A stretch of DNA of 64,000 nt from Nitrospirota bacterium (lineage in GTDB: Bacteria > JACPQY01), in assembly GCA_016180645.1 (NCBI GenBank), contig JACPAV010000024.1, positions 72,085 through 136,084 of the forward strand, written 5' to 3'. Below, in pieces: positions 1-64,000 of the stretch. Position 1 is the stretch's first letter; every line of letters begins with the position of its first letter. Position numbers and translations under genes: made by a program. The notes beneath the pieces are model-generated. The model was not told where the DNA came from. It did no database searches and saw only the letters and a program-made list of their open reading frames with translations.

Positions 1-2
1 AC

Positions 3-3000
3 GTGGCCCACGCGCCGGAATGCTGGACCAACCACGGTTCGAGGGTGGACGTGCAGGGGTGGGGACGATACGTGTTCACCACCGGTTATGGGGATGCGTT
101 TGGCGGAGATTCGAGCCAGCTCTACACGAACAGTTTCGGGGGTACATCGAGCGCGTCGCCGATTGTTACCGGCTCGGCCGCGGCCTTGGAGGGCATCTTC
201 CAGCAGAAGAAGGGAACCGCCCTTCTGCCGGCGGATCTCCGGAAGATTCTGGTGGAAACGGGAACCCCGCAATCCACGAGTGCGAAAAACATCGGCCCGT
301 TGCCCAACCTCAAAGCGGCTGCGGCGAAATTGGACGGCGGCCAGGGCTGCTCGCCGGGGGCGTTCCCCAACGACCCGAATTTCCAGAATTGCGATCCCCA
401 GGATGATTGGGGCTACACGAAAATCGACGCTATCGCGGCGTGGAAGACGCCGGCAAAATCGTCAGACATCGCCGTGGCCATTCTGGACACGGGCGTGCAG
501 TCCACCCACCCGGAATTCCAAGGGCGGATGCTGAAAGGGAAAAACTTCGTGACGGGAGGCGACCATACCGAGGATGGTCACGGCCACGGAACGCACGTGG
601 CGGGCACGGCGGCGGCGAAGGGACACAACGCGCTCGGTATGGCAGGGGGTTGTTGGGACTGCAAGATCCTCCCGGTTAAGGTTCTGGGCGATACGGGGAG
701 CGGGAGCTATATCGGCATCCTGAATGGGATCACGTATGCCGCGGATGCCGGCGCCCGGGTCATCAACATGAGCCTCGGCGGGGGACGGTCAGATGACGTT
801 TACAACGCTTTCGTGAAGGTGATCGACGATGCGCGGAACAAGGGAGCCGTTGTGATTGTGGCGGCGGGGAACAACGCGGGAGATGCCTCACTAAAGGTAC
901 CCGCGGCGGTGCCTTCGGCTGTTACGGTCGCCGCGACCGGTCCGGATGACACCCGGGCATACTTTTCAAATTATGGGTCCGTGGTGGACCTCGCCGCGCC
1001 GGGTGTGAATATCTGGGCGACCGTTCCGACGAACGGGTACCGGTACATGAGCGGCACTTCGATGGCAACGCCGATGGTAAGCGGGGTGGTTGGCTGCATC
1101 GCGAGCCGCAATCCGCAGCTCACGGTGGAGGAAATCGAATCGATCCTGGTTTCCACGGCGGACAAGATCGCGACGGACAAACCCGTGGGTGCGGGGCGGA
1201 TCAATCTGGGTCGGGCGTGCGCTTTCAATCCGAACCATCCGCCCGTGGTGACCGTGAAGGCCGATCCGGCCTCCGCCAAACCAGGCGCGACCTCGCTGCT
1301 CACTGCAACCGCAGCGGATGCGGACGGAGATCCGATGACCTTCGCGTGGTCGGCAAGCGCGGGGACGGTCGTCGGCGCCGGGGCATCCGCGACCTGGACG
1401 GCCCCGCAGACGATCGGCATTCAGACGGCTAAGGTGACCGTGAGCGACGGGAACTACAGTGTGCCGGCAGAGGTGTCGATCTCCGTCCTGACAGGGGAGG
1501 TCTTTAACCTGGTCATCCGGCCGGGCTTCGCGAAATTGGCCAAGGGGGCCTCCCAGCAGTTCTCCGCGGAGATTTCCGATGAGGTGGGCCGGCGAGTGAC
1601 GGACTCGGTGCAATGGAGCGTGGACGGGATCGCGGGGACGGTCGATCCCAACGGTCTCTTCGCAGCGACCCAGGCGGGCGAGGGACATGTTAAAGCGACG
1701 TACCAGGGCCATTTCAACACGGCGAAAGTGAGCGTGAACCATCAGCTGCCGACGTGTTCAGCCTCGGCACAGCCGCTCAAAGGCCACGTGCCCCTCACGG
1801 TCAACTTCTCCGCCATTTCCTCCGACCCCGATGGGAAGATCGTTTCCACGATCTGGTTGTTTGGAGACGGGGGAACGACGACGACCCCTGCCGCGACCCA
1901 CACCTACGCGACTTTCGGGAACTACACGGCAACCTTCACGGCGACGGATGATGACCAGGGGACCTGCGTGAAGGAGATGGCGATTGTGGTCGAGCCGCCC
2001 AATCGAGCGCCCACGTGCGAAGCCTTGGCGACCCCGCAGAAGGGCAAGGCGCCGCTCACCGTCAGTTTCGCGACCGTCGCCAAGGACGTTGACGGCACCC
2101 TTGTTTCGTATGCATGGTCGTTCGCCGATGGCGGTTCCTCGGCCCTCGCGCATCCCAAGCACGTGTACACCGGTCAGGGGTCCTACAAGGCTATTGTGAC
2201 GGTGAAGGATGATGACGGTACCGTGTGCGTCGATGATGTTCTGGTCAACGTCGATCCCCCGAACACACCCCCGGCGGTATCCGCAAGGATCGAACCTGGC
2301 TCCGGGGATGAACCTCTGGCGGCGAAGCTTACCGCCACGGCATCCGATCTTGACGGGACGATTTCCTCGTATGCCTGGAATACAGGTGACGGCGGCACTT
2401 TCTCCCAATCCTCGTTTTCGTACACCTACAAGCGGGACGGCATCTTCACAGCGAAGGTGACCGTAACCGACAATGACGGCGCGACTGCGAGCGCAGCCGT
2501 TCAGGTAACCGTCCACCAAGTCATTAAGCCGCCCACGTGCACGGCCACGGCCAGTCCTACGAATGGAAAGGGGCCGCTGGCTGTCGGCTTCAACGGGAGC
2601 GCGACCGACCCGGATGGCTCGATCCAATCGACGGTCTGGACGTTCGGCGACGGCGCCTCCGCAAATTCCCCCGCGATCCAACACATCTACCATAAGGAGG
2701 GGGCGTTCACGGCGCTGTTCCGAGCGACGGACAACGACGGAGCCTCCTGTGAGAAGTCTTTTCCGGTCAACGTCCATGCCCCCAACATCGGCCCACAGGC
2801 TTTCGCTTCGGCCGATCCGTACGAAGGTACCGCGCCCCTGTTCGTAAACTTCGTGGGCTTCGGCGTGGACCCGGATGGAACCATCATGGCGTTCCACTGG
2901 GACTTCGGCGACGGCACAACGAGCGCCCTCCAGAACCCGAACCACGTCTACAACCAGTGCGGCTCATACACGGCCAAGCTGACGGTGACGGATAACGACG

Positions 3001-6000
3001 GCGCGACGGGCTCCACGTCGCTCAAGAATGCGGTCCAGTGCTCCTCCAACGCCACGGCCTCCGACTGGCCGATGTTCCAGCACGATGCCTTCCAGACCGG
3101 GCGGGCGGTTGCCTCGATCACGCTCCCGCTCGCGAAGCGGTGGGTCTTCAGCGTGCCGGTCCCGACGTCCATTTCGCCCACGGAGTGGACGGCGCAGATT
3201 CTCTCGCCGTCGGCGGCGGAGAAGAAGGTCTTCATCGCTTCCAAGATGGGGCTGCACGCGCTGGATACAAACACAGGCAAGAGCCTGTGGCACTTCCCGG
3301 TGAAGGACAACGCAGACGATCCGACGCCGGCCTACGGCGATGGTCGCGTCTACTTCACCGATGGGAAACGGCTCTACGCCGTGAGTTCCGCGGATGGATC
3401 GATCGCATGGACCAGCGTCCTTGGGACCTGCACGGAATCGACGTCTCCCGTGTTCGAGTCGGGCGTGGTCTACATCGCCTCATGCGAGGGAACGGTCTTC
3501 GCCTTCGACGCGAAGACCGGCGCCAAGATTTGGACCTTTGTGACGCCGGACGGCTCTCATTTCATGACACCCTGGGCGGCCCCGATGGTGGCATCCGGTC
3601 GCGTGTTCGCCGTCACCATGGGGATCGCGGGCAGTTCCGGCTCGGGCTATGTCAACAGCCGTCTCCACGTGATCGACGCCAAGACGGGCAAGTCCGTCAA
3701 ATTCAAAAACATCGGAGACTCTTTCTGGGCGAGCGCGTCGTTCGAGAACGGGATGCTCTACCTGGCGAACATGGACGGCAAACTTTACGCCGTTGATCTC
3801 CAAACGCTCGACGTGGTGTGGCAGACGCTTCTTGGGGGGCAGCTCCAGACCTCCCCGGCGATCACGGAAAAGAGGGTCTTCGTCGCATCCACCGACCACT
3901 TCGTGTACGCGGTGGACAAGGCCAGCGGCAAGGTGGCCTGGAAAAAGGACCTCAAGGGCCAAATCCGCTCGTCCATCGCCGCGGCAAGCCAAATGCTGTT
4001 CGTCGGCTCGTCGGACAACAGCCTATACGTCCTTCAACAAGATTCCGGCGACGTTCTCTACACCCATGCGACGGGCGGCATGATCTGGTCGTCACCGGCC
4101 ATCGCGGAGAACATGATCTTCATTGGGTCGGAGGACGGCAAGGTCTACGCGTTCGGCACGGGCGGAGCGACGGTCGCCCGCGTCTGGCCGATGTTCCGCC
4201 ATGATCCGCGTCACAGCGGCGCATCCCAGTTCGAGGCGTCGCACCTGCCGAGGGTCCGCTGGGCCTTGGACGCGGGAAATTGGGTCCACAACTCCGTGAG
4301 CCTTGCGGACGATGGCACGGCCTACTTTGTCAATTTCTCGGGCGTGCTCAAGGCGGTTGCCCCCGATGGAAAGGTCAAGTGGGAGAACAACACGATCGGC
4401 GATACCCACGCTTCGCCGACGATTGCAGCGGACGGCACGATCTACGTCACGGGCCGCGACAACGGAAACCTGTTCGCCTTCAGTGCTGACGGCTCGCTCA
4501 GGTGGAAATTGGGCCTGGGGGATCCGTACTTGGAGTCCTCGCCCGTCATCCTCTCCGACGGAACGCTGGTGTTTGGCGGCTCGATGAGCGCCGTGTACGC
4601 CGTCTTCCCGGATGGAAAACTTCGATGGAAGTTCACACCGCAGGGGGTGACCGCCGTGCCGTCCCCTACCTCGCTCACGGAATCGGCGCGCCTATCCGGA
4701 ACCGAACCGGCCGCCGCAACCGACAGCTTCTACTCCTCGCCCGCCCTGGACGATCAGGACCGGATCTATATCGGCGGGTTTGGCGGCACCCTGTACGCGC
4801 TCTCGCCGGCCGGGGACCTTCTTTGGAGCTATGGCGCCGGTGCTCCGATCGTCGGTTCGCCGACCGTTACCCCAGACGGGCGCGTGGCCGTCATCTCCAC
4901 CAAGGCCGTCTCCACCGATGTAAATCGGCTTCATGTCGTAGACCTCAACGGGAAGCAGGTCTGGAAGAAGGATCTCGGCGGCGTCAAAACCAACGAATCG
5001 GTTCCGGCGGTGGACGCACAGGGGCGCATCGTTGTGAACGACAACAACGCACTCCTGGCCCTGGACGCGTCCGGCAGGGAGATTTTCAGATTTGATCCTG
5101 GCACGTCCTGTGATTCAGACACGGCGGTCGCCTCGCCCACGATGACGTCGGACGGCCGCATCCTATTCAAGACGCGTGCCTGCGGAAGCACGCGGAATCT
5201 GTACGCGATCAAGCCGGACGGCATCGTCGAATGGCAGTTGCCGGTGGAGGAAGACTTCGCCTATCGCAGGTGGGACTCGTCTCCGTCCGTAGGCGAGGAC
5301 GGCACGATCTACCTCGTGGGCGGAATGACACTTGTCGCGATCTACGGCACGGGCACGAACCAAGCGCCGACCTGTGCGGCCACGGCCGATCCGACGAGCG
5401 GCGTGGAGCCTCTCGATGTGAAATTTGCGGCGACGGCTTCCGATCCTGAGAAGGACCCGCTTACGTACGCGTGGGACTATGGCGATGGCTCGACGGGAGC
5501 CGGCGCACAGGCAGCGCACAAGTTTGCGGCGGTCGGCACGTACGCAGCGGTCCTCACCGTCACCGACGCCCTCGGCGCGAAGTGCCAGGGCAGCGTCCAG
5601 ATCACGGTAAACCCGAACCGCGCGCCGGTCTGCGCAGCCTCCGCTACGCCGACCACCGGGGCCGTGCCTCTGGCCGCGTCGTTCCTCGGTTCCGCAACCG
5701 ACCCGGATGGCGGAACGCTCACCTATGCCTGGACCTTCGGCGACGGCTCCTCCGCGAACCTCGGTCAGACGCAGCACACCTACGCGGCCGTCGGTTTGTA
5801 CAACGCGCAGTTCAAGGCGACCGATCCCCAAGGCGCCTCGTGCTCGAATACGGTGGCGATCGCCGCGAATCCGAATCGAAACCCCGTCTGCTCGGCGTCG
5901 GCGACTCCGCTCGCGGGCATTGCGCCGCTCTCTGTGGCGTTCAGCGGAACGGCCTCAGATGCCGATGGCGTGATCAAGGCCGTCCTGTGGACATTCGGTG

Positions 6001-9000
6001 ATGGCTCAAGCTCAGGATCGGCCCAATCGACGCACGCCTACTCGGTCCATGGCGCGTACACGGCCGAATTCCGGGCCGATGACGACAAAGGTGGCGTCTG
6101 CCATTCGACCGTGGGGATTCAAGTCGACAAGCCCCCGAACAAGCCGCCGACGTGCTCGCTCTCGGTTTCACCCCAGAGAGGGAAATCTCCTCTGGCGGCC
6201 CAGTTCGCCTCCGCGGCGGCCGATACGGATGGTTCCATCGTGAGTTACGAATGGACATTTGGCGACGGCACGCCGGGATCGAACATCCAGAATCCATCCC
6301 ACGCCTACATCCTCATCGGCACCTTCACCGCCTCGCTGACCGTGCGCGACAATGAGGGCGCCCCGTGCATGGCCACCGGAACGGTGACCGTGCTGCCGCC
6401 CAACAAACCGCCTGCGGTTTCGATCCAGGCGGTACCGGAGAGAGGGCCGGAGCCTCTCTTGGTTCAGTTCAAGACCACCGCCTCCGATCCGGACGGAACA
6501 ATCGTTTCGTATGCGTGGACGCTGGGTGACGGCGCAACCTCGACGGGCGTTGAGCCGTCTCACTCCTACCAGAACGACGGCGCCTACACGGCAACCCTCA
6601 CGGTGAAGGACGACGATGGCGCATCCGCCAGCGCGAGCGCCAAGGTCACGGTCGAGAGAGTGCTGATCCCGCCGACGTGTTCGGCTAACGCGACGCCGCT
6701 CAAGGGCCACGCGGCGTTGAACGTTTCCTTCAACGGTTCTGCGACGGATGCCGACGGATCGATTGTCGTGACAGGCTGGACTTTCGGCGATGGGACCAAC
6801 GCTTTAGGGTCGCAGGTGAGCCACGTATATCCAGCGCAGGGAACTTACACCGCGGTCTTCAAGGCCACCGACAATGACGGAATGTCCTGCGACAAGATGC
6901 TGACGATCCTCGTCGAACCGCCGAACAAGCCGCCGGTGGCGGTCATCTTCGCCGATCCCGTTAAAGGTTTCGCGCCGCTCGACGTGGGGTTCAAGGGTGA
7001 TTCGAGCTTCGACACGGACGGAACGGTGGCCGCGTACGCCTGGGACTTTGCCGATGGAGCGACGGCCGCAACCGCGAAGGGTCCGCACTCGTTCACGAAA
7101 GATGGAGTCTTCAACGTGAAGCTCACCGTCACGGACGACGATGGAGCGACCGGCACCAGCACACTCTCCATCGAAGTCCTGGAGGGTGATCCGGGCGACC
7201 CCTACGTATGGCCGATGTTCGGGGCGAGCGCGGGGCACACGAGCTACTCGCCCGCGATGCTGCCGGCCCACGTTCAGGCGGTGTGGAAGAGCGCGATTGG
7301 CAACGGCGGATTCGGAGGGACGGAGCTGAATGTGAAAGTCCTCGGCCCGGCGGTATCCGATGGGCTTCTGTTCACCACATCTCTGAATGAACTGGTGATG
7401 CAAGATGCCCTGACGGGCAAGGACTTCTACCGAAAGAGCGTTCCATACGCCTCGGACGATCCTACGCCGGCGGTGGCGAACGGCAAGATCGTTTTCACGA
7501 CGGGCAATGAATTGTACGCTTTCGATCTGGCCACGCGAAAGCTCCTCTGGGGACCGGTGAATCTCGCGACGTGCAGCGATTCGACCTCGCCAACCCTCGC
7601 GGAGGGGGTGGTCTACATCGCGGGCTGTGACTCGGCCGTGTACGCGTTTGCGCTCGCGGATGGCCGCCTCAAATGGAAGTATTCAGATGCGGAGGGGCAA
7701 CGGATGAACACGCCCCAAGGCAGCCCGACCGTGTACAGAGGACTGGTGTACCAGCCAACGCTCGGCATTCCGTCCGGGCAGAACTACGTGAATCCGAAGG
7801 TGTTGGTCCTCGATGCGTCCACCGGAGTCGCGAAGGCAGCTTTTGCGATGGCGGGGTCGGTCTGGTCGGCGCCCTCGGCAAAGTACGACACGCTGTTCGT
7901 GGCCGATCAGTCGGGAGCACTTACGGCCTTCGACGTAAAGTCGCGTGCGACCCGGTGGCAATTTAGGGCGTCGGCCGGCTTTTCCACGTCGCCGTCCGTC
8001 GTTCGGGGCAGAGTGGTCGTGGGAGCGTGGGACAAGAACGTGTACGGCCTTGACGCCTTCAGTGGCCAGTTGCTCTGGCAGGCGGCCACGGACGGCGAGA
8101 TCCGTTCGAACGCGGCGGTTACATCGAATGAGGCGGTCATGGTGACGCGACCGGGCACGGTATTTCGCCTGAACATGGCCGACGGCTCGCAGATCGAATC
8201 GATCCCCCTTGACGTGGAAGTCTGGTCTTCGCCTGCCCTGGCCCACTCGATGATCTACATCGGTGCAACCGACGGCAGGGTCTACGCCCTCGGCGATCCC
8301 GCGAAACAGACCCTGCTGGCGAAGACGTGGACGAGCTTCGGCGCCGACAGCCGGCACAGCGGGCTTGCCCCCACGCTGGGGCCGACGACCATCGCGCCGA
8401 AGCTCGCGTTCAATTCCGGGGGCGGCGTGAACGGCAGCCCCGTGTTGGACGATGCGGGCAATATCTACGTGGCCACGGCCTCGGGAGTGCTCTATGGACT
8501 GGAGCGGGACGGTACCGTGCGCTGGACCTACAACACGGGACTGGTGCTTGGAAGCCCGACCGTGGATACCCAGGGCAACGTGTTCGCGGCATCGCAGGGC
8601 GGGATCGTTCACAAATTCAACGCGCGGGGTCAGTTGCAATGGACCCACTGGGTGGCCAATACCATACAGGCGTCTCCGTGCGTGGGGCCGGATGGATCGG
8701 CATACATCGGTGACAACGGGGGAAACTTCTTCGGAATTGACCCGACCGGCAGTCGGACATTCAAGATTTCGATCGGGGACGCCATGCGGAACGCGTGCGC
8801 CGTGGACGAAGCGGGGAGCGTCTACGTGGGAGGCGGCGATGCGAGCCTAAGAAAGTTCAGCCCGAGCGGTTCCTTATTGTTTTCGCGCTCCCTCCGGGAA
8901 AGGATTCTGTCGACCCCTGCCATCGCGGAGAATGGGACCATCATCGCGAGTACCTACAACAGCTACACCTACGCCCTTTCAAGTGGCGGCGGCCTGCTGT

Positions 9001-9359
9001 GGTGGGCGCCGGTGAGCGGTTCGGTGTCCACTGCCCACGGACGGGTGTACATTCAGTCGTCGGATGGACTCCATGTGTACACGGTGGGCGGTGTGCCCGT
9101 TTGGACGTTCGGCGCGCCTGGGACGTGCTCCGATCCGATCGTTGAAAGTCCGGCAGTGGATATCGACGGGAACGTGTACTTCAAACACCTCGGAAGCGGC
9201 TGTGGCGGCAGTGGGACGATCTACGCCTTGGATCCTGACGGCAAGCTTCACTGGTCGCAATCGGTTCCCGGCGGCTCGCGTTCATCCCCATCGCTCGGCC
9301 GGGGCCGCGCCCTCTACATCGGTTCCGGAGCCGGCCTCCACATCTTCGGCTCGGAATAG
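3..9359 (+). CDS. Giant secreted subtilase / PKD / PQQ-like beta-propeller protein (5' end outside window)
   Basis: The frame is open at the window edge, so the true start lies upstream; 3118 codons are visible. Residues 1-90 are the tail of one S8 peptidase domain, with catalytic Ser49 in GTSSASP. A second, complete S8 domain follows: Asp162 in ILDTG, His195 in HGHGTHVAG, Ser353 in GTSMATP. Next come Ig/BIG2-like segments (about 412-575), five PKD domains (584-1020, recurring FGDG/FADG and DPDG turns), two PQQ/BamB-like propeller blocks (1021-1785, openings like WPMFQHD and WPMFRHD), seven more PKD domains (1786-2396) and two further propeller blocks (2401-3118). The protein is presumably exported and acts as a surface or extracellular protease with adhesive or glycan-binding architecture. 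The domain calls are firm; the substrate is unknown. Tandem S8 domains in one chain are unusual. Confidence 0.9.
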   Translation: MAHAPECWTNHGSRVDVQGWGRYVFTTGYGDAFGGDSSQLYTNSFGGTSSASPIVTGSAAALEGIFQQKKGTALLPADLRKILVETGTPQSTSAKNIGPLPNLKAAAAKLDGGQGCSPGAFPNDPNFQNCDPQDDWGYTKIDAIAAWKTPAKSSDIAVAILDTGVQSTHPEFQGRMLKGKNFVTGGDHTEDGHGHGTHVAGTAAAKGHNALGMAGGCWDCKILPVKVLGDTGSGSYIGILNGITYAADAGARVINMSLGGGRSDDVYNAFVKVIDDARNKGAVVIVAAGNNAGDASLKVPAAVPSAVTVAATGPDDTRAYFSNYGSVVDLAAPGVNIWATVPTNGYRYMSGTSMATPMVSGVVGCIASRNPQLTVEEIESILVSTADKIATDKPVGAGRINLGRACAFNPNHPPVVTVKADPASAKPGATSLLTATAADADGDPMTFAWSASAGTVVGAGASATWTAPQTIGIQTAKVTVSDGNYSVPAEVSISVLTGEVFNLVIRPGFAKLAKGASQQFSAEISDEVGRRVTDSVQWSVDGIAGTVDPNGLFAATQAGEGHVKATYQGHFNTAKVSVNHQLPTCSASAQPLKGHVPLTVNFSAISSDPDGKIVSTIWLFGDGGTTTTPAATHTYATFGNYTATFTATDDDQGTCVKEMAIVVEPPNRAPTCEALATPQKGKAPLTVSFATVAKDVDGTLVSYAWSFADGGSSALAHPKHVYTGQGSYKAIVTVKDDDGTVCVDDVLVNVDPPNTPPAVSARIEPGSGDEPLAAKLTATASDLDGTISSYAWNTGDGGTFSQSSFSYTYKRDGIFTAKVTVTDNDGATASAAVQVTVHQVIKPPTCTATASPTNGKGPLAVGFNGSATDPDGSIQSTVWTFGDGASANSPAIQHIYHKEGAFTALFRATDNDGASCEKSFPVNVHAPNIGPQAFASADPYEGTAPLFVNFVGFGVDPDGTIMAFHWDFGDGTTSALQNPNHVYNQCGSYTAKLTVTDNDGATGSTSLKNAVQCSSNATASDWPMFQHDAFQTGRAVASITLPLAKRWVFSVPVPTSISPTEWTAQILSPSAAEKKVFIASKMGLHALDTNTGKSLWHFPVKDNADDPTPAYGDGRVYFTDGKRLYAVSSADGSIAWTSVLGTCTESTSPVFESGVVYIASCEGTVFAFDAKTGAKIWTFVTPDGSHFMTPWAAPMVASGRVFAVTMGIAGSSGSGYVNSRLHVIDAKTGKSVKFKNIGDSFWASASFENGMLYLANMDGKLYAVDLQTLDVVWQTLLGGQLQTSPAITEKRVFVASTDHFVYAVDKASGKVAWKKDLKGQIRSSIAAASQMLFVGSSDNSLYVLQQDSGDVLYTHATGGMIWSSPAIAENMIFIGSEDGKVYAFGTGGATVARVWPMFRHDPRHSGASQFEASHLPRVRWALDAGNWVHNSVSLADDGTAYFVNFSGVLKAVAPDGKVKWENNTIGDTHASPTIAADGTIYVTGRDNGNLFAFSADGSLRWKLGLGDPYLESSPVILSDGTLVFGGSMSAVYAVFPDGKLRWKFTPQGVTAVPSPTSLTESARLSGTEPAAATDSFYSSPALDDQDRIYIGGFGGTLYALSPAGDLLWSYGAGAPIVGSPTVTPDGRVAVISTKAVSTDVNRLHVVDLNGKQVWKKDLGGVKTNESVPAVDAQGRIVVNDNNALLALDASGREIFRFDPGTSCDSDTAVASPTMTSDGRILFKTRACGSTRNLYAIKPDGIVEWQLPVEEDFAYRRWDSSPSVGEDGTIYLVGGMTLVAIYGTGTNQAPTCAATADPTSGVEPLDVKFAATASDPEKDPLTYAWDYGDGSTGAGAQAAHKFAAVGTYAAVLTVTDALGAKCQGSVQITVNPNRAPVCAASATPTTGAVPLAASFLGSATDPDGGTLTYAWTFGDGSSANLGQTQHTYAAVGLYNAQFKATDPQGASCSNTVAIAANPNRNPVCSASATPLAGIAPLSVAFSGTASDADGVIKAVLWTFGDGSSSGSAQSTHAYSVHGAYTAEFRADDDKGGVCHSTVGIQVDKPPNKPPTCSLSVSPQRGKSPLAAQFASAAADTDGSIVSYEWTFGDGTPGSNIQNPSHAYILIGTFTASLTVRDNEGAPCMATGTVTVLPPNKPPAVSIQAVPERGPEPLLVQFKTTASDPDGTIVSYAWTLGDGATSTGVEPSHSYQNDGAYTATLTVKDDDGASASASAKVTVERVLIPPTCSANATPLKGHAALNVSFNGSATDADGSIVVTGWTFGDGTNALGSQVSHVYPAQGTYTAVFKATDNDGMSCDKMLTILVEPPNKPPVAVIFADPVKGFAPLDVGFKGDSSFDTDGTVAAYAWDFADGATAATAKGPHSFTKDGVFNVKLTVTDDDGATGTSTLSIEVLEGDPGDPYVWPMFGASAGHTSYSPAMLPAHVQAVWKSAIGNGGFGGTELNVKVLGPAVSDGLLFTTSLNELVMQDALTGKDFYRKSVPYASDDPTPAVANGKIVFTTGNELYAFDLATRKLLWGPVNLATCSDSTSPTLAEGVVYIAGCDSAVYAFALADGRLKWKYSDAEGQRMNTPQGSPTVYRGLVYQPTLGIPSGQNYVNPKVLVLDASTGVAKAAFAMAGSVWSAPSAKYDTLFVADQSGALTAFDVKSRATRWQFRASAGFSTSPSVVRGRVVVGAWDKNVYGLDAFSGQLLWQAATDGEIRSNAAVTSNEAVMVTRPGTVFRLNMADGSQIESIPLDVEVWSSPALAHSMIYIGATDGRVYALGDPAKQTLLAKTWTSFGADSRHSGLAPTLGPTTIAPKLAFNSGGGVNGSPVLDDAGNIYVATASGVLYGLERDGTVRWTYNTGLVLGSPTVDTQGNVFAASQGGIVHKFNARGQLQWTHWVANTIQASPCVGPDGSAYIGDNGGNFFGIDPTGSRTFKISIGDAMRNACAVDEAGSVYVGGGDASLRKFSPSGSLLFSRSLRERILSTPAIAENGTIIASTYNSYTYALSSGGGLLWWAPVSGSVSTAHGRVYIQSSDGLHVYTVGGVPVWTFGAPGTCSDPIVESPAVDIDGNVYFKHLGSGCGGSGTIYALDPDGKLHWSQSVPGGSRSSPSLGRGRALYIGSGAGLHIFGSE

Positions 9360-9391
9360 AGGAGGTCGGAGAATCCGCCTCTTGAGGCTGG

Positions 9392-9489
9392 GAGCCTATC
9401 CCAAAACGTATCGCGGACCCCGCCGGAGCGGCAGAGCCTTTAGGCTCCGCGGAACCCGCTCCGCTTCCGCCGGGTTTTGGGACAGGCTC
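9392..9489. repeat. MITE-like element with terminal inverted repeats (copy 1)
   Basis: The 98-bp element begins with GAGCCTATCCCAAAAC and ends with GTTTTGGGACAGGCTC, which are inverted repeats of each other with one mismatch. It encloses a small internal palindrome (GAGCCTTTAGGCTC). A second copy with the same termini lies at 63710-63835. No transposase is encoded, so it looks like a non-autonomous element. The flanking bases after it (GATCGACTTTTGGCATTTTT) also recur after copy 2. Confidence 0.75.
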
Positions 9490-9579
9490 TGAGATCGACT
9501 TTTGGCATTTTTCCGTGCTGTGTGAACATCGCTCAGAATCTCGCTCGGATGGGAAGGCATCTTCAGACACCGCTCAAGC

Positions 9580-9838
9580 GATTCGTAGGGGAGCATCTTC
9601 AGATGCTCCCTCTTGTCGGGAGGGTTGTCGGGAGGGTCTGAAGACCCTCCCCTACGCATAATGACCAAACATAAACCTTTCAAAAAATGGCAAAAGTCGA
9701 GCTGAGAGCCTCTGACAGAATGCCGATTCGTAGGGGAGCATCTTCAGATGCTCTCTCTTGTCGGGAGGGTCTGAAGACCCTCCCCTACGCATGATGACCA
9801 ACATAAACCTTTCAGAAAATGGCAAAAGTCGAGCTGAG
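9580..9838. repeat. Two direct copies of a palindromic intergenic repeat
   Basis: Copies at 9580-9706 and 9725-9838 share the order GATTCGTAGGGGAGCATC, a hairpin around CTTCAGATG, then CTCTTGTCGGGAGGGTCTGAA, a second hairpin, CCCCTACGCAT, and a tail reading AAACCTTTC then GGCAAAAGTCGAGCTGAG. The same unit occurs in inverted orientation at the far end of the window (63837 onward). No coding potential is seen. This is a dispersed repeat family of unknown function. Confidence 0.8.
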
Positions 9839-10033
9839 CCTCGGGAGACTGTTTCGTTGACCCACTCGCATGCCCGGCGTACCCTCCTGGGATACTGCTC
9901 GCCGCACTTCTCGCGGACCGCAGACAGCAATGTCCGTGTCCGGGATGGAGCCTGGCGTTCGGCCGCCCTTTCCGCGAAGGGCAGGCATCCCTGCCTGCGC
10001 GCAATGTCGAAAGGGCGGTTGACATCCTGTCAA

Positions 10034-10066
10034 GCCGGAGTGGCGGAATGGCAGACGCAAGGGGCT
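10034..10066 (+). pseudogene. 5' fragment of a tRNA-Leu gene
   Basis: The bases match the acceptor 5' strand, D-arm and start of the anticodon arm of the intact tRNA-Leu at 11605: a 24-base block GTGGCGGAATGGCAGACGCA plus AGGG is identical. After that the anticodon stem no longer pairs, and no T-arm (GGTTCAAGTCC type) follows within 300 bases. It is therefore a truncated duplicate rather than a functional tRNA. Confidence 0.7.
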
Positions 10067-10615
10067 GAAAAGCGATAGCGGACAGTGAGTCAGTAGTACC
10101 CCATGTCACTGCAACGGAAGACGATTCCTCGGAGTCGTAGGGGATTGCGCTTCACGGCGCTGCAAGTTGCGCCGATACACGTTCGGCGTAGTTCGGCGGG
10201 GGGGTTCCGTACGTGCCGGAAGCCTGCCGGAAGTGGATTTCTCGCTGCTCCGCGGAAGGGATGCGCCGTGAAATGGCCGATTGCTGGCCCGTGGCGCGGT
10301 TTCATTTACGCGGCCGAGGATCGATCATCCGCCAGGCCGGATCGCGCCCACGCGCCAGCCGCCGGGGAAGGCGCTACGGCTTGACAAGGCCCGCATGATC
10401 GGCGCACCATTCAAGGGCCACGGGGGAGGCCCACAAAAGCCCACATAGCCCTGGTCCCCACGCTCCCCCGTATCCTCGCTGGGGGCCGGGGCGCTTCTTT
10501 TCGGTTCTCCTCACCTTGACTGGACTCTTACAGACTCGGTGCAATTCCTCCCAATGGACAAGGATGTACCATCCCGCACGGGGGCGGGGAAGAAGATGCC
10601 GACACGCGAATCGGT

Positions 10616-11169
10616 TTGTTGCGCAGGGAACTTCAACTTCACCCCCGGTTTGAGTTCAGGTTCAACAAGTGCTCCAAGGCGATCCGAACGGAGTTTCTTC
10701 GAGGCGTGGCTCGGTACGAGTTCTTCTACGATGCCATCGCCGTCAACAAGGAGCCTGGGCAACTATGGGGAGAAGGGTTTAGGCACAAGGAGTCATTCTA
10801 CATGTACACCTGCAACCTCGTTTTTCAGAATGCGAAGCCGCATCTGGCGGATGCCGTTGTGGTCATCGATGGAAGTGGAAGCCGTGACTTCCGGCTTCAA
10901 CTTGAGCACTACTCAGGCGGGGGTCAATTCCGAGGGCATTATCCCCCGGCCGGCACAAAAACTTCAATGGCAGGATTGGGGATGCCGTTAGTGGGACGAA
11001 GCAGCGGTTCGCCCCCCGGACCCTTGATCTTCTCGGTGCGCAGAGAGGGATACGCAAGATCAACCGACACAAGCCTACAGGTTTTGACGAAGCGAACCTT
11101 GAGGCTTTTGTCCCACGAATCAACCGTGTCCCAGGCAGACGGCGGCACGAGAATGTGTAGGCGAGACAA
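10616..11169 (+). pseudogene. Decayed DUF3800 gene (truncated and frameshifted)
   Basis: The frame from 10616 to about 10920 reads like the middle of a DUF3800 protein: a FRFNKCSKAIRTEFLRGVA segment, AIAVNKEP, then SFYMYTCNLVF and VVIDGSGSRDFRLQLEHY. The family's N-terminal DESGD motif is absent upstream. Near 10920 the reading frame is lost. A different frame (10955-11169) carries on with a plausible C-terminal stretch ending PRINRVPGRRRHENV. DUF3800 genes are common in mobile and defence regions. I infer a remnant delivered by a mobile element between the two tRNA-Leu copies. Confidence 0.5.
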
Positions 11170-11185
11170 GAACGAATCGGATCGG

Positions 11186-11368
11186 CTAGAGGGAAGTTCG
11201 GCGCGTCTTGCGGAGCATGGCCCACTCTTCCGGCGTGAAGGCTTCCTTCCACGTGCGGTAGTGAATCTCCGGGAGCTTGTCCAGCATCTTCTTGATAGCG
11301 AGGGATTCCTTGAAGGTGCGCCCGTAGTTGGGGACCTTCACGGATTTTCTTCCTCTCCCGTTCTTCAC
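11186..11368 (-). CDS. Small hypothetical protein
   Basis: The frame could encode about 60 residues from a GTG at 11368 (or 91 from an upstream start at 11461). It is basic, with a segment KKMLDKLPEIHYRTWKEAF and an amphipathic C-terminus. I do not recognise a family. It lies in the decayed region between the DUF3800 remnant and tRNA-Leu and could be spurious. Confidence 0.25.
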   Translation of the reverse strand: MKNGRGRKSVKVPNYGRTFKESLAIKKMLDKLPEIHYRTWKEAFTPEEWAMLRKTRRTSL

Positions 11369-11604
11369 GCTTTCAGTGTACTCCCGGCCCGGAAGCCGGT
11401 CAATTGAAAGGGGGAAAGTAATGCCAAGACCGAGACTCAACTTTGCAAAGGCGCTGGGCATGAAGCAGAATATGGCCCGTGCGCTCTCTGGGGAGAAGGC
11501 ATCGGCTGAACCCGAAAAGGTGGGGTTTTCCGCGCCTACCGGAAGCCTACCGGAAGTGGAAAAGCTTGCTTCCGGGATGCCATCTAGCGCATTGATATTT
11601 CAAG

Positions 11605-11691
11605 GCCGGGGTGGCGGAATGGCAGACGCAAGGGACTTAAAATCCCTAGTCCCGTAATGGGGGCGTGCCGGTTCAAGTCCGGCCCCCGGCA
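11605..11691 (+). tRNA. tRNA-Leu (anticodon UAA)
   Basis: The 87-base cloverleaf is complete. The acceptor stem GCCGGGG pairs with CCCCGGC. The anticodon stem AGGGA/TCCCT encloses the loop CTTAAAA, giving anticodon TAA at 11638-11640. A long variable arm typical of class II tRNAs follows, and the T-arm is GCCGG-TTCAAGT-CCGGC. The discriminator is A and no CCA is encoded. Confidence 0.95.
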
Positions 11692-11841
11692 TCATTGAAG
11701 TGGATTTCGAGCCGAAGCGCCTTGCGGGTACGCCATCTGTGCGATGTGATGCGAATGGCGGTTCTCATGACCATGTCGAAGGGGCACCCAAGGTGATGGG
11801 TTTTCTGCAAATCGTCAGATACTTTTTCTGACCGCCCGCGC

Positions 11842-12189
11842 CTATCCGGCGAGAGTGAACAATGCGGATATCTTGCTGCTCACCTCCGCCTGCCTGCCGG
11901 GAGACAGAGTGCCCAACTCCCTCCGAATTAGGCTCGATGACACGGTCATGAGGCGATGCAGGCGTACCGTGGACGCGACTCGCAGCCCGGTCGACGGAAA
12001 ATCGGGGTGATCGGCGGGAAGCACGAGGTCGGTTGCGACAGGATCGGGCGGGATCCGACTGGTAATGAAGGCGATGATGACGTGTCGCTGGACGCCGATC
12101 GGATCAGTCAGGCATAGCGCCGGTCTGACCTTTGTTCCAGAGAGATCATCGAATGGGAAAGGGACGAGGACGATCTTATGCCGCGTCAC
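11842..12189 (-). CDS. PemK/MazF-family toxin (mRNA interferase)
   Basis: The 115-residue protein starts MTRHKIVLVPFPFDDLSGTK and continues with RPALCL, the classic N-terminal beta-strand and loop of PemK/MazF toxins, whose family members are sequence-specific endoribonucleases. Length is normal for the family. It overlaps the 3' end of the upstream antitoxin gene by 14 bases, so the pair is translationally coupled and transcribed right to left. The C-terminal half (LVLPADHPDF, STVRLHRLMTV, LGTLSP) also fits the family. Role: growth-arresting toxin held inactive by the partner encoded at 12176-12418. Confidence 0.9.
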   Translation of the reverse strand: MTRHKIVLVPFPFDDLSGTKVRPALCLTDPIGVQRHVIIAFITSRIPPDPVATDLVLPADHPDFPSTGLRVASTVRLHRLMTVSSSLIRRELGTLSPGRQAEVSSKISALFTLAG

Positions 12190-12418
12190 GGAACGGCTTC
12201 CCGTCGGCAGGATCGTAGATATCCTCGGCCGGATCCTTCAGGAAGTCGAAGGCTTCGTTCGCCGACGCACTCCGGAGCCATGCGGATTCTGGCAGATCGT
12301 CGTCCTTCTCTCGTAGGCCTTCGACGGTGACGTAGACGCGCGCCTGCTCCGCGAGCGGCAACGGCTTGGACAGCCTGAGCGTCCCGTTTTCGTACACGGC
12401 TTCCGTTTTCCGTTTCAT
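12176..12418 (-). CDS. DUF104/AF2212-like antitoxin
   Basis: The 80-residue protein begins MKRKTEAVYENGTLRLSKPL, followed by PLAEQARVYVTVEG. This is the beta-rich N-terminus of DUF104 (AF2212-like) antitoxins. The acidic C-terminal half (DDLPESAW, DFLKDPAEDIYDP) is of the kind that wraps the toxin partner. It precedes and overlaps the MazF-type toxin gene. A promoter-like TTGCTT-17-TATCCT sits so close to the ATG that the transcript would start almost at the start codon. Antitoxins of such pairs usually autoregulate, but no operator is evident. Confidence 0.85.
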   Translation of the reverse strand: MKRKTEAVYENGTLRLSKPLPLAEQARVYVTVEGLREKDDDLPESAWLRSASANEAFDFLKDPAEDIYDPADGKPFRDAA

Positions 12419-12424
12419 GAGAAT

Positions 12425-12453
12425 AGGATACGACCACCGGTGTGGGAAAGCAA
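12425..12453 (-). promoter_or_regulatory. Promoter of the toxin-antitoxin pair
   Basis: On the minus strand, TTGCTT (12453-12448) and TATCCT (12430-12425) are separated by 17 bases. The -10 box ends six bases before the antitoxin ATG at 12418, which predicts a leaderless message. Confidence 0.5.
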
Positions 12454-12609
12454 TGACAGCAACGAAGCGTTCACTTAGACTGAAAGATACTTGCCTCTAG
12501 AGAAACGCTCCTCCACAACCCATTTCGACACGACCGGTGGCTTTCCGGCATACACTCTAATGTCAAGATGCGGCCCTGATTCCGACCCGCTCGCCATTCC
12601 GGAGTTCTG

Positions 12610-14895
12610 ATGGTTCCTCGTGCTCTGTGGCTGCTACCAGAGAGAGACAAGTCGCCTTCCCAAATCATATACCGTGGCCAGACGGGCACCCCTCGTCGAT
12701 GGGAAGAGCCCAATATTCTTCGGGCGAGATATTTGGGGCCTAGTGATGCCAAGGAGCTCCGCTCGATCTTGGATATCGGCAGGGGCAGGGCCCCCGCGCT
12801 GTTCCTCTCGATTGAGGAGCGTTCCGACGGTGCAAGAACAGGTGTTCTCTACGGGTGGCTCTCCGAAGAGGCGCTTAGATGGCATACTGGGAGTCAGTGG
12901 AAGGAGTCTGTCGGTGCGATGAAGTATGTGTCGCAGGACAGGAACGGGCCTTGGCAGTGGGAAATTGATGAGCGATCAGGCCGACAGGGATTTGTAGCGT
13001 TCTCCGGGCGGAGGGGAATGTGTCGGGTGTTGAGGGTCGAGACGCATGCAGAGGGTTACCCGGTTTTCATCCTCGGCCCGCCTGGGTTGGAATCGGACCA
13101 CTCCGAAGCAAGACATTCTGGCGGGGAAGTGAGTAGGGATGGTGGGTTCGAGCCGGAGGAGCAATTGCAGGTCATGATTAGTTCAACGATTGGAGACTTG
13201 GAGAAGGACCGAGAGATCGCTGAACAAGTTGTGAAGCAGCTTGGACACAAGGTGTTCAGAAGCGACAGGGAACATGCTCGACCCCAATCGTCGGTGCAGG
13301 TGTGTATCGAGAAGTCGCAGGGGTGCGACATTTACGTAGGGATACTCGGTGCCCAGTATGGTTCGTTCGTTCCGGATCGACAGGTCTCGTTCGTGGAAAT
13401 GGAGTTTGATGAGGCCCAGGGCTCAGACCCGACGAAGGTACTGATCTTTGCTAGAAACATGCCGGCCGCTGATGATCGTCAGAAGGCGTTCAGGGACCGA
13501 GTGCTCCAAGGCCCGAAGGGGTATTTCGCAACCATGTACCAAGCACCAGAGCAACTTGAGCGGTCGATTCGTGGGGCGCTCGTTGATTGGATTGCCAAAC
13601 GTGTTAGGGCGACGGCCCAGAAGGGGCGTCTGGGAGGAGGTGACGCGGTCCAGGGGGTGCCGCTTCCCGTGGTCGCCTCCGCAGGCTCACTTCCTGCGCT
13701 TGAGGTGAAACACGAGCTTGAGGGACATGGAGTTTCCCGGGGTCCGGAAGGCACAGCGTACAACCTCTACGTCAAGCTGGGGGTTCACAACCCTCACCTG
13801 GGCGTCACAGCGAGGAGCGCCTTGGTCCGCTATGGGTGCAAGTCGCATCACAGACTGGACATGGACGGCGGTGTCGACGGGAACGGCCAATTCCCCTTCC
13901 CGCGGGTCCCTGGGACGTCGGACCAATTCGAGGATGATGGACGTCACCCCATTCGAGGTGGCCAGACGCGGTGGGTCATCCGCATTCCGGTGGAAGTTCG
14001 TGAACCGGCAATGGCGGTTGAGGATTTCGAAGTGGAATTTGATGTAACGGCGGAGGGGTTTGGGCGTGCAGAAGGTCGTCTGACCGTTCCCAGGGGTGAG
14101 ATCTTGAAACTCATTGAGGAGAATTATGGGGGTCCAAAGAAAGAATCGCTGAGTGAGGAAAGGCCGTTCGTTTGGTATAGCTTTCTTGTTTGCCCTGCGG
14201 GGGAGTTCTCATTTGCAACGCTCGCGCGGCTTCATGATGCTATCAAGGTGGCCAAGTTTGCGTTCAGAGGAGGCGATTCTTCTTCCAGGCGGATCACATT
14301 TCCCCCAGGCCGGATCACTGCGATCGGGGGTGGGAAATCGATCTCCTGGTCCCATTCGGTGACCGACACGGACGTTCAATCCAGGATGACGTTTGAGTGC
14401 GAGGCGACGCTGGATGGCTCGTTTCGTTTTGTTGTGCAGGAGGAGCCGATCGACCAGAGCCATGGGAGGAAGGATGTTATCCCGGTCCGAGTGGCCACGA
14501 TTCTGTCCTATAGCCTGCTGGTGCTGGTCCTTGCAGATCGACTCTTTCCCCGATTGCGTACGGAGAAGTTGGAGCTGGATCTGACAGTGGAAACCGCCGG
14601 ACCTTGCCCGTTGGATACGCTGCCTTTCGAAGCCATGGCCACATCGGCCATGTTGCACGTGGCAGATCGGCGCGATCTCAGGTCGAGGGTACGGATTCCC
14701 CGCAAGATGATACGTAGTAGGGACGCGTTGGAAAACGGTGAAGGAGTGGAATCGCTAAAGGATCTGCTGGATGGCATCACCAATGCGTTTCAATCAAGCA
14801 CCGGACTCGCAAGTGTGAGTAGCGAGGACCTCCATCAAGAGGTGAAGCGCTTTCTGGATGGAGTGGTGCGAGGGGACGGTAGCCGTGGAGCGTAG
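12610..14895 (+). CDS. DUF4062-domain protein, possible defence or signalling protein
   Basis: The protein has 761 residues. Residues about 185-290 form a DUF4062 domain: LQVMISSTIGDLEKDREIAE, then VFRSDR, CDIYVGILGAQYGS and SFVEMEFDEA. This TIR-like-looking domain is found at the N-terminus of NACHT/STAND-type and other conflict-related proteins. The N-terminal 170 residues and the C-terminal 400 residues match nothing I recognise, and no P-loop NTPase motif is visible, so the effector is unclear. No transmembrane segment stands out. The ATG at 12610 lacks a clear ribosome-binding site. It follows a toxin-antitoxin pair and a tRNA region with mobile-element traces, which fits an accessory or defence gene; that role is inference. 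Confidence 0.7.
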   Translation: MVPRALWLLPERDKSPSQIIYRGQTGTPRRWEEPNILRARYLGPSDAKELRSILDIGRGRAPALFLSIEERSDGARTGVLYGWLSEEALRWHTGSQWKESVGAMKYVSQDRNGPWQWEIDERSGRQGFVAFSGRRGMCRVLRVETHAEGYPVFILGPPGLESDHSEARHSGGEVSRDGGFEPEEQLQVMISSTIGDLEKDREIAEQVVKQLGHKVFRSDREHARPQSSVQVCIEKSQGCDIYVGILGAQYGSFVPDRQVSFVEMEFDEAQGSDPTKVLIFARNMPAADDRQKAFRDRVLQGPKGYFATMYQAPEQLERSIRGALVDWIAKRVRATAQKGRLGGGDAVQGVPLPVVASAGSLPALEVKHELEGHGVSRGPEGTAYNLYVKLGVHNPHLGVTARSALVRYGCKSHHRLDMDGGVDGNGQFPFPRVPGTSDQFEDDGRHPIRGGQTRWVIRIPVEVREPAMAVEDFEVEFDVTAEGFGRAEGRLTVPRGEILKLIEENYGGPKKESLSEERPFVWYSFLVCPAGEFSFATLARLHDAIKVAKFAFRGGDSSSRRITFPPGRITAIGGGKSISWSHSVTDTDVQSRMTFECEATLDGSFRFVVQEEPIDQSHGRKDVIPVRVATILSYSLLVLVLADRLFPRLRTEKLELDLTVETAGPCPLDTLPFEAMATSAMLHVADRRDLRSRVRIPRKMIRSRDALENGEGVESLKDLLDGITNAFQSSTGLASVSSEDLHQEVKRFLDGVVRGDGSRGA

Positions 14896-15104
14896 TTGGA
14901 GTATTGGCTGATGGGGTCAAGCTTAATCCTATCACCATTCGTAGAGGCTTGAGGGGGACTTGGCGCCAATTCTCGCGCATCCGCTTCTGAACTTCGTCGG
15001 GATACGTCGTAAATCTGCTGCCCTCGATGAGGCCTGGGGCGATGCAATTGAAGGGTCGCCCGCTTCCAAGTCCCGGGCCAAACTGGTAGGCTGATCCGGT
15101 CGAT

Positions 15105-15914
15105 ATGCGCGATATTCAGCGCAACGAGCTGGGGCGAACGGGGATCAAGGTCTTTCCGCTGGGACTCTCCGCCACCTACCGTCCGGGGAAGGATACGGTG
15201 TTCAAAGCCTTGGACGAGGGCGTCAACCTCTTTTTCTGTTTCGGCTTCGATTCCCACATGATCAAGGTCCTCCGCGGGCTGTCTCATGATCATCGTCATG
15301 ACGTTGTGATCGCCACGGGGGCGTACAATCTGCTCTGGGGCCATCCCAATCTCCGTCGAACGCTGGAGAAACGGCTCCGGCAGCTCCGGACGGATTACAT
15401 CGATCTGTTCCTGTTTCTGGGCGTGACAAAGCCGAAACACCTCACGGATGATGTGCGCGAAGAGATGGCCCGCTTTCGTGAGGAAGGGAAGGTGCGCGCG
15501 ATCGGCATCTCCACGCACAACCGTCCCTTCGCAGGTCAGCTATGTGCGAACGGAGCCTTGGACGTCATCATGATGCGCTACAATGCAGCCCATCGCGGCG
15601 CGGAGGAGGACATTTTTCCCCACTTGGGCGTCCACGACCCGGGGGTGGTGGGCTACACGGCCACGCGGTGGAGGTATCTGATGCGCAGACCGACGGCCTG
15701 GCCATCGGAGGGACGCATTCCGACGGCGGGGGAGTGCTATCGTTTCGTTCTGTCCAATCCCAATGTAGATGTGTGTCTCACGGCTCCTCGGAATCGCAAG
15801 GAATTGGGCGAGAACCTGGCCGCCGTGCGCCGCGGGCCATTGACGGACGATGATCTCGGGTTCATGCGGCAGTTCGGCGACGCCGTGCACCACACGAAGA
15901 AATGGTTCATGTGA
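15105..15914 (+). CDS. Aldo/keto reductase family protein
   Basis: The 269-residue protein begins MRDIQRNELGRTGIKVFPLG, the standard AKR opening (LG.TG..V..LG). It continues with YIDLFLFLGVTKP (the Asp-rich strand 4 region) and GKVRAIGISTHN, where family members have VRAIGVSNH. Members are NAD(P)H-dependent carbonyl reductases with a TIM-barrel fold. It is shorter than the usual 300-330 residues. The catalytic Tyr is not at a recognisable GxxYG site, because the region that normally carries it reads FFCFGFDS. Activity may therefore be altered. It is probably cytoplasmic and transcribed alone. Confidence 0.8.
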   Translation: MRDIQRNELGRTGIKVFPLGLSATYRPGKDTVFKALDEGVNLFFCFGFDSHMIKVLRGLSHDHRHDVVIATGAYNLLWGHPNLRRTLEKRLRQLRTDYIDLFLFLGVTKPKHLTDDVREEMARFREEGKVRAIGISTHNRPFAGQLCANGALDVIMMRYNAAHRGAEEDIFPHLGVHDPGVVGYTATRWRYLMRRPTAWPSEGRIPTAGECYRFVLSNPNVDVCLTAPRNRKELGENLAAVRRGPLTDDDLGFMRQFGDAVHHTKKWFM

Positions 15915-15969
15915 GCGGCTCTCGCGCCAACTCCTGAATCTTCACCGAACAGATCCCCTCTGGCGTGGT

Positions 15970-15998
15970 TTGACATAAGGACCGGGCGGGTCTACGAC
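15970..15998 (+). promoter_or_regulatory. Promoter of the methyltransferase-SDR pair
   Basis: TTGACA (15970-15975) is followed after 17 bases by TACGAC (15993-15998), a weak -10. The message would have a leader of about 25 bases containing AAGGGAGGTG (16017-16026), a strong ribosome-binding site that fixes the ATG at 16031. Confidence 0.45.
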
Positions 15999-16030
15999 TC
16001 TCAGGAACCGCATTTCAAGGGAGGTGTCTC

Positions 16031-16891
16031 ATGGCGAACATGAATCCGCAGGAAATGATCGCGGCGCAGAGGGAAGAGTGGACCCGCGTGGCTCCGGCGT
16101 GGGAGAAGTGGGATGAGGTGTTCGATCGGAACACGTCGTTCGTCAACTACAGACTACTGGCGGAGGCCCGCCTTCGACCGGGCTACCGCGTCCTGGATCT
16201 TGGCTCCGGCACGGGCTACCCGGCGCTCTTGGCGGCCGAAGCGGTGGGCCCGACGGGATCCGTGATCGGCCTCGATCTCTCAGAAGCCATGCTGAACGTT
16301 GCCCGCCGTAAGGCGAACGCCAAAGGCCTTGCCAATGTTGAGTTCAGAACGGCCGATGTGTGTGCGCTTGATTTCGATGACGGATCCATCGATGCCGTGA
16401 CGAGCCGTTTTTGCCTGATGTTCCTTCCGGATGTTTCCAAGGCCGCAAGGGATATCGCGTGCGTGCTGCGACCGGGCGGATATGTAGCGGCCGCCGTCTG
16501 GTCGGCGCCCGAAAAGAATCCGATGACCTCCACGCCGATGGGTGTGCTCAGGAAAATGATGACGCTGCCCCCGCCCGATCCGAACCAACCGGGTATTTTC
16601 AGGCTGGCGAAACCGGGCGATCTCCGAGGGATCATGGAATCGGCCGGTTTGGAAGTGGTGTCGGAAGATGAGACCGAGGGGGAATCGTTGTTTGATTCGG
16701 TGGACGAATACTTTCAGGCCCTCATGGAGATTGCGGCGCCCCTCCAGACGCTGTTCGCGAAGCTCACCGCGGAGCAGCGGGGAACGGCGGAATCGGAGAT
16801 CAAGCAGTTGATTTCGAAGTACCGAAGGAATGGCAACGTGGCGCTACCGACGGCCGTGCGAGTCGTCGCCGCTCGAAAGCGGCTGGTGTGA
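16031..16891 (+). CDS. Class I SAM-dependent methyltransferase
   Basis: The 286-residue protein has motif I VLDLGSGTGYPAL near residues 56-68, followed by VIGLDLSEAML (acidic residue at the end of strand 2), VEFRTADVCALDF and a post-III segment LRPGGYVAAAVW. This resembles the UbiE/COQ5-like Methyltransf_11 group that methylates small molecules or quinone precursors. The substrate cannot be told from sequence. A strong AAGGGAGGTG ribosome-binding site precedes the ATG. The stop codon overlaps the GTG of the following SDR gene, so the two are probably cotranslated and may act on the same metabolite. Confidence 0.85.
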   Translation: MANMNPQEMIAAQREEWTRVAPAWEKWDEVFDRNTSFVNYRLLAEARLRPGYRVLDLGSGTGYPALLAAEAVGPTGSVIGLDLSEAMLNVARRKANAKGLANVEFRTADVCALDFDDGSIDAVTSRFCLMFLPDVSKAARDIACVLRPGGYVAAAVWSAPEKNPMTSTPMGVLRKMMTLPPPDPNQPGIFRLAKPGDLRGIMESAGLEVVSEDETEGESLFDSVDEYFQALMEIAAPLQTLFAKLTAEQRGTAESEIKQLISKYRRNGNVALPTAVRVVAARKRLV

Positions 16892-17760
16892 TCGACGCCC
16901 GTGGCCGGGTGGAACCCACGATGACGGGGAAGACCTGCATAGTGACTGGCGCCAATTCGGGGGTGGGGTACTTCACCGCCCTGGGGCTGGCGAAGACAGG
17001 CGCACGGGTGGTGATGGTCTGTCGAAGCCGCGAGAGGGGCGGAGAGGCTCTGGATACGATCCGCAAGGAGACGGGGAGCAAGTCCGTTGAGCTGATGATC
17101 GCCGACTTTTCGTCCCAAACCTCCATTCGGACATTTGCCGGGGAGTTTGTGAAACGTCATCCGCGGCTTGACGTGCTGATCAATAATGCCGGAATCATCG
17201 CGGGTCCTCGGGTGGTGACCCCGGAAGGGTTGGAGTACACCTTCGCGCTGAATCACATCGGATACTTTTTGACGACAGCACTGTTATTGCCCCACCTGAA
17301 GAAAAGCGCGCCGGCGCGGATTATCAATGTGGCGTCGGAGGGCCACCGGATGGGGCGGATTCGTTTCGACGATCTCCAGATGGAGCGGGGATACACGGCT
17401 ATGAAGGCGTATAACCAATCGAAGCTGGCGAACGTCCTTTTCACTTACGAATTGGCGCGGCGGCTGGAGGGAACCGGTATCAGCGCCAACTGCCTGCACC
17501 CCGGCGCGGTGGGTTCCAATTTCGGCGGCACTTCCGTGTGGTGGATGCGGGTCGGGATGAAACTCGGGAAGCCGTTTCTGTTGACGCCTGAGAAGGCGGC
17601 GCGCGGGCCCGTCTACCTGGCGACTTCCTCGGAGGTGGCGAACGTGACCGGTAAATATTTCTGGAACAAACGCGTCATGCCATCGTCGGGGCGATCCCAT
17701 AATAATGAAGATGCAGGAAAGTTGTGGGAGGTGAGTGAGAGGTTGGTGGGGGTGAGATAA
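16888..17760 (+). CDS. Short-chain dehydrogenase/reductase, retinol-dehydrogenase-like
   Basis: The cofactor site TGxxxGxG is seen as VTGANSGVGYFTALGLAKTG, followed by VVMVCRSRERG (an Arg after strand 2 suggests NADPH preference), NNAGII and the catalytic Tyr-Lys pair in YNQSKLAN. The ordering INVASEGH supplies the serine. The pattern is the RDH11-14/WWOX-like SDR subgroup. The GTG at 16888 overlaps the previous stop (GTGTGA). An ATG at 16921 gives the family's usual N-terminus (MTGKTCIVTG) and may be the true start. It pairs with the upstream methyltransferase; the substrate is unknown. Confidence 0.88.
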   Translation: MIDARGRVEPTMTGKTCIVTGANSGVGYFTALGLAKTGARVVMVCRSRERGGEALDTIRKETGSKSVELMIADFSSQTSIRTFAGEFVKRHPRLDVLINNAGIIAGPRVVTPEGLEYTFALNHIGYFLTTALLLPHLKKSAPARIINVASEGHRMGRIRFDDLQMERGYTAMKAYNQSKLANVLFTYELARRLEGTGISANCLHPGAVGSNFGGTSVWWMRVGMKLGKPFLLTPEKAARGPVYLATSSEVANVTGKYFWNKRVMPSSGRSHNNEDAGKLWEVSERLVGVR

Positions 17761-17775
17761 GAGACTTCCTTCGAT

Positions 17776-17845
17776 GGACGCGGGCTGAAGCCCGCAGCCA
17801 CCAAGATGCAGATCAGGGGTAGGCGCAGGCTTTAGCCCGCGGACC
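17776..17845. repeat. Two half-copies of the GTAGGCGCAGGC palindromic repeat
   Basis: GGACGCGGGCTGAAGCCCGC (17776-17795) and GGTAGGCGCAGGCTTTAGCC (17819-17838) are hairpin halves of the same family found complete at 25227, 36352 and 53741. They lie between the SDR stop and the 3' end of the 5S rRNA, possibly after a decayed insertion. Confidence 0.6.
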
Positions 17846-17863
17846 TTCCATGGTCCGTCCGGT

Positions 17864-17986
17864 GGTCTTGGCAGCGACCTACTCTCCCATCCACCTAAGG
17901 CGGATAGTATCATCGGCCCTGAGGAGCTTAACGACCGTGTTCGGAATGGGAACGGGTGTTTCCCCCTCGGCATGACCACCAAGACC
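17864..17986 (-). rRNA. rrf: 5S ribosomal RNA (orphan copy)
   Basis: Read on the minus strand, the sequence carries the conserved 5S landmarks: CATGCCGAGGGGGAAACACC, CCCATTCCGAACACGG, TTAAGCTCCTCAGGGCCGAT and GGATGGGAGAGTAGGTC. The ends pair as GGTGGTCTTGG with CCAAGACCACC. Just outside, CATGGTCCGTC (17849-17859) pairs with GACGGACCATG (17991-18001), an unusually long precursor stem. No 23S or 16S gene is adjacent; the next gene upstream is a protein kinase. Exact mature ends are approximate. Confidence 0.93.
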
Positions 17987-18016
17987 ACCTGACGGACCAT
18001 GGGCCGAGCGCCGCTC

Positions 18017-18044
18017 TGTATAGCACGTCCCACGATATTTGCAA
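18017..18044 (-). promoter_or_regulatory. Promoter of the orphan 5S rRNA
   Basis: On the minus strand TTGCAA (18044-18039) is followed after 16 bases by TATACA (18022-18017), about 30 bases upstream of the mature 5S. This supports independent transcription of this 5S gene. Confidence 0.5.
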
Positions 18045-18071
18045 GACGCCGCCGGCGGAGGGGCGCCGGGG

Positions 18072-21000
18072 CTAGGAATCTTTGCCCTTGAGCTTCAGCT
18101 TCTTGACCCAGATGGAGAGCTGGGAGCGATCTACCCCGAGATCGCGGGCGGCCTCGGAAATATTGTTCTCCGCGCGGCGAAGGGATTCGATGATCAGTTC
18201 CCTCTGGTACTCCAGCACGGCGCTCTTGAGATTCTGACCTCTCCTCCGCCCCTGTGGCATTTCGGGAGTAGAAATGCCTTCGCCCTGGGCCAAGTCCTGG
18301 ACGTCGATTTCGGCTTCACGCGCAACGACGTGTGCCGTCCGCAGGAAGTTTTCCATCTCACGGATGTTGCCGGGCCACGGCCGGCCCATGAGAGCGGACA
18401 GGGCGCGTTTGCTGATCTTCTTGGGCGATTCCTTTTCTTCCACAGCGATCTGATCCAGAAAAGCGCGGGCGAGCGCGGGGATGTCCTCCCGCCGCTCACG
18501 CAAAGGCGGGATCTGGATCCGGTACACGCCCAGGCGGTAGTAGAGATCTTCCCGGAACGTTTTCTCCGCCACAAGGGTTTTCAAATCGCGGTTCGTGGCG
18601 GCGATGATGCGAACGTCCAACTTTCTTTCGCGCGTGTCTCCCACCCGTCGTATGACGCCATCTTGAAGAACCCGGAGGAGTTTGACCTGGAGGGGGAGGG
18701 GCAGCTCCCCGATTTCATCCAGGAACAGAGTTCCCCCTTCAGCCACTTCGAACAGGCCCGGTTTCTCCCGATCCGCCCCGGTAAACGCGCCCTTCACGTG
18801 TCCGAAGAGTTCGGACTCGAAGAGATCCTGCGGCATCGCCCCGCAATTGACCGGCACGAACGGTTTGTCTTTGCGCGGCGAATTGAAATGGATGGCTCGG
18901 GCCGCCAGTTCCTTGCCCGTTCCGCTTTCCCCTTGGAGGAGGACGGGGACTCGACTCTCCACGGCCCGATCCACGGAGAGGAGGACGCGCCGGAGGGCCG
19001 GACTCGATCCGACGATGCGTTCATACTTGTATTTCGGCTGTTCCTCGCGGATCAAGACACTGAGCTTTTCTTCGGCCTCCTCCAGCCGGGTTTCCTGTGA
19101 GGCCAATTGGTCCTTGAGTTTCCGATTCGCCTCCTCCAGTTGGTGGTTCAGCGTCTCAATCTGATCCTTGGAATCTTTCAGTTCACGAACCGTTTTTCTC
19201 AACTCGCGCTGGTCACGCACGTTTTGAGCGATCAGTTGGGCCTTGTAGATCGCCACGGCGGCAAGTTCGCTCAGGACGGAAAGCAACGGGACGTCCTGCT
19301 CGGTGAAACGTCCCGCCTTCAGACGCGTGTCCATGTACAGGGCGCCGATGGCCTCGCCGCGCATGAAGAGGGGAACGGCAATGACGGAGCGGAGCTGGAG
19401 CTGGTAGATGCTGGCGGAATCCTTGAATCGCGGATCCTTCATGGCGTCCAGTGCGATGACGGGCTGGTGCGCTTCGAGCGTTTCCTGGGCAACGGTGAGA
19501 GAAAAGTTCTCCGCGGTGTCGCGGATGTCCTTCTTGTCATGGGACCGCGCGACGCGGACCACCGGCGCACCGTTTTCCATGAGGAGGAGAAAACCGCGCT
19601 CGGCATCGGTAAACGCCAGGAGGGAATCGACGATGTCGACAAGAAGATCCTGGAGATCCAGGGCCGAATTGATCTTGCGTGCCACATCAAGGAGGTTGAA
19701 GGCCTCCGTGTCGGTCCTCCGGCGGTGGAGTGGGGGGTCAGCCGACGGTTGGGGTGGATCGGCGGGTGTGACCGTGGGTTGGACCGGAACCTGCCGTGTT
19801 CCACCGGGTTCCGGTTCCTGACCTTTGGATGGATTCCCGGCGGACCCGCCGATCACGATTCGTGACGACATGAGGGTTTTGCCTTCGGATGACATAGGGA
19901 CCTCCTCGGACGGTTCGGAAGAAGATGGGGAAGAGACTCGCTCCGGTGGCGTGAGAGCCGACCACTCGCGAACGATCTTTTCCCGGATCAACGGGTCTTT
20001 CGAGGGCGACTGATCCAGCGTCGTGAGGGCCTTTTCGAAGCAGGCACGGGCCGAGCGTGGATCGGTCTGTCGAAGAGACTTGCCCTTGGCAAAGAAGAAT
20101 CGAATTTGAACGAGGGGGGGCGATGCCTCCCCCACCTGCGGCTCGCACGCGGCCAACTCCGAGTGGGCTTCGCGGAGGAGGCCGCGGTCGGCGCGGATCT
20201 CGGCCAGTTTGAGACGGGAGAGCATGAGATCGTCGGGCATGCCGAGCCGCTGAAACAGGTCGATCGCCTGCTCGCACTCCCGTTCCGCACGGTTGAGATG
20301 GGATCGCTGCTCGAAGCATTCAGCCAGTTCGAGCCGGAGAGCGGCCTCGAGGTGGATCATCCGCAGATCTTGAGCCAGGCGAAGGGCCTCTTCATACGCA
20401 TTCTCAGCGCCGGCCATGTCCCTCGCCTGCGCCCGGAGGATGCCGAAATTGTACAGCGCGCGGGCCTCATCCGTCCGGTCTGAAATTCTTCGGAAAATCG
20501 TGAGGGCTTTCTCGTAATGCTTCGATGAAACGTCGATGTTCTGGGCTTTGTGGAAGGCGACGCCGAGGTTGACGTAGGCGAGCGCCGTTCCCCGAAGATC
20601 GCCGATTTCCTGGCTAAGGGTAGCGCACGATTGGAACAGGGAAACGGCTTCATCCAGGCGCCCCTGGGCGAGATGGGCGACGCCCAGTGAATTCAGCGCG
20701 AGGGCGTGACGGGCCGAGCGTCCGGAACCCTTCGTCTCCTCCGCATTCCGGTGAAAGAGGGGAATGGCGGACTCCATCTCTCGCCGGTAGAGATGAAACT
20801 TGGCGAGGACATGGCGAAAGGCCAGCCGTTCATCATCCGGGCATGACTTGCCTCCCGACAGATAGGAACGGCAAAGGGCGGCGGCCTCATCGTATTGGGA
20901 TTGTTCCAGAAGGATGTCGGCAAGAAGCGCATCCAGGACCGGCAGCCAACGGGAATCGAGAGCCAGTCTGGACGTGATTCCCCGGATCGCCTCGGCGGCT

Positions 21001-23375
21001 TCGTTCAAACGCCCCCCATGTCGGTAGGCGTGGGCGAGCCCCGAGGTGAGTTCGGCGCGCGCATCGAGCCCTTCGGCTTGATTGAGGAGTTGCCGGAAAG
21101 TTTCAATGGCATCCGGAAAGCGGGCGGTGGCGGATTGGGCCTGGGCCAGGAGCGTTCGGTATGTGATGGCGTCGGCCGGGGGCAAAGGCGCCGCGGCGTC
21201 GGCGTGCTCTTCGAGAAAGCGCAGGGCGGGTCCCGGCTGATGGAGCCGGACGAGGAGTTGGAGGTCCGGACGCGCAAGGGCGAACGCCTGGGCCGGTTTC
21301 CCGGCGAGGAAATATTCATGGGCCCGATCGAAGGCGGACATGCGACCATCCGCGTTGGTCTCGTTCCGACCGAAGGAGAGCTGGGTCCAGCGTTCCGCGA
21401 GCTGGAGGTGTTTGGCGGCCCGCTCCGACGGATTCATTTGCGACAGGACGGCTTCGCGGCGCACGTCACTCGCGAGCTGGGAGCCCTCCGGCCCCTGGCG
21501 GACCCAGCCGAGATCTTGAGTCCGGCGCAGATGGCTCGTGCCCAGGCCACTCAGGAGAGGATCGAGGGATTCGAGATCCTCGGCCATCATCCCTTTGGGT
21601 GACACACAGAGCCATTCCAGAATCGTCCTTTCCGGTTTGCTCAACCGCTTGAGTTCTTCCGCGAACCAGACAGAGAGATTGAGCGTGGCGTCGAGCCGGC
21701 TCCAATCCAACGTCTCGAGTTGGGCTTCGAGGTCCTCCCCGGGCCGGAGGACCTTTTCCACCAGGAGCCTGAGATACTCGACGAACAGCCCCGGCACGCC
21801 CTCCGTCTTGTCCATCAGGCGCCTCAGAAGACGGCCGGGTGGATCGGCGACTCCGAGGAGGGATTTCAACACGCCTCCGGCTTGCTCGTCGCTCCACGGC
21901 CCCAGCATCAGGGTCCGATCCAGAACGAGCCGGATCGGAAGCGCTTCCTCCGATGCGCTTGTCACCAAGAGGAAGGTGGAGCCGTCGGCCTTCGTATTCG
22001 GGTCTTCACCCAGTGTCATGCAGTAGTAGGACAGGAGTTCGCGGACATCCGCCTTCCGATCCAGGTCATCCACCAAGACGATGAGATTTCGCCGGACCGT
22101 GAGGACACTTAGCGCGGCGGCGAGTTTCTCGAGGAATTGGACGTGCTGCATGTCGGGAGTGGTTTCGAGCGACGGGGGATCGGGGGCCTCCTTGAATGTT
22201 TCCGGGAGGAGGGCCTTGAGATAGGGTGCATAGGGCCGCAGGGCAGCCGCATCCTGCGTTACCGGCAGCCTCTCGAACAATTCCGGAAGACCTGATTTCT
22301 GATCGGCGAGCGAAACGACCCTTTCATCGCGGAGTTCGGCCCATCGCCGGAACTCATCGAGAAGTTCGGATTTTCCCGTCTCCGGCCGACCCACGATGGC
22401 GCCCACGAAGAGGGGCTGGAAGGCGTTTCGGCATTCGTCGAACCATGCGCACATCTCTTTCAAGGGCGACTCCAATCCCGAGAGCATCGCCGTGGCCTTG
22501 TCCGGCAACCGCTGACGGCCGGGTTCGAGGGCGTAGCGCGTGGAGGAGCGAGCGTTGATCCGAGAAATCACCTGGTTGGCCGACCAGAAACGGTGCCTTG
22601 GATTGGGCTCCAGAAGGGTGACCAGGATTTCCCGGAACAAATCCGGCACGTCGGCGCGGAAGGCTTCGGGTGGAGGAGGCACTCGCCCGACGGTCTCCCG
22701 TACGAGTTCCTCGATGCTCTTTCCGGTGGAGCCGGCACTCGATGCCGAATCGTCCTCCGGGATTTTCTTGAAGGTCCGGCTGAACATGACCGCGAGCGAG
22801 TAGAGGTCGGCACGACCGTCCACCTGCTCGCCGAGGGCCACCTCCGGCGCGATATACGGGAACGTTCCTGCGATCAGCCCCTTTTGATTGAACCGGCTGA
22901 TTTCATCGGCGATACCGAAATCCAGAATTTTGACTTGAGGGGGCATGCTGCCGGAGCCGGGGTTGACGAGCACGTTGGAAGGCTTGATGTCGAGATGAAT
23001 GACGCCTTGGCGGTGGAGAAATTCGAGGCCTTGGAGAATCTGGACGAAGGCTTCCCATCGCGAAGGCCACGAGGCATCCCGGAGAAACTGAGAGAGGCTC
23101 GGCCCAGCCACGAGGTCTTCCGTGAGGTAATGGGTGCCTGTCGCATCATCGATCAGCAGGTCATGCACTTGGACGAGCGCCGGATGATGGAGATGGGAGA
23201 GGAGCCGCATCTCTTTGCGAAAAGATTCGTCCCCCCACTCGGTAACGTCCTTGAAGAACTCCTTGACGGCCACCTCGCGATTGAGCGTGCGATCGAACGC
23301 CCGATGGACGCGACCGAATTGTCCTTGGCCGAGGCTGTTCAATATTTCGAGCCGGCCGAAGAGCATTGTACCCAT
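18072..23375 (-). CDS. Hybrid Ser/Thr kinase - P-loop ATPase - TPR - GAF - sigma-54 activator
   Basis: The protein has about 1767 residues from the ATG at 23375, chosen because a promoter overlaps the alternative TTG at 23411. Residues 1-280 form a eukaryotic-type kinase: GQGQFG glycine loop, Lys38 in VAVK, HLDIKPSN with catalytic Asp129, DFG at 152-154, APE. A P-loop GRPETGKS (329-336) begins an AAA/STAND-like ATPase. TPR repeats fill about 680-1160 and a GAF domain 1230-1385. A complete sigma-54 AAA+ domain follows, with GESGTGKE (1482-1489) and GAFTGA (1529-1534), then a Fis-type helix-turn-helix at the C-terminus. It presumably senses a ligand or partner, phosphorylates proteins and activates sigma-54 promoters. 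The ATP-binding catalytic motifs look intact; the targets are unknown. Confidence 0.93.
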   Translation of the reverse strand: MGTMLFGRLEILNSLGQGQFGRVHRAFDRTLNREVAVKEFFKDVTEWGDESFRKEMRLLSHLHHPALVQVHDLLIDDATGTHYLTEDLVAGPSLSQFLRDASWPSRWEAFVQILQGLEFLHRQGVIHLDIKPSNVLVNPGSGSMPPQVKILDFGIADEISRFNQKGLIAGTFPYIAPEVALGEQVDGRADLYSLAVMFSRTFKKIPEDDSASSAGSTGKSIEELVRETVGRVPPPPEAFRADVPDLFREILVTLLEPNPRHRFWSANQVISRINARSSTRYALEPGRQRLPDKATAMLSGLESPLKEMCAWFDECRNAFQPLFVGAIVGRPETGKSELLDEFRRWAELRDERVVSLADQKSGLPELFERLPVTQDAAALRPYAPYLKALLPETFKEAPDPPSLETTPDMQHVQFLEKLAAALSVLTVRRNLIVLVDDLDRKADVRELLSYYCMTLGEDPNTKADGSTFLLVTSASEEALPIRLVLDRTLMLGPWSDEQAGGVLKSLLGVADPPGRLLRRLMDKTEGVPGLFVEYLRLLVEKVLRPGEDLEAQLETLDWSRLDATLNLSVWFAEELKRLSKPERTILEWLCVSPKGMMAEDLESLDPLLSGLGTSHLRRTQDLGWVRQGPEGSQLASDVRREAVLSQMNPSERAAKHLQLAERWTQLSFGRNETNADGRMSAFDRAHEYFLAGKPAQAFALARPDLQLLVRLHQPGPALRFLEEHADAAAPLPPADAITYRTLLAQAQSATARFPDAIETFRQLLNQAEGLDARAELTSGLAHAYRHGGRLNEAAEAIRGITSRLALDSRWLPVLDALLADILLEQSQYDEAAALCRSYLSGGKSCPDDERLAFRHVLAKFHLYRREMESAIPLFHRNAEETKGSGRSARHALALNSLGVAHLAQGRLDEAVSLFQSCATLSQEIGDLRGTALAYVNLGVAFHKAQNIDVSSKHYEKALTIFRRISDRTDEARALYNFGILRAQARDMAGAENAYEEALRLAQDLRMIHLEAALRLELAECFEQRSHLNRAERECEQAIDLFQRLGMPDDLMLSRLKLAEIRADRGLLREAHSELAACEPQVGEASPPLVQIRFFFAKGKSLRQTDPRSARACFEKALTTLDQSPSKDPLIREKIVREWSALTPPERVSSPSSSEPSEEVPMSSEGKTLMSSRIVIGGSAGNPSKGQEPEPGGTRQVPVQPTVTPADPPQPSADPPLHRRRTDTEAFNLLDVARKINSALDLQDLLVDIVDSLLAFTDAERGFLLLMENGAPVVRVARSHDKKDIRDTAENFSLTVAQETLEAHQPVIALDAMKDPRFKDSASIYQLQLRSVIAVPLFMRGEAIGALYMDTRLKAGRFTEQDVPLLSVLSELAAVAIYKAQLIAQNVRDQRELRKTVRELKDSKDQIETLNHQLEEANRKLKDQLASQETRLEEAEEKLSVLIREEQPKYKYERIVGSSPALRRVLLSVDRAVESRVPVLLQGESGTGKELAARAIHFNSPRKDKPFVPVNCGAMPQDLFESELFGHVKGAFTGADREKPGLFEVAEGGTLFLDEIGELPLPLQVKLLRVLQDGVIRRVGDTRERKLDVRIIAATNRDLKTLVAEKTFREDLYYRLGVYRIQIPPLRERREDIPALARAFLDQIAVEEKESPKKISKRALSALMGRPWPGNIREMENFLRTAHVVAREAEIDVQDLAQGEGISTPEMPQGRRRGQNLKSAVLEYQRELIIESLRRAENNISEAARDLGVDRSQLSIWVKKLKLKGKDS

Positions 23376-23383
23376 CTGGATGG

Positions 23384-23411
23384 ATGATAACCGGACCGTT
23401 GTGTATTGCAA
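23384..23411 (-). promoter_or_regulatory. Promoter of the kinase/sigma-54 hybrid gene
   Basis: On the minus strand TTGCAA (23411-23406) and TATCAT (23389-23384) are 16 bases apart. The -10 ends eight bases before the ATG at 23375, again predicting a near-leaderless message. Confidence 0.5.
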
Positions 23412-23441
23412 CAGTAATCGTTATGGCAGGTCACACACCTA

Positions 23442-23457
23442 TGTGACGAAAATCACC
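23442..23457. promoter_or_regulatory. CRP/FNR-family-like operator upstream of the kinase gene
   Basis: TGTGACGAAAATCACC fits TGTGA-N6-TCACA with one mismatch. It is centred about 75 bases upstream of the predicted kinase transcript start and is nearly the same word as the site at 36482. Confidence 0.4.
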
Positions 23458-23840
23458 AAGCATTGAACGATCATGGATATCATATCGTCATTACATGCAG
23501 AACAGCGCGGAACTCATGCCATACAGTTGGAACGCCGATTGCGAATGCGGGGGTATGGAAACGATCAGAACTTGCAGACAAGTGGTACAGCATGGAGGTG
23601 AAGGATGAGGAGCATTTTATCGATGCTGGCGGGAGTCTCGTCGCCGGGAACATCCGTCATGATCTGGACGTTGCAGGATTGTGCGCATGGAGCGCCCCAT
23701 CACGACGGACAAGTGACAGTGAGTCACCCACCTGCGTCGGCCGGTGCGCCTCAAACGAAACCGGCGGCTTCACCCGAATCCGGACCTGCGGAGAGCCATA
23801 TGGTGGATCGAGGCGATCACCGAAAGAGGAAGAATTCTCG
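23458..23840. other. Intergenic region before the RCC1 lipoprotein gene
   Basis: The frame of the downstream gene stays open back to 23463, but these codons do not look like a protein N-terminus and precede a better start with a signal peptide at 23841. No RNA gene, terminator or other gene is evident. Confidence 0.5.
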
Positions 23841-26800
23841 ATGATCGTGCCCCGTTTTGCCTTGAAGCGATGGGGTACCCCCCGTACACTGCGATACGGA
23901 CGGATGCAAGACTCACCTTGGACAGGAGCCACGGCATTGAATGGAGATTGGCTCTACCGGATTTTGATATGCGGGCTCGCATTTTTTCTGGCGATCGGAT
24001 TCTCCGGGTGCGGACTGACCGGCAAGGCGGGGCGGTCGGAATCGGCGAAGCCACCCGAAGCCGTGGATCCCGGCACATTGAAGGTGGAGGCGGTGTTGCC
24101 GCTGACGGTCGAGCAGGCTGCGATGCTGGAGGCGGTGAATCAGGGGTTGAGGTCGGGTGTTCGGGGTGCGGGGAAGGATGCGGGCGTGCTTGCGGATGTG
24201 CTCTGGGACGAGCAGGTTGTGGCTGAGGGTGTTCCCGCGGCGGTGCGCGGGGGAGTGAGGGGCGGCGTGCGTGGATTTGGAGAGCCCGTGGGATTGCCGG
24301 GTGCGCCGGCTCGCCCCAATGGAAACATTCCGAAATCAAAAAAGCGACAGTCCTCCGATTCGGGGGACCTCGGGATCGAGATTTCCGCCGCCGTGCCGAG
24401 ATCCATTCTTTCACCGGGCTTGCATGCCTTGGGCATCCGCATTCGAGTGGCCTCGCGCCCGGAAATGGTTCTTGCCAGTACGCTGCTTCGGACGGAAGTC
24501 GGACTGGGCGGGGGTGTCCCAGGAACGGAGACGATTGTGGAGCGCCCGGTGGAACCGGGTGAGATCCAACTGCCCGATGCGGACGGGGACGGAGTGTCGA
24601 CCCTGATGGAGATTGTTGTGATTCAAGCCGAGGTGGGTTTGGAGGCCGCGCTTCTCATGGCTGCGGATCCCGCGAGCGCACCGGCTCCGGAGCAGGCGGA
24701 AAAAGTTTTTCTTGTGCTCCAAAAAGACCTCAAGCCGTTCCTGACGAAGCAGGGGGTGCCGGAATCGTACGAACTGCCTTCGCCGGACTTGACGCCGCCG
24801 GACACCGCCGTCGTCAGTCGTGAGCCGTCAGTCGAAAGTGGTCAGGAGGTTGTTGCTGCCTTCTCGTGCAACGAGGACTTCTGCGCGTATCGCTGCTCAC
24901 TCACGGGACCGGAGCGTTTCGAGGCAAGGCCGTGCACATCACCGTTTGTCCTGAGGCTGTCGAAGGACGGTGCGTATGACCTTGCGGTCCAGGCGGCCGA
25001 TGGCTTCGGCAATGCAGACCCCACACCGGCCCGATTCTCGTTTGTCGTTCTCCCCACCTGCGTCCCCAGCGTGGAAATCTGCGACGGCAAGGACAACGAT
25101 TGCGATTCCGAGATCGACGAGGGGAACGTATGTGACACGACGCCTCCCGAGACAGCTATCAGCGTTCAGCCGTCAGCGGTCAGCAACAGGACTTCGGCCG
25201 GGTTCGAGTTCTCCTGCACTGACCCGGTAGCCGCACCCTTTATGGGTGCGTCTTTGGACGCAGGCGTAAAGCCTGCGCCTACCTGCTCCTTCTTCTGCCA
25301 ATTGGACATTGGCACGCCTTCTTCTTGCGCGTCACCCCTTACGCTCTCTCTCCTCTCGGACGGCAGCCACACCTTCTCCGTCCACGCCGTCGACACGGCG
25401 GGGAACAAGGATCCCACACCGGCGACGTTCACGTGGACGGTGGACACGACGCCCCCGGACACAGCGATCAGCGATCAGCCGCCGGCGGTCAGCAACCAGA
25501 CCTCGGCCACCTTCAAGTTCACGTCGCCTGACACGGCGGCAACATTCCAGTGCTCCACGGACAATGGAACGTATTCTGCCTGCGTGAGCCCGCTCGTCCT
25601 GAGCGTGTCGAAGGACGCGGGCCACACGTTTGCCGTGCGGTCCATCGATCCTGCGGGGAACACCGACCCCACGCCGGTTTCCTATGCGTGGTCGGTGGAC
25701 ACGACGGCGCCAACCGTAGCGATCAGCTCTCAGCCGTCAGCTATCAGCGGATCAACGACTGCGACGTTCACGTTCACGTGCAACGATTCTTCCTGCACGT
25801 TGGAGTGTTCACTCGACACTGCGGCCTTTGCGGCATGCACCTCGCCGAAGAGTTACACGGGGCTCTCGGGGGGATCGCATACGTTCCAAGTGCAGGCGAA
25901 AGACGCGGCGGGGAACACGGGACCGGCGGCCTCCTCCACGTGGACAATCGATGTAACTCCTCCGACGTTCTCGGGTCTGGTCTCGGCCACCGCGGTTGCG
26001 ACGTACCAGATCAACCTGGCGTGGTCCGCGGCGACGGACAACGTCAGTGCGAGCTCGAGCCTCGTGTACAAGATCTGCATGAGCACGACGAGGGGAGCGT
26101 GCGGCAGCTCGTTCGTAACGTCCTACACGACCTCCGCCGGTGCAACGAGCTACTCCGTCAGCGGCCTGAGCACCGGGACCTCCTACTACTTCATGGTCAA
26201 GGCGGTGGACACGGTGAATAATGCGGATGCAAATGGGACCGAGAGGTCGGCCATGACGTGGGGCACGAGGATAGCCCAGGCCGTCACCAATCACTTTGGG
26301 CAGCATGCCTGCACGTTGCTGTCGAACGGAACCGCCCGGTGCTGGGGCGACAATGTCTACGGACAACTGGGTGACGGTTCGTCCGTCAGCATGCAGACCG
26401 CTCCGGTGGCCGTAACAAGTCTGACCGGTGCCGTCGCGCTGTCGGGGGCTCGAAATCATACGTGCGGTCTGCTGGCGGACGGCTCCGTCCGGTGTTGGGG
26501 AAAGAACGACTTTGGACAATTGGGTGACGGATCGACGGTGTTGAGGTCCGTGCCTACGGCCGTCTCATCCCTGACGAGCGCGGTGCAGGTTGCGGGAGGC
26601 CACTTTTTCTCCTGCGGGTTGGTGTCGGGCGGCTCGGTCCGGTGCTGGGGCAGCGATCAGTACGGGCAGTTGGGGGACGGATCGTCCAACAACAGCAAGA
26701 GCACGCCCGTGGCGGTTTCGAGCCTGACGAACGCGATTGCCGTGGCATCGGGAGGCTATCACACTTGCGCGTTGTTGCCTGATGGCACGGTCAAGTGCTG

Positions 26801-28475
26801 GGGATGGAACAATTATGGAGAGATCGGCGATGGTTCCACGGTGGACAAGACGACGCCGATTGCGGTCTCATCACTGACCAACGCCGTTTCCCTCGCGGCC
26901 GGCGGCAATCACTCCTGCGGACTCGTATCGGACGGCACGGTTCGATGTTGGGGGTCCAACCTGTTCGGTCAGCTCGGGGATGGCACCACGGTCGACAGGT
27001 GGACCTCCGTGGCTGTCTCCACGCTCACCAACGTGGCGGCGGTTGCGGGCGGCATAGACCACACCTGTGGATTGCTTTCGGATGGGACCGTGAAGTGCTG
27101 GGGACTCAACGGCAATGGTCAGCTTGGAGATGGCACTTCGAACAATAGCTGGACGCCTGTCGCCGTGTCGAGCCTCACGGGGGCCGTGGCGGTTGCGGGT
27201 GGCAACAACTTTACGTGTTCACTCCATTCGGATGGCTGGGTGCGGTGCTGGGGAATCAATACTGCGGGCGGGCTGGGCGACGGGACCGTAACCGAGCGGT
27301 TCACTCCTGTTTCAGTGACCATGCCCGCGGGCCCCCTCGGGGCAAAGCTCCCGCGAGTCAGAGATACCGCCGCCACCGGCGCATCCGCACGCCCGTTCCG
27401 CAAAGGGCTTGATGGAGGCACCCTCCATATGTGCGCCCTGGTCTCGGAAGGGACCGTCCGGTGTTGGGGCGGCGGGAACGTCGGCCAGCTCGGCGATGGC
27501 GGCACGACCGTCGCCGCCGGAAGCCCCGTCGTTCCCTCTTCGCTCACCGGGGTGGTGGCGCTGGCGACCGGGACTACCCATTCCTGCGCCGTCACGAGCG
27601 ACGGCGGGGTCAAGTGCTGGGGCAACAACGGCACCGGCCAGGTCGGTGATGGAACGACAACGACTCGGCTCACTCCGGTGGCTGTGACCGGCCTCAGCAA
27701 TGCCGTCGCGATTGACGCCGGGAAAGCTCACACTTGCGCGCTGGCTGCGGAGGGTTCCGTGAAGTGCTGGGGCCTGAACTTTGCCGGCCAACTTGGCGAT
27801 GGGACCTCGTTGAGCAAGAACACGCCGGTGGCGGTCTCGACGCTGACCGGAGCGGTGGCGGTAGAAACCGGCGGCGGGTACGACGTGACCAGTGGTCACA
27901 CCTGCGCCCTGATATTCGATGGAACGGTGAATTGCTGGGGATATGGAGCGAGAGGTGCCCTGGGTAACGGCTCCGGCATCAACAAACACTCCCCTGTGGC
28001 CGTCTCATCCCTCACCAACGCCGTCTCGGTTATGGCCGGCGTCGAGCACAGTTGCGCCCTGCTCGCCGACGGTGCGGCACGATGCTGGGGGCGGGACAAC
28101 TACGGGCAACTCGGTGACGGCACAACCACCAATGCTTCTGTGCCCGTGGCGGTCACTTCCCTCACCAATGCCATTGCGATGGCTGGCGGTTACACCCACA
28201 CCTGCGCGCTGCTTTCGAACGGCGCGGTGAAGTGTTGGGGACGCAACAACAGCGGGCAGCTTGGTGATGGAACAACAACCGACAGTTTGATCCCCGTGAA
28301 CGTGACTTCACTCAGCTCGGTGGTCGCCCTTGGCGGTGGCGAGGAGTTCACCTGCGCCATGATCTCCGATGGCACGATCAAGTGCTGGGGAGAGAACAAC
28401 CTCGGCCAGATCGGTGACGGCGCCGATTCGCCTACGAACAAGAGCATTCCTACCCAAGTCCTCAACTTCCCGTAG
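23841..28475 (+). CDS. RCC1-repeat lipoprotein with Ig-like, MopE-like and FN3 domains
   Basis: The ATG at 23841 follows AGAGGAAG and gives about 1544 residues. A hydrophobic segment LICGLAFFLAIGFSGCG ends in a lipobox-like FSGC (an alternative ATG is at 23904). Next are a low-complexity region, a MopE-like motif CDGKDNDCDSEIDEG near residue 413, three or four repeats of a bacterial Ig-like domain (TSATFKFTS, GNTDPTP, WSVDTT), a fibronectin III-like domain, and 14 RCC1 repeats of the form HTCALLxDGTVKCWGxNxxGQLGDG. Fourteen blades suggest two seven-bladed propellers, split by an extra 20-residue linker between repeats 7 and 8. It is probably a cell-surface lipoprotein; ligand unknown. Residues 463-480 come from an inserted palindromic element. 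Confidence 0.85.
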   Translation: MIVPRFALKRWGTPRTLRYGRMQDSPWTGATALNGDWLYRILICGLAFFLAIGFSGCGLTGKAGRSESAKPPEAVDPGTLKVEAVLPLTVEQAAMLEAVNQGLRSGVRGAGKDAGVLADVLWDEQVVAEGVPAAVRGGVRGGVRGFGEPVGLPGAPARPNGNIPKSKKRQSSDSGDLGIEISAAVPRSILSPGLHALGIRIRVASRPEMVLASTLLRTEVGLGGGVPGTETIVERPVEPGEIQLPDADGDGVSTLMEIVVIQAEVGLEAALLMAADPASAPAPEQAEKVFLVLQKDLKPFLTKQGVPESYELPSPDLTPPDTAVVSREPSVESGQEVVAAFSCNEDFCAYRCSLTGPERFEARPCTSPFVLRLSKDGAYDLAVQAADGFGNADPTPARFSFVVLPTCVPSVEICDGKDNDCDSEIDEGNVCDTTPPETAISVQPSAVSNRTSAGFEFSCTDPVAAPFMGASLDAGVKPAPTCSFFCQLDIGTPSSCASPLTLSLLSDGSHTFSVHAVDTAGNKDPTPATFTWTVDTTPPDTAISDQPPAVSNQTSATFKFTSPDTAATFQCSTDNGTYSACVSPLVLSVSKDAGHTFAVRSIDPAGNTDPTPVSYAWSVDTTAPTVAISSQPSAISGSTTATFTFTCNDSSCTLECSLDTAAFAACTSPKSYTGLSGGSHTFQVQAKDAAGNTGPAASSTWTIDVTPPTFSGLVSATAVATYQINLAWSAATDNVSASSSLVYKICMSTTRGACGSSFVTSYTTSAGATSYSVSGLSTGTSYYFMVKAVDTVNNADANGTERSAMTWGTRIAQAVTNHFGQHACTLLSNGTARCWGDNVYGQLGDGSSVSMQTAPVAVTSLTGAVALSGARNHTCGLLADGSVRCWGKNDFGQLGDGSTVLRSVPTAVSSLTSAVQVAGGHFFSCGLVSGGSVRCWGSDQYGQLGDGSSNNSKSTPVAVSSLTNAIAVASGGYHTCALLPDGTVKCWGWNNYGEIGDGSTVDKTTPIAVSSLTNAVSLAAGGNHSCGLVSDGTVRCWGSNLFGQLGDGTTVDRWTSVAVSTLTNVAAVAGGIDHTCGLLSDGTVKCWGLNGNGQLGDGTSNNSWTPVAVSSLTGAVAVAGGNNFTCSLHSDGWVRCWGINTAGGLGDGTVTERFTPVSVTMPAGPLGAKLPRVRDTAATGASARPFRKGLDGGTLHMCALVSEGTVRCWGGGNVGQLGDGGTTVAAGSPVVPSSLTGVVALATGTTHSCAVTSDGGVKCWGNNGTGQVGDGTTTTRLTPVAVTGLSNAVAIDAGKAHTCALAAEGSVKCWGLNFAGQLGDGTSLSKNTPVAVSTLTGAVAVETGGGYDVTSGHTCALIFDGTVNCWGYGARGALGNGSGINKHSPVAVSSLTNAVSVMAGVEHSCALLADGAARCWGRDNYGQLGDGTTTNASVPVAVTSLTNAIAMAGGYTHTCALLSNGAVKCWGRNNSGQLGDGTTTDSLIPVNVTSLSSVVALGGGEEFTCAMISDGTIKCWGENNLGQIGDGADSPTNKSIPTQVLNFP
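25227..25280 (+). repeat. Palindromic element inserted in frame inside the RCC1 lipoprotein gene
   Basis: These 54 bases (18 codons) are nearly identical to the reverse complement of the intergenic element at 53741-53796 (about three differences over 56 bases). Two nested hairpins are visible: CGCACCCTTTATGGGTGCG and GCAGGC-GTAAA-GCCTGC. Removing the 18 codons restores CTDP-TCSFFCQLD, which has the same spacing as the paralogous domain's CNDSSCTLECSLD. Confidence 0.8.
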
Positions 28476-28597
28476 CACACCCCCGGCCATCTTGGTGGGG
28501 GGTGATCCGAAAGTGAATAATGGGTGACGGCGGTCATGAAAAAAAACTTGATGGGCGTCATTTCGGGGTAGGACCGGGTTGGGTACCGTGACGGTCC

Positions 28598-31500
28598 ATG
28601 AACGACCCGAAATCGGTTTCGAGTAGCCCTAATCTTGACAATAACGATCATAATAAGAGCGACGAATCACCCTCTCGAAGAACTTTTCTCCAATTGATGG
28701 CCGGCGCGGGCGGATCGCTCGCGTTCATGACGAAAGACGCGTGGGGAAGCGTGTTCACCTTCTTCGAACCGTTCGACACGCCGAATCCACTCGCGCAGTA
28801 CCCGAATCGCGGATGGGAATCGGTGTACCGCGATCTCCTTGCCTACGACAGCACGTTCAGTTTTCTCTGCGCCCCGAACGACACGCACAACTGCCTCCTC
28901 CGCGCCTACGTGAAGAACGGCGTCATCACGCGCCTCGGTCCCACCTACGGTTTCGGCAAGGCCGTGGACCTCTATGGAAACAAAGCATCGCACCGTTGGG
29001 AGCCGCGCTGCTGCCAGAAGGGACTCGCGCTCGTCCGCCGGTTTTACGGCGACCGCCGATGCAAATATCCGCTCGTGCGGGCCGGATTCCGGCAGTGGGT
29101 GATGGACGGATTCCCCCGCGATCCGGAAACCGGCCGAGTACCGTCCAAGTACGTCAATCGGGGGCGCGACGGCTGGCTCCGAGTGTCCTGGGATGAAGCG
29201 TTTCAATTCTCCGCGAAAGCGATGGCCAACATTGCGGAGACATACTCGGGAGAGCAAGGCGTGAAGCGGCTGAAGGCGCAGGGGTACGACGAGGCCATGG
29301 TCGAAGCCGTCGGTGGAGCGGGCGTGCAGACGATCAAGTTCCGCGGCGGAATGGCCGCCCTCGGGGCCACGCGCATTTTCGCGCAGTACCGTCTGGCCAA
29401 CAGCATGGCCCTCCTCGATGCCAAAATCCGAAACGTCGGTCCCGACAAGGCGATCGGCGCGCGCGGGTGGGACAACTACTCGTGGCATACGGATCTCCCG
29501 CCGGGCCATCCCATGGTGACCGGCCAGCAGACGGTGGACTGGGACCTCGTGTGCGTGGAGAACGCGAAGCTCGTCATCGCCTGGGGAATGAATTGGATCG
29601 CCACCAAAATGCCGGACGCCCACTGGTTGACCGAGGCTCGCCTCAAGGGAACCAAAACCGTGGTGATCGCGTGCGAATACAGCGCCACGGCGAACAAGGC
29701 GGATGCCGCACTTGTCGTTCGTCCCGGCACCACTCCCGCTCTGGCCCTCGGACTGGCCGGCGTAATCCTCAAAGAGAAGTTGCACGACGAGGAGTACATT
29801 CGCCGCTACACCGACCTTCCGTTCCTCGTCCGCATGGACAACCTGAAACTCCTCCGCGCGGCGGAAGTCTGGCCGGATCGGAAAGCGTCGACGCTCCGGA
29901 ACTACGTGTCCGTCGAGGCCTCGGGCGCGAAGTCGCCTCCGAATCACCTTCAGCCCACTCCGATCGTCCCCGAAGCCCTCCGGAACGAATGGGGCGATTA
30001 CGTCGTATGGGACGAGACGGCCAAGGGGCCGAAGGCCGTCAGCCGGGACGAATACGGAAAGAAAGCGGCCGCGCTCAAGCCGGCCGTGTCGGGAGCGTTC
30101 ACGGTGAAACTGGCGTCCGGGGAAAGCGTGGCGGTGAGAACGGTATTCGATCTCCTGTCCGAGTATGTCGAGAAGAACTTCAACGTGGAGCAGACGAGCG
30201 AAATCACCTGGGCGCCGAAGGAGGGGATCGAATGGCTGGCGCGGGAGATCGCGAAGAACAAGGCCGCCACGCTGTTCGCCGTGGGCATGGGCCCGAACCA
30301 GTTTTTCAACAATGATCTCAAGGACCGCGCGATCTTCTTCCTCGCCGCCCTCACGCGGAACATCGGGCTCATCGGCGCGAACGTGGGCAGTTTCGCGGGC
30401 AACTATCGCGCCGCCTTCTTCAACGGCCTGCCGCAGTTCATCGCGGAGAACCCCTTCGACCTGGAGCTGGACGGCGCCAAGCCATCCCGCCCCAAAGGCT
30501 ACTCGAAAGCCGAATCGGTCCATTACTTCAACGACAGCGAGCACGTCCTCCGCGCGGGCAAGACGCTGATTACGGGGAAGAGCCACATTCCTACGCCCAC
30601 CAAGGCGATCCACGTCACGAACAGCAACTCCCTCATCGGCAATGCAAAGGGACACTACGAATCGGTGATCAACGTGTTCCCGCGCGTGGAGTTCATCGCC
30701 GTGAACGAGTGGTGGTGGACGGCCTCCTGCGAGTACGCCGACGTCGTCTTCCCCGTCGATTCCTGGGCGGAGTTCAAATATCCGGACCTCACCATTTCCG
30801 TGACCAATCCGTTCCTCTACGTTTATCCCCGGTCGCCGCTCCCGCGAATTTTCAACACGCGATCCGATCTGGAAGTGGCCGCCGGACTCTCGAATGCGAT
30901 GGCGGACGTGACGGGCGATTCGCGGTTCCGCGACATGTGGAAGTTCGTGAACGAGGGCACCGCGGAGCCGTACCTCCAACGCGTGCTCGATCACAGCAGC
31001 GCCACGCGCGGATACAAGATGAACGACATCGAAAAGAAAGCGCAGGAGGGCGTCCCATCGATTCTCCTGAGCCGCACGTATCCGAAAGCCGCCGGATGGG
31101 AGCAGTCGAACGAAGACAAGCCTTGGTACACGAAATCCGGCCGGCTGGAGTTTTATCGCGACGAACCGGAATTCATCGACAGCGGCGAGAACATGCTGGT
31201 CTACCGGGAGCCGGTGGATTCCACCTTCTACGAGCCGAACGTCATCGTGTCGGCGCCGCACCCGGCCCTCAAGCCGAAATCCCCGGAGGATTATGGCGTG
31301 AATCGCGCCGAGTTATCCGGCGACAAACGCCAAACCCGCCACGTGGTCAAGCCCTGGAGCGACGTCAAGAACACGCAGCATCCGCTTATGAAGGAAGGGC
31401 ACCGGTTCATCTATCACACCCCCAAGTATCGTCACGGCGCACACACAACGCCGGTGGATACGGACGTCGTGGCCGTGTGGTTCGGCCCGTTCGGGGACGT

Positions 31501-32125
31501 GTACCGGCACGACAAGCGCAAGCCGTTCGTGGTCGAGTCGTTCGTCGACATCAATCCGCTCGACGGCAAGGAACTGGGAATTGAGGATGGGGATTACGTG
31601 TGGATCGACGCGGACCCGGCGGACCGGCCCTATCGCGGTTGGAAGAAGGGTACCGAGGAATACAAGTTGGCGCGGCTCCTGTTGCGTGCGCGGTACTATC
31701 CCGGTACACCGCGCGGCGTGGCGCGAACCTGGCACAACATGTTTGGATCGACCTACCAGAGCGTGAAGGGGCACGAGACGAATCCGACGGGCTTGGCGAA
31801 GGGTCCGGAGACGGGCTACCAGTCCATCTACCGGTACGGCAGCCACCAGAGCTGCACGCGCGGCTGGCTCAAGCCGACGTGGATGACCGACTCGCTCGTG
31901 CGAAAGGATCTCCTGGGCCAGAAAATCGGGAAGGGTTTCATGCCGGACGTCCACTGCCCCACCGGCGCGCCGCGTGAAAGTTTCGTCAAGATCACCAAGG
32001 CCGAGGACGGTGGGTACGGAGGCGAAAAACTCTGGAAGCCTGCGAAGGACGGGTTCCGGCCCGGATATGAGAATGATTCCATGAAATCCTTCTTGCAGGG
32101 CGGTTTCGTCAAGGTGAAGGCGTAG
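28598..32125 (+). CDS. Type II DMSO reductase-family molybdoenzyme, alpha subunit (NxrA-like)
   Basis: The 1175-residue protein begins with a Tat signal ([16 protein letters not shown], Arg27-Arg28), so export to the periplasm is expected. A Cys/His cluster CAPNDTHNC (91-99) and Cys138/139 is the likely FS0 iron-sulfur site in the form seen in nitrite oxidoreductase-like enzymes. Asp292 in [15 protein letters not shown] is the expected molybdenum ligand. The stretch [19 protein letters not shown] with [18 protein letters not shown] closely resembles NxrA of the Nitrospira/anammox type. Family members include nitrate reductase, nitrite oxidoreductase, ethylbenzene, dimethylsulfide, selenate and chlorate enzymes. 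The operon then encodes beta, gamma and chaperone. The substrate cannot be assigned from sequence; oxidation or reduction of N oxides is my first guess. Confidence 0.9.
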
Positions 32126-32133
32126 GCGAAGCG

Positions 32134-33261
32134 ATGCCGAAGGTGAAGAATTGGCAGATTCGGCGCGAGATGGAGTACCCCTACGAGGAGTCGCGCCCCA
32201 AGAAGCAGGTCGCCTACATTTTCGATACCAACAAGTGCATCGAGTGCCAGACGTGCTCCATTGCCTGCAAGACGACGTGGACCTCCGGGAAGGGCCAGGA
32301 GTACATGTTCTGGAACAACGTCGAGACGAAGCCGTACGGGTTTTATCCGCTCGGGTGGGATGTCAAAATCCTGGAGAAGCTCGGTCCGCAGGAGTGGAAC
32401 GGCGGCGCTTACGCAGGGAAAACGGTTTTCGAAGCGGCGGCCCCCGGCGAACGCGTGTTGGGATATCAGCCGCAAGAGGAGGACTACGCCTCACCGAACG
32501 TCGGCGAAGACGATGTATCCGCGGTCGTCGAAAAGGGCGCGTTCTTTCAGGGGATCCACAAGACGTGGATGTTCTACCTCGCGCGGATCTGCAATCACTG
32601 CACGTATCCCGCGTGCTTGGCGTCGTGCCCGCGGAAGGCGATCTACAAGCGTCCGGAGGACGGCGTGGTATTGATCGATCAGTCGCGGTGCCGCGGCTAC
32701 CGTGAGTGCGTGAAAGCCTGCCCGTACAAGAAAGTGTTTTTCAATCTCATGACACGGGTCTCGGAGAAGTGCATCGCCTGTTACCCGCTTCTGGAACAGG
32801 GGAAGCAGCCGCGATGCGTGGAAACGTGCATCGGGAAGATCCGACTCCAAGGCTGGCTCAGCAAGCCGGGCGAGGAGAAGAAGGACAATCCGATCGACTA
32901 TCTCGTTCGCATCAAGAAAATCGCCGTGCCGCTTTATCCTCAGTATGGATTGGAGCCGAACGTCTACTACATTCCACCGATCCACGTTCCGCGCGAATTC
33001 CTGCTCCAGATGTTCGGACCGGCGTTGGACCCGGCGGTCGCGGCCTATCGCGCCGCGAAGGACGACAAAGATCTGCTCGCGGCGCTCCTCTTGTTCGGAT
33101 CATCGGACCAGACCTTGGGATCGTTCCGGCGCGAGGGAGAGATGGCGGTGGGACTCAACACGAACGGTCAGGAGGTGGTGCGTGTTCCTCTCAAGGAACC
33201 GGTCTACATCCGCCCGTATTTCGACAAGGAAAACAATGTCTACCGGCACAATATTTCGTAA
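32134..33261 (+). CDS. Type II DMSO reductase-family iron-sulfur beta subunit (NxrB/NarH-like)
   Basis: The 375-residue electron-transfer subunit starts eight bases after the alpha stop. Four cysteine clusters are visible: [49 protein letters not shown] and CIACYPLL with [10 protein letters not shown]. These fit four Fe-S clusters; in NarH-like proteins the third motif (CRGWRxC type) marks a [3Fe-4S] site, and Tyr stands here in place of Trp. It lacks its own signal and would be exported together with the Tat-bearing alpha subunit, passing electrons between the molybdenum site and the gamma haem. Length is normal for the family. Confidence 0.92.
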
Positions 33262-34138
33262 CGTCGCAGGGACGATCCTCGCGTTGTTCATGGTGGCGCC
33301 CGCGCCGATGGCGGGCGATTTCGAGGTGGAATCGAAGAACATTGGACCCAAGCCCGTTCCGTCCGGTCCGGCCGACGACGCATGGGGTTCGGCGCCGGAA
33401 ACAGAGCTTGCGCTTCTGCCGCAGAACATGATCGCGCCCTCGCTGATCGAACTCACCATCCCGTCGCTGAAAGTCCGCAGCCTCCATAACGAGACGGACA
33501 TCGCCATCCGCCTGCAGTGGCCTGACAGGACGCGTGACAGCATCCAGGACATCGGCCGTTTCTCGGATGGTTGCGCGATCGAATTCCCGATCGGCCCGGC
33601 GGACCCTTCGCCGTTCATGGGTCACGCGTCGCCCGGTCCGGGCCAGCCGGCAGGCCGCGTTCACATCGTTCACTGGAAAGCCACGTGGCAGGATGACATG
33701 GACCTCGGATTTCAGGGGGTTGCGAAGATCTATCCGAACGGATGGTGGGACGTTTACCCCTTTCTGAACGGCGCGTATCCGTTCCTGACGGAGGACAGCC
33801 TGACGGGCCGACAGACCATGAACTACTCGCCCGGAACGTACGTCGGCAATCCGGTCTCCCTGATGAAGCGAAAGGTGCCGGTCGAGGAGTTGATCGCGGA
33901 AGGGTTCGGGACGCTTACCACACAGCCGCGGCAGGACGCGTCCGGCCGGGGCGAGTGGAAGAGTGGTGCGTGGACGGTCGTTCTCATCCGCCCTCTTGTG
34001 TCGAAGGACGCGATGGACAGCGTCCTTCCCTTTGACGGCGAATCGAAAATCGCGTTTGCGCTGTGGAACGGATCCGATGAGGACCGCGGCGCGCGCAAGC
34101 ACTACTTCCCATGGATTCCACTCAAGATTCAGAAGTAG
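33236..34138 (+). CDS. Ethylbenzene dehydrogenase-related haem b gamma subunit
   Basis: The start at 33236 (ATG preceded by AAGGA) overlaps the beta gene by 26 bases and gives 300 residues with a cleavable signal peptide ([21 protein letters not shown]). The mature part has the beta-rich layout of EbdC/DdhC/ClrC-type subunits: [45 protein letters not shown], and the C-terminal [17 protein letters not shown] with RKHYFPW. Family members bind one haem b through Met and Lys and hand electrons to soluble periplasmic carriers. This places the complex in the soluble periplasmic group rather than the NarI membrane group. Confidence 0.88.
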
Positions 34139-34863
34139 GCCGGCCTGCGGTCGGCGGCATCGGTCCGGTCGGCCATGACGAGGTTAACCGCTGGATCGTT
34201 TGCGCCGATGTGTATCGCTTCCTGGCGGGGTGCTTCCGCTATCCCGAGACGGATGTGATGGCGACGAATCTTTCAGTGCTGGCGCTGGGGCTGGAGAAAA
34301 TACAGACCGTTCCCAAATCCGTCCGAGCCCACATGCATCGGATGGCCGGCCTGCTGAATGGGGTGGGGGGACAGGATCTCCGTATCGAGCACGAACGCTT
34401 GTTCGGGACAAACCCGCTTTGTTCACCCTATGAGACTTCGTATTGCCCGGCGCGGAAGGAACGGATCCTTGGAGATTTGGCGGGCTTCTATCGGGCGTTC
34501 GGACTCCTGCCGGTCGCGGCTCGACCCGACATGCCGGATCACATTTGTGCGGAGATGGAGTTCATGTCAGTCGTCCTCCTCAAGGCGGCGTATGGATTGC
34601 GCCGAGGCGCCCGCGAAATGTCGGAAGTGTGCTTGAACGCCCACCAATCCTTCCTCGCCGATCACGTCGGCCGCTGGTACGCGGCCTTTGCGGATGCAGC
34701 GGAGGAACGGACGGACCTGGACGTATTCCGGAGCACAGCCGATCTGCTTCGTGAGTGGGTCGAGACCGATCTTCGCCTCTCCCACGTGAGCGCTACCTCC
34801 TACTCAGCCTCCCCTACCATCCCCTTCGGCGATTCCTCCCCCGCCTGCCCGATCGTTTCCTGA
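34111..34863 (+). CDS. TorD/DmsD-family molybdoenzyme maturation chaperone
   Basis: The 250-residue protein overlaps the gamma gene by 28 bases and ends the operon. It shows the TorD-family signatures: YRFLAGCFRYPE near the N-terminus, EHERLFGTNPLCSPYETSY, LAGFYRAFGL and DHICAEMEFM. Such chaperones bind the Tat signal of the catalytic subunit and hold it until molybdenum cofactor insertion. The last 20 residues, after TDLRLSHVS, are Ser/Pro rich and end CPIVS, an uncommon tail. Confidence 0.88.
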   Translation: MDSTQDSEVGRPAVGGIGPVGHDEVNRWIVCADVYRFLAGCFRYPETDVMATNLSVLALGLEKIQTVPKSVRAHMHRMAGLLNGVGGQDLRIEHERLFGTNPLCSPYETSYCPARKERILGDLAGFYRAFGLLPVAARPDMPDHICAEMEFMSVVLLKAAYGLRRGAREMSEVCLNAHQSFLADHVGRWYAAFADAAEERTDLDVFRSTADLLREWVETDLRLSHVSATSYSASPTIPFGDSSPACPIVS

Positions 34864-35180
34864 GCCGACCGGAGAATATTCACTTGAGATCCCATCCCGT
34901 AGCTTGGACAGAATGCGCGAACCACGGGGCCACGGCTCTGGAGAACTTCGGGCTCGACGCAGATCCTTGGAATCGAACCCTGAAACCCATTGTAGCCATT
35001 GTCGGCGGTCACCTGACGGGTAGATAGTCCTGACGAGGGCGTGGCTTGCGGGGCATGGCAGAGAGGATGCAGGCTGAAGCCCCATGCCAAGGAGGGTATG
35101 GGGCCATGATATGTTGCCGTGCCATGGAGGGCATGGCATGGAACATGGCCTGCGGCTACCAACCAGGGAGGGGGGAGCGG
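34864..35180. other. Intergenic region with palindromic DNA
   Basis: No gene is visible. The right half (35070-35165) is a run of short inverted repeats such as TGCCATG-GAGGG-CATGGCA, and contains fragments of the GCAGGCTGAAGCC / GGCCTGCGGCTACC family. It separates the molybdoenzyme operon from the convergent ABC-PilZ gene and may fold as a transcription stop, but no T-run is present. Confidence 0.5.
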
Positions 35181-36284
35181 TCAGGAGGAGTGGTTGAGGG
35201 TGTCCAGGTGGGCGAGGAGGCGGTCGCGGGCGTGTTCTGAGACTTCCACGAACTGGCCGCGGACTTGAAAACCGCGGTCTTCCAAAGCCGTCAGCCCCAA
35301 AACGCGGCAGAGCAGGGGCACCGGCTGATCCTGCAAAGAGAGCGAGAGCGCCATGAGATCGCCCTCCTCGAGAGGCGAAGGCGTGAATGCGAGAAGACCG
35401 TCCGTGCTCAGATTGATCATGTCGGCCTTTTCCAAGGGGAACAGGTCGTCCTTCATGATCCGTTCGACCGAGGCCCGATCGCTCCGGCTGAACGGGATGC
35501 GCTTGAACGAGAACGCGCCGTTGGCATCGAGCCTGACGAACCGCAGCTTCTCCATGACGCCCTTTGGAGGGGACTTCGGCTCAATGTTCAGACCGTCGCG
35601 GGACACCGCGGCATCCTGGATTCGACCGTCGCGAAGCTGAAGCACGCGCCGGGCGTGGAACGCGACGCTCTGATCGTGCGTCACCACGATCACCGTCACC
35701 CCGTGCTCCTGGTTGGCGGAGACCAGGGCTTCGAGTACTTTTTCGGCGGAGGAGGTATCGAGGTTCCCCGTCGGTTCGTCGGCCAGAATCACCTCGGGCG
35801 AATTGGACAACGCGCGGGCGATCGCCACCCTCTGACGTTCTCCGCCCGAGAGTTGATGGGGACGAAAATGGAGCCGTTCATGGAGGCCGAATTCATCGAG
35901 GAGAGAGACGGCGCGATGCGACCGCTCGGCAACGTCCACTTCGGTCGCCATCATGGGAATTTGCACGTTTTCCAGAGCGGTAAGCGTGGGGATCAGGTGA
36001 AAAGCCTGGAAAACGAAACCGATCTTGCGGGACCGGAAGTCGGCGAGATCGGTCTGGCTGAACAGGGTGCGTCCCTCGAACAGAATCTCCCCGGCTTCGG
36101 GTGGCTCCAGCGCGCCCAGGATGCTCAGGAGAGTGGATTTCCCGCTTCCGCTCGGTCCCATGATGGCCATGAACTCGCCGCTCTCCACGGTGAGGTTGAC
36201 GTCGCGGAGAGCCTGCACGCGGCCTCCCTCGAAGGATTTTGAGACGTTCTTCGCGATGATGATGGGTTGTTTCTTCGTTCCCAT
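35181..36284 (-). CDS. LolD/MacB-type ABC ATPase with a PilZ-like C-terminal domain
   Basis: The ATG at 36284 is chosen because a TATAAT lies nine bases upstream and the upstream frame runs into a palindromic repeat. The product has 367 residues. Residues 1-230 are an ABC ATPase of the LolD/MacB/FtsE type: GPSGSGKS (43-50), LSGGE (145-149), VILADE (165-170), GNLDT D-loop. Residues about 245-367 resemble PilZ: NLSTDGLLAFT (NxSxxG at 291-296), LEEGDLMALSLSLQ, CRVLGL, GFQVRGQFVEVSEHARDRLLAHL. The upstream arginine motif is atypical (RIPFSR, not RxxxR), so c-di-GMP binding is uncertain. No permease is adjacent. It diverges from an EAL-domain gene. Confidence 0.82.
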   Translation of the reverse strand: MGTKKQPIIIAKNVSKSFEGGRVQALRDVNLTVESGEFMAIMGPSGSGKSTLLSILGALEPPEAGEILFEGRTLFSQTDLADFRSRKIGFVFQAFHLIPTLTALENVQIPMMATEVDVAERSHRAVSLLDEFGLHERLHFRPHQLSGGERQRVAIARALSNSPEVILADEPTGNLDTSSAEKVLEALVSANQEHGVTVIVVTHDQSVAFHARRVLQLRDGRIQDAAVSRDGLNIEPKSPPKGVMEKLRFVRLDANGAFSFKRIPFSRSDRASVERIMKDDLFPLEKADMINLSTDGLLAFTPSPLEEGDLMALSLSLQDQPVPLLCRVLGLTALEDRGFQVRGQFVEVSEHARDRLLAHLDTLNHSS

Positions 36285-36351
36285 GGAAGGGGGATTATAC
36301 TCCGGTTGGCGTTGAATGGGGCGGGAAAGGCTTGGGTCCGAGTCGTGTCCG

Positions 36352-36406
36352 GTAGGCGCACCCTTCATGGGTGCGTCTTGGGACGCGGGCTGAAGCCCGC
36401 GGCTAC
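36352..36406. repeat. Complete palindromic repeat (GTAGGCGCACCC family)
   Basis: The 55-bp unit contains GCGCACCCTTCATGGGTGCG and GGGCTGAAGCCC hairpins bounded by GTAGG and GGCTAC. It has the same architecture as the 53741 copy with the two hairpins swapped, and lies in the divergent promoter region. Confidence 0.7.
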
Positions 36407-36481
36407 CCCGAGCGAATCGAGGTATTCACGCTGAGCGGCCAGCTTAATTGCCGCAACGTGATGCCGCAATGTAGCGTCAAT

Positions 36482-36497
36482 TGTGACGTAAATCACG
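36482..36497. promoter_or_regulatory. CRP/FNR-family-like operator before the EAL gene
   Basis: TGTGACGTAAATCACG matches TGTGA-N6-TCACA with one mismatch. It lies two bases upstream of the -35 box, centred about 44 bases before the predicted start of transcription, the usual activating position for class II CRP-type sites. Confidence 0.5.
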
Positions 36498-36498
36498 T

Positions 36499-36526
36499 TT
36501 GACAAATACTGCCCTCTGGTTACAAT
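36499..36526 (+). promoter_or_regulatory. Promoter of the EAL-domain gene
   Basis: A consensus TTGACA (36499-36504) is followed after 16 bases by TACAAT (36521-36526). The ATG at 36536 begins only nine bases after the -10, leaving a leader of zero to three bases. Confidence 0.7.
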
Positions 36527-36535
36527 GGGTTAGAT

Positions 36536-37789
36536 ATGCCCTCCGAGCAGGATGATCTACTCAAGGATGGTCTGACCGGTTTCCCAAGTCTGCCGGCGGC
36601 ACTTCCCAAAGTAAAGGATCTGCTCGCAAACCTCCGCCAACTCGGTCTGATTTACGTGGACCTCACCCAGTACAGCCGCTTCGAAGAAGAGGCCGGACGG
36701 GAGAATTTCGATCACTTGGTCAAGTTGGTCTCCGCGAAGTTTGAAGAGTTCATCGGGGAGCTGTCGTCAGAGCACGTTCTCACGGTGGACTGGCCGAGCG
36801 GGGGCGACCTCATCGCGTTCGTGGGCTTCCGGGACGAATCGGTGGATCGAACGGCCATGCACGAAATCTGCCAGATGCTCAACTTCGAATTGATGGCCGT
36901 GCTCGAATCACAGTTGAATCGAAACGGGGGGGGGCGCCACGGTGTGTTCGTGGGCTATGACGTGATCGAGCACAATCCGCTTGTCCGCTTCGAACGGCTT
37001 GTCCATCGCGGGATCAACGAAGCCCTCCACATGGCGTTGAACGAGGATGTGCGCGAGCGGAATTACCGCGCGGAGCGGCTGCGGGACATTGTGCGCCGCG
37101 GCGACTTGCGCCCGATGTTCCAGCCGATCGTCAATCTTCAGAAAGGGTACGTCCTTGGATACGAAGTCCTGATCCGCGGTCCCGAGAATACGAAGTTCGA
37201 AGATCCTTCCATTCTTTTTTCGACGGCCCATACGTGCAGTCTCACGCTGCCCCTTGAGCAGGCCGGGCAGAAGCGCATGGTGGACATGCTGAGGGGCAAC
37301 GGCAAGCACCTGTACTTCATCAACGTCGAGCCGAACATCATCGAGAGCGGCGATTTCCAGCAACTGCCGATCCTCCAGGACAAAACCCTGCCCCTTCACC
37401 GGATTGTCATCGAGGTCACCGAGCGCGCCGCGATCAAGGACCCGGAGTCGTTCGCGCGCATCCTGAAGCAGATCAAGGCGCGCGGACTGCGAGTGGCGGT
37501 GGACGACGTGGGGTCCGGATACTCGTCCATCGAGTCGGTCGCTTTCCTCAAGCCGGATTTCATCAAGATCGACCACATGCTTGTCCACGGCATTCACGAA
37601 GACTCCACGCGGCGGGAGATCGCCACGACCATTCTCCAGCTCTCCCAGCGCATCAACTCCAACACCATCGCGGAGGGCATCGAGAGGGCGATCGATTTCG
37701 AAACGCTCGTCAACCTCGGTGTGGAATTGGGCCAGGGATTTCACATCGGGCGTCCGCGCTCCGAGCCGTACCAGCCGCAGTTCCGATAG
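36536..37789 (+). CDS. Degenerate GGDEF - EAL protein, probable c-di-GMP phosphodiesterase
   Basis: The protein has 417 residues. The first 170 look like a degenerate GGDEF domain (LGLIYVDLTQY, SGGDLIAFVG at 88-97). Residues about 185-417 are an EAL domain whose catalytic set is present: Glu210 in YEVLIRG, Asn263 in NVEPNII, Glu293 in IEVTERA, Asp323-Asp324 in VDDVGSGYS, Lys344 in IKID, Glu380 in AEGIE, Gln400 in GQGFHIGRP. Family members hydrolyse c-di-GMP to pGpG. Val replaces the Ala of EAL, which is tolerated in the family. It diverges from the ABC-PilZ gene, so the two may form a c-di-GMP-responsive unit. Cytoplasmic; no membrane segment. Confidence 0.88.
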   Translation: MPSEQDDLLKDGLTGFPSLPAALPKVKDLLANLRQLGLIYVDLTQYSRFEEEAGRENFDHLVKLVSAKFEEFIGELSSEHVLTVDWPSGGDLIAFVGFRDESVDRTAMHEICQMLNFELMAVLESQLNRNGGGRHGVFVGYDVIEHNPLVRFERLVHRGINEALHMALNEDVRERNYRAERLRDIVRRGDLRPMFQPIVNLQKGYVLGYEVLIRGPENTKFEDPSILFSTAHTCSLTLPLEQAGQKRMVDMLRGNGKHLYFINVEPNIIESGDFQQLPILQDKTLPLHRIVIEVTERAAIKDPESFARILKQIKARGLRVAVDDVGSGYSSIESVAFLKPDFIKIDHMLVHGIHEDSTRREIATTILQLSQRINSNTIAEGIERAIDFETLVNLGVELGQGFHIGRPRSEPYQPQFR

Positions 37790-37843
37790 CGATCCGCCGC
37801 GGCCCACCGAGACGCGCGGGGTCGGTTGCGGTAGACTCTCCCC

Positions 37844-39256
37844 ATGGCTGACGATTCTCTTCCTCTTTTCGAAAAGCGGGCCGTGAAAGGTGGAATTCCG
37901 CCTGCCGCCGCTCCCCTCGCCGAGCGAATGCGACCCGTCATGCCGGATGAGGTGCTGGGACAGGAGGCCGTGCTGGGAGAGGGATCGCCCCTTCGAGAAC
38001 TGATCGCAAGGGACACCGTGCCGTCGGCCGTTCTCTGGGGGCCTCCGGGATCGGGGAAAACGACCGTTGCCCGGCTGGTACAGGCGGCGACGAAGAAAAG
38101 CGTCGTTTCATTTTCTGCGGTCGCATCGGGGACGAAGGAAGTCAGAGCCGTTCTGGAACGCGCCACCCAGGAGTGGAAAAGCCTCGGACGGGGAATCTTG
38201 GTTTTTGTAGACGAGATCCACCACTTCAACAAGACCCAGCAGGACATTTTCCTGCCGCACGTGGAGGAGGGTAGCGTCACGCTGCTGGCCACCACCACGG
38301 AGAATCCATCCTTCTACATCATCAGCCCGCTGCTCTCGCGGTGTCAGGTTTACGTTTTCAATCGGCTGGACACCGAGCACGTCGAGAAGATCCTCCGGCG
38401 GGCGATCCACGATGCCGAGAAAGGGCTGGCCAAACAGGGGGTCCAGGTTCCGGATTCCGTGGTTCGCGAAATCGCGGAGCGGGCGGATGGGGACGCTCGA
38501 CGCGCCCTGAACACGCTTGAGGTGGTATCCCGATTGGCTGCTCCGGGATCGGCGGTGACCGCGGAGATACTGCAAAAAGCGCTTGCGGGGAAAGTCTATC
38601 GCTACGATCGCGATCGCGAGGAACACTACAATGTCATTTCGGCCTTCATCAAGAGCATGCGCGGAAGCGACGCCGATGCCGCGGTCTACTGGCTCGCGCG
38701 GATGCTGGAAGCGGGCGAGGAGCCACTTTTCATCGCACGGCGATTGGTGATCTTTGCGTCGGAGGACGTTGGGAACGCCGACCCGCAAGCCATTCAGGTC
38801 GCCGTGTCGGCCATGCAGTCGCTCGATTTCGTCGGGATGCCCGAGGGGTATCTCCCTCTTGCTCAGGCCACCACCTATCTGGCCACGGCCCCAAAGTCGA
38901 ACGCGTCGTACAAGGCCTACTTAGAGGCCAAGGGGGACGTAAAGCGCATGGGAACGCTCGATGTGCCGGTCCATCTCCGGAATGCGCCGACCGAATTCAT
39001 GGAGGGCCTGGGGTACGGGCGCGATTATGTCTATCCGCACGATGCGTCGGCGGCCGGAGTCCGCCAATCTTACTTGCCCAAATCACTGGAGGGTAGGCAG
39101 TACTATCGGCCGAAGCCGGTGGGTTACGAAGAGGAGATCGCCGAGAGGATGAAAGAATGGGATCAGATTCGAGAGAAGGCGCCCGATGGAACTCCCCGAA
39201 GCGGAAGTCGTTTGCCGACAGCTACAGGAAAAGCTGGCCGGTCGACGACTGAATGA
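37844..39256 (+). CDS. rarA: Replication-associated recombination protein A (RarA/MgsA)
   Basis: The 470-residue AAA+ ATPase shows the family order: PLAERMRPVMPDEVLGQEAV, Walker A LWGPPGSGKTT, Walker B LVFVDEIHHF with FNKTQQD, sensor LLATTTENPSF, then SRCQVYVF. The C-terminal tetramerisation part carries SAFIKSMRGSDADAAVYWLARML and the conserved end of YLPKSLEG. RarA acts at stalled replication forks with the clamp loader and SSB. The last 71 bases overlap the mutM-like gene in another frame. A TAGACT box six bases before the ATG suggests a leaderless start. Confidence 0.95.
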   Translation: MADDSLPLFEKRAVKGGIPPAAAPLAERMRPVMPDEVLGQEAVLGEGSPLRELIARDTVPSAVLWGPPGSGKTTVARLVQAATKKSVVSFSAVASGTKEVRAVLERATQEWKSLGRGILVFVDEIHHFNKTQQDIFLPHVEEGSVTLLATTTENPSFYIISPLLSRCQVYVFNRLDTEHVEKILRRAIHDAEKGLAKQGVQVPDSVVREIAERADGDARRALNTLEVVSRLAAPGSAVTAEILQKALAGKVYRYDRDREEHYNVISAFIKSMRGSDADAAVYWLARMLEAGEEPLFIARRLVIFASEDVGNADPQAIQVAVSAMQSLDFVGMPEGYLPLAQATTYLATAPKSNASYKAYLEAKGDVKRMGTLDVPVHLRNAPTEFMEGLGYGRDYVYPHDASAAGVRQSYLPKSLEGRQYYRPKPVGYEEEIAERMKEWDQIREKAPDGTPRSGSRLPTATGKAGRSTTE

Positions 39257-40010
39257 TCTCCACGTTCACACCGCCGGTTTCGTTCAGAATCCGGATCGGC
39301 TGGACCTGCGAGGGCTGGACGTCCGGGCGGTTCGGCGGATGGGGAAGCTTGGTGTCATTTCGCTTTCAAGAAACGGACGGGGCGAAAAACGGATCGTGGC
39401 GCTCCGGTTCGGCATGACGGGGCAGCTTCGTTTTCAATCCAGTGGAGAAACGGCGCTGAATCACACGCACGTTCGCTTCGTTTTCGGCGCATCCGAATTG
39501 CATTTTCGGGATGCGCGCCGGTTCGGAAAAGTGGTGGTGTTCGGCCGGGATCGATGGGAGGAGTGGGCGCGTTCCACCCTCGGGCCGGATCCCTTTGAAG
39601 TGGACCCCGGCGAATGGGCTGCTCGAGTCCGGGCTCATCGTGCCCCCATTAAGCACATCCTCCTGAATCAGAAGATCATCTCGGGGGTGGGGAATATCTA
39701 TTCGGACGAGGCCCTGTTCGAGGCCGGAATCCATCCGCTTGCTCTCGGCCATCGCCTGCCCGTCACAGCCTTGAAACGACTGCACTCGTCTCTCACGGAA
39801 ATCCTTCGTCGCGCCATTGCGTCGGGCGGGTCGACCATCTCAGACTTCGTCGACGTAGACGGCCATCCCGGACGGTTTCAGGAACAGCATCAAGTATATG
39901 GAAAATTCAGGCGGCCATGCCCAAAATGCGGGCGGCCGCTCCAACGCGTCCGCGAACCCTCGCGGAGTTTCACGTATTGCGAAAAATGTCAGAGAAGACG
40001 TCCGAAGTGA
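39186..40010 (+). CDS. mutM: Formamidopyrimidine-DNA glycosylase-like protein lacking the N-terminal proline
   Basis: The 274-residue protein has the family frame: Lys54 in RRMGKLGVISL, FGMTGQLRF, HFRDARRFGK, QKIISGVGNIYSDEALFEAGIHP split across 160-185, and a C-terminal zinc finger (Cys245, Cys248, Cys265, Cys268). The enzyme excises oxidised purines. Family members start Met-Pro-Glu-Leu-Pro-Glu and use Pro1 as nucleophile after Met removal. Here the start reads Met-Glu-Leu-Pro-Glu; the codon just before the ATG is CCG (Pro), and no start codon upstream yields a Pro N-terminus. Glycosylase/lyase chemistry may therefore be changed. Overlaps rarA by 71 bases, so coupled. Confidence 0.85.
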   Translation: MELPEAEVVCRQLQEKLAGRRLNDLHVHTAGFVQNPDRLDLRGLDVRAVRRMGKLGVISLSRNGRGEKRIVALRFGMTGQLRFQSSGETALNHTHVRFVFGASELHFRDARRFGKVVVFGRDRWEEWARSTLGPDPFEVDPGEWAARVRAHRAPIKHILLNQKIISGVGNIYSDEALFEAGIHPLALGHRLPVTALKRLHSSLTEILRRAIASGGSTISDFVDVDGHPGRFQEQHQVYGKFRRPCPKCGRPLQRVREPSRSFTYCEKCQRRRPK

Positions 40011-40053
40011 TCCATGGGGCCAAGCATCCTGCAAACTGGGGAACAATCCCCGT

Positions 40054-40082
40054 TTGACATTCCGCGTCAAACGTGAGATAAA
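40054..40082 (+). promoter_or_regulatory. Promoter of pal
   Basis: TTGACA (40054-40059), a 17-base spacer and GATAAA (40077-40082) lie just before pal. The ATG at 40092 is nine bases after the -10. AAGGA at 40085-40089 could act as a ribosome-binding site only if transcription begins unusually early. Confidence 0.55.
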
Positions 40083-40091
40083 GTAAGGATC

Positions 40092-40847
40092 ATGAAGAGA
40101 AACGGATTTCTCTCATTGGTTGCCGGTCTTTCCATTCTCCTTTATGCGTGTGGCCCCAAGCCTCCCACCCAGGAAATTTCCGATGCCCAGGCCGCGTTGG
40201 AAGCGGCGAGGAAGGCCGGGGCCGAAACGCTGTATGCCGAGGAGTACAAGACCGCGGAGGCCGCGCTGACGGAGGCCCTCGCCCGGCTGCGGGAGAAGAA
40301 ATACGACGAAGCGAAAAAACTCGCCGTCGACGCGAAATCGAAAGCCGACGATCTCTCAGAGCGAATCAAGAAGCTGGCGCTGCCCCCGGTCGAAGCACCC
40401 ACGGAGGAAGCCAAGAAAGCAGCCCCTCCACCTCCGGGTGTAGAAGCGGCCACCATCACCGGCGAGGGGAAGGTGCTGACGAGGGAGAACGCGTTTGTTC
40501 CGGACGAACAATTGGTCCTCAAGCGGGTTTACTTCCCCTACGACGACTACTCGCTTACGGAGGAGGCCAAAGGCGTCCTCCGGGCCAACAGCGATTGGCT
40601 GCTGTCCCATGCCGGCATTCGGATCCAAATTGAAGGGCATTGCGATGAGCGCGGCACCAATGAGTACAATCTGGCCTTGGGCGAGCGGAGGGCACTCGGG
40701 GTGCGGGACTACCTCGTCGCGCTCGGGGTGCCCGCCGATCGCCTTTCCATCCTCAGTTTCGGAGAAGAAATTCCGCTCGACCCCGGACACGAAGAGTCGG
40801 CCTGGGCCAGGAACCGCCGGGCGCAGTTCGTTCACCTCGGCGACTGA
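40092..40847 (+). CDS. pal: Peptidoglycan-associated lipoprotein Pal with DUF4398-like N-terminal region
   Basis: The 251-residue lipoprotein has a signal ending in the lipobox LLYAC (Cys20). An alanine/lysine-rich helical region (about 30-100, YAEEYKTAEAALTEALARLR) resembles DUF4398. The OmpA-like domain (about 140-251) contains VYFPYDDYSL, IEGHCDERGTNEYNLALGERRA and NRRAQFV, with the Asp and Arg that bind diaminopimelate. It anchors the outer membrane to peptidoglycan as part of Tol-Pal. The TolQRAB genes are not next door; the following gene is a CpoB-like partner. Confidence 0.93.
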   Translation: MKRNGFLSLVAGLSILLYACGPKPPTQEISDAQAALEAARKAGAETLYAEEYKTAEAALTEALARLREKKYDEAKKLAVDAKSKADDLSERIKKLALPPVEAPTEEAKKAAPPPPGVEAATITGEGKVLTRENAFVPDEQLVLKRVYFPYDDYSLTEEAKGVLRANSDWLLSHAGIRIQIEGHCDERGTNEYNLALGERRALGVRDYLVALGVPADRLSILSFGEEIPLDPGHEESAWARNRRAQFVHLGD

Positions 40848-40863
40848 AATCGCCGCTTCTGGT

Positions 40864-41613
40864 TTGAGACTCCTTTTGCCGGTCCTGCTCGCCTTCGCGT
40901 CATCCTGTTTCCCCTATCAGCGGGGGATCAAGGGTGAGGAGAACATGATCGATGCCCATGCCCGGATACGGGAGCTGGAGAAGAAGGTCGAGGTGTTGGA
41001 ACGGGCGAAGGGGGCGCAGGCGGACGTTTTGGTTCGAATTGATCGGATGGGACAGGAAATCAGCCAGGTGCGGGGAAAAGCGGAGGAGATTGGGAAGCAG
41101 AAAGGGGGAGGGTCGGACCCCCGCGTGCTCCAGCAACTCGACTTGTTGGAGGAAAAGACGCGGGCCCTCGAGGAGCGGATCCGCCAATTTGAGAAGGCAC
41201 TGCTGAGTGAAACAAGTCCGGACGCTTCTCCGGACGTTCGTTCCGAGCAGGAAAGCTATGAAGAGGCGCGACGGCTTTACCTCCAGAAAAGGTATGGGGA
41301 GGCCATCGACAAGTTTGACGTCTTCCAACAGAGTCATCCGAAGTCCACGCTGATCGACAACGCTCTTTTTTGGCAAGGCATGAGCCGCTACAGCAACGAA
41401 GAATGGGAGAAGGCCATCATCAAGTTTGAGGACGTACGGAACCGGTTTCCGGATGGGGACAAGGCGCCCGACGCCGCTTATTTCGAGGCGCTGAGCTTCC
41501 GGAAGATGAATGATTCAAAGAGTGCCAAGGCACTTCTTCAAGACTTCGCGAAGAAGTATCCCAAATCGGACAAGGTTCCATTGGCGGAGAAGCTGCTCAA
41601 GGAGTTGAAGTAA
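40864..41613 (+). CDS. cpoB: CpoB/YbgF-like TPR lipoprotein
   Basis: A TTG at 40864 gives 249 residues and a lipoprotein signal (LRLLLPVLLAFASSC). A later ATG at 40945 has a good GAGGAG ribosome site but would lose the signal. Residues about 35-110 are a coiled coil (RIRELEKKVEVLERAK). The C-terminal half has three TPR units of the YbgF type: YEEARRLYLQKRYGEAIDKF, LFWQGMSRYSNEEWEKAI and SFRKMNDSKSAKALLQDF. CpoB coordinates Tol-Pal with peptidoglycan synthesis at division. It directly follows pal, the normal pairing. Confidence 0.88.
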   Translation: MRLLLPVLLAFASSCFPYQRGIKGEENMIDAHARIRELEKKVEVLERAKGAQADVLVRIDRMGQEISQVRGKAEEIGKQKGGGSDPRVLQQLDLLEEKTRALEERIRQFEKALLSETSPDASPDVRSEQESYEEARRLYLQKRYGEAIDKFDVFQQSHPKSTLIDNALFWQGMSRYSNEEWEKAIIKFEDVRNRFPDGDKAPDAAYFEALSFRKMNDSKSAKALLQDFAKKYPKSDKVPLAEKLLKELK

Positions 41614-41617
41614 GCGT

Positions 41618-41726
41618 TCAGCCATCAGCAGTCAGTTCTCAGCTCCCGGTCAATGCACCGGAATCCCCGCTATTCACGCTTGCCTCAGAATCCGAGGCTG
41701 ACGGCTGACCGCTTACCAGCTAAGAT
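41618..41726. repeat. CAGC/CAGTC-type palindromic intergenic repeat
   Basis: The words CAGCCATCAGCAGTCAG at the left and GGCTGACGGCTGACCGCTTA at the right form an imperfect inverted repeat around a spacer. Very similar words (TCAGCGTTCAGCCGTCAGC) occur inside the RCC1 lipoprotein gene. The right arm overlaps the apparent tsaD promoter. Confidence 0.5.
41698..41726 (+). promoter_or_regulatory. Possible tsaD promoter
   Basis: CTGACG (41698-41703), a 17-base spacer and TAAGAT (41721-41726) end seven bases before the tsaD ATG. Both boxes are imperfect and most of the promoter lies in a repeat arm. Confidence 0.35.
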
Positions 41727-41733
41727 AGCCTGA

Positions 41734-42750
41734 ATGCTGACCCTTGGGATCGAGACGTCCTGCGATGAGACCGCCGCCGCTATTCTCGAAGATCGACGGA
41801 TCCGGTCAAGCATCATAGCGTCACAGGCCGATCTTCATGGCCCGTTCGGCGGCGTCGTGCCGGAATTGGCCTCGCGGAGTCACGTGGAGGCCGTCGATAC
41901 CGTGGTCCGATCAGCCTTGGAGAAGGCGGATTGCAGTGCGAGCGATATCGACCTCGTGGGCGTTACAGCCGGTCCCGGCCTCCCGGGTGCGCTGATTGTG
42001 GGTGTGGCCTTCGCCCGCACCCTGGCGTGGGCCCTCGACAAGCCGCTCCTGGCGGTCAACCACCTCGAGGGGCACATTCTGGCGGCGAGGATCGAGAATG
42101 AGGAAATCGGGTTTCCTTATCTGGCCCTGCTTGTTTCAGGAGGGCACACGGAGTTGGTGAATGTGCGCGGTGTGGCCGACTACGAGGTGCTGGGGCGGAC
42201 TCGGGATGACGCCGCCGGAGAGGCGTTTGACAAGGTGGGCACTCTTTTGGGTCTGCACTATCCCGCGGGACGGGAGATTGAGGAACTGGCACGAAGGGGA
42301 GATCCGTCGCGCGTCAAATTCCCGCGCCCCATGGCCCGAAAGGAAGGAATGGACTTCAGCTTCAGCGGGCTCAAGACGGCCGTGGCGGTTGAACTGCGCC
42401 GACTTTCCCGGGAGGAGTTGGAGAGCCAGAAGCCGCATCTGGCCGCGGGATTCCAGGAGGCGGCGGTCGATGCGCTCTCCCGGAAATTGGAACTTGCGGT
42501 GGACCATCTTCATCCCAAGTGGGTTGTCGTCTGCGGCGGGGTGGCGGCCAATGGGCGCCTTCGTGAGAAAGTCCGGTATATGCTGAATGCCGTGCCGGGG
42601 GTCAAGGTTCATTTCCCCGCGCCCGCCCTCTGCACGGACAACGCGGCGATGATCGCGTACGCGGCGTTCGAGCGGTGGCGGGCGGGTCGGCGGGAAAGCG
42701 GGCCGTCCGAACCGGTGCCGAGGTGGGAGCTTGGTCAGGCCGCTGCGTGA
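41734..42750 (+). CDS. tsaD: tRNA N6-adenosine threonylcarbamoyltransferase TsaD
   Basis: The 338-residue protein begins MLTLGIETSCDETAAAIL and has the hallmark metal-binding HLEGHILA (His-x3-His), VPELASRSHVE, SGGHTELV, DDAAGEAFDK, GLKTAV and a C-terminal CTDNAAMIAYA. TsaD transfers the threonylcarbamoyl group to A37 of tRNAs that read ANN codons, together with TsaB, TsaC and TsaE (not in the window). The gene overlaps rsmA by 20 bases. Length is normal. Confidence 0.96.
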   Translation: MLTLGIETSCDETAAAILEDRRIRSSIIASQADLHGPFGGVVPELASRSHVEAVDTVVRSALEKADCSASDIDLVGVTAGPGLPGALIVGVAFARTLAWALDKPLLAVNHLEGHILAARIENEEIGFPYLALLVSGGHTELVNVRGVADYEVLGRTRDDAAGEAFDKVGTLLGLHYPAGREIEELARRGDPSRVKFPRPMARKEGMDFSFSGLKTAVAVELRRLSREELESQKPHLAAGFQEAAVDALSRKLELAVDHLHPKWVVVCGGVAANGRLREKVRYMLNAVPGVKVHFPAPALCTDNAAMIAYAAFERWRAGRRESGPSEPVPRWELGQAAA

Positions 42751-43627
42751 CGTTTTCCGGGAGACCGCCCTCCGGCCGTCGAAGTCGCTGGGGCAAAACT
42801 TTCTTCATCAGAAGGGCATCATCGAGAAGATCGTCTCGCTGGCGGAGGTGGATCGGGAGGATCGAATTCTGGAGATTGGGTCCGGGTCGGGGTTTCTCAC
42901 GGAGGCTCTGGCGAAACGCGCCCGGAAAGTGTGGGCCTTTGAGCTGGACCGCCGGTTGATCGAATCGCTGCGGCGGGAGATGGGGGCGTTTCCTAATGTG
43001 GAGGTCATTCACGCGGACGCGATGGACTTCGAGAAATGGGTGCCCGGGGGGAGCGCGAACAAGGTTGTGGCCAATCTTCCCTATTCGATTGCGACGGTGT
43101 TGACGCTCAAACTGTTGTGGGCGTCGTCCCGCTGGGTCGCTTCCGGCGAGTCGCGGGACGGCCATGTCGTCCTGGCGCCGTCTGGACTGGAGCTGTTATG
43201 TCTCATGGTTCAGAGAGAGGTGGCGAACCGGATGACGGCCGCCGTGGGTTCGAAGGAGTATGGATTCCTCGGAGTCATGTGTCAGGCGTTTTCGGTTCCA
43301 TCGATCGCGTGGAAAGTGTCCGCCGAGAATTTCGTTCCCCGGCCGGAGGTGGAGTCGGCTGTGGTGCTCTTCAGGCTCCCCGGCCCGTGGAGGGACGAAA
43401 TTCCGGACCCGGAGGTCTTCCGAAAAATTGTATCGGCGGCATTCGGGCACCGTCGGAAGACGATCCTGAATTCCCTTCGGCGCGCGGACCCCAAACTGGA
43501 GTTGAGCGATGAGGTCATTGAGATCATGATGAAGGCGGCCGGAGCGGGGAACTTGACGCGCGCTCAGGAACTTACCGTGGAGCAGTTCGTGCAACTTTCG
43601 AACGCCTACTCGCGGTCCCGCTCATGA
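42731..43627 (+). CDS. rsmA: 16S rRNA dimethyladenosine transferase RsmA/KsgA
   Basis: The 298-residue protein starts at a TTG (42731) preceded by GAGGTGGGAG, inside the tsaD end. It shows SKSLGQNFLH, motif I ILEIGSGSGFLTEALA, the acidic VWAFELDRRL, NLPYSIAT (motif IV, NLPY) and FVPRPEVESAVV. It dimethylates two adjacent adenosines near the 3' end of 16S rRNA. An insertion of about 15 residues after the NLPY strand (SSRWVASGESRDGHVVLAPSG) is longer than in E. coli. Its stop overlaps the next ATG (ATGA). Confidence 0.94.
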   Translation: MVRPLRDVFRETALRPSKSLGQNFLHQKGIIEKIVSLAEVDREDRILEIGSGSGFLTEALAKRARKVWAFELDRRLIESLRREMGAFPNVEVIHADAMDFEKWVPGGSANKVVANLPYSIATVLTLKLLWASSRWVASGESRDGHVVLAPSGLELLCLMVQREVANRMTAAVGSKEYGFLGVMCQAFSVPSIAWKVSAENFVPRPEVESAVVLFRLPGPWRDEIPDPEVFRKIVSAAFGHRRKTILNSLRRADPKLELSDEVIEIMMKAAGAGNLTRAQELTVEQFVQLSNAYSRSRS

Positions 43628-45114
43628 GAAAGCTTGTTTTCCCCTTCTGGCTCCTCACGTTTCTCGCCTCACACCTCACGCCTGCCGGCGCGGAGCCCTT
43701 CAACTACGGGCAGGCCCCGCTGGGCGTGCAGTCGAGTGGACGAGGTGGGGTGAACGCCGCGTGGGGCGGGGATGCTTCGGCGGTGTTCTTCAATCCCGCG
43801 GGACTGGGTCTGTTGTCACCGGGACAGTGGAACGGCGTCGTGTCCGGTTTTGCGGAGTACGGGCAGGCAACGCAGAAGACGGTGTTTACGGACAAGGACG
43901 TGTCGGGGAAGACGTTGGACGGAATGCTGACGTACGCCGGCGCAGTTCGCGGCACATCCTGGGGCGGGGTCGGCTTGGCGTTCGTCGTTCCTGAGAGGCT
44001 TTCCGTTAAGACGCTGAAACGGTACGAGGATTTGAAGTTTGGAGAGGATCAGTCTGAACGACAGTTTCCAAGTGGGAGCGTGTCGATGAATACGGATGTG
44101 ACCACGTTTCTCCTGGGGCCAGCCGCGGCCTGGCGGGCTTGGCCGGAGGTCCTATCCATCGGCCTCCACGGATTCTACTCGCTGAGGAGCGCCCACACCG
44201 GGCGCACGGTCTTCATCAAAGTGGATCCCGATACGTCCGTCGGGCTCGAAACCGTCACTCAGCAGATCAGCCAGGCCTTTCAGGTGGGCTTGGGCTTTTG
44301 GGTTCGGCCGTTCCATGCTCTTTCGCTGGGCGCGGCTGCGGACTACACCCTCCCTGTAAAGAATTCATTCACCGTTTCCCGAGCGCTCGTTTCCGTCGAC
44401 AAGGAGCGCTTGCGAGAGTTGGCCGGCGAGGTGGTGACCGGACGGACGACGATCGACCAGGCGACCACTGAACTCGATCGGTTCATTGTGACGCCGGAGG
44501 TGTCTTCGACCCGCGAGGACTACCGCCAGCCCCTGAGCGTGCGGGTGGGACCGCGCGTCGACCTGCCGACAGGAACCAGCCTCGGATTCGATGTGGTCTG
44601 GTACGCGGCCGAGCGCCAATACACTCGCATGCGGGCGTTACCCGGATTTGATCCGGAAACCCAGGTGGTTTCCGAGCCGTGCGATCCGAAGGCGGAGGAG
44701 AAGAACCCATTCTTGGTGCCGGAAGTGCCCGCCCCGTTCCATTGTTCGAAGCAGGAGGCCATCGTAAACGTCCACTTCGGTGCGGAGCAGACGTTGCGGC
44801 CGGGACTGGTTGTGGCGGCGGGATTCTATACGGATTTCAGCAATCATCCGTCCATTTCGGCCTTGTTTGAAGAAGAAGGGGAAGAGAGGCGGGAGTTGAC
44901 CGACCAGAGCGGTTTTCAGATCCAGGCCCCGAGCGAAGTGAATGTGTATCACCTGACGGCAGGCGTCTCCTTACGGAGGGGCGCGATGCTCGTTTCGCCG
45001 GCCCTGAGCTACGGTTGGGGAAGCGGTGCGACACTGTCCATCGCGCCGGTGCAGAAAAGGAAAGAGCTACGCCGGGATGTCCGCGCGGGTTTGGGCGTTT
45101 CGTTCGACTTCTGA
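43624..45114 (+). CDS. FadL/OmpP1/TodX-family outer-membrane transport protein
   Basis: The 496-residue protein has a signal peptide (MRKLVFPFWLLTFLASHLTP, cleavage near AGA-EPF). The mature N-terminus carries the family plug motif ASAVFFNPAGLG preceded by GGVNAAWGGD. Alternating beta-strands run to the end, with a C-terminal aromatic residue (LGVSFDF). Family members are 14-stranded barrels that carry long-chain fatty acids or aromatic hydrocarbons across the outer membrane. A Cys pair (SEPCDPKAEE, PFHCSKQE) in an external loop may form a disulfide. ATGA overlap with rsmA couples the genes. Confidence 0.9.
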   Translation: MRKLVFPFWLLTFLASHLTPAGAEPFNYGQAPLGVQSSGRGGVNAAWGGDASAVFFNPAGLGLLSPGQWNGVVSGFAEYGQATQKTVFTDKDVSGKTLDGMLTYAGAVRGTSWGGVGLAFVVPERLSVKTLKRYEDLKFGEDQSERQFPSGSVSMNTDVTTFLLGPAAAWRAWPEVLSIGLHGFYSLRSAHTGRTVFIKVDPDTSVGLETVTQQISQAFQVGLGFWVRPFHALSLGAAADYTLPVKNSFTVSRALVSVDKERLRELAGEVVTGRTTIDQATTELDRFIVTPEVSSTREDYRQPLSVRVGPRVDLPTGTSLGFDVVWYAAERQYTRMRALPGFDPETQVVSEPCDPKAEEKNPFLVPEVPAPFHCSKQEAIVNVHFGAEQTLRPGLVVAAGFYTDFSNHPSISALFEEEGEERRELTDQSGFQIQAPSEVNVYHLTAGVSLRRGAMLVSPALSYGWGSGATLSIAPVQKRKELRRDVRAGLGVSFDF

Positions 45115-45117
45115 TAC

Positions 45118-45174
45118 GGAAAAGGGGTCGGGAGTCTTTTCCCAGTCACAGAAAAGACTTCCGACCCCTTTTCC
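45118..45174. terminator. Long perfect-type hairpin between convergent genes
   Basis: A 24-base arm beginning GGAAAAGGGGTCGGGAG pairs with CTTCCGACCCCTTTTCC across a nine-base loop, with one mismatch. It sits between convergent genes, and A/T runs at both arms would serve as a bidirectional terminator. The AAAAGGGGTCGGGAGTCTTTT word is also typical of REP-type elements, so it may be both. Confidence 0.65.
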
Positions 45175-45190
45175 GGCTCCCGCGAGAGGG

Positions 45191-47083
45191 TCAGTTCTCG
45201 TCGCGGCGTTTGAGCGATGTGACAGCGGGATCGAGAAACGGTCGGTACGTGATCCCGAAGTATTTCAGCTTAAGGCTGAGGTTCGGGGGGCTGAGACCGA
45301 GGGCTTTCGCGGCCTCCACGTTCGACTTGGACCTGTGGAGGTGGTACTCGATGAGCTTGGTCTGAAAGAGGCGTACGAGGGAAGCGTAGTCTTTAGCTTC
45401 CGAGAGAGAGGCCAGGAGGAACGGAAACAGATTCCCCCTCGCCTCCGGAAAACGCTCAAGAAGTTGGGAATCGATCAAGCCACGCACGTACCGGCTGGCT
45501 GCGATGGAAGTTTCCACGATGCGCGTAATGGTGGCGGAGTCGACGGACTCAATCGCGTGGACTCCGAGCACCTGCTCCGGCCATGCAGCCGGAGAGGACG
45601 CGGCGGCGGGGGCGGCCTGACCTGTCACGACGAGCAGGGGGAGATTCGGGTTTAGATTGCGCAGCCGCAAGATCACGGAATCCGGCGTGACCGTTGACGA
45701 TTCACCGGGGTGGATGATCGCCAGGTCGAATCCGCCGCTCCGGACCTGGCGGGCATATCGACCGGCGTCCGCAACGAACTCCGTTTCCACACCTACGTTC
45801 CGCAACACCCCGCCCAGGGCCGCGAGTTGAGCTCGCGGATCATAAATCAGCACCCGCCGTTTGGCCGATCCCTGCACCCAGCCGCTCTGGGCCACGGCCA
45901 TGGAGGTGGAGACGCCTTCGGCGGTCTGCCGGACTGGAAACGGCTGGAGCCGGGTAATCTTCACGATCATCTCCATCTGTCGGGCGATCATTTTCAGGAG
46001 GGCGAAATCCTGGCGCGAGAACAAGACGCCTTCGAACGATTCCCCGAGGCTCAGGACGCCGACGGGTTTCGTGGAGCTCCCGAGGCGGACCACCGCGGCC
46101 AGCCGCTTCTGCCGCATCTCTTCCCGGTAGGGCGATGGCACCTCCGAGGCCCCGACAATAGGTCCGTTCTGGTAGGCCATGATCTCGGGGCTGGGCAGGG
46201 GCAGTTGGGTGTTGCCGACGACGGCGGTGGGTTGTCCCTGATCGTCGAGAACGGCCACATTGAAATCCCGGCTGTCGAAAGCCTCCTGCAGCGATTCAAA
46301 GACGGAGGGCAGGGTGAGCTCGGCATCGGGACTCATCACGGCTTCTCGCACGCGCACATGGAGGCGGTAGCGTTTCGTATTGAGGAGCGGGCCGAGGGCC
46401 ACTTCGGGATCGAAGAATTTCCTTCCGGCCACCGAATAAGCCGTGGCGAGAGCGCCGGGCAGGAACGCGTAAGGCCCGTAGAGATACGAATCCACGTAGC
46501 CGAACATCGGGAGTAGGAGATTCGGAACCGTCGTCAGGAGACCGGAAAACGCCATTCCCGCAAGAAGGATCTCGCTTCGGACCCGTTCGCGGTCGGAAAG
46601 GCGGCCGCTGATCCGGGCACATTCGACAAATGTGATGAATCCAAGAATTCCCAATCCGACGAGTTCGATGGGGTACGCTTTTCCGTACTCGAACGTTACG
46701 AGCGGGATGTCGGCCGTGGTGCCCCGGATCACTTCCGGATGAAAGGCGCCGGCGCCCAGGAGCCCGCTCAGGAATACAGCGGGGGCGAGCGCCCAATTGG
46801 TCGGGTGTTCGTCCCGCCGGGTTTCCAAACTGCGAACGACGAATCCCATGGCCGGGAACAGGAGGGCCATCCCGACGAAAGAAAGCCGGGCCCAGTTGGC
46901 GGCGGCCGCGGTAGAGACATCCGCAGACGTCATGAGAAGACTCAGGCTCCACAGGGCAATCGAAAAGTGTACGCCAAGCGCCAGAAGTCGCGTCCTGTCT
47001 TTCGCTTGAGGAAGCCAAGTGGCCAATCCCAAGGCCACGTAAAGCCCCACGAGGTAAGGCAGGGCCGATTGCCAGAAGTTCAT
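45191..47083 (-). CDS. Membrane-bound regulator: 7TM - GAF - degenerate receiver - Fis-type HTH
   Basis: The 630-residue protein opens with seven predicted membrane segments (about 1-230), like the 7TM sensor part of histidine kinases (LVGLYVALGLATWLP, LSFVGMALLFPAMGFVV). A GAF domain (about 245-385) follows. Residues 420-530 look like a receiver (RRVLIYDPRAQLAAL), but the phosphate-accepting Asp position reads LAIIHPGES, so it is probably not phosphorylated. The C-terminus is a Fis-type helix-turn-helix (SNVEAAKALGLSPPNLSLKL). There is neither a kinase nor an AAA+ domain. I infer a one-component, membrane-tethered transcription regulator. It lies 12 bases after the PaaK-like gene in the same direction. 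Confidence 0.75.
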   Translation of the reverse strand: MNFWQSALPYLVGLYVALGLATWLPQAKDRTRLLALGVHFSIALWSLSLLMTSADVSTAAAANWARLSFVGMALLFPAMGFVVRSLETRRDEHPTNWALAPAVFLSGLLGAGAFHPEVIRGTTADIPLVTFEYGKAYPIELVGLGILGFITFVECARISGRLSDRERVRSEILLAGMAFSGLLTTVPNLLLPMFGYVDSYLYGPYAFLPGALATAYSVAGRKFFDPEVALGPLLNTKRYRLHVRVREAVMSPDAELTLPSVFESLQEAFDSRDFNVAVLDDQGQPTAVVGNTQLPLPSPEIMAYQNGPIVGASEVPSPYREEMRQKRLAAVVRLGSSTKPVGVLSLGESFEGVLFSRQDFALLKMIARQMEMIVKITRLQPFPVRQTAEGVSTSMAVAQSGWVQGSAKRRVLIYDPRAQLAALGGVLRNVGVETEFVADAGRYARQVRSGGFDLAIIHPGESSTVTPDSVILRLRNLNPNLPLLVVTGQAAPAAASSPAAWPEQVLGVHAIESVDSATITRIVETSIAASRYVRGLIDSQLLERFPEARGNLFPFLLASLSEAKDYASLVRLFQTKLIEYHLHRSKSNVEAAKALGLSPPNLSLKLKYFGITYRPFLDPAVTSLKRRDEN

Positions 47084-47095
47084 GGTATCCCCCTT

Positions 47096-48283
47096 TTACA
47101 GGAAGTAGCTGTTCTTGACCTTCTGTGGGTTGGAAGCAAGATGCTCGGATTCGAAGCCCACAATTTCGACAATCGGATCGGCCGAGGCCGGATTGTCCTT
47201 GTATGATTCCCTGAAATCAGTATTCACGGTTAATAGTTTTTGAACGATAGCGCCCTTGCATTCAAGAGTCAATCCTTCTGACGGGGGGATTCCCTTAACC
47301 GCTTGAAGAAGGAATTTCAGCCGGGCCGTGCCGGCGGGGGTGTGCGTTACGCCCATTTTGAAGGTGCGGATCGTGGCGGCGGCGAGCGGGTGTTCCAGAA
47401 GCGCAGAGGCCACGGTATCGGGATAAATGTTGGCCCCGTCGATGGAAACCGTACCGTCGCACCGGCCGAAAATAAAGAGAATGGGCAGAGCGAGCCGTTC
47501 AGCCGGGGCATCCACTCCGAGCGCTCGAAGGCGCGCGAAGGTGGCTTCACAATCGAGGACGCCGCCTTCGTCGCCCACGCAGAATGTCACCCGCGGCGAA
47601 ACAGAGTGAGGGTTGAGCGTGGTCACTTCCACTTCGTTCTGGCCCGCTGCATTTCGCGTGGACCGGATGTAGTCGCCCGATGGATTGTACTGCCCGAGAA
47701 ACACTGGCTCACGTTCCGTTCCCAGAATCTCCTTCCGCAAGGTGGGAGAGTCGAGGAGGATTCCGAGCAGTGCCTTGGAGCAGGGAGTTTCGGAAGCGAT
47801 CCCGACTTCGAGATCGGAGGCGCCGTAGGCTGAGACGAGCCGCGCTCCGGGCCTGAGCCCCGATTCCATGAATGTCCGCCAGCCGGAGGGGAAGCCTTCG
47901 CCGCCGGACATCACGTCGACCCGAAACGACTTGACGTCGAATCCCGGCCGGGCGTGGAGGAAGCGGACCAATTCGGCCAGGAAGGGAGGATAGCCCGCCA
48001 GGAGATACCGCTCTCCGGGGCCGAAGATTTGCATGGCTGTCAGGGCGAACCGCCTGGAAATGAGGTGTGCCACGGCGGTGTCGGCGCTCTTGAGATAGGC
48101 TTCGATTCGCGCCGGATTCCTTCTTGCCTGGCGAATCGCCCACCTCAGAATGGGGATGGGGATCCTGGAGTAGAGCGAATGAAGGGTCCTCCACCGAAGA
48201 TTTGCGGGAAACATCATCCAAGCTGCCTGAGAGGCCGATCGACATGAATGCAGCTTAAGTGAATGCATTTCGCTTGGGCACAC
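47096..48283 (-). CDS. PaaK-like adenylate-forming protein, N-terminally truncated
   Basis: The 395-residue frame matches the middle and C-terminal parts of phenylacetate-CoA ligase/CoF-synthetase-like enzymes: LLAGYPPFLAELVRF, MSGGEGFPSGWR, SAYGASDLEVGIASETP, QYNPSGDYI, VGDEGGV and LFIFGRCDGTVSIDGANIYP (hinge Asp region). The Ser/Thr/Gly-rich ATP loop (SSGTTG type) that should lie about 100 residues earlier is missing; the frame starts inside AT-rich DNA at 48283. The start codon is uncertain. It may be inactive or a remnant. The downstream membrane regulator gene follows after 12 bases. Confidence 0.7.
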   Translation of the reverse strand: MCPSEMHSLKLHSCRSASQAAWMMFPANLRWRTLHSLYSRIPIPILRWAIRQARRNPARIEAYLKSADTAVAHLISRRFALTAMQIFGPGERYLLAGYPPFLAELVRFLHARPGFDVKSFRVDVMSGGEGFPSGWRTFMESGLRPGARLVSAYGASDLEVGIASETPCSKALLGILLDSPTLRKEILGTEREPVFLGQYNPSGDYIRSTRNAAGQNEVEVTTLNPHSVSPRVTFCVGDEGGVLDCEATFARLRALGVDAPAERLALPILFIFGRCDGTVSIDGANIYPDTVASALLEHPLAAATIRTFKMGVTHTPAGTARLKFLLQAVKGIPPSEGLTLECKGAIVQKLLTVNTDFRESYKDNPASADPIVEIVGFESEHLASNPQKVKNSYFL

Positions 48284-48555
48284 ACATAGACTCTGTATTA
48301 CAATGCCGACCTTATTTCAAGCATAATTAATATATTTTAATATTATTAACTATACTTCTGTGATCTGCATAATTCCATGGCTTCCGTGAGCAGGCATCGG
48401 ATCTCCGGTCCAAAGCCACATGTCATTGACGCCATGCAGTAATGATGGTAATTGTGTCACTTAGTGACTATATTGAATTCGTATAAGTAATGTTACGTTA
48501 ATGAATGGGTAGAACACCCTAAATATATGGAAGTCTGCGATGGACGGGGGTTAGG
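48284..48555. other. AT-rich divergent intergenic region
   Basis: This stretch is strikingly AT-rich compared with its surroundings (for example AATTAATATATTTTAATATT at 48325-48344). It separates two divergent genes. Possible boxes TTAATG (48498-48503) and TAAATA (48520-48525) could drive the hybrid kinase with a leader of about 25 bases. No gene is seen. Confidence 0.5.
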
Positions 48556-50118
48556 ATGGGAGTGATCAGAGCCGGCCAAGAATTGAGAGTGCTCCATTTG
48601 GAAGACGATGCCGCCTATCGGAAATTTGTGGTTAACTTGCTTCGGAGGGAGGGGATGGCCGTACGATTCTCGCACGCGGAGAGTTGCGAGGAGTTCGTCC
48701 ATCTGCTCCAAGGGGAGCGATTTGACTTGGTGATTTCGGACTACACGCTTCCGGCCTTCGACGGCCTATCGGCGCTCAGCATAGCCAAGTCGATTCGACC
48801 GGAGCTTCCGTTCATCTTCTTGTCCGGCACGATGGGGGAGGAGCGGGCGGCCGAGGCGGTCCTGAACGGTGCAACGGACTACGTGCTCAAGGATCGGCCG
48901 CTTCGCCTCGTCAGCGTCATCCGCCGGGCCATCCGGGAAGAGGGCGAGAGGGAAGTGCGCCGGAGTTTGGAGGCTCAGCTCCTACAGGCGCAGAAAATGG
49001 AGTGCGTGGGGCGACTGGCCGGTGGGGTCGCGCATGATTTCAACAATCTCCTGACGGTCATTTCGGGGCGGGCGGACATGCTTCTCTCGGGGAAAGGCGA
49101 ATTGGATCCCGACCGCGAAGACCTGGTGGAAATACGTCAGGCCGCAACGAGAGCCGCGGAGCTGACGAGGAGACTCCTTATGTTCGGCCGGGCGGATCAC
49201 CCTCGCGCGCAAAGCCTGGATCCGAGGGTACTGGTCTCCGACCTTCTCAAGATGATCCGCCGCCTCATTGGGGAAGACATCGAGGTGGTCGCCGAGCTGG
49301 CCGAGGACGCCGGATGGATTCGGGTGGACGCGGCGCAGATGGAGCAGGTGTTGGTGAATCTCGCGGTGAACGCGAGGGATGCCATGCCGAGGGGTGGAAA
49401 GCTGATCATTGGGGTGAGGACTCTCGACCTCGATGAGGACTACGCCTCGCGGCACCTCGATGTCCTTCCGGGGCGATACATCGAACTCCGCGTGGAGGAC
49501 AACGGCCAAGGCATCGCCCCCGAGGTACTTCCTCACATCTTCGAGCCGTTTTTCACCACGAAAGAGCCCGGAAAGGGAACGGGTCTCGGCCTGTCCATGG
49601 TGTATGGCGCCGTGCGCCAATGGGGAGGTCACGTGGAGGTTCGGACGTCGCCCGGTGGCGGCGCCGCTTTCTTGATTTACATGCCTCAAGCGGCGGAATC
49701 TGAGTTCTCCGTCTTGCCGACAGAGGCGCAGACGTGTCCACGCGGCTGCGAGACGGTCCTGCTTGTGGAGGACGATGACATGGTGCGAACCATTGCCTGC
49801 CGGATTCTTCGGGCGGGGGGATACGAGGTCATCGAGGCCTCGAACGCTCAGGAGGCGCTGGCGAGGATCGAAAAAAGCGGGCCGCGTCTGGATCTTCTGG
49901 TCACGGATGTGGTGATGCCGGGAATGAGCGGTTGGGAACTCGTGGATCTCGTCCGGCAGAATAGTCCCAAGACCCGCGCGCTTCTGATTTCAGGTTACGA
50001 GGCCCATCAAATGCTTGAGAAGCGGATGTCCGATTCCTACATGCACTTTCTTCCGAAACCCTTTTCCATGAAGACCCTTTCCGAGAAAGTACGCGAGGTC
50101 CTGGACGCAGTCGAGTGA
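48556..50118 (+). CDS. Receiver - histidine kinase - receiver hybrid
   Basis: The 520-residue cytoplasmic protein has an N-terminal receiver (LHLEDD, phospho-acceptor Asp62 in VISDYTLP), a dimerisation helix with His160 in VGRLAGGVAHDFNNLL, and a catalytic ATPase with NLAVNARDAMP (N box), VEDNGQGI and TGLGLSMV. It ends in a second receiver (Asp451 in VTDVVMPGMSG, Lys in HFLPKPFS). No membrane segment or sensor domain is present, so input probably comes by phosphotransfer to the first receiver. The second receiver may be an output or sink. No cognate DNA-binding regulator is adjacent apart from the membrane HTH protein across the AT-rich gap. Confidence 0.92.
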   Translation: MGVIRAGQELRVLHLEDDAAYRKFVVNLLRREGMAVRFSHAESCEEFVHLLQGERFDLVISDYTLPAFDGLSALSIAKSIRPELPFIFLSGTMGEERAAEAVLNGATDYVLKDRPLRLVSVIRRAIREEGEREVRRSLEAQLLQAQKMECVGRLAGGVAHDFNNLLTVISGRADMLLSGKGELDPDREDLVEIRQAATRAAELTRRLLMFGRADHPRAQSLDPRVLVSDLLKMIRRLIGEDIEVVAELAEDAGWIRVDAAQMEQVLVNLAVNARDAMPRGGKLIIGVRTLDLDEDYASRHLDVLPGRYIELRVEDNGQGIAPEVLPHIFEPFFTTKEPGKGTGLGLSMVYGAVRQWGGHVEVRTSPGGGAAFLIYMPQAAESEFSVLPTEAQTCPRGCETVLLVEDDDMVRTIACRILRAGGYEVIEASNAQEALARIEKSGPRLDLLVTDVVMPGMSGWELVDLVRQNSPKTRALLISGYEAHQMLEKRMSDSYMHFLPKPFSMKTLSEKVREVLDAVE

Positions 50119-50250
50119 CCTCCGGTGGGATCGGGGCTGCGGGGAGTCTTTGGAGCGGAGCTTCCGCGCTCTTTGCGAGCGGCCGGCCCAGGCCCCCGGA
50201 CTCGGTCGCGGCATGATAGGCGTTTCAGCGCGGAGCCGACTCCGTATCAA

Positions 50251-51185
50251 TTATTGGGGTGTGAGGCGGGCTGAGTATAGGGTGTGTTGGATCGGCAAGT
50301 CGGCGGGATAGTCGATCTTGCGCCGGGCTGCTTCGGTCATGAGGTGGTACGCGACCTCCACATCCAGGGTGTGGGATCCCGGCGCTCCGGCCACTCGTTC
50401 GGCGAATCTGAACGAGCGTTCCTTACCGGGGTGGAGCCGGTTGTCCCGAAGTTCGAGAATCATCGGACGCCAGAGGATCCATCGCTTCAGGGTATGAGTC
50501 TGCGTTCTGACCATGCTTCCGTCGGCTGCGTTCCGAAGCGTGAACGTGACCGTCACAAAGCGGTCGGGATCACCGGTCGGGAAAGTGTGACCTGCTCCTA
50601 CGTTTGACAATTTCAATTCAACGTCGATCGTGCCTCTCCCATTCTCAAACCGGCTGCGATCTTCCGGTTCGATGCTCACGGCCTTCCGGACCATGTCCCC
50701 ATCATGCCCGCCTCTCCACAGGTGGCGTTTGGAAGGTCTCACCGGGCCGCCGAATGCCACGGGGCGCTCGACGGCAGGCATGTGACACTGGATGCAACCG
50801 TATCCCTGAACGGGGTCGTCCCTGACTTCCGCATAGGTTCCGCACGGCGGGCCGATGTAGAACATACCGGGGTCCTTCCCTTCCACCTCGTGGCAACGGC
50901 GGCACACACCGCCGCCATCGAGAAATGAGGCATCCTGTCGAACCGGGTGAGGCGCCGCCGAATCCGCGTACGGGCCAACGATAACGCCGTCTTGAACGTG
51001 GCAGATAGCGCACGTTCCGAAACCGTGAAGATTCTCAGCGGGCCGAACAGGCGATAGCCCAGCGAACCCATCGACGCAACCAGCAGGGCGATCACCCCGA
51101 TGGCGGCCTGACCGTGTGCGGACCATCCAACCCCGATCACCTTCCCCCACGGCGTTGTTGAATTCGGCCGGCTCCACAACATCTT
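50251..51185 (-). pseudogene. Membrane-anchored three-haem cytochrome c, frameshifted
   Basis: From the ATG at 51185 the frame encodes a single membrane anchor (AAIGVIALLVASMGSLGYRL) as far as FGP near 51040. The haem-binding part is in another frame: AENLHGFGTCAICHVQDG, then CRRCH and CIQCH, with further His residues and a long beta-rich C-terminal domain (VGAGHTFPTGDPDRFVTVTF). A one-base indel around 51035-51045 (GGCCCGCTGAGAAT) would join them. The result would be a periplasm-facing multihaem cytochrome. It follows the selenoprotein gene by 11 bases. Either a real loss of function or a sequencing error; I cannot tell which. Confidence 0.7.
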
Positions 51186-51195
51186 CAACGCAGCA

Positions 51196-51717
51196 CTAAG
51201 GCTTGAAGGAGAACGCATCCAACGTGAGTGGCGGTTCCTTTTCGCCGGCGAATTCGAAGTGGCCGCGAACGGAAAGCGGCGATGGCCCCCGAGAGTGCGG
51301 GTCCGCCAGCAACTCGTGCAGCACTTCGTTTTGCGCCAAGCTCAAGCGTTGTTCACTGCCTGAGACGACGAAGAAGAACGAGAAACCTTGTCGGAGGAGG
51401 ATTCCCTCGGCCTCGATCCGCACCGCGCCGACTTTCTGCCCGGCCTTCTCTACCAATTGTCTTATCCTGGGGAAGTCGACGGGTTTCCCCGGCTTCGGGA
51501 TGATTTCGGCCTTCTGCTTCTTGAGACTCACGTCCACGCGGTCCACGGTCGGTAACTTGGCGAGAGCCCGACGGGCCCCCAGCGCGCAGAACGGTCAGGT
51601 CATGCCGAGGACCTCCACCTCGATCCGCATGATCTCGGCGCGGGATGGGAGGGGAACCGCCACGACGCTCAGCACGGAAGCGATGAAGAACATCTTGAAA
51701 AGGTCTCGGGGTTTCAC
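51196..51717 (-). CDS. Secreted heavy-metal-associated (HMA) selenoprotein, Sec at an in-frame TGA
   Basis: From a GTG at 51717 the frame gives 173 residues if the TGA at 51597-51595 is read as selenocysteine. A signal peptide (KMFFIASVLSVVAVPLPSRA) precedes an HMA domain. Its metal site reads GMT-Sec41-PFC44, where family members have GMTCxxC. HMA-type sequence continues on both sides of the TGA (MRIEVEVLGMT before, CALGARRALAKLPTVDRVDV after), so this is not a random stop. The C-terminal 60 residues look like a small beta-rich (OB-like) domain. Likely role: periplasmic binding of Hg(II) or another soft metal, like MerP, inside a mer-type cluster. A SECIS-like hairpin follows the TGA. Confidence 0.82.
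51563..51579 (-). promoter_or_regulatory. SECIS-like hairpin downstream of the in-frame TGA
   Basis: On the minus strand GGGGCCC-GTC-GGGCTCT folds into a seven-pair stem (two G-U pairs) with a three-base loop starting with G. The loop lies 23-25 bases after the TGA. Known bacterial SECIS elements have a small apical loop with an early G at about 16-37 bases. Confidence 0.6.
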
Positions 51718-51730
51718 CGGTCGTCCCTTC

Positions 51731-52612
51731 TCAAAAGAGGGCGTACGCACCGGCGCGAATCTTCCGGTCCTGAGAAAGTTGTGTCCCATTCAAGTTCTCC
51801 CATAGTGGAAGTTGGTATGAAATCTCGAAGGTGAAACGATCCATCAGGAAATACTGGATCCCGGGGGCCGCGAAGAGGGAGTTCCCACCCGAGTCGGTTA
51901 TGGCCTGGTTGAAATGCCTTGACCGACCGGCGACCCCGCCGTTCAGTTCAAGCATGACATAGAATTCGGATCGCGCTTTTTCACTCGACAGCGCGAGGTA
52001 TTCCGCGGAAAGGTTGACGCCCACGACATGCCCTTGTCGCACCCCGCTGTTCGACCCGTTGAGTTGCCCGGCGGGTCCCGCGTAGATTCCCGCCTTCTTG
52101 TGTATGTACTGGAAGGGCAGGTCCCAGATGAAATCGTAGGAGCCGCTGCCGATGTTGTCTGCGCCCGTCGGGACTTTTACCCCGGCAGCCGGCCCGAATT
52201 GTAGGCGTGTCGAGGGGCCCAGACGTTTGAAGACATCCGGGGAATAGCGAGCGAGGAACACGGCTTCGCCGATTCCACTCGCCTCGCTGCTTGCACCGCT
52301 TGAATCGCGGGCTTCAGTTCGCACGTATGGAACAGCGGCCGCCAGGGTCAGATCTTCATTGACCGGGAATGCGCCCATGAGGCCGATGACCTGGGCTTCC
52401 ATCTTGGGCCGGCTGCCGGGGATGTCCCCGGTGGTCCCAAGAAGCGTTTCCTTCCGAATGATGTCGGTGAAAACCCGCGCGAGTCCGACACCGGAAAAGA
52501 GCGTCTGGGCCGCCGAGCCTTGAATCGGCAAAGCGTGTGCCGTCGCCGCCATCGTAACCACAGCCCCCATCAGGAGCCCCAAAACGCGGGCCGGCCATTG
52601 GACGGATCTCAT
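51731..52612 (-). CDS. Outer-membrane beta-barrel protein of the metal cluster
   Basis: The 293-residue protein has a signal peptide (LGLLMGAVVTMAATAHA, cleavage before LPIQ) and long amphipathic strands with glycine-rich turns (LTLAAAVPYVR, AVFLARYSPDVF, VGVNLSAEYLAL). It ends in a short strand with a terminal Phe (KIRAGAYALF), the outer-membrane insertion signal. It resembles the 'transporter'/phenol-degradation MetA-like barrel group rather than a TonB receptor. It lies 13 bases before the selenoprotein start. Inferred role: passage of a metal or small molecule across the outer membrane. Confidence 0.75.
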   Translation of the reverse strand: MRSVQWPARVLGLLMGAVVTMAATAHALPIQGSAAQTLFSGVGLARVFTDIIRKETLLGTTGDIPGSRPKMEAQVIGLMGAFPVNEDLTLAAAVPYVRTEARDSSGASSEASGIGEAVFLARYSPDVFKRLGPSTRLQFGPAAGVKVPTGADNIGSGSYDFIWDLPFQYIHKKAGIYAGPAGQLNGSNSGVRQGHVVGVNLSAEYLALSSEKARSEFYVMLELNGGVAGRSRHFNQAITDSGGNSLFAAPGIQYFLMDRFTFEISYQLPLWENLNGTQLSQDRKIRAGAYALF

Positions 52613-52625
52613 GCTTCCTGCATCC

Positions 52626-52655
52626 TCACGCCGCGCAGCAGGAGAGTTCCGCCAT
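52626..52655 (-). CDS. Nine-residue Cys-Cys micropeptide (or frameshift tail)
   Basis: ATG at 52655 encodes MAELSCCAA and is preceded by GAGAGGAG at good spacing, five bases after the previous stop. The end LSCCAA is almost the C-terminal LSCCAS of the cluster's MerA, where the paired cysteines bind Hg(II). The same frame is open upstream, so a -1 shift in the preceding gene would append it. Real translation is unproven. Confidence 0.3.
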   Translation of the reverse strand: MAELSCCAA

Positions 52656-52660
52656 TTTCT

Positions 52661-52855
52661 TCAACTCCTCTCTTTGGTTTTTCCTGAGAAGATCCAGGCC
52701 GCGCCGATCAGGCCGACGGCCGTGAAGAGGCCGAGGCTCAGGAGACCGCTCGCGCCGTCGCGGGGGCAGAATGCGCCGCAGGCCCACGCCGTTCCGGCGT
52801 CCGCCAGAACGCCCGAAGCGGCGGCCCATGCCGTTGCTTTCACCATGAATTCCAT
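52661..52855 (-). CDS. Small membrane protein with a CxxxC motif
   Basis: The 64-residue protein starts at an ATG with a strong AAGGAGGTGACCTG ribosome site. It has an Ala-rich first helix, the motif ACGAFCPRDG, then one clear membrane helix (LLSLGLFTAVGLIGAAWIF) and a basic tail. It resembles no named Mer protein, though short Cys-bearing membrane proteins (MerF, MerE, MerC) are typical of mer operons. Possible role in metal transfer across the inner membrane; inference only. Confidence 0.55.
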   Translation of the reverse strand: MEFMVKATAWAAASGVLADAGTAWACGAFCPRDGASGLLSLGLFTAVGLIGAAWIFSGKTKERS

Positions 52856-52859
52856 CAGG

Positions 52860-52937
52860 TCACCTCCTTTTCAAGAAACCGAGTTTGCGAGGGTTGCAGA
52901 ACGCGTACACGACAACGGAAGCACCGCCGAAGACCAT
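52860..52937 (-). CDS. Possible 25-residue membrane peptide
   Basis: A short frame MVFGGASVVVYAFC followed by NPRKLGFLKRR lies between the CopZ-like gene and the next small gene, whose ribosome site is embedded in its last codons. One hydrophobic stretch, one Cys and a basic tail are seen. It may be spurious. Confidence 0.3.
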   Translation of the reverse strand: MVFGGASVVVYAFCNPRKLGFLKRR

Positions 52938-52992
52938 CCATGCCGGTTTTCTTCGGCGGCCATAGCCAAGGGACCGAAGCCGACGAACAGAA

Positions 52993-53580
52993 TCAGCCGC
53001 ATCCGCACGCACCGCCTCCGTCTTTCTTGGGAGGGTTCTCCGACCGTGGGGCACAGCATTCGGATACGTCGTTTGACGACCGTTCCGACGGCGCTTCGGT
53101 TTGGGACATAGCCTTTTGGACAACTTGTTTCACGTTGCCGAGGCAGCAAGCGCCTTGTGGATTAAGCTCTTCGCAGCGGTCCAACCCCTGACGGCATTTT
53201 TCGGCGATAGAGTCGAGCGCCCCGGATTTGCCCGTCCGCCGGACTTCCTCCTCGATGCTCCTAACGGTGTGCTCAAAGCAGTAGCAGACGGTCCTGGAAT
53301 CTCCCGTCGATTTCTGAAACACGGGAACCTTGATGTCCCGGGCAACGAACCGGATGCCGTCGGCTTCGTGGAAATAGACGATTTCGCAAGCTCCGCCCTT
53401 GCAGAACCGATAACCGCCGGAACCGTTGAGGCACTTTAATGCGGCCTTGGTGAGCAAGGAAACAAGAGTGATCGTCTTGACCTTCCGCCCTTGGGTCCCG
53501 CAGGCGGGACAACGGTCCGAGATCACCCGGGTCGGTTCCGAAACGGATCGGTGGGGCGCGGTGTCTTCAGGATTCTCCAT
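52993..53580 (-). CDS. CopZ-like zinc/[2Fe-2S] protein with Cys-rich tail
   Basis: The ATG at 53580 gives 195 residues. The N-terminal part has the zinc-binding pattern of the archaeal CopZ N-terminal domain (RCPACGTQGRKV, YRFCKGGACEIVYF). The next part resembles a BFD-type [2Fe-2S] domain (VCYCFEHT, CRQGLDRCEELNPQGACCLG). The tail is Cys-rich (ECCAPRSENPP, then GGGACGCG). CopZ delivers copper to chaperone or ATPase partners; here it probably binds Hg or another thiophilic metal in the cytoplasm. It overlaps the 42-codon gene by 14 bases. Confidence 0.82.
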   Translation of the reverse strand: MENPEDTAPHRSVSEPTRVISDRCPACGTQGRKVKTITLVSLLTKAALKCLNGSGGYRFCKGGACEIVYFHEADGIRFVARDIKVPVFQKSTGDSRTVCYCFEHTVRSIEEEVRRTGKSGALDSIAEKCRQGLDRCEELNPQGACCLGNVKQVVQKAMSQTEAPSERSSNDVSECCAPRSENPPKKDGGGACGCG

Positions 53581-53695
53581 GGCGATCCCCACTATTGTTC
53601 CGGCTCATGATCGAGAAGAAACCCAAGAGGAGAAGCATTCCGCCCCCCACGACGCAGCAAGCCAACCCTCCGCCGGACAGTGCTTCGAGATTCAT
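53567..53695 (-). CDS. Small membrane peptide with vicinal cysteines
   Basis: The frame encodes 42 residues, MNLEALSGGGLACCVVGGGM followed by LLLLGFFSIM and a hydrophilic tail. There is a single membrane helix with adjacent cysteines at its start, like the Cys pairs in the first helix of MerT or MerF. It lies directly before the CopZ-like gene and overlaps it. Too short for homology; context makes it plausible as a mercury-handling peptide. Confidence 0.5.
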   Translation of the reverse strand: MNLEALSGGGLACCVVGGGMLLLLGFFSIMSRNNSGDRHGES

Positions 53696-53740
53696 GAGCG
53701 TTCACCCCCGCCCCTACCCTCGTCCTTCAAGGGGGAGGAG

Positions 53741-53796
53741 GTAGGCGCAGGCTTTATGCCTGCGTCTGAAGACGCACCCATAAAGGGTGCGGCTAC
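53741..53796. repeat. Complete 56-bp double-hairpin repeat
   Basis: Two hairpins, GCAGGC-TTTAT-GCCTGC and CGCACCC-ATA-AAGGGTGCG, lie between GTAGGC and GGCTAC. This is the reference copy for the element inside the RCC1 gene. It is nested in a larger imperfect palindrome (CCTTCAAGGGGGAGG on the left, CCCCCTTGCGGGGGAAGG on the right) that fills the gap between merA and the small genes. Confidence 0.8.
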
Positions 53797-53869
53797 CATC
53801 CCTTCCCCCCTTGCGGGGGAAGGGGAGGATGAGGGGTCCTGAACAGTTACCAAGATTCACGTCGGCCCC

Positions 53870-55297
53870 TCAACTTGCGCAACAGGAAAGCTTGGTTACG
53901 TCCCGCTTGAACGAGAGGGCCGCGATCTTGTAGACCTCCGAGAAGGTCGGGTAGGCGAAGGTCATCCGAAGAATGTCGCCCACGACCATCTTGTGCTGGA
54001 CGAGAAGCGTGCCGTAGTGGATGAGCTCCGCCGCCTGCGGTCCCGCGATGTGAACGCCCAGAATCCGATACGTCTTGGCATCCACGATGAGTTTCAAGAC
54101 CCCGCGGGTGTCGCGGATCGCGGCGGATTTCGGGACGTGCTCGAAGGAGATGAGTTTCGTTTCAATTTTGTGACCCGCGGTCCGGGCTTCCGCCTCTTTC
54201 CATCCCACGCCGGCGACCTGGGGTTCCGAGAATACCGCGTGGGGGACGGTCGAACCGTCCCACCTTTTCTTGTTCCCGCTGAGGGCGTTCTCCGCGGCGA
54301 CGCCGCCCTGCTGGGCGGAAACGGTGACCAACATCATCTTCCCCGTCACGTCTCCCGCCGCCCAGACGGCCTTGGCCGTCGTGCGAAGCATTTCATCCAC
54401 TTGGATGCCGCCGCGCTTGTCCGTCTCAATCCCCGCGCGATTCAGCTCCAGATCTCGCGAATTGGGAACGACGCCTGCGGCTACCAGGAGTTGTTCGCCG
54501 ATAAACTCCCGGGAGCCATCCGGCGTATTCGTCCGCAAAATCACACTGCGGGAATCTCTCGAGACACATTCCACCCTGCCACCCGTGTGAATCTCGATGC
54601 CTTCATCGGTCAGGCTCCGCGCCAGCTCGCCGGAGATTTCGGGTTCCTCATTGGGCACGATCCGGTCGAGCGCTTCAAGAATTGTCACCTTGGAACCGAA
54701 GCGGGCGAAGACCTGTCCGAGTTCGACGCCGATCGCCCCGCCGCCGATCACAAGGAGGGATTTGGGGAGGCGGTCCAGCTCCATCGCCTCCTTGTAAGTC
54801 AGGTATCCGACCCGGTCCAAACCGGGGATGGGGAGGATCTGGGGGGATGCCCCGGTTGCAATGATGAACCTGTCGGATGCGATTTTCCGTCCGCCTCCGT
54901 CGATTTCATGTTCGGAAACGAACTTTGCGGGACCCTTCAGCAGAGTGATGTTTTCGTACGCGCCGAGGAGATCTTCGTATTTGAGTTTTCGCATCTCGGT
55001 GACGAGTTCCGTTTTCTGTCGAATCACCTCGCGGAAATCCGCCGGCGCATCGCCCTTGGGGATGCCGGGGATGCCGTCGCGGGAGTACACGTGGTATCGC
55101 TCGGCGGCGTGGAGAAGGTTCTTGGAGGGAACACAGCCACGATTCACGCACGTGCCGCCGATGACGCCTTTCTCGATCAGCGCCACCCTGGCCCCGAGGT
55201 CGCTCGCGCGGATTCCCGCGGCGAACGCCGCCGATCCCCCTCCGATCACAACCAGATCGAATTCGCCCGATTTTCTTTCGCTTCCGAACAGTCCCAT
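53870..55297 (-). CDS. merA: Mercuric reductase MerA
   Basis: The ATG at 55297, preceded by AAGGAAG, gives 475 residues. It is a flavin disulfide reductase: FAD site VVIGGGSAAFAAGIRA, redox Cys50/Cys55 in GGTCVNRGCVPSK, NAD(P)H site LVIGGGAIGVELGQVFARFG, WAAGDVTG. The C-terminal end KLSCCAS has the vicinal Cys pair (472-473) that distinguishes MerA from lipoamide dehydrogenase and delivers Hg(II) to the active site. It reduces Hg(II) to volatile Hg(0) with NADPH. The N-terminal HMA domain found in some MerA proteins is absent. Second gene after the merTP fusion, 11 bases apart. Confidence 0.95.
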   Translation of the reverse strand: MGLFGSERKSGEFDLVVIGGGSAAFAAGIRASDLGARVALIEKGVIGGTCVNRGCVPSKNLLHAAERYHVYSRDGIPGIPKGDAPADFREVIRQKTELVTEMRKLKYEDLLGAYENITLLKGPAKFVSEHEIDGGGRKIASDRFIIATGASPQILPIPGLDRVGYLTYKEAMELDRLPKSLLVIGGGAIGVELGQVFARFGSKVTILEALDRIVPNEEPEISGELARSLTDEGIEIHTGGRVECVSRDSRSVILRTNTPDGSREFIGEQLLVAAGVVPNSRDLELNRAGIETDKRGGIQVDEMLRTTAKAVWAAGDVTGKMMLVTVSAQQGGVAAENALSGNKKRWDGSTVPHAVFSEPQVAGVGWKEAEARTAGHKIETKLISFEHVPKSAAIRDTRGVLKLIVDAKTYRILGVHIAGPQAAELIHYGTLLVQHKMVVGDILRMTFAYPTFSEVYKIAALSFKRDVTKLSCCAS

Positions 55298-55308
55298 GTC
55301 CGTCTTCC

Positions 55309-55899
55309 TTAGCCCTGGGCGGGCAGCTCGGCCTTGTAGCCGGCTTCGTTGATCACCTGAACCATCCGCGGTGGCTGGACCTGATCCGGGTTGTACCGCA
55401 CCGTCACCGATTTTCCCCTCACGCTCACGTCCACATCGAAAATGCCCGGCAGCTTGGCCATTTCCTCCTTGATGTGGCTTGCGCACGATGAGCACGACAT
55501 GCCTTCAACGTGCAGGTTGGCCGTTCGGTAGCCGGCGGGCGCGATGGTTGCCTGCTCCGCGTTCGCCGAGGGGGCAGACGACCCATCAAGCAAGTTCGCG
55601 TAAACGGAACTGCCGATAAAGAAGGCCACGAACAGGCTTGCGGCCCCGAGCAGCTTGGGCGTGAATCTCTCGCCCTTGAAATCAGCCGCCAACGCGTAGG
55701 CCCGGCGTTTCTCGCGGTACCAAACGCCCCACGCGACGGACAACAGCACCACCGCGGCACCTTGAGAATACCAGTGGTATTTTCCGAGAATGCCGCCCGC
55801 GCCAATGCCGCCCAATCCCAGCATGATCAGGAGGAGCGGGACCGCGCAGCAGCTCGACGCGAACAGAGCCGAGAGAAGACCGAGGTTTCTTGCTTTCAT
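55309..55899 (-). CDS. merT: Fused mercuric transport protein MerT-MerP
   Basis: The 196-residue protein has three membrane helices (about 8-35, 45-60, 82-102), with the MerT Cys pair Cys17-Cys18 in LFASSCCAVPLLL. After a linker comes a C-terminal HMA domain, LHVEGMSCSSCASHIKEEM (Cys136, Cys139), equivalent to MerP. It imports Hg(II) and hands it to MerA. The start is set by AAAGGAGAAAAACC before the ATG. It heads the operon under a sigma-54 promoter rather than the usual MerR-type promoter. Confidence 0.93.
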   Translation of the reverse strand: MKARNLGLLSALFASSCCAVPLLLIMLGLGGIGAGGILGKYHWYSQGAAVVLLSVAWGVWYREKRRAYALAADFKGERFTPKLLGAASLFVAFFIGSSVYANLLDGSSAPSANAEQATIAPAGYRTANLHVEGMSCSSCASHIKEEMAKLPGIFDVDVSVRGKSVTVRYNPDQVQPPRMVQVINEAGYKAELPAQG

Positions 55900-55931
55900 G
55901 GTTTTTCTCCTTTCGTCATGGCCCTATAGAC

Positions 55932-55946
55932 GCAAGGACCGTACCA
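55932..55946 (-). promoter_or_regulatory. Sigma-54 (-24/-12) promoter of the mer operon
   Basis: On the minus strand TGGTACGGTCCTTGC fits TGGCACN5TTGC, with exactly ten bases between the GG and GC doublets. It lies about 33 bases before the merTP ATG and faces a divergent sigma-54 activator. Confidence 0.8.
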
Positions 55947-56000
55947 GGACGAAGTGTCGAAATAACAATGGGTTGTGGAGTATAGGCTTGAGAACAAACT

Positions 56001-56031
56001 GTTCAGTGATCGTTCACTAAACGGAGTGAAC
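56001..56031. promoter_or_regulatory. Likely upstream activator sites of the divergent regulator
   Basis: GTTCACT-AAACGG-AGTGAAC (56012-56031) is a perfect inverted repeat, preceded by a third half-site GTTCAGT (56001-56007). It lies about 65-95 bases from the sigma-54 promoter and just before the regulator's own -35, suiting activation of mer and autoregulation. Confidence 0.65.
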
Positions 56032-56035
56032 AGTC

Positions 56036-56064
56036 TTGACAATCCGTGAGTTGGCGTCCACTAT
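56036..56064 (+). promoter_or_regulatory. Sigma-70-type promoter of the activator gene
   Basis: TTGACA (56036-56041) and a weak CACTAT (56059-56064) are 17 bases apart. The ATG at 56071 is six bases after the -10. The activator sites overlap the region just upstream. Confidence 0.4.
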
Positions 56065-56070
56065 TCTGGA

Positions 56071-57435
<1,365 letters not shown>

Positions 57436-57441
57436 AACTTG

Positions 57442-57464
57442 TGTGACGGAGTCTCGCCGTCACA
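57442..57464. terminator. Hairpin after the activator gene
   Basis: TGTGACGG-AGTCTCG-CCGTCACA is an eight-pair hairpin just after the stop. A second inverted repeat (CTCAAGGAA ... TTCCTTGAG, about 57471-57509) follows. Neither is followed by a T-run. They separate convergent genes and may stop transcription. Confidence 0.4.
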
Positions 57465-57562
57465 GCAACCTCAAGGAATCGTCCGCCGTTCCGCCTGCTT
57501 CCTTGAGTGGCACTTGAGAGTCTTGAGCAACGAGACCTCGGCCATACTTCTCCAGGACGGGG

Positions 57563-58612
57563 TCATTTGGAGACCCGTATCTCGCCCGACTTCAGTTGAT
57601 TCAGCTTCTCGACCATCTTTCCGGGTGGCACGAACGAAACGATTCGAAGGTCTTCGCGCTCCACGCCGGAAGCATCCAAGAAAAGGACGGTGGGCACGCC
57701 GTCCTCTTCAAACCGATCCTGCGCGTCGAGGCTGGCGGGGCTGGTATCGAGCGTGACATCGGCTTGCACCATGATGACTCCTTCGGCGGCCTTGTGGACC
57801 GCGGGATCGGTGAAGGTCCGCTTGTCCAGTTCCTTGCAGGGTAGACACCAATCGGCGTAGAAATCGATCAGGACAGGTTTGTCTTCAGCCTTTCCCCGAT
57901 CAAATACATCATTGCCGAAAACCATCTCCCCGGTCAACGGTTTGGCGAAATAGACCGCCATCCCCAGGAGAATGAATCCGAAGATCTTCTTGATCCAAAC
58001 CAGCCAGGGTCCTGAACGGGGCAGGGATTTCAGGCTTCCCGAAAATGTCCCCAATAGAAAATAGGGAACCCCCAATCCGAGCGAGAGGGTGAGAAACATG
58101 GAGAAGCCCGTGATAGGATCGCGAGTCTGACCGACGTAGAGAAGAAGACCGAGGACGAACGGCCCGATGCACGGGGCTGCCACGATCCCCACGGTCAGTC
58201 CCATCACGAGCGCCTGGACGGGCCCGGAATATCCCCGCCTCTTCGGCAACAGGAACGAGGGCACGCGCAGTTCATACAGGCCGAACTGGCTCAGGGCCAA
58301 CGCGATCATGAGAGTTGAAAACAGTCCCAGGACCCACGCTTTCTGGAGCAGCGATCCGAGCATTTTCCCGGACAGGGCGGCGCCGACTCCGATGGCGGAG
58401 TACGTGACGGCGATACCGAGCACATATAGAAGACTCAGCACCATCACCCGCGCGCGACGACTTTCCCCTTGTCCCGTGAAGTATCCGACCGTGATCGGAA
58501 TCAAAGGGTAGACGCAAGGCGTTAGGTTGAGCGCGAGGCCGCTGAGGAAGATGGCCCCGTACGTGAGGAAAACACCCCGATGAAGGAGCAACCCTGCGAT
58601 GTCTTGTTCCAT
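57563..58612 (-). CDS. dsbD: DsbD-like thiol:disulfide interchange protein (no N-terminal alpha domain)
   Basis: The 349-residue protein has a CcdA/DsbD-type membrane domain with the redox Cys33 (LNLTPCVYPL) and Cys148 (VAAPCIGPF), then a periplasmic thioredoxin domain (FYADWCLPCKE, Cys256/Cys259, cis-Pro in DGVPTVLFLD). The DsbD alpha domain is missing. It carries electrons from cytoplasmic thioredoxin to the periplasm, keeping target cysteines reduced. It is the last gene of a thiol-redox operon (63648 to 57563), and would be a natural reductant for the neighbouring periplasmic Cys/Sec metal proteins. Confidence 0.92.
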   Translation of the reverse strand: MEQDIAGLLLHRGVFLTYGAIFLSGLALNLTPCVYPLIPITVGYFTGQGESRRARVMVLSLLYVLGIAVTYSAIGVGAALSGKMLGSLLQKAWVLGLFSTLMIALALSQFGLYELRVPSFLLPKRRGYSGPVQALVMGLTVGIVAAPCIGPFVLGLLLYVGQTRDPITGFSMFLTLSLGLGVPYFLLGTFSGSLKSLPRSGPWLVWIKKIFGFILLGMAVYFAKPLTGEMVFGNDVFDRGKAEDKPVLIDFYADWCLPCKELDKRTFTDPAVHKAAEGVIMVQADVTLDTSPASLDAQDRFEEDGVPTVLFLDASGVEREDLRIVSFVPPGKMVEKLNQLKSGEIRVSK

Positions 58613-58689
58613 CCATGACGTGTGTGAATCAGTGGCATGGATGAGCCGAACATTACCCTTCGGAAGAATGCTGACTCGTTCGAGAGCGA

Positions 58690-58719
58690 GAACCGCAGCC
58701 CCAAGGGTGACTGCGGTTC
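58690..58719. other. Intercistronic hairpin
   Basis: GAACCGCAG pairs with CTGCGGTTC across a 12-base loop. It lies between the stop of the secreted unknown (58722) and dsbD (58612), where it may modulate downstream expression or protect the mRNA. Confidence 0.4.
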
Positions 58720-58721
58720 AA

Positions 58722-59207
58722 CTACCGGACTTCCACGGGGTTGTCATTCACGAACGTGTAGCGGGGCTCCTTCTCCCAAGCGGAGCCCTTCCGGACCGGA
58801 TGTTTGTGGATGCGGGTGTCGGTGACGACGAGCTTTCCGTCCTTGGGGTTGAGCCAGAAGTCCAGGTCGTAAAGCTTGGCCGTCTCGGCCCCGGCCGGGT
58901 GAAAATCCGTACAGGCAAAGTAGCCTTTGCCTTCGATCTTTCGAACCGGATCGTGGATCTTCACGAACTCCAGGGAGAGCGCCTCTTTGGTCTTGGAGTC
59001 GGTGATCTTGAAGACTCCGCCGGCTTTTTTGATTTCTCCCTGGATATGGCGGGTCATGACGGCCTTGATTTCCTCGGCGGTGAAACCTTCGGCTTTCTTG
59101 CCCGCGTGCTCGGCGCCGGCGTGCTCACCGGCAAGGACCGGCCCGTCCAAGCCGCAAAGCAACATCAAGACCGCGAGCGATGGGAATCGTTTTGTCATTC
59201 GTTTCAT
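58722..59207 (-). CDS. Secreted protein of unknown function in the thiol-redox operon
   Basis: The ATG at 59207 follows GAGGAGGTG with good spacing, giving 161 residues. A signal peptide (SLAVLMLLCGLDGPVLAG) is followed by a His/Glu-rich start (EHAGAEHAG) and a compact domain: FTAEEIKAVMTRHIQ, LEFVKIHDPVRKI, YFACTDFH, YDLDFWLNPKDGKL, THIR-type RIHKHP. I do not recognise the family. The HD/KIHDPVR and YFACTDF motifs look conserved enough for a folded periplasmic domain. It lies between the YyaL-like gene and dsbD, so a role in periplasmic thiol or metal handling is likely. Confidence 0.7.
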   Translation of the reverse strand: MKRMTKRFPSLAVLMLLCGLDGPVLAGEHAGAEHAGKKAEGFTAEEIKAVMTRHIQGEIKKAGGVFKITDSKTKEALSLEFVKIHDPVRKIEGKGYFACTDFHPAGAETAKLYDLDFWLNPKDGKLVVTDTRIHKHPVRKGSAWEKEPRYTFVNDNPVEVR

Positions 59208-59218
59208 CTCACACCTCC

Positions 59219-61483
59219 TCAATCATTCTTCTTCTTGCCGTCCAACAGTTCGGCCATCTTATCCGGGTCCGTGGTTGGGAAACGGCATACGTAATTCTCG
59301 CATACATAGGCCACGGCTTTGCCCTCGGAGCCTGTTTTCCCGGCCACCATGGGAAGGGTCTTGCCCAGTCGCTCGACCTCGTCCGGTTCAACCTGAATCA
59401 CCGACCGGTACGGCAGAAATCGATCGTAGACGTACCGCAGCATCCGCTTCGTCTCATCGTTCGATCGGTCCCCCACTATGACGATTTCCTGTTTGGGACT
59501 CAAGTATTGGTCGATGGCGATGAGAAGCTGTGGGAAGGCCGTTGGAGCGCGCTCGACCTGGTCCAGATAGGAGCCAAGAGCTTTTTCGACCTTTCCGCCA
59601 AGCTCGTCCTTGGATGCCAGATCGGCAAGACGAACGAGGTTTTGAAGGGCGACCGAGTTGCCCGCGGGGAGGGCATTGTCCTCCAAATCCTTCCCGCGGA
59701 CGATAAGCACCTCATGGTCCTTCGGCGTGTCAAAAAACCCTCCGCCTCTTTTGTCCCAGAAAAGATCCAGTGTTGCCTCGTTCCATGCAAGGGCCTGATG
59801 CAGCCATTGTTTGTCGAAGCAGGACTCGTACAGGTCGAGCAAGGCCATGACCATAAAAGCGTAATCCTCGAGGAAGCCGCGCGGCTCGGCCCGTCCATCC
59901 CGATAACTCCGCATCAGCCGGCCGTCCACCACCAGTTTCCGGGAAACGAACTCGGCGGCCTTCCGGGCGGCGTTCAGGTATTTCTCGTCTTGAAGAACCT
60001 GGTATCCAAACGCCATGGAGGAAATCATCAGGCCGTTCCATGCGGAGAGAACTTTGTCATCTTTGTGCGGCGGCGTCCGCCTGTAACGGGCTTCCAGAAG
60101 TGTTGCTCGTCCCCTGTCGATCGCCTCTTGAAGCCTTTGAGCGGAGATGTTGAGATCGCCCGCGACCTTATCCCGAGACTCCGGCACCGAGAGTACATTC
60201 CTACCGCCCTCGAAGTTGCCGCTGTCCGTGGCGCCGAAGTAGCGGGCCACCCATTCGCCCTGCTTGGTCCCGACGAGTTCCACCAGTTCCCGCCTGCTCC
60301 AGACGTAGTATTCCCCTTCCTTCCCAACTTCGCCTGCATCCTGCGCCGAATAAAAGCCGCCTTCGGGGTGCGTCATGTCCCGGATGACGTAATCCAGGAT
60401 TTCCCGCGCAATCCTGGCGAAATCCTCCCGGCGTGTGACTTGATACGCTTCCAAGTAGACACGGGCCAGGACGGCGTTGTCGTACAGCATTTTCTCGAAG
60501 TGGGGCACGAGCCAGTCCCGAACGGTGGAATACCGGTGAAATCCGCCTCCAACCTGATCGTACATCCCCCCTCGGGCCATTTGATCGAGCGTGTGAAGGG
60601 CCATGTTGAGCGTGTCCTTATCTCCGGTGTGGCGGTATTGCCGCAAGAGAAACGAATGGATCATTCCGCGCGGAAATTTCGGCCGGTTGCCGAATCCCCC
60701 GTAGGTCGAGTCATAACCGGAAGCAAAGGCGGAGACGGCGCCCTCGACGACCTTTCGACTGGCCTTCCGTTGCTTGGGCTCGTAAGACATGGACTGTTGA
60801 ATGAACTGGGAGACCCGTGAACCCTGTTTCTCGATTTCCGTTCTTTTGTCCTTCCACGCCTGGGCCACGCCCAGGAGAACCTGTTTGAACTGCTCCGGTG
60901 GAAAGTAGGTTCCACCATGGAAAGGCTTGCCGTCAGGCGTGATGAACGTGGACAACGGCCAGCCGCCGCTGCCGGTCATGCCGACGACGGCGGCCATATA
61001 TATATTGTCCACGTCGGGTCGTTCCTCGCGATCGACCTTGATCGACACGAAGCGCTGATTCATGATCCCGGCGATTTCGGGGTTGGAGAAACAGGTCTCC
61101 TCCATCACGTGGCACCAGTAGCAGGTGGAATACCCGATGCTGAGAAAAATCGGTTTATCTTCCTTCTTGGCCTTTGCGAAAGCCTCGTCGCCCCACGGGT
61201 ACCAGTCTACGGGGTTCATGGCGTGTTGAAGCAAGTAGGGACTTTTCTCCAGGGCGAGCCGGTTCCAGCCGTCTGGGATGACTCCGGACTTGGCCGATGT
61301 CAACCCACCCCTACCGGCCGTGGGAGTGGGTGGAGCCGGTCTGGACGATACCTTGGGCGTTTGGCCCGGACTTCCTCCAGCCGTTTCTCCCCCGACGGCA
61401 TCCGGCTTCCGGTTGCATCCCGAGAGAAGAGCAGCCACGGTCATGAGCGCGATGAGTGACGGCTTGTATGCCGCATGGATCAC
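59219..61483 (-). CDS. YyaL/DUF255 thioredoxin-domain lipoprotein
   Basis: A GTG at 61483 overlaps the previous stop (GTGA) and gives 754 residues with a lipoprotein signal ([14 protein letters not shown], Cys23). The N-terminal thioredoxin-like domain has the family hallmark [16 protein letters not shown] with [12 protein letters not shown] (Cys121, Cys124), [10 protein letters not shown]-type [11 protein letters not shown] and [15 protein letters not shown]. The rest is an alpha/alpha-toroid glycosidase-like region ([14 protein letters not shown]). Spermatogenesis-associated protein 20 and YyaL belong here; their biochemical role is poorly known. Lipid anchoring of this family is less common than cytoplasmic forms. 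Confidence 0.9.
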
Positions 61484-62010
61484 GTTGCGAGACCCTCGCA
61501 ATTCATGTGCTTGAGCAGTTCCTTCTCGACGTACAATCCCTGCGCGCGGCCACGGAAGGACCACTTCAAACTCAAATCCTTGGCGAACAGAAATGCCGCC
61601 GGGAACATCGCTCCCTGGCCCTTCTCCCACACTCCCAGGCTCCAGCCCACCTCGCCTTTCGGATCCGCGACGACCCGGTAACGATCCCCGATGGCTTGTT
61701 GCAACTCACGGGCCCGTTCGGGTGGGTCCGGCGTGACAACCACGACCTCGGCCCCGCAGGAATCCAACTGAGCCTGGACTTTCCGGAACCGTTCGAGTTG
61801 CGTCCGGCACACGGGGCACCATGATCCCTTGATGGTGACGACGACAAGCGCGCCGGTGGAGGCAAGATCCATCGATGGGTGAACCGTGCCGTCCACGGAC
61901 TTCAATATGAGCGGCAGCCGGACATCCGCGGCTCGCCCCGCACCGGCGAAGGCGAAGGCAACCAGGAGCAAACCCGTCCGATGCCGTCGATGAGAGAAGA
62001 TCCGTCCCAT
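61480..62010 (-). CDS. Periplasmic peroxiredoxin/thioredoxin-like protein
   Basis: The ATG at 62010 gives 176 residues with a signal peptide ([16 protein letters not shown]). The fold is AhpC/TSA-like: [20 protein letters not shown] (Cys65, Cys68), [34 protein letters not shown]. The CPVC pair resembles thioredoxin-like peroxiredoxins. Probably a periplasmic peroxidase or thiol reductase supplied by the DsbD-like protein. Neighbouring genes overlap by a few bases on either side, so it is in the same operon. Confidence 0.85.
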
Positions 62011-62014
62011 GCGG

Positions 62015-62764
62015 CTACTCCAGCATGGCCACAATTTGCTTCGGGGAGGCGGATGAAACGAGCGTGTAGGCCAATCCGTCCTGGCGCCACATCACCACGT
62101 TGATACCGTTCTTGGAGTAGGAGTAGTACTCCGGCTCCGACTCGCGCATGGGCCTCCATTCCGGCAGGGACAGGCCCGGGTCTTCGAACACGTAAAGGGA
62201 GAGCGACGGACCCAATCCGCGGTAATGGAACAGCGCGGCGGCTTTGCTCATGAGCGTGCAGATCTTGCCTGACTCGACTCGCATCCCCCGGAGAGGCGGC
62301 GGTTCGATCCGAACTCCCAACTCGGCTTCCGCCTTCTTCACCAACTCCTCCGGGCCGGCGGCAACAATTTCCGTGGCCTGTGGAAGGTTCAATACGAACT
62401 CCCCGACGAGTTCCTCCGCCACGGTTACGCGTTTCCACCGGGTGATTCCCCAGACGCTCAATCCTCCCACCGAAAACGCCAGCAGGATCGAGGCCGCGAT
62501 GACCCAGGGTCCGGCGCGGAACCGCCATGAAGAACGATCCCCCCTGCCGGAGATCATCTGCTCCAAACGAATTCTCAGGCCCGCGGGAGCCGCCCCTGAA
62601 GCCAGACGTTTTCTGAACACATCCCGCCATTGATCTTCTTTGGAGATGTACTGCCGGCACAATCCGCACCGTTCGATGTGCTGTCGGGCGTGGAAGAGTT
62701 CGTCACTCGCGGGCGCGAGAGTGGGTTGTCCCAGAACCACCTCGCGCGCCCGTTCGCATGCCAT
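62015..62764 (-). CDS. Zinc-binding anti-sigma factor, membrane anchored
   Basis: The ATG at 62764 lies two bases after the sigma-factor stop and gives 249 residues. The N-terminal ZAS motif His25-x3-His29-x3-Cys33-x2-Cys36 (HARQHIERCGLC) fits zinc-binding anti-sigma domains that release their sigma on thiol oxidation or metal displacement. One membrane helix (PWVIAASILLAFSVGGLSVW) and a periplasmic domain (VVAAGPEELVKKAEAELG, YYSYSKNGINVVMW) follow. The partner is the ECF sigma encoded immediately upstream. Confidence 0.88.
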   Translation of the reverse strand: MACERAREVVLGQPTLAPASDELFHARQHIERCGLCRQYISKEDQWRDVFRKRLASGAAPAGLRIRLEQMISGRGDRSSWRFRAGPWVIAASILLAFSVGGLSVWGITRWKRVTVAEELVGEFVLNLPQATEIVAAGPEELVKKAEAELGVRIEPPPLRGMRVESGKICTLMSKAAALFHYRGLGPSLSLYVFEDPGLSLPEWRPMRESEPEYYSYSKNGINVVMWRQDGLAYTLVSSASPKQIVAMLE

Positions 62765-62766
62765 AC

Positions 62767-63360
62767 TCACCCCGGATACCCTCGTTTCCGAGCCACATCG
62801 GCCAGGCTCGTTCTCAAGGACTTGCGCGCGCGGTGGAGGCGCGACCCGACCGTCCCGCCCGGCAGATTCAGCGCCTTTGAGATTTCCTGGTAGTTGAACC
62901 CTTCCACATCGAACAACCACACGACCGCGCGCGATTCTTCGTCAAGCTTGTGGAAGGCCTCACGGATATCGTCGTCCTGAAAGTCCTCCATCGCGTCGAG
63001 CGCGATCTGGTCCTGAGCGGAAAATATGTACCGAGTCTCGGCGGCCTGCGACTCCATCGTCTTGATCTCCCTGACGCGGCGCCGGTACCGGTCGATGAAA
63101 AGACGGGTCAGTGTCGTCACGAGCCATGCCCGCGCTTTGGGCAGGTTTTCAAAACGGGGTTTGCTCTCGATCAACCTGACGTAGGTGTCTTGGACCAGAT
63201 CACCCGCATGCTCCCGGTTCGCTGTCATCCGGTACGCCATCCGGTAAAGGACATTACTCTGATCGAGCAGCTCTTCCGTGGCGACGGGCCCCGGAGGGGA
63301 CACGGGCTCATCCGCCTCCGGTCGGCGGCCGGTTTTCCAGCGCAACATGGCTCGGATCAC
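62767..63360 (-). CDS. ECF-type RNA polymerase sigma factor
   Basis: A GTG at 63360 overlaps the preceding stop (an ATG at 63348 is also possible), giving 197 residues. Region 2 reads LYRMAYRMTANREHAGDLVQ with DTYVRLIESKPRF and AWLVTTLTRLFIDRYRRR. Region 4 reads VVWLFDVEGFNYQEISKALN with GGTVGSRLHRARKSLR. It would direct transcription of a stress regulon under control of the zinc anti-sigma factor. Its operon encodes periplasmic redox proteins, which suggests a disulfide or metal stress response. Confidence 0.92.
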   Translation of the reverse strand: MIRAMLRWKTGRRPEADEPVSPPGPVATEELLDQSNVLYRMAYRMTANREHAGDLVQDTYVRLIESKPRFENLPKARAWLVTTLTRLFIDRYRRRVREIKTMESQAAETRYIFSAQDQIALDAMEDFQDDDIREAFHKLDEESRAVVWLFDVEGFNYQEISKALNLPGGTVGSRLHRARKSLRTSLADVARKRGYPG

Positions 63361-63648
63361 CCGTCGTCGTTCAAGAGTCGATCAATCTGCTGCTGAAAGG
63401 ACGCGTAGGGCAGGGCGCCGGAAATCACAACGCCGGTTACGGTTTTCTTTTTCTTGTCCAGTCGCCCCAGGATGAAACCGGGCGTTCCGCCGATCCCGGC
63501 GGCTTGGGCTTCGGAGGAATCCGCGCGGACGTGACCCGCCGATTCGCCGTTTTGGAGGCAGGTGTTGAACGTTGATGTCTTGAGCCCGATCCCCTTGACA
63601 TCCCGCCCAGAGAACACAAGCTGCAAGAATGACACGAACCTGATTCAT
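63357..63648 (-). pseudogene. DsbA-like gene remnant (signal peptide plus C-terminal part)
   Basis: From the ATG at 63648 a lipoprotein-type signal is read (MNQVRVILAACVLWAGC). A few codons later another frame continues as the C-terminal part of a DsbA-family protein (TSTFNTCLQNGESAGHVRAD, AAGIGGTPGFILG with the cis-Pro loop, and FQQQIDRLL). The thioredoxin CxxC part is missing, consistent with an internal deletion of about 100 codons plus a frameshift. It heads the ECF sigma operon next to a MITE-like element, and only its promoter may still matter. Confidence 0.6.
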
Positions 63649-63709
63649 CTTTGACTCTTACTTATTGTAACGAACGAGAGGCGAGGTTTCTTCCTTTCAT
63701 CGCCCTGTA
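63649..63709. other. Short region before the DsbA remnant
   Basis: Contains GACTCTTACTTATTGTAACG and no gene. It probably holds the promoter of the minus-strand redox operon, but no clear -35/-10 pair is seen. Confidence 0.3.
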
Positions 63710-63835
63710 GAGCCTATCCCAAAACCCCACGGAACCGGAGCGGGATTCGCGGAGCCTAAAGGCTCCGCTACAGCCGGAAAACGAACTCTCCGTAGCGGGC
63801 ACTTCAGGGTCCGCGATACGTTTTGGGATAGGCTC
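63710..63835. repeat. MITE-like element with terminal inverted repeats (copy 2)
   Basis: It begins GAGCCTATCCCAAAAC and ends GTTTTGGGATAGGCTC, exact inverted repeats. It is 126 bp against 98 bp for copy 1. The inner end also shares GGGTCCGCGATAC in inverted orientation with copy 1 (GTATCGCGGACCC), so the elements are related beyond their termini. Confidence 0.8.
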
Positions 63836-63836
63836 T

Positions 63837-64000
63837 CAGATCGACTTTTGCCATTTTTTGAAAGGTTTATGTTCGTCATTATGCGTAGGGGAGGGTCTTC
63901 CGACCCTCCCGACAAGAGGGAGCAAGTAGGGGAGGGTCTTCAGACCCTCCCGACAAGAGGGAGCAAGTAGGGGAGGGTCTTCAGACCCTCCCGACAAGAG
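63837..64000. repeat. Palindromic repeat followed by a 41-bp tandem array running off the window
   Basis: After the MITE the inverted counterpart of the 9580-9838 repeat appears (GATCGACTTTTGCCATTTTT then GAAAGGTTTATG). From 63885 a 41-bp unit repeats in tandem (starts at 63885, 63926, 63967). Each unit contains the palindrome GGGAGGGTC-TTCA-GACCCTCCC and GACAAGAGGGAGCAA. The units are nearly identical and the array continues past 64000. Confidence 0.85.

Follow-up and report, generated by a model that had tools for sequence, protein, structure and literature searches.

A gene at 51196..51717 on the minus strand of the window, i.e. the whole 64,000-nucleotide stretch of DNA analysed here, very probably specifies a secreted selenoprotein of 173 residues in which an HMA domain is followed by an OB-like domain. 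The UGA at codon 41, which occupies the first metal-ligand position of the motif GMT-U-PFC, almost certainly encodes selenocysteine (Sec). The most plausible role of the protein, to which we give a probability of about 0.8, is that of a periplasmic Sec metal carrier that would hand a soft metal to a MerT/HMA importer and to the mercury(II) reductase MerA. What is decisive for reading this TGA as a real Sec codon is the existence of homologues with TGA in the same metal-ligand columns, together with the conservation of the sequence downstream of it.

An in-frame TGA in a putative metal site

The frame running from 51717 to 51196 on the minus strand starts with GTG, stops with TAG and is broken by nothing other than a TGA at 51597-51595; its translation reads VKPRDLFKMFFIASVLSVVAVPLPSRAEIMRIEVEVLGMT-U-PFCALGARRAL...AFSFKP. 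The initial annotation had placed this single interruption at the first ligand of a GMTCxxC motif, and the sequence bears this out: the TGA (51595..51597, minus strand) falls on a column that is either TGA or Cys in the homologues. Past the TGA, the G+C content by codon position follows the same pattern as in coding genes, in the same frame. A run of 131 open codons is expected by chance in ∼7% of cases at the stop-codon frequency of the window, and openness alone is weak evidence. A genome-wide reassignment of TGA was considered and rejected, the adjacent barrel gene itself terminating with TGA. Inspection of the letters further suggests a ribosome-binding site, GAGAAGGG, that precedes the GTG by 7 nt (51725..51732, minus strand), and a probable signal peptide with a hydrophobic core and a PSRA end (residues 1-27; 51637..51717, minus strand), which had already been noticed ahead of the HMA domain and which corresponds to a low-confidence N-terminal helix in the predicted model.

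The HMA domain (residues 29-96; 51430..51633, minus strand) is matched by Pfam HMA (PF00403) over residues 34-94 with 35.1 bits against a gathering threshold of 24.8, so that HMA sequence lies on both sides of residue 41, as first proposed. In the model of the whole protein (pLDDT 83.9), this part adopts a ferredoxin-like beta-alpha-beta-beta-alpha-beta fold, with structural matches to HMA7, CopZ and MerP at Z 11-12 (11.4 for MerP 1osd). The predicted fold of the C-terminal 77 residues (97-173; 51199..51429, minus strand) is an OB barrel, in agreement with the OB-like domain initially suspected. Modelled alone (pLDDT 84.7), they display the order E-E-E-H-E-E, as expected of an OB fold, in which a helix separates the third from the fourth of five barrel strands. 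Their structural matches are mostly OB-fold proteins, headed by the C-domain of NlpE (E 1.3e-3, TM 0.65, 28% identity) and including the OB domains of SSB, PriB and tRNA synthetases at Z 6-8. A sequence profile of this domain gave no significant match in PDB or Pfam.

A hairpin 23-25 bases past the TGA had also been taken as a sign of Sec insertion. The SECIS-like hairpin itself is present, with a GUC loop (GCUGGGGGCCC-GUC-GGGCUCUCGC; 51560..51583, minus strand), but it is indistinguishable from chance. Indeed, it does not exceed shuffled sequence in stability (z = +0.73), and among 400 random in-frame positions of the window genes, 74.5% are followed by a qualifying hairpin and 12.8% by one that is equally stable. 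Since most random positions qualify in a window with 61% G+C, the hairpin was rejected as evidence for Sec: it is compatible with Sec insertion, yet it is no evidence for it. An Rfam scan of the window returned a 5S rRNA and a tRNA only, and no SECIS family.

TGA and cysteine at the ligand positions across the family

The genome from which the window comes (4.7 Mb, 65 contigs, 97% complete) possesses all four genes selA, selB, selC and selD, whose presence the initial annotation had made a key point. They were found with 556 bits for selA, 370 bits for selB, 73.3 bits for tRNA-Sec (selC, with a tca anticodon) and 357 bits for selD (L082, G000:C5:71685-72605). In many bacteria SelD itself contains Sec, and the selD gene found here has a TGA of its own in frame (CAGUAGK), with a hairpin after it.

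The read-through protein was searched against 192 genomes, which yielded several matches with TGA as sole interruptions, and profile searches of the relevant phyla added further relatives. Within the two-domain family, five genomes besides that of the window (G074, G193, G099, G274 and G191) have TGA at metal-ligand columns. The congeners G074 and G193 encode full-length two-domain proteins with TGA at both ligands (GMVUPTU and GMVUPVU), while those of G099 and G274, again from one genus, share the motif GTLRCVFU with TGA at the second ligand. G191 contains both a two-domain TGA copy (GMTUGGU) and a Cys copy (GLSCPFC). The metal site is thereby UxxU in G074, G193 and G191, and UxxC in the window protein. 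All-Cys members of the same architecture, with motifs such as GLACPFC, are found in G272, G231, G232 and G216, and a single-domain form (GMTUGLC) in G109. As anticipated for a true Sec position, the column is thus Cys or TGA, and conservation continues downstream of it.

Other HMA genes with TGA are conserved in the same congeneric pairs. A small secreted protein that has a single HMA domain and two TGA codons (GMVUGAU) is kept in both G074 and G193 (L097:1537-1830, minus strand; L100:1474-1767, plus strand), and a tandem HMA protein whose second ligand position is a TGA (MLCEKU) in both G099 and G274 (L146:1240-1797, minus strand; L149:1378-1983, plus strand), near the two-domain TGA gene. 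After the TGA, dN/dS amounts to 0.19 (G074/G193) and 0.13 (G099/G274) for the two-domain family, and to 0.25 and 0.23 for the two related HMA protein pairs; the part downstream of the TGA is under purifying selection in these four TGA-bearing pairs of relatives. Purifying selection was assessed in the relatives, and for the window copy, of which no close relative was found, the homologues are 23-29% identical.

In the gene tree, the all-Cys members form one clade (support 99/98), and the TGA members are found across the branch that leads to it; the window protein sits on a long branch, the placement of which is not exactly sure. The MerP-type relatives from named genomes (L024-L042) have Cys at the motif wherever it is readable, and no TGA member was found among named organisms. 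Besides, a plasmid search returned eight weak matches that are HMA-only, and a phage search returned none.

Both selA and selB were detected in G193, G099, G274, G109 and the genome of the window. Neither gene was detected in two genomes that contain TGA members, G074 (97% complete) and G191 (98% complete). Missing contigs could explain this absence, and G193, the congener of G074, has both genes. All-Cys members are also present in genomes endowed with selA and selB (G272 and G232); the use of Sec is therefore the choice of the gene, and not only that of the genome.

A mercury-related neighbourhood and competing explanations

Directly upstream of the HMA-OB gene lies a gene for a Phenol_MetA_deg-like outer-membrane beta-barrel protein (51731..52612, minus strand). 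The HMA-OB start is only 13 bases past the TGA stop codon of the barrel gene, for which reason the two are probably co-translated. The barrel protein of the window is itself below the Pfam threshold, and homologous barrels adjoin the HMA-OB gene in six other genomes (G074, G193, G191, G272, G216 and G231); those that were scanned with Pfam (G272, G191 and G074) are Phenol_MetA_deg (PF13557). In G191, the TGA (U..U) copy and the all-Cys copy flank the same barrel gene (L074, 6724-8819, minus strand).

Further upstream, all on the minus strand, are genes for a CopZ N-terminal-like iron-sulfur metallochaperone of the CC type (52993..53592; NF047645, 102.4 bits, cut-off 100), for MerA (53870..55495; TIGR02053, 521.9 bits, cut-off 454), whose true start is probably inside this open reading frame, and for a MerT-MerP-like fusion with an all-Cys HMA domain (GMSCSSC; 55309..55899; Pfam HMA, 52.7 bits). 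The latter reaches 27.8 bits for MerT, below the cut-off, and 91 bits for NF033556, whose cut-off is 180. They are followed by a gene for a DsbD-like membrane protein with a thioredoxin domain (57563..58612, minus strand; PF02683, PF13899), a candidate supplier of periplasmic reductant. Several relatives likewise have MerA and MerT-like genes close by, the MerA homologues being found near the family gene in G099, G274, G109, G231 and G232. A MerP-like protein in a mercury cluster had been proposed at the outset. The cluster stands, with MerA and MerTP-like neighbours, whereas membership of the MerP family proper is not supported, the protein scoring 27.0 bits against TIGR02052, below the cut-off of 92.55.

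Two other genes of the neighbourhood deserve mention. A divergent gene for a sigma-54-type activator, recognized by its motifs (56071-57435, plus strand), adjoins the mercury genes, whose regulator it may be in place of MerR. Downstream of the HMA-OB gene, a multihaem cytochrome-like gene (50251-51218, minus strand) seems to be split between two frames, with the membrane anchor in 50739-51218 and the CxxCH haem motifs in 50251-51177, which points to a frameshift, or to an indel in the assembly, around 51020-51030.

This last gene has a bearing on the idea that the TGA at 51597-51595 arose by a sequencing error, or else by a recent nonsense mutation in a gene of the Cys type (TGC/TGT). The assembly is a draft of 65 contigs, the neighbouring cytochrome-like gene (50251-51218) looks frame-shifted, and the exact copy has no close relative that would confirm it. 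Still, an error or a pseudogene is very unlikely because the TGA is conserved in congeneric pairs with purifying selection downstream of it. Indeed, the column that it occupies is the very one at which independent lineages also have TGA, the genome has a complete Sec machinery with a selD of the Sec type, and the frame stays open downstream with a coding-type composition. Equally improbable is a real or regulated stop, whereby the gene would yield a 40-residue peptide or be read through according to the selenium supply. Termination competes with Sec insertion in bacteria and this genome also uses UGA as a stop, but it is hard to see what purpose a 40-residue signal-peptide fragment would serve, and the purifying selection that relatives display past the TGA shows that the full protein matters.

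A less far-fetched, though still unlikely, alternative accepts Sec and assigns it to a redox switch, with a periplasmic selenenylsulfide acting in a thiol oxidoreductase or a stress sensor that would signal through its OB domain as in NlpE. Redox proteins with UxxC motifs make up most of the known prokaryotic selenoproteins (PMC2398784), a DsbD-like protein is encoded nearby, and the top match of the OB domain is the Cpx activator NlpE. Against this, the fold around UxxC is HMA and not thioredoxin, MerA and MerTP are the neighbours, and the distribution of U among members, at the first, the second or both ligands, is more in keeping with a metal site than with a catalytic redox motif.

A proposed Sec-based metal carrier and its known relatives

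Our preferred reading thus remains that of a periplasmic metal carrier. The frame, the Sec machinery, the conservation of the TGA column, the downstream selection in relatives, the predicted folds and the neighbourhood were all established by computation; the actual insertion of Sec, the export of the protein, the identity of the metal, the direction of its transfer and the partners involved are inferred. SelB and tRNA-Sec would decode UGA codon 41, and the exported HMA domain would hold a mixed selenolate-thiolate site (Sec41/Cys44) for a soft metal. A MerP-like action is probable, in which Hg(II), or a different soft ion like Cu(I), would be caught after its entry via the neighbouring barrel, held on Se/S and then given to the all-Cys HMA/MerTP importer before reduction by MerA. 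Mercury is favoured as the metal because of the Mer neighbours and of the known strength of Hg-selenolate bonds. Docking of the carrier to the barrel, or to a different partner in the envelope, would probably fall to the OB domain, while the reduced state of the Sec/Cys pair may be maintained by the DsbD-like protein.

The principle that an HMA domain can have Sec in its metal site is already catalogued, and single-domain HMA selenoproteins are known. The best NCBIfam model for the window protein is NF041115 (UxxU_metal_bind, metal-binding (seleno)protein), which likewise describes an HMA-type domain with Sec at the metal ligands and which is passed by the tandem HMA relative of G099 (98.7 bits). 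It is listed among prokaryotic selenoproteins as UxxU with two Sec, a 'putative mercuric reductase' (PMC13188914). However, the window protein scores only 43.4 bits, below the cut-off of 95; the model has 74 positions that cover the HMA part only, whereas the window protein adds an OB domain and has U..C instead of U..U. With MerP (TIGR02052), it shares the signal peptide, the GMTCxxC-type HMA fold and the MerTP/MerA neighbours, but Sec replaces the first Cys and the OB domain is extra. Among the selenoproteins of the Global Ocean Sampling survey, a Sec-containing MerP has already been reported ('Mercuric transport protein MerP', two sequences), as a table entry without motif or domain (PMC2398784). 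The MerT/CopZ fusion-like heavy metal transport selenoprotein NF045683 similarly places Sec in mercury/copper transport; unlike the window protein, which reaches 17 bits against its cut-off of 375, it is a membrane MerT fusion. Finally, E. coli NlpE (CutF) is also an envelope protein with a C-terminal OB domain, but no significant sequence-profile match links it to the OB domain of the window protein, and it lacks an HMA domain.

No named family matched the two-domain HMA-OB form above its cut-off, and the papers and family models that were searched gave no instance of the HMA-OB architecture, of its pairing with a barrel or of a free Sec/Cys exchange between the ligands. The two-domain proteins therefore look like a real and mostly undescribed family of selenium-based metal carriers. 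Whereas known selenoproteins are mostly redox enzymes, here a metallochaperone fold bears Sec in its metal site. Members may have Sec at the first, the second or both ligands, and their all-Cys relatives offer natural controls for asking whether Sec tunes such a site for mercury. Besides, the conjunction of barrel, HMA-OB gene and MerT/MerA neighbourhood provides a handle for annotation pipelines, which now split such genes or call them pseudogenes. More tentatively, since we consider this broader view somewhat less likely than its converse, the family may represent envelope metallochaperones of several little-sampled phyla in which Sec and Cys are swapped at either or both HMA ligands, mercury or another soft metal being trafficked on a genetically encoded selenolate and the OB domain providing the link to an outer-membrane channel. 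If true, these bacteria would possess a selenium-based front end for mercury detoxification.
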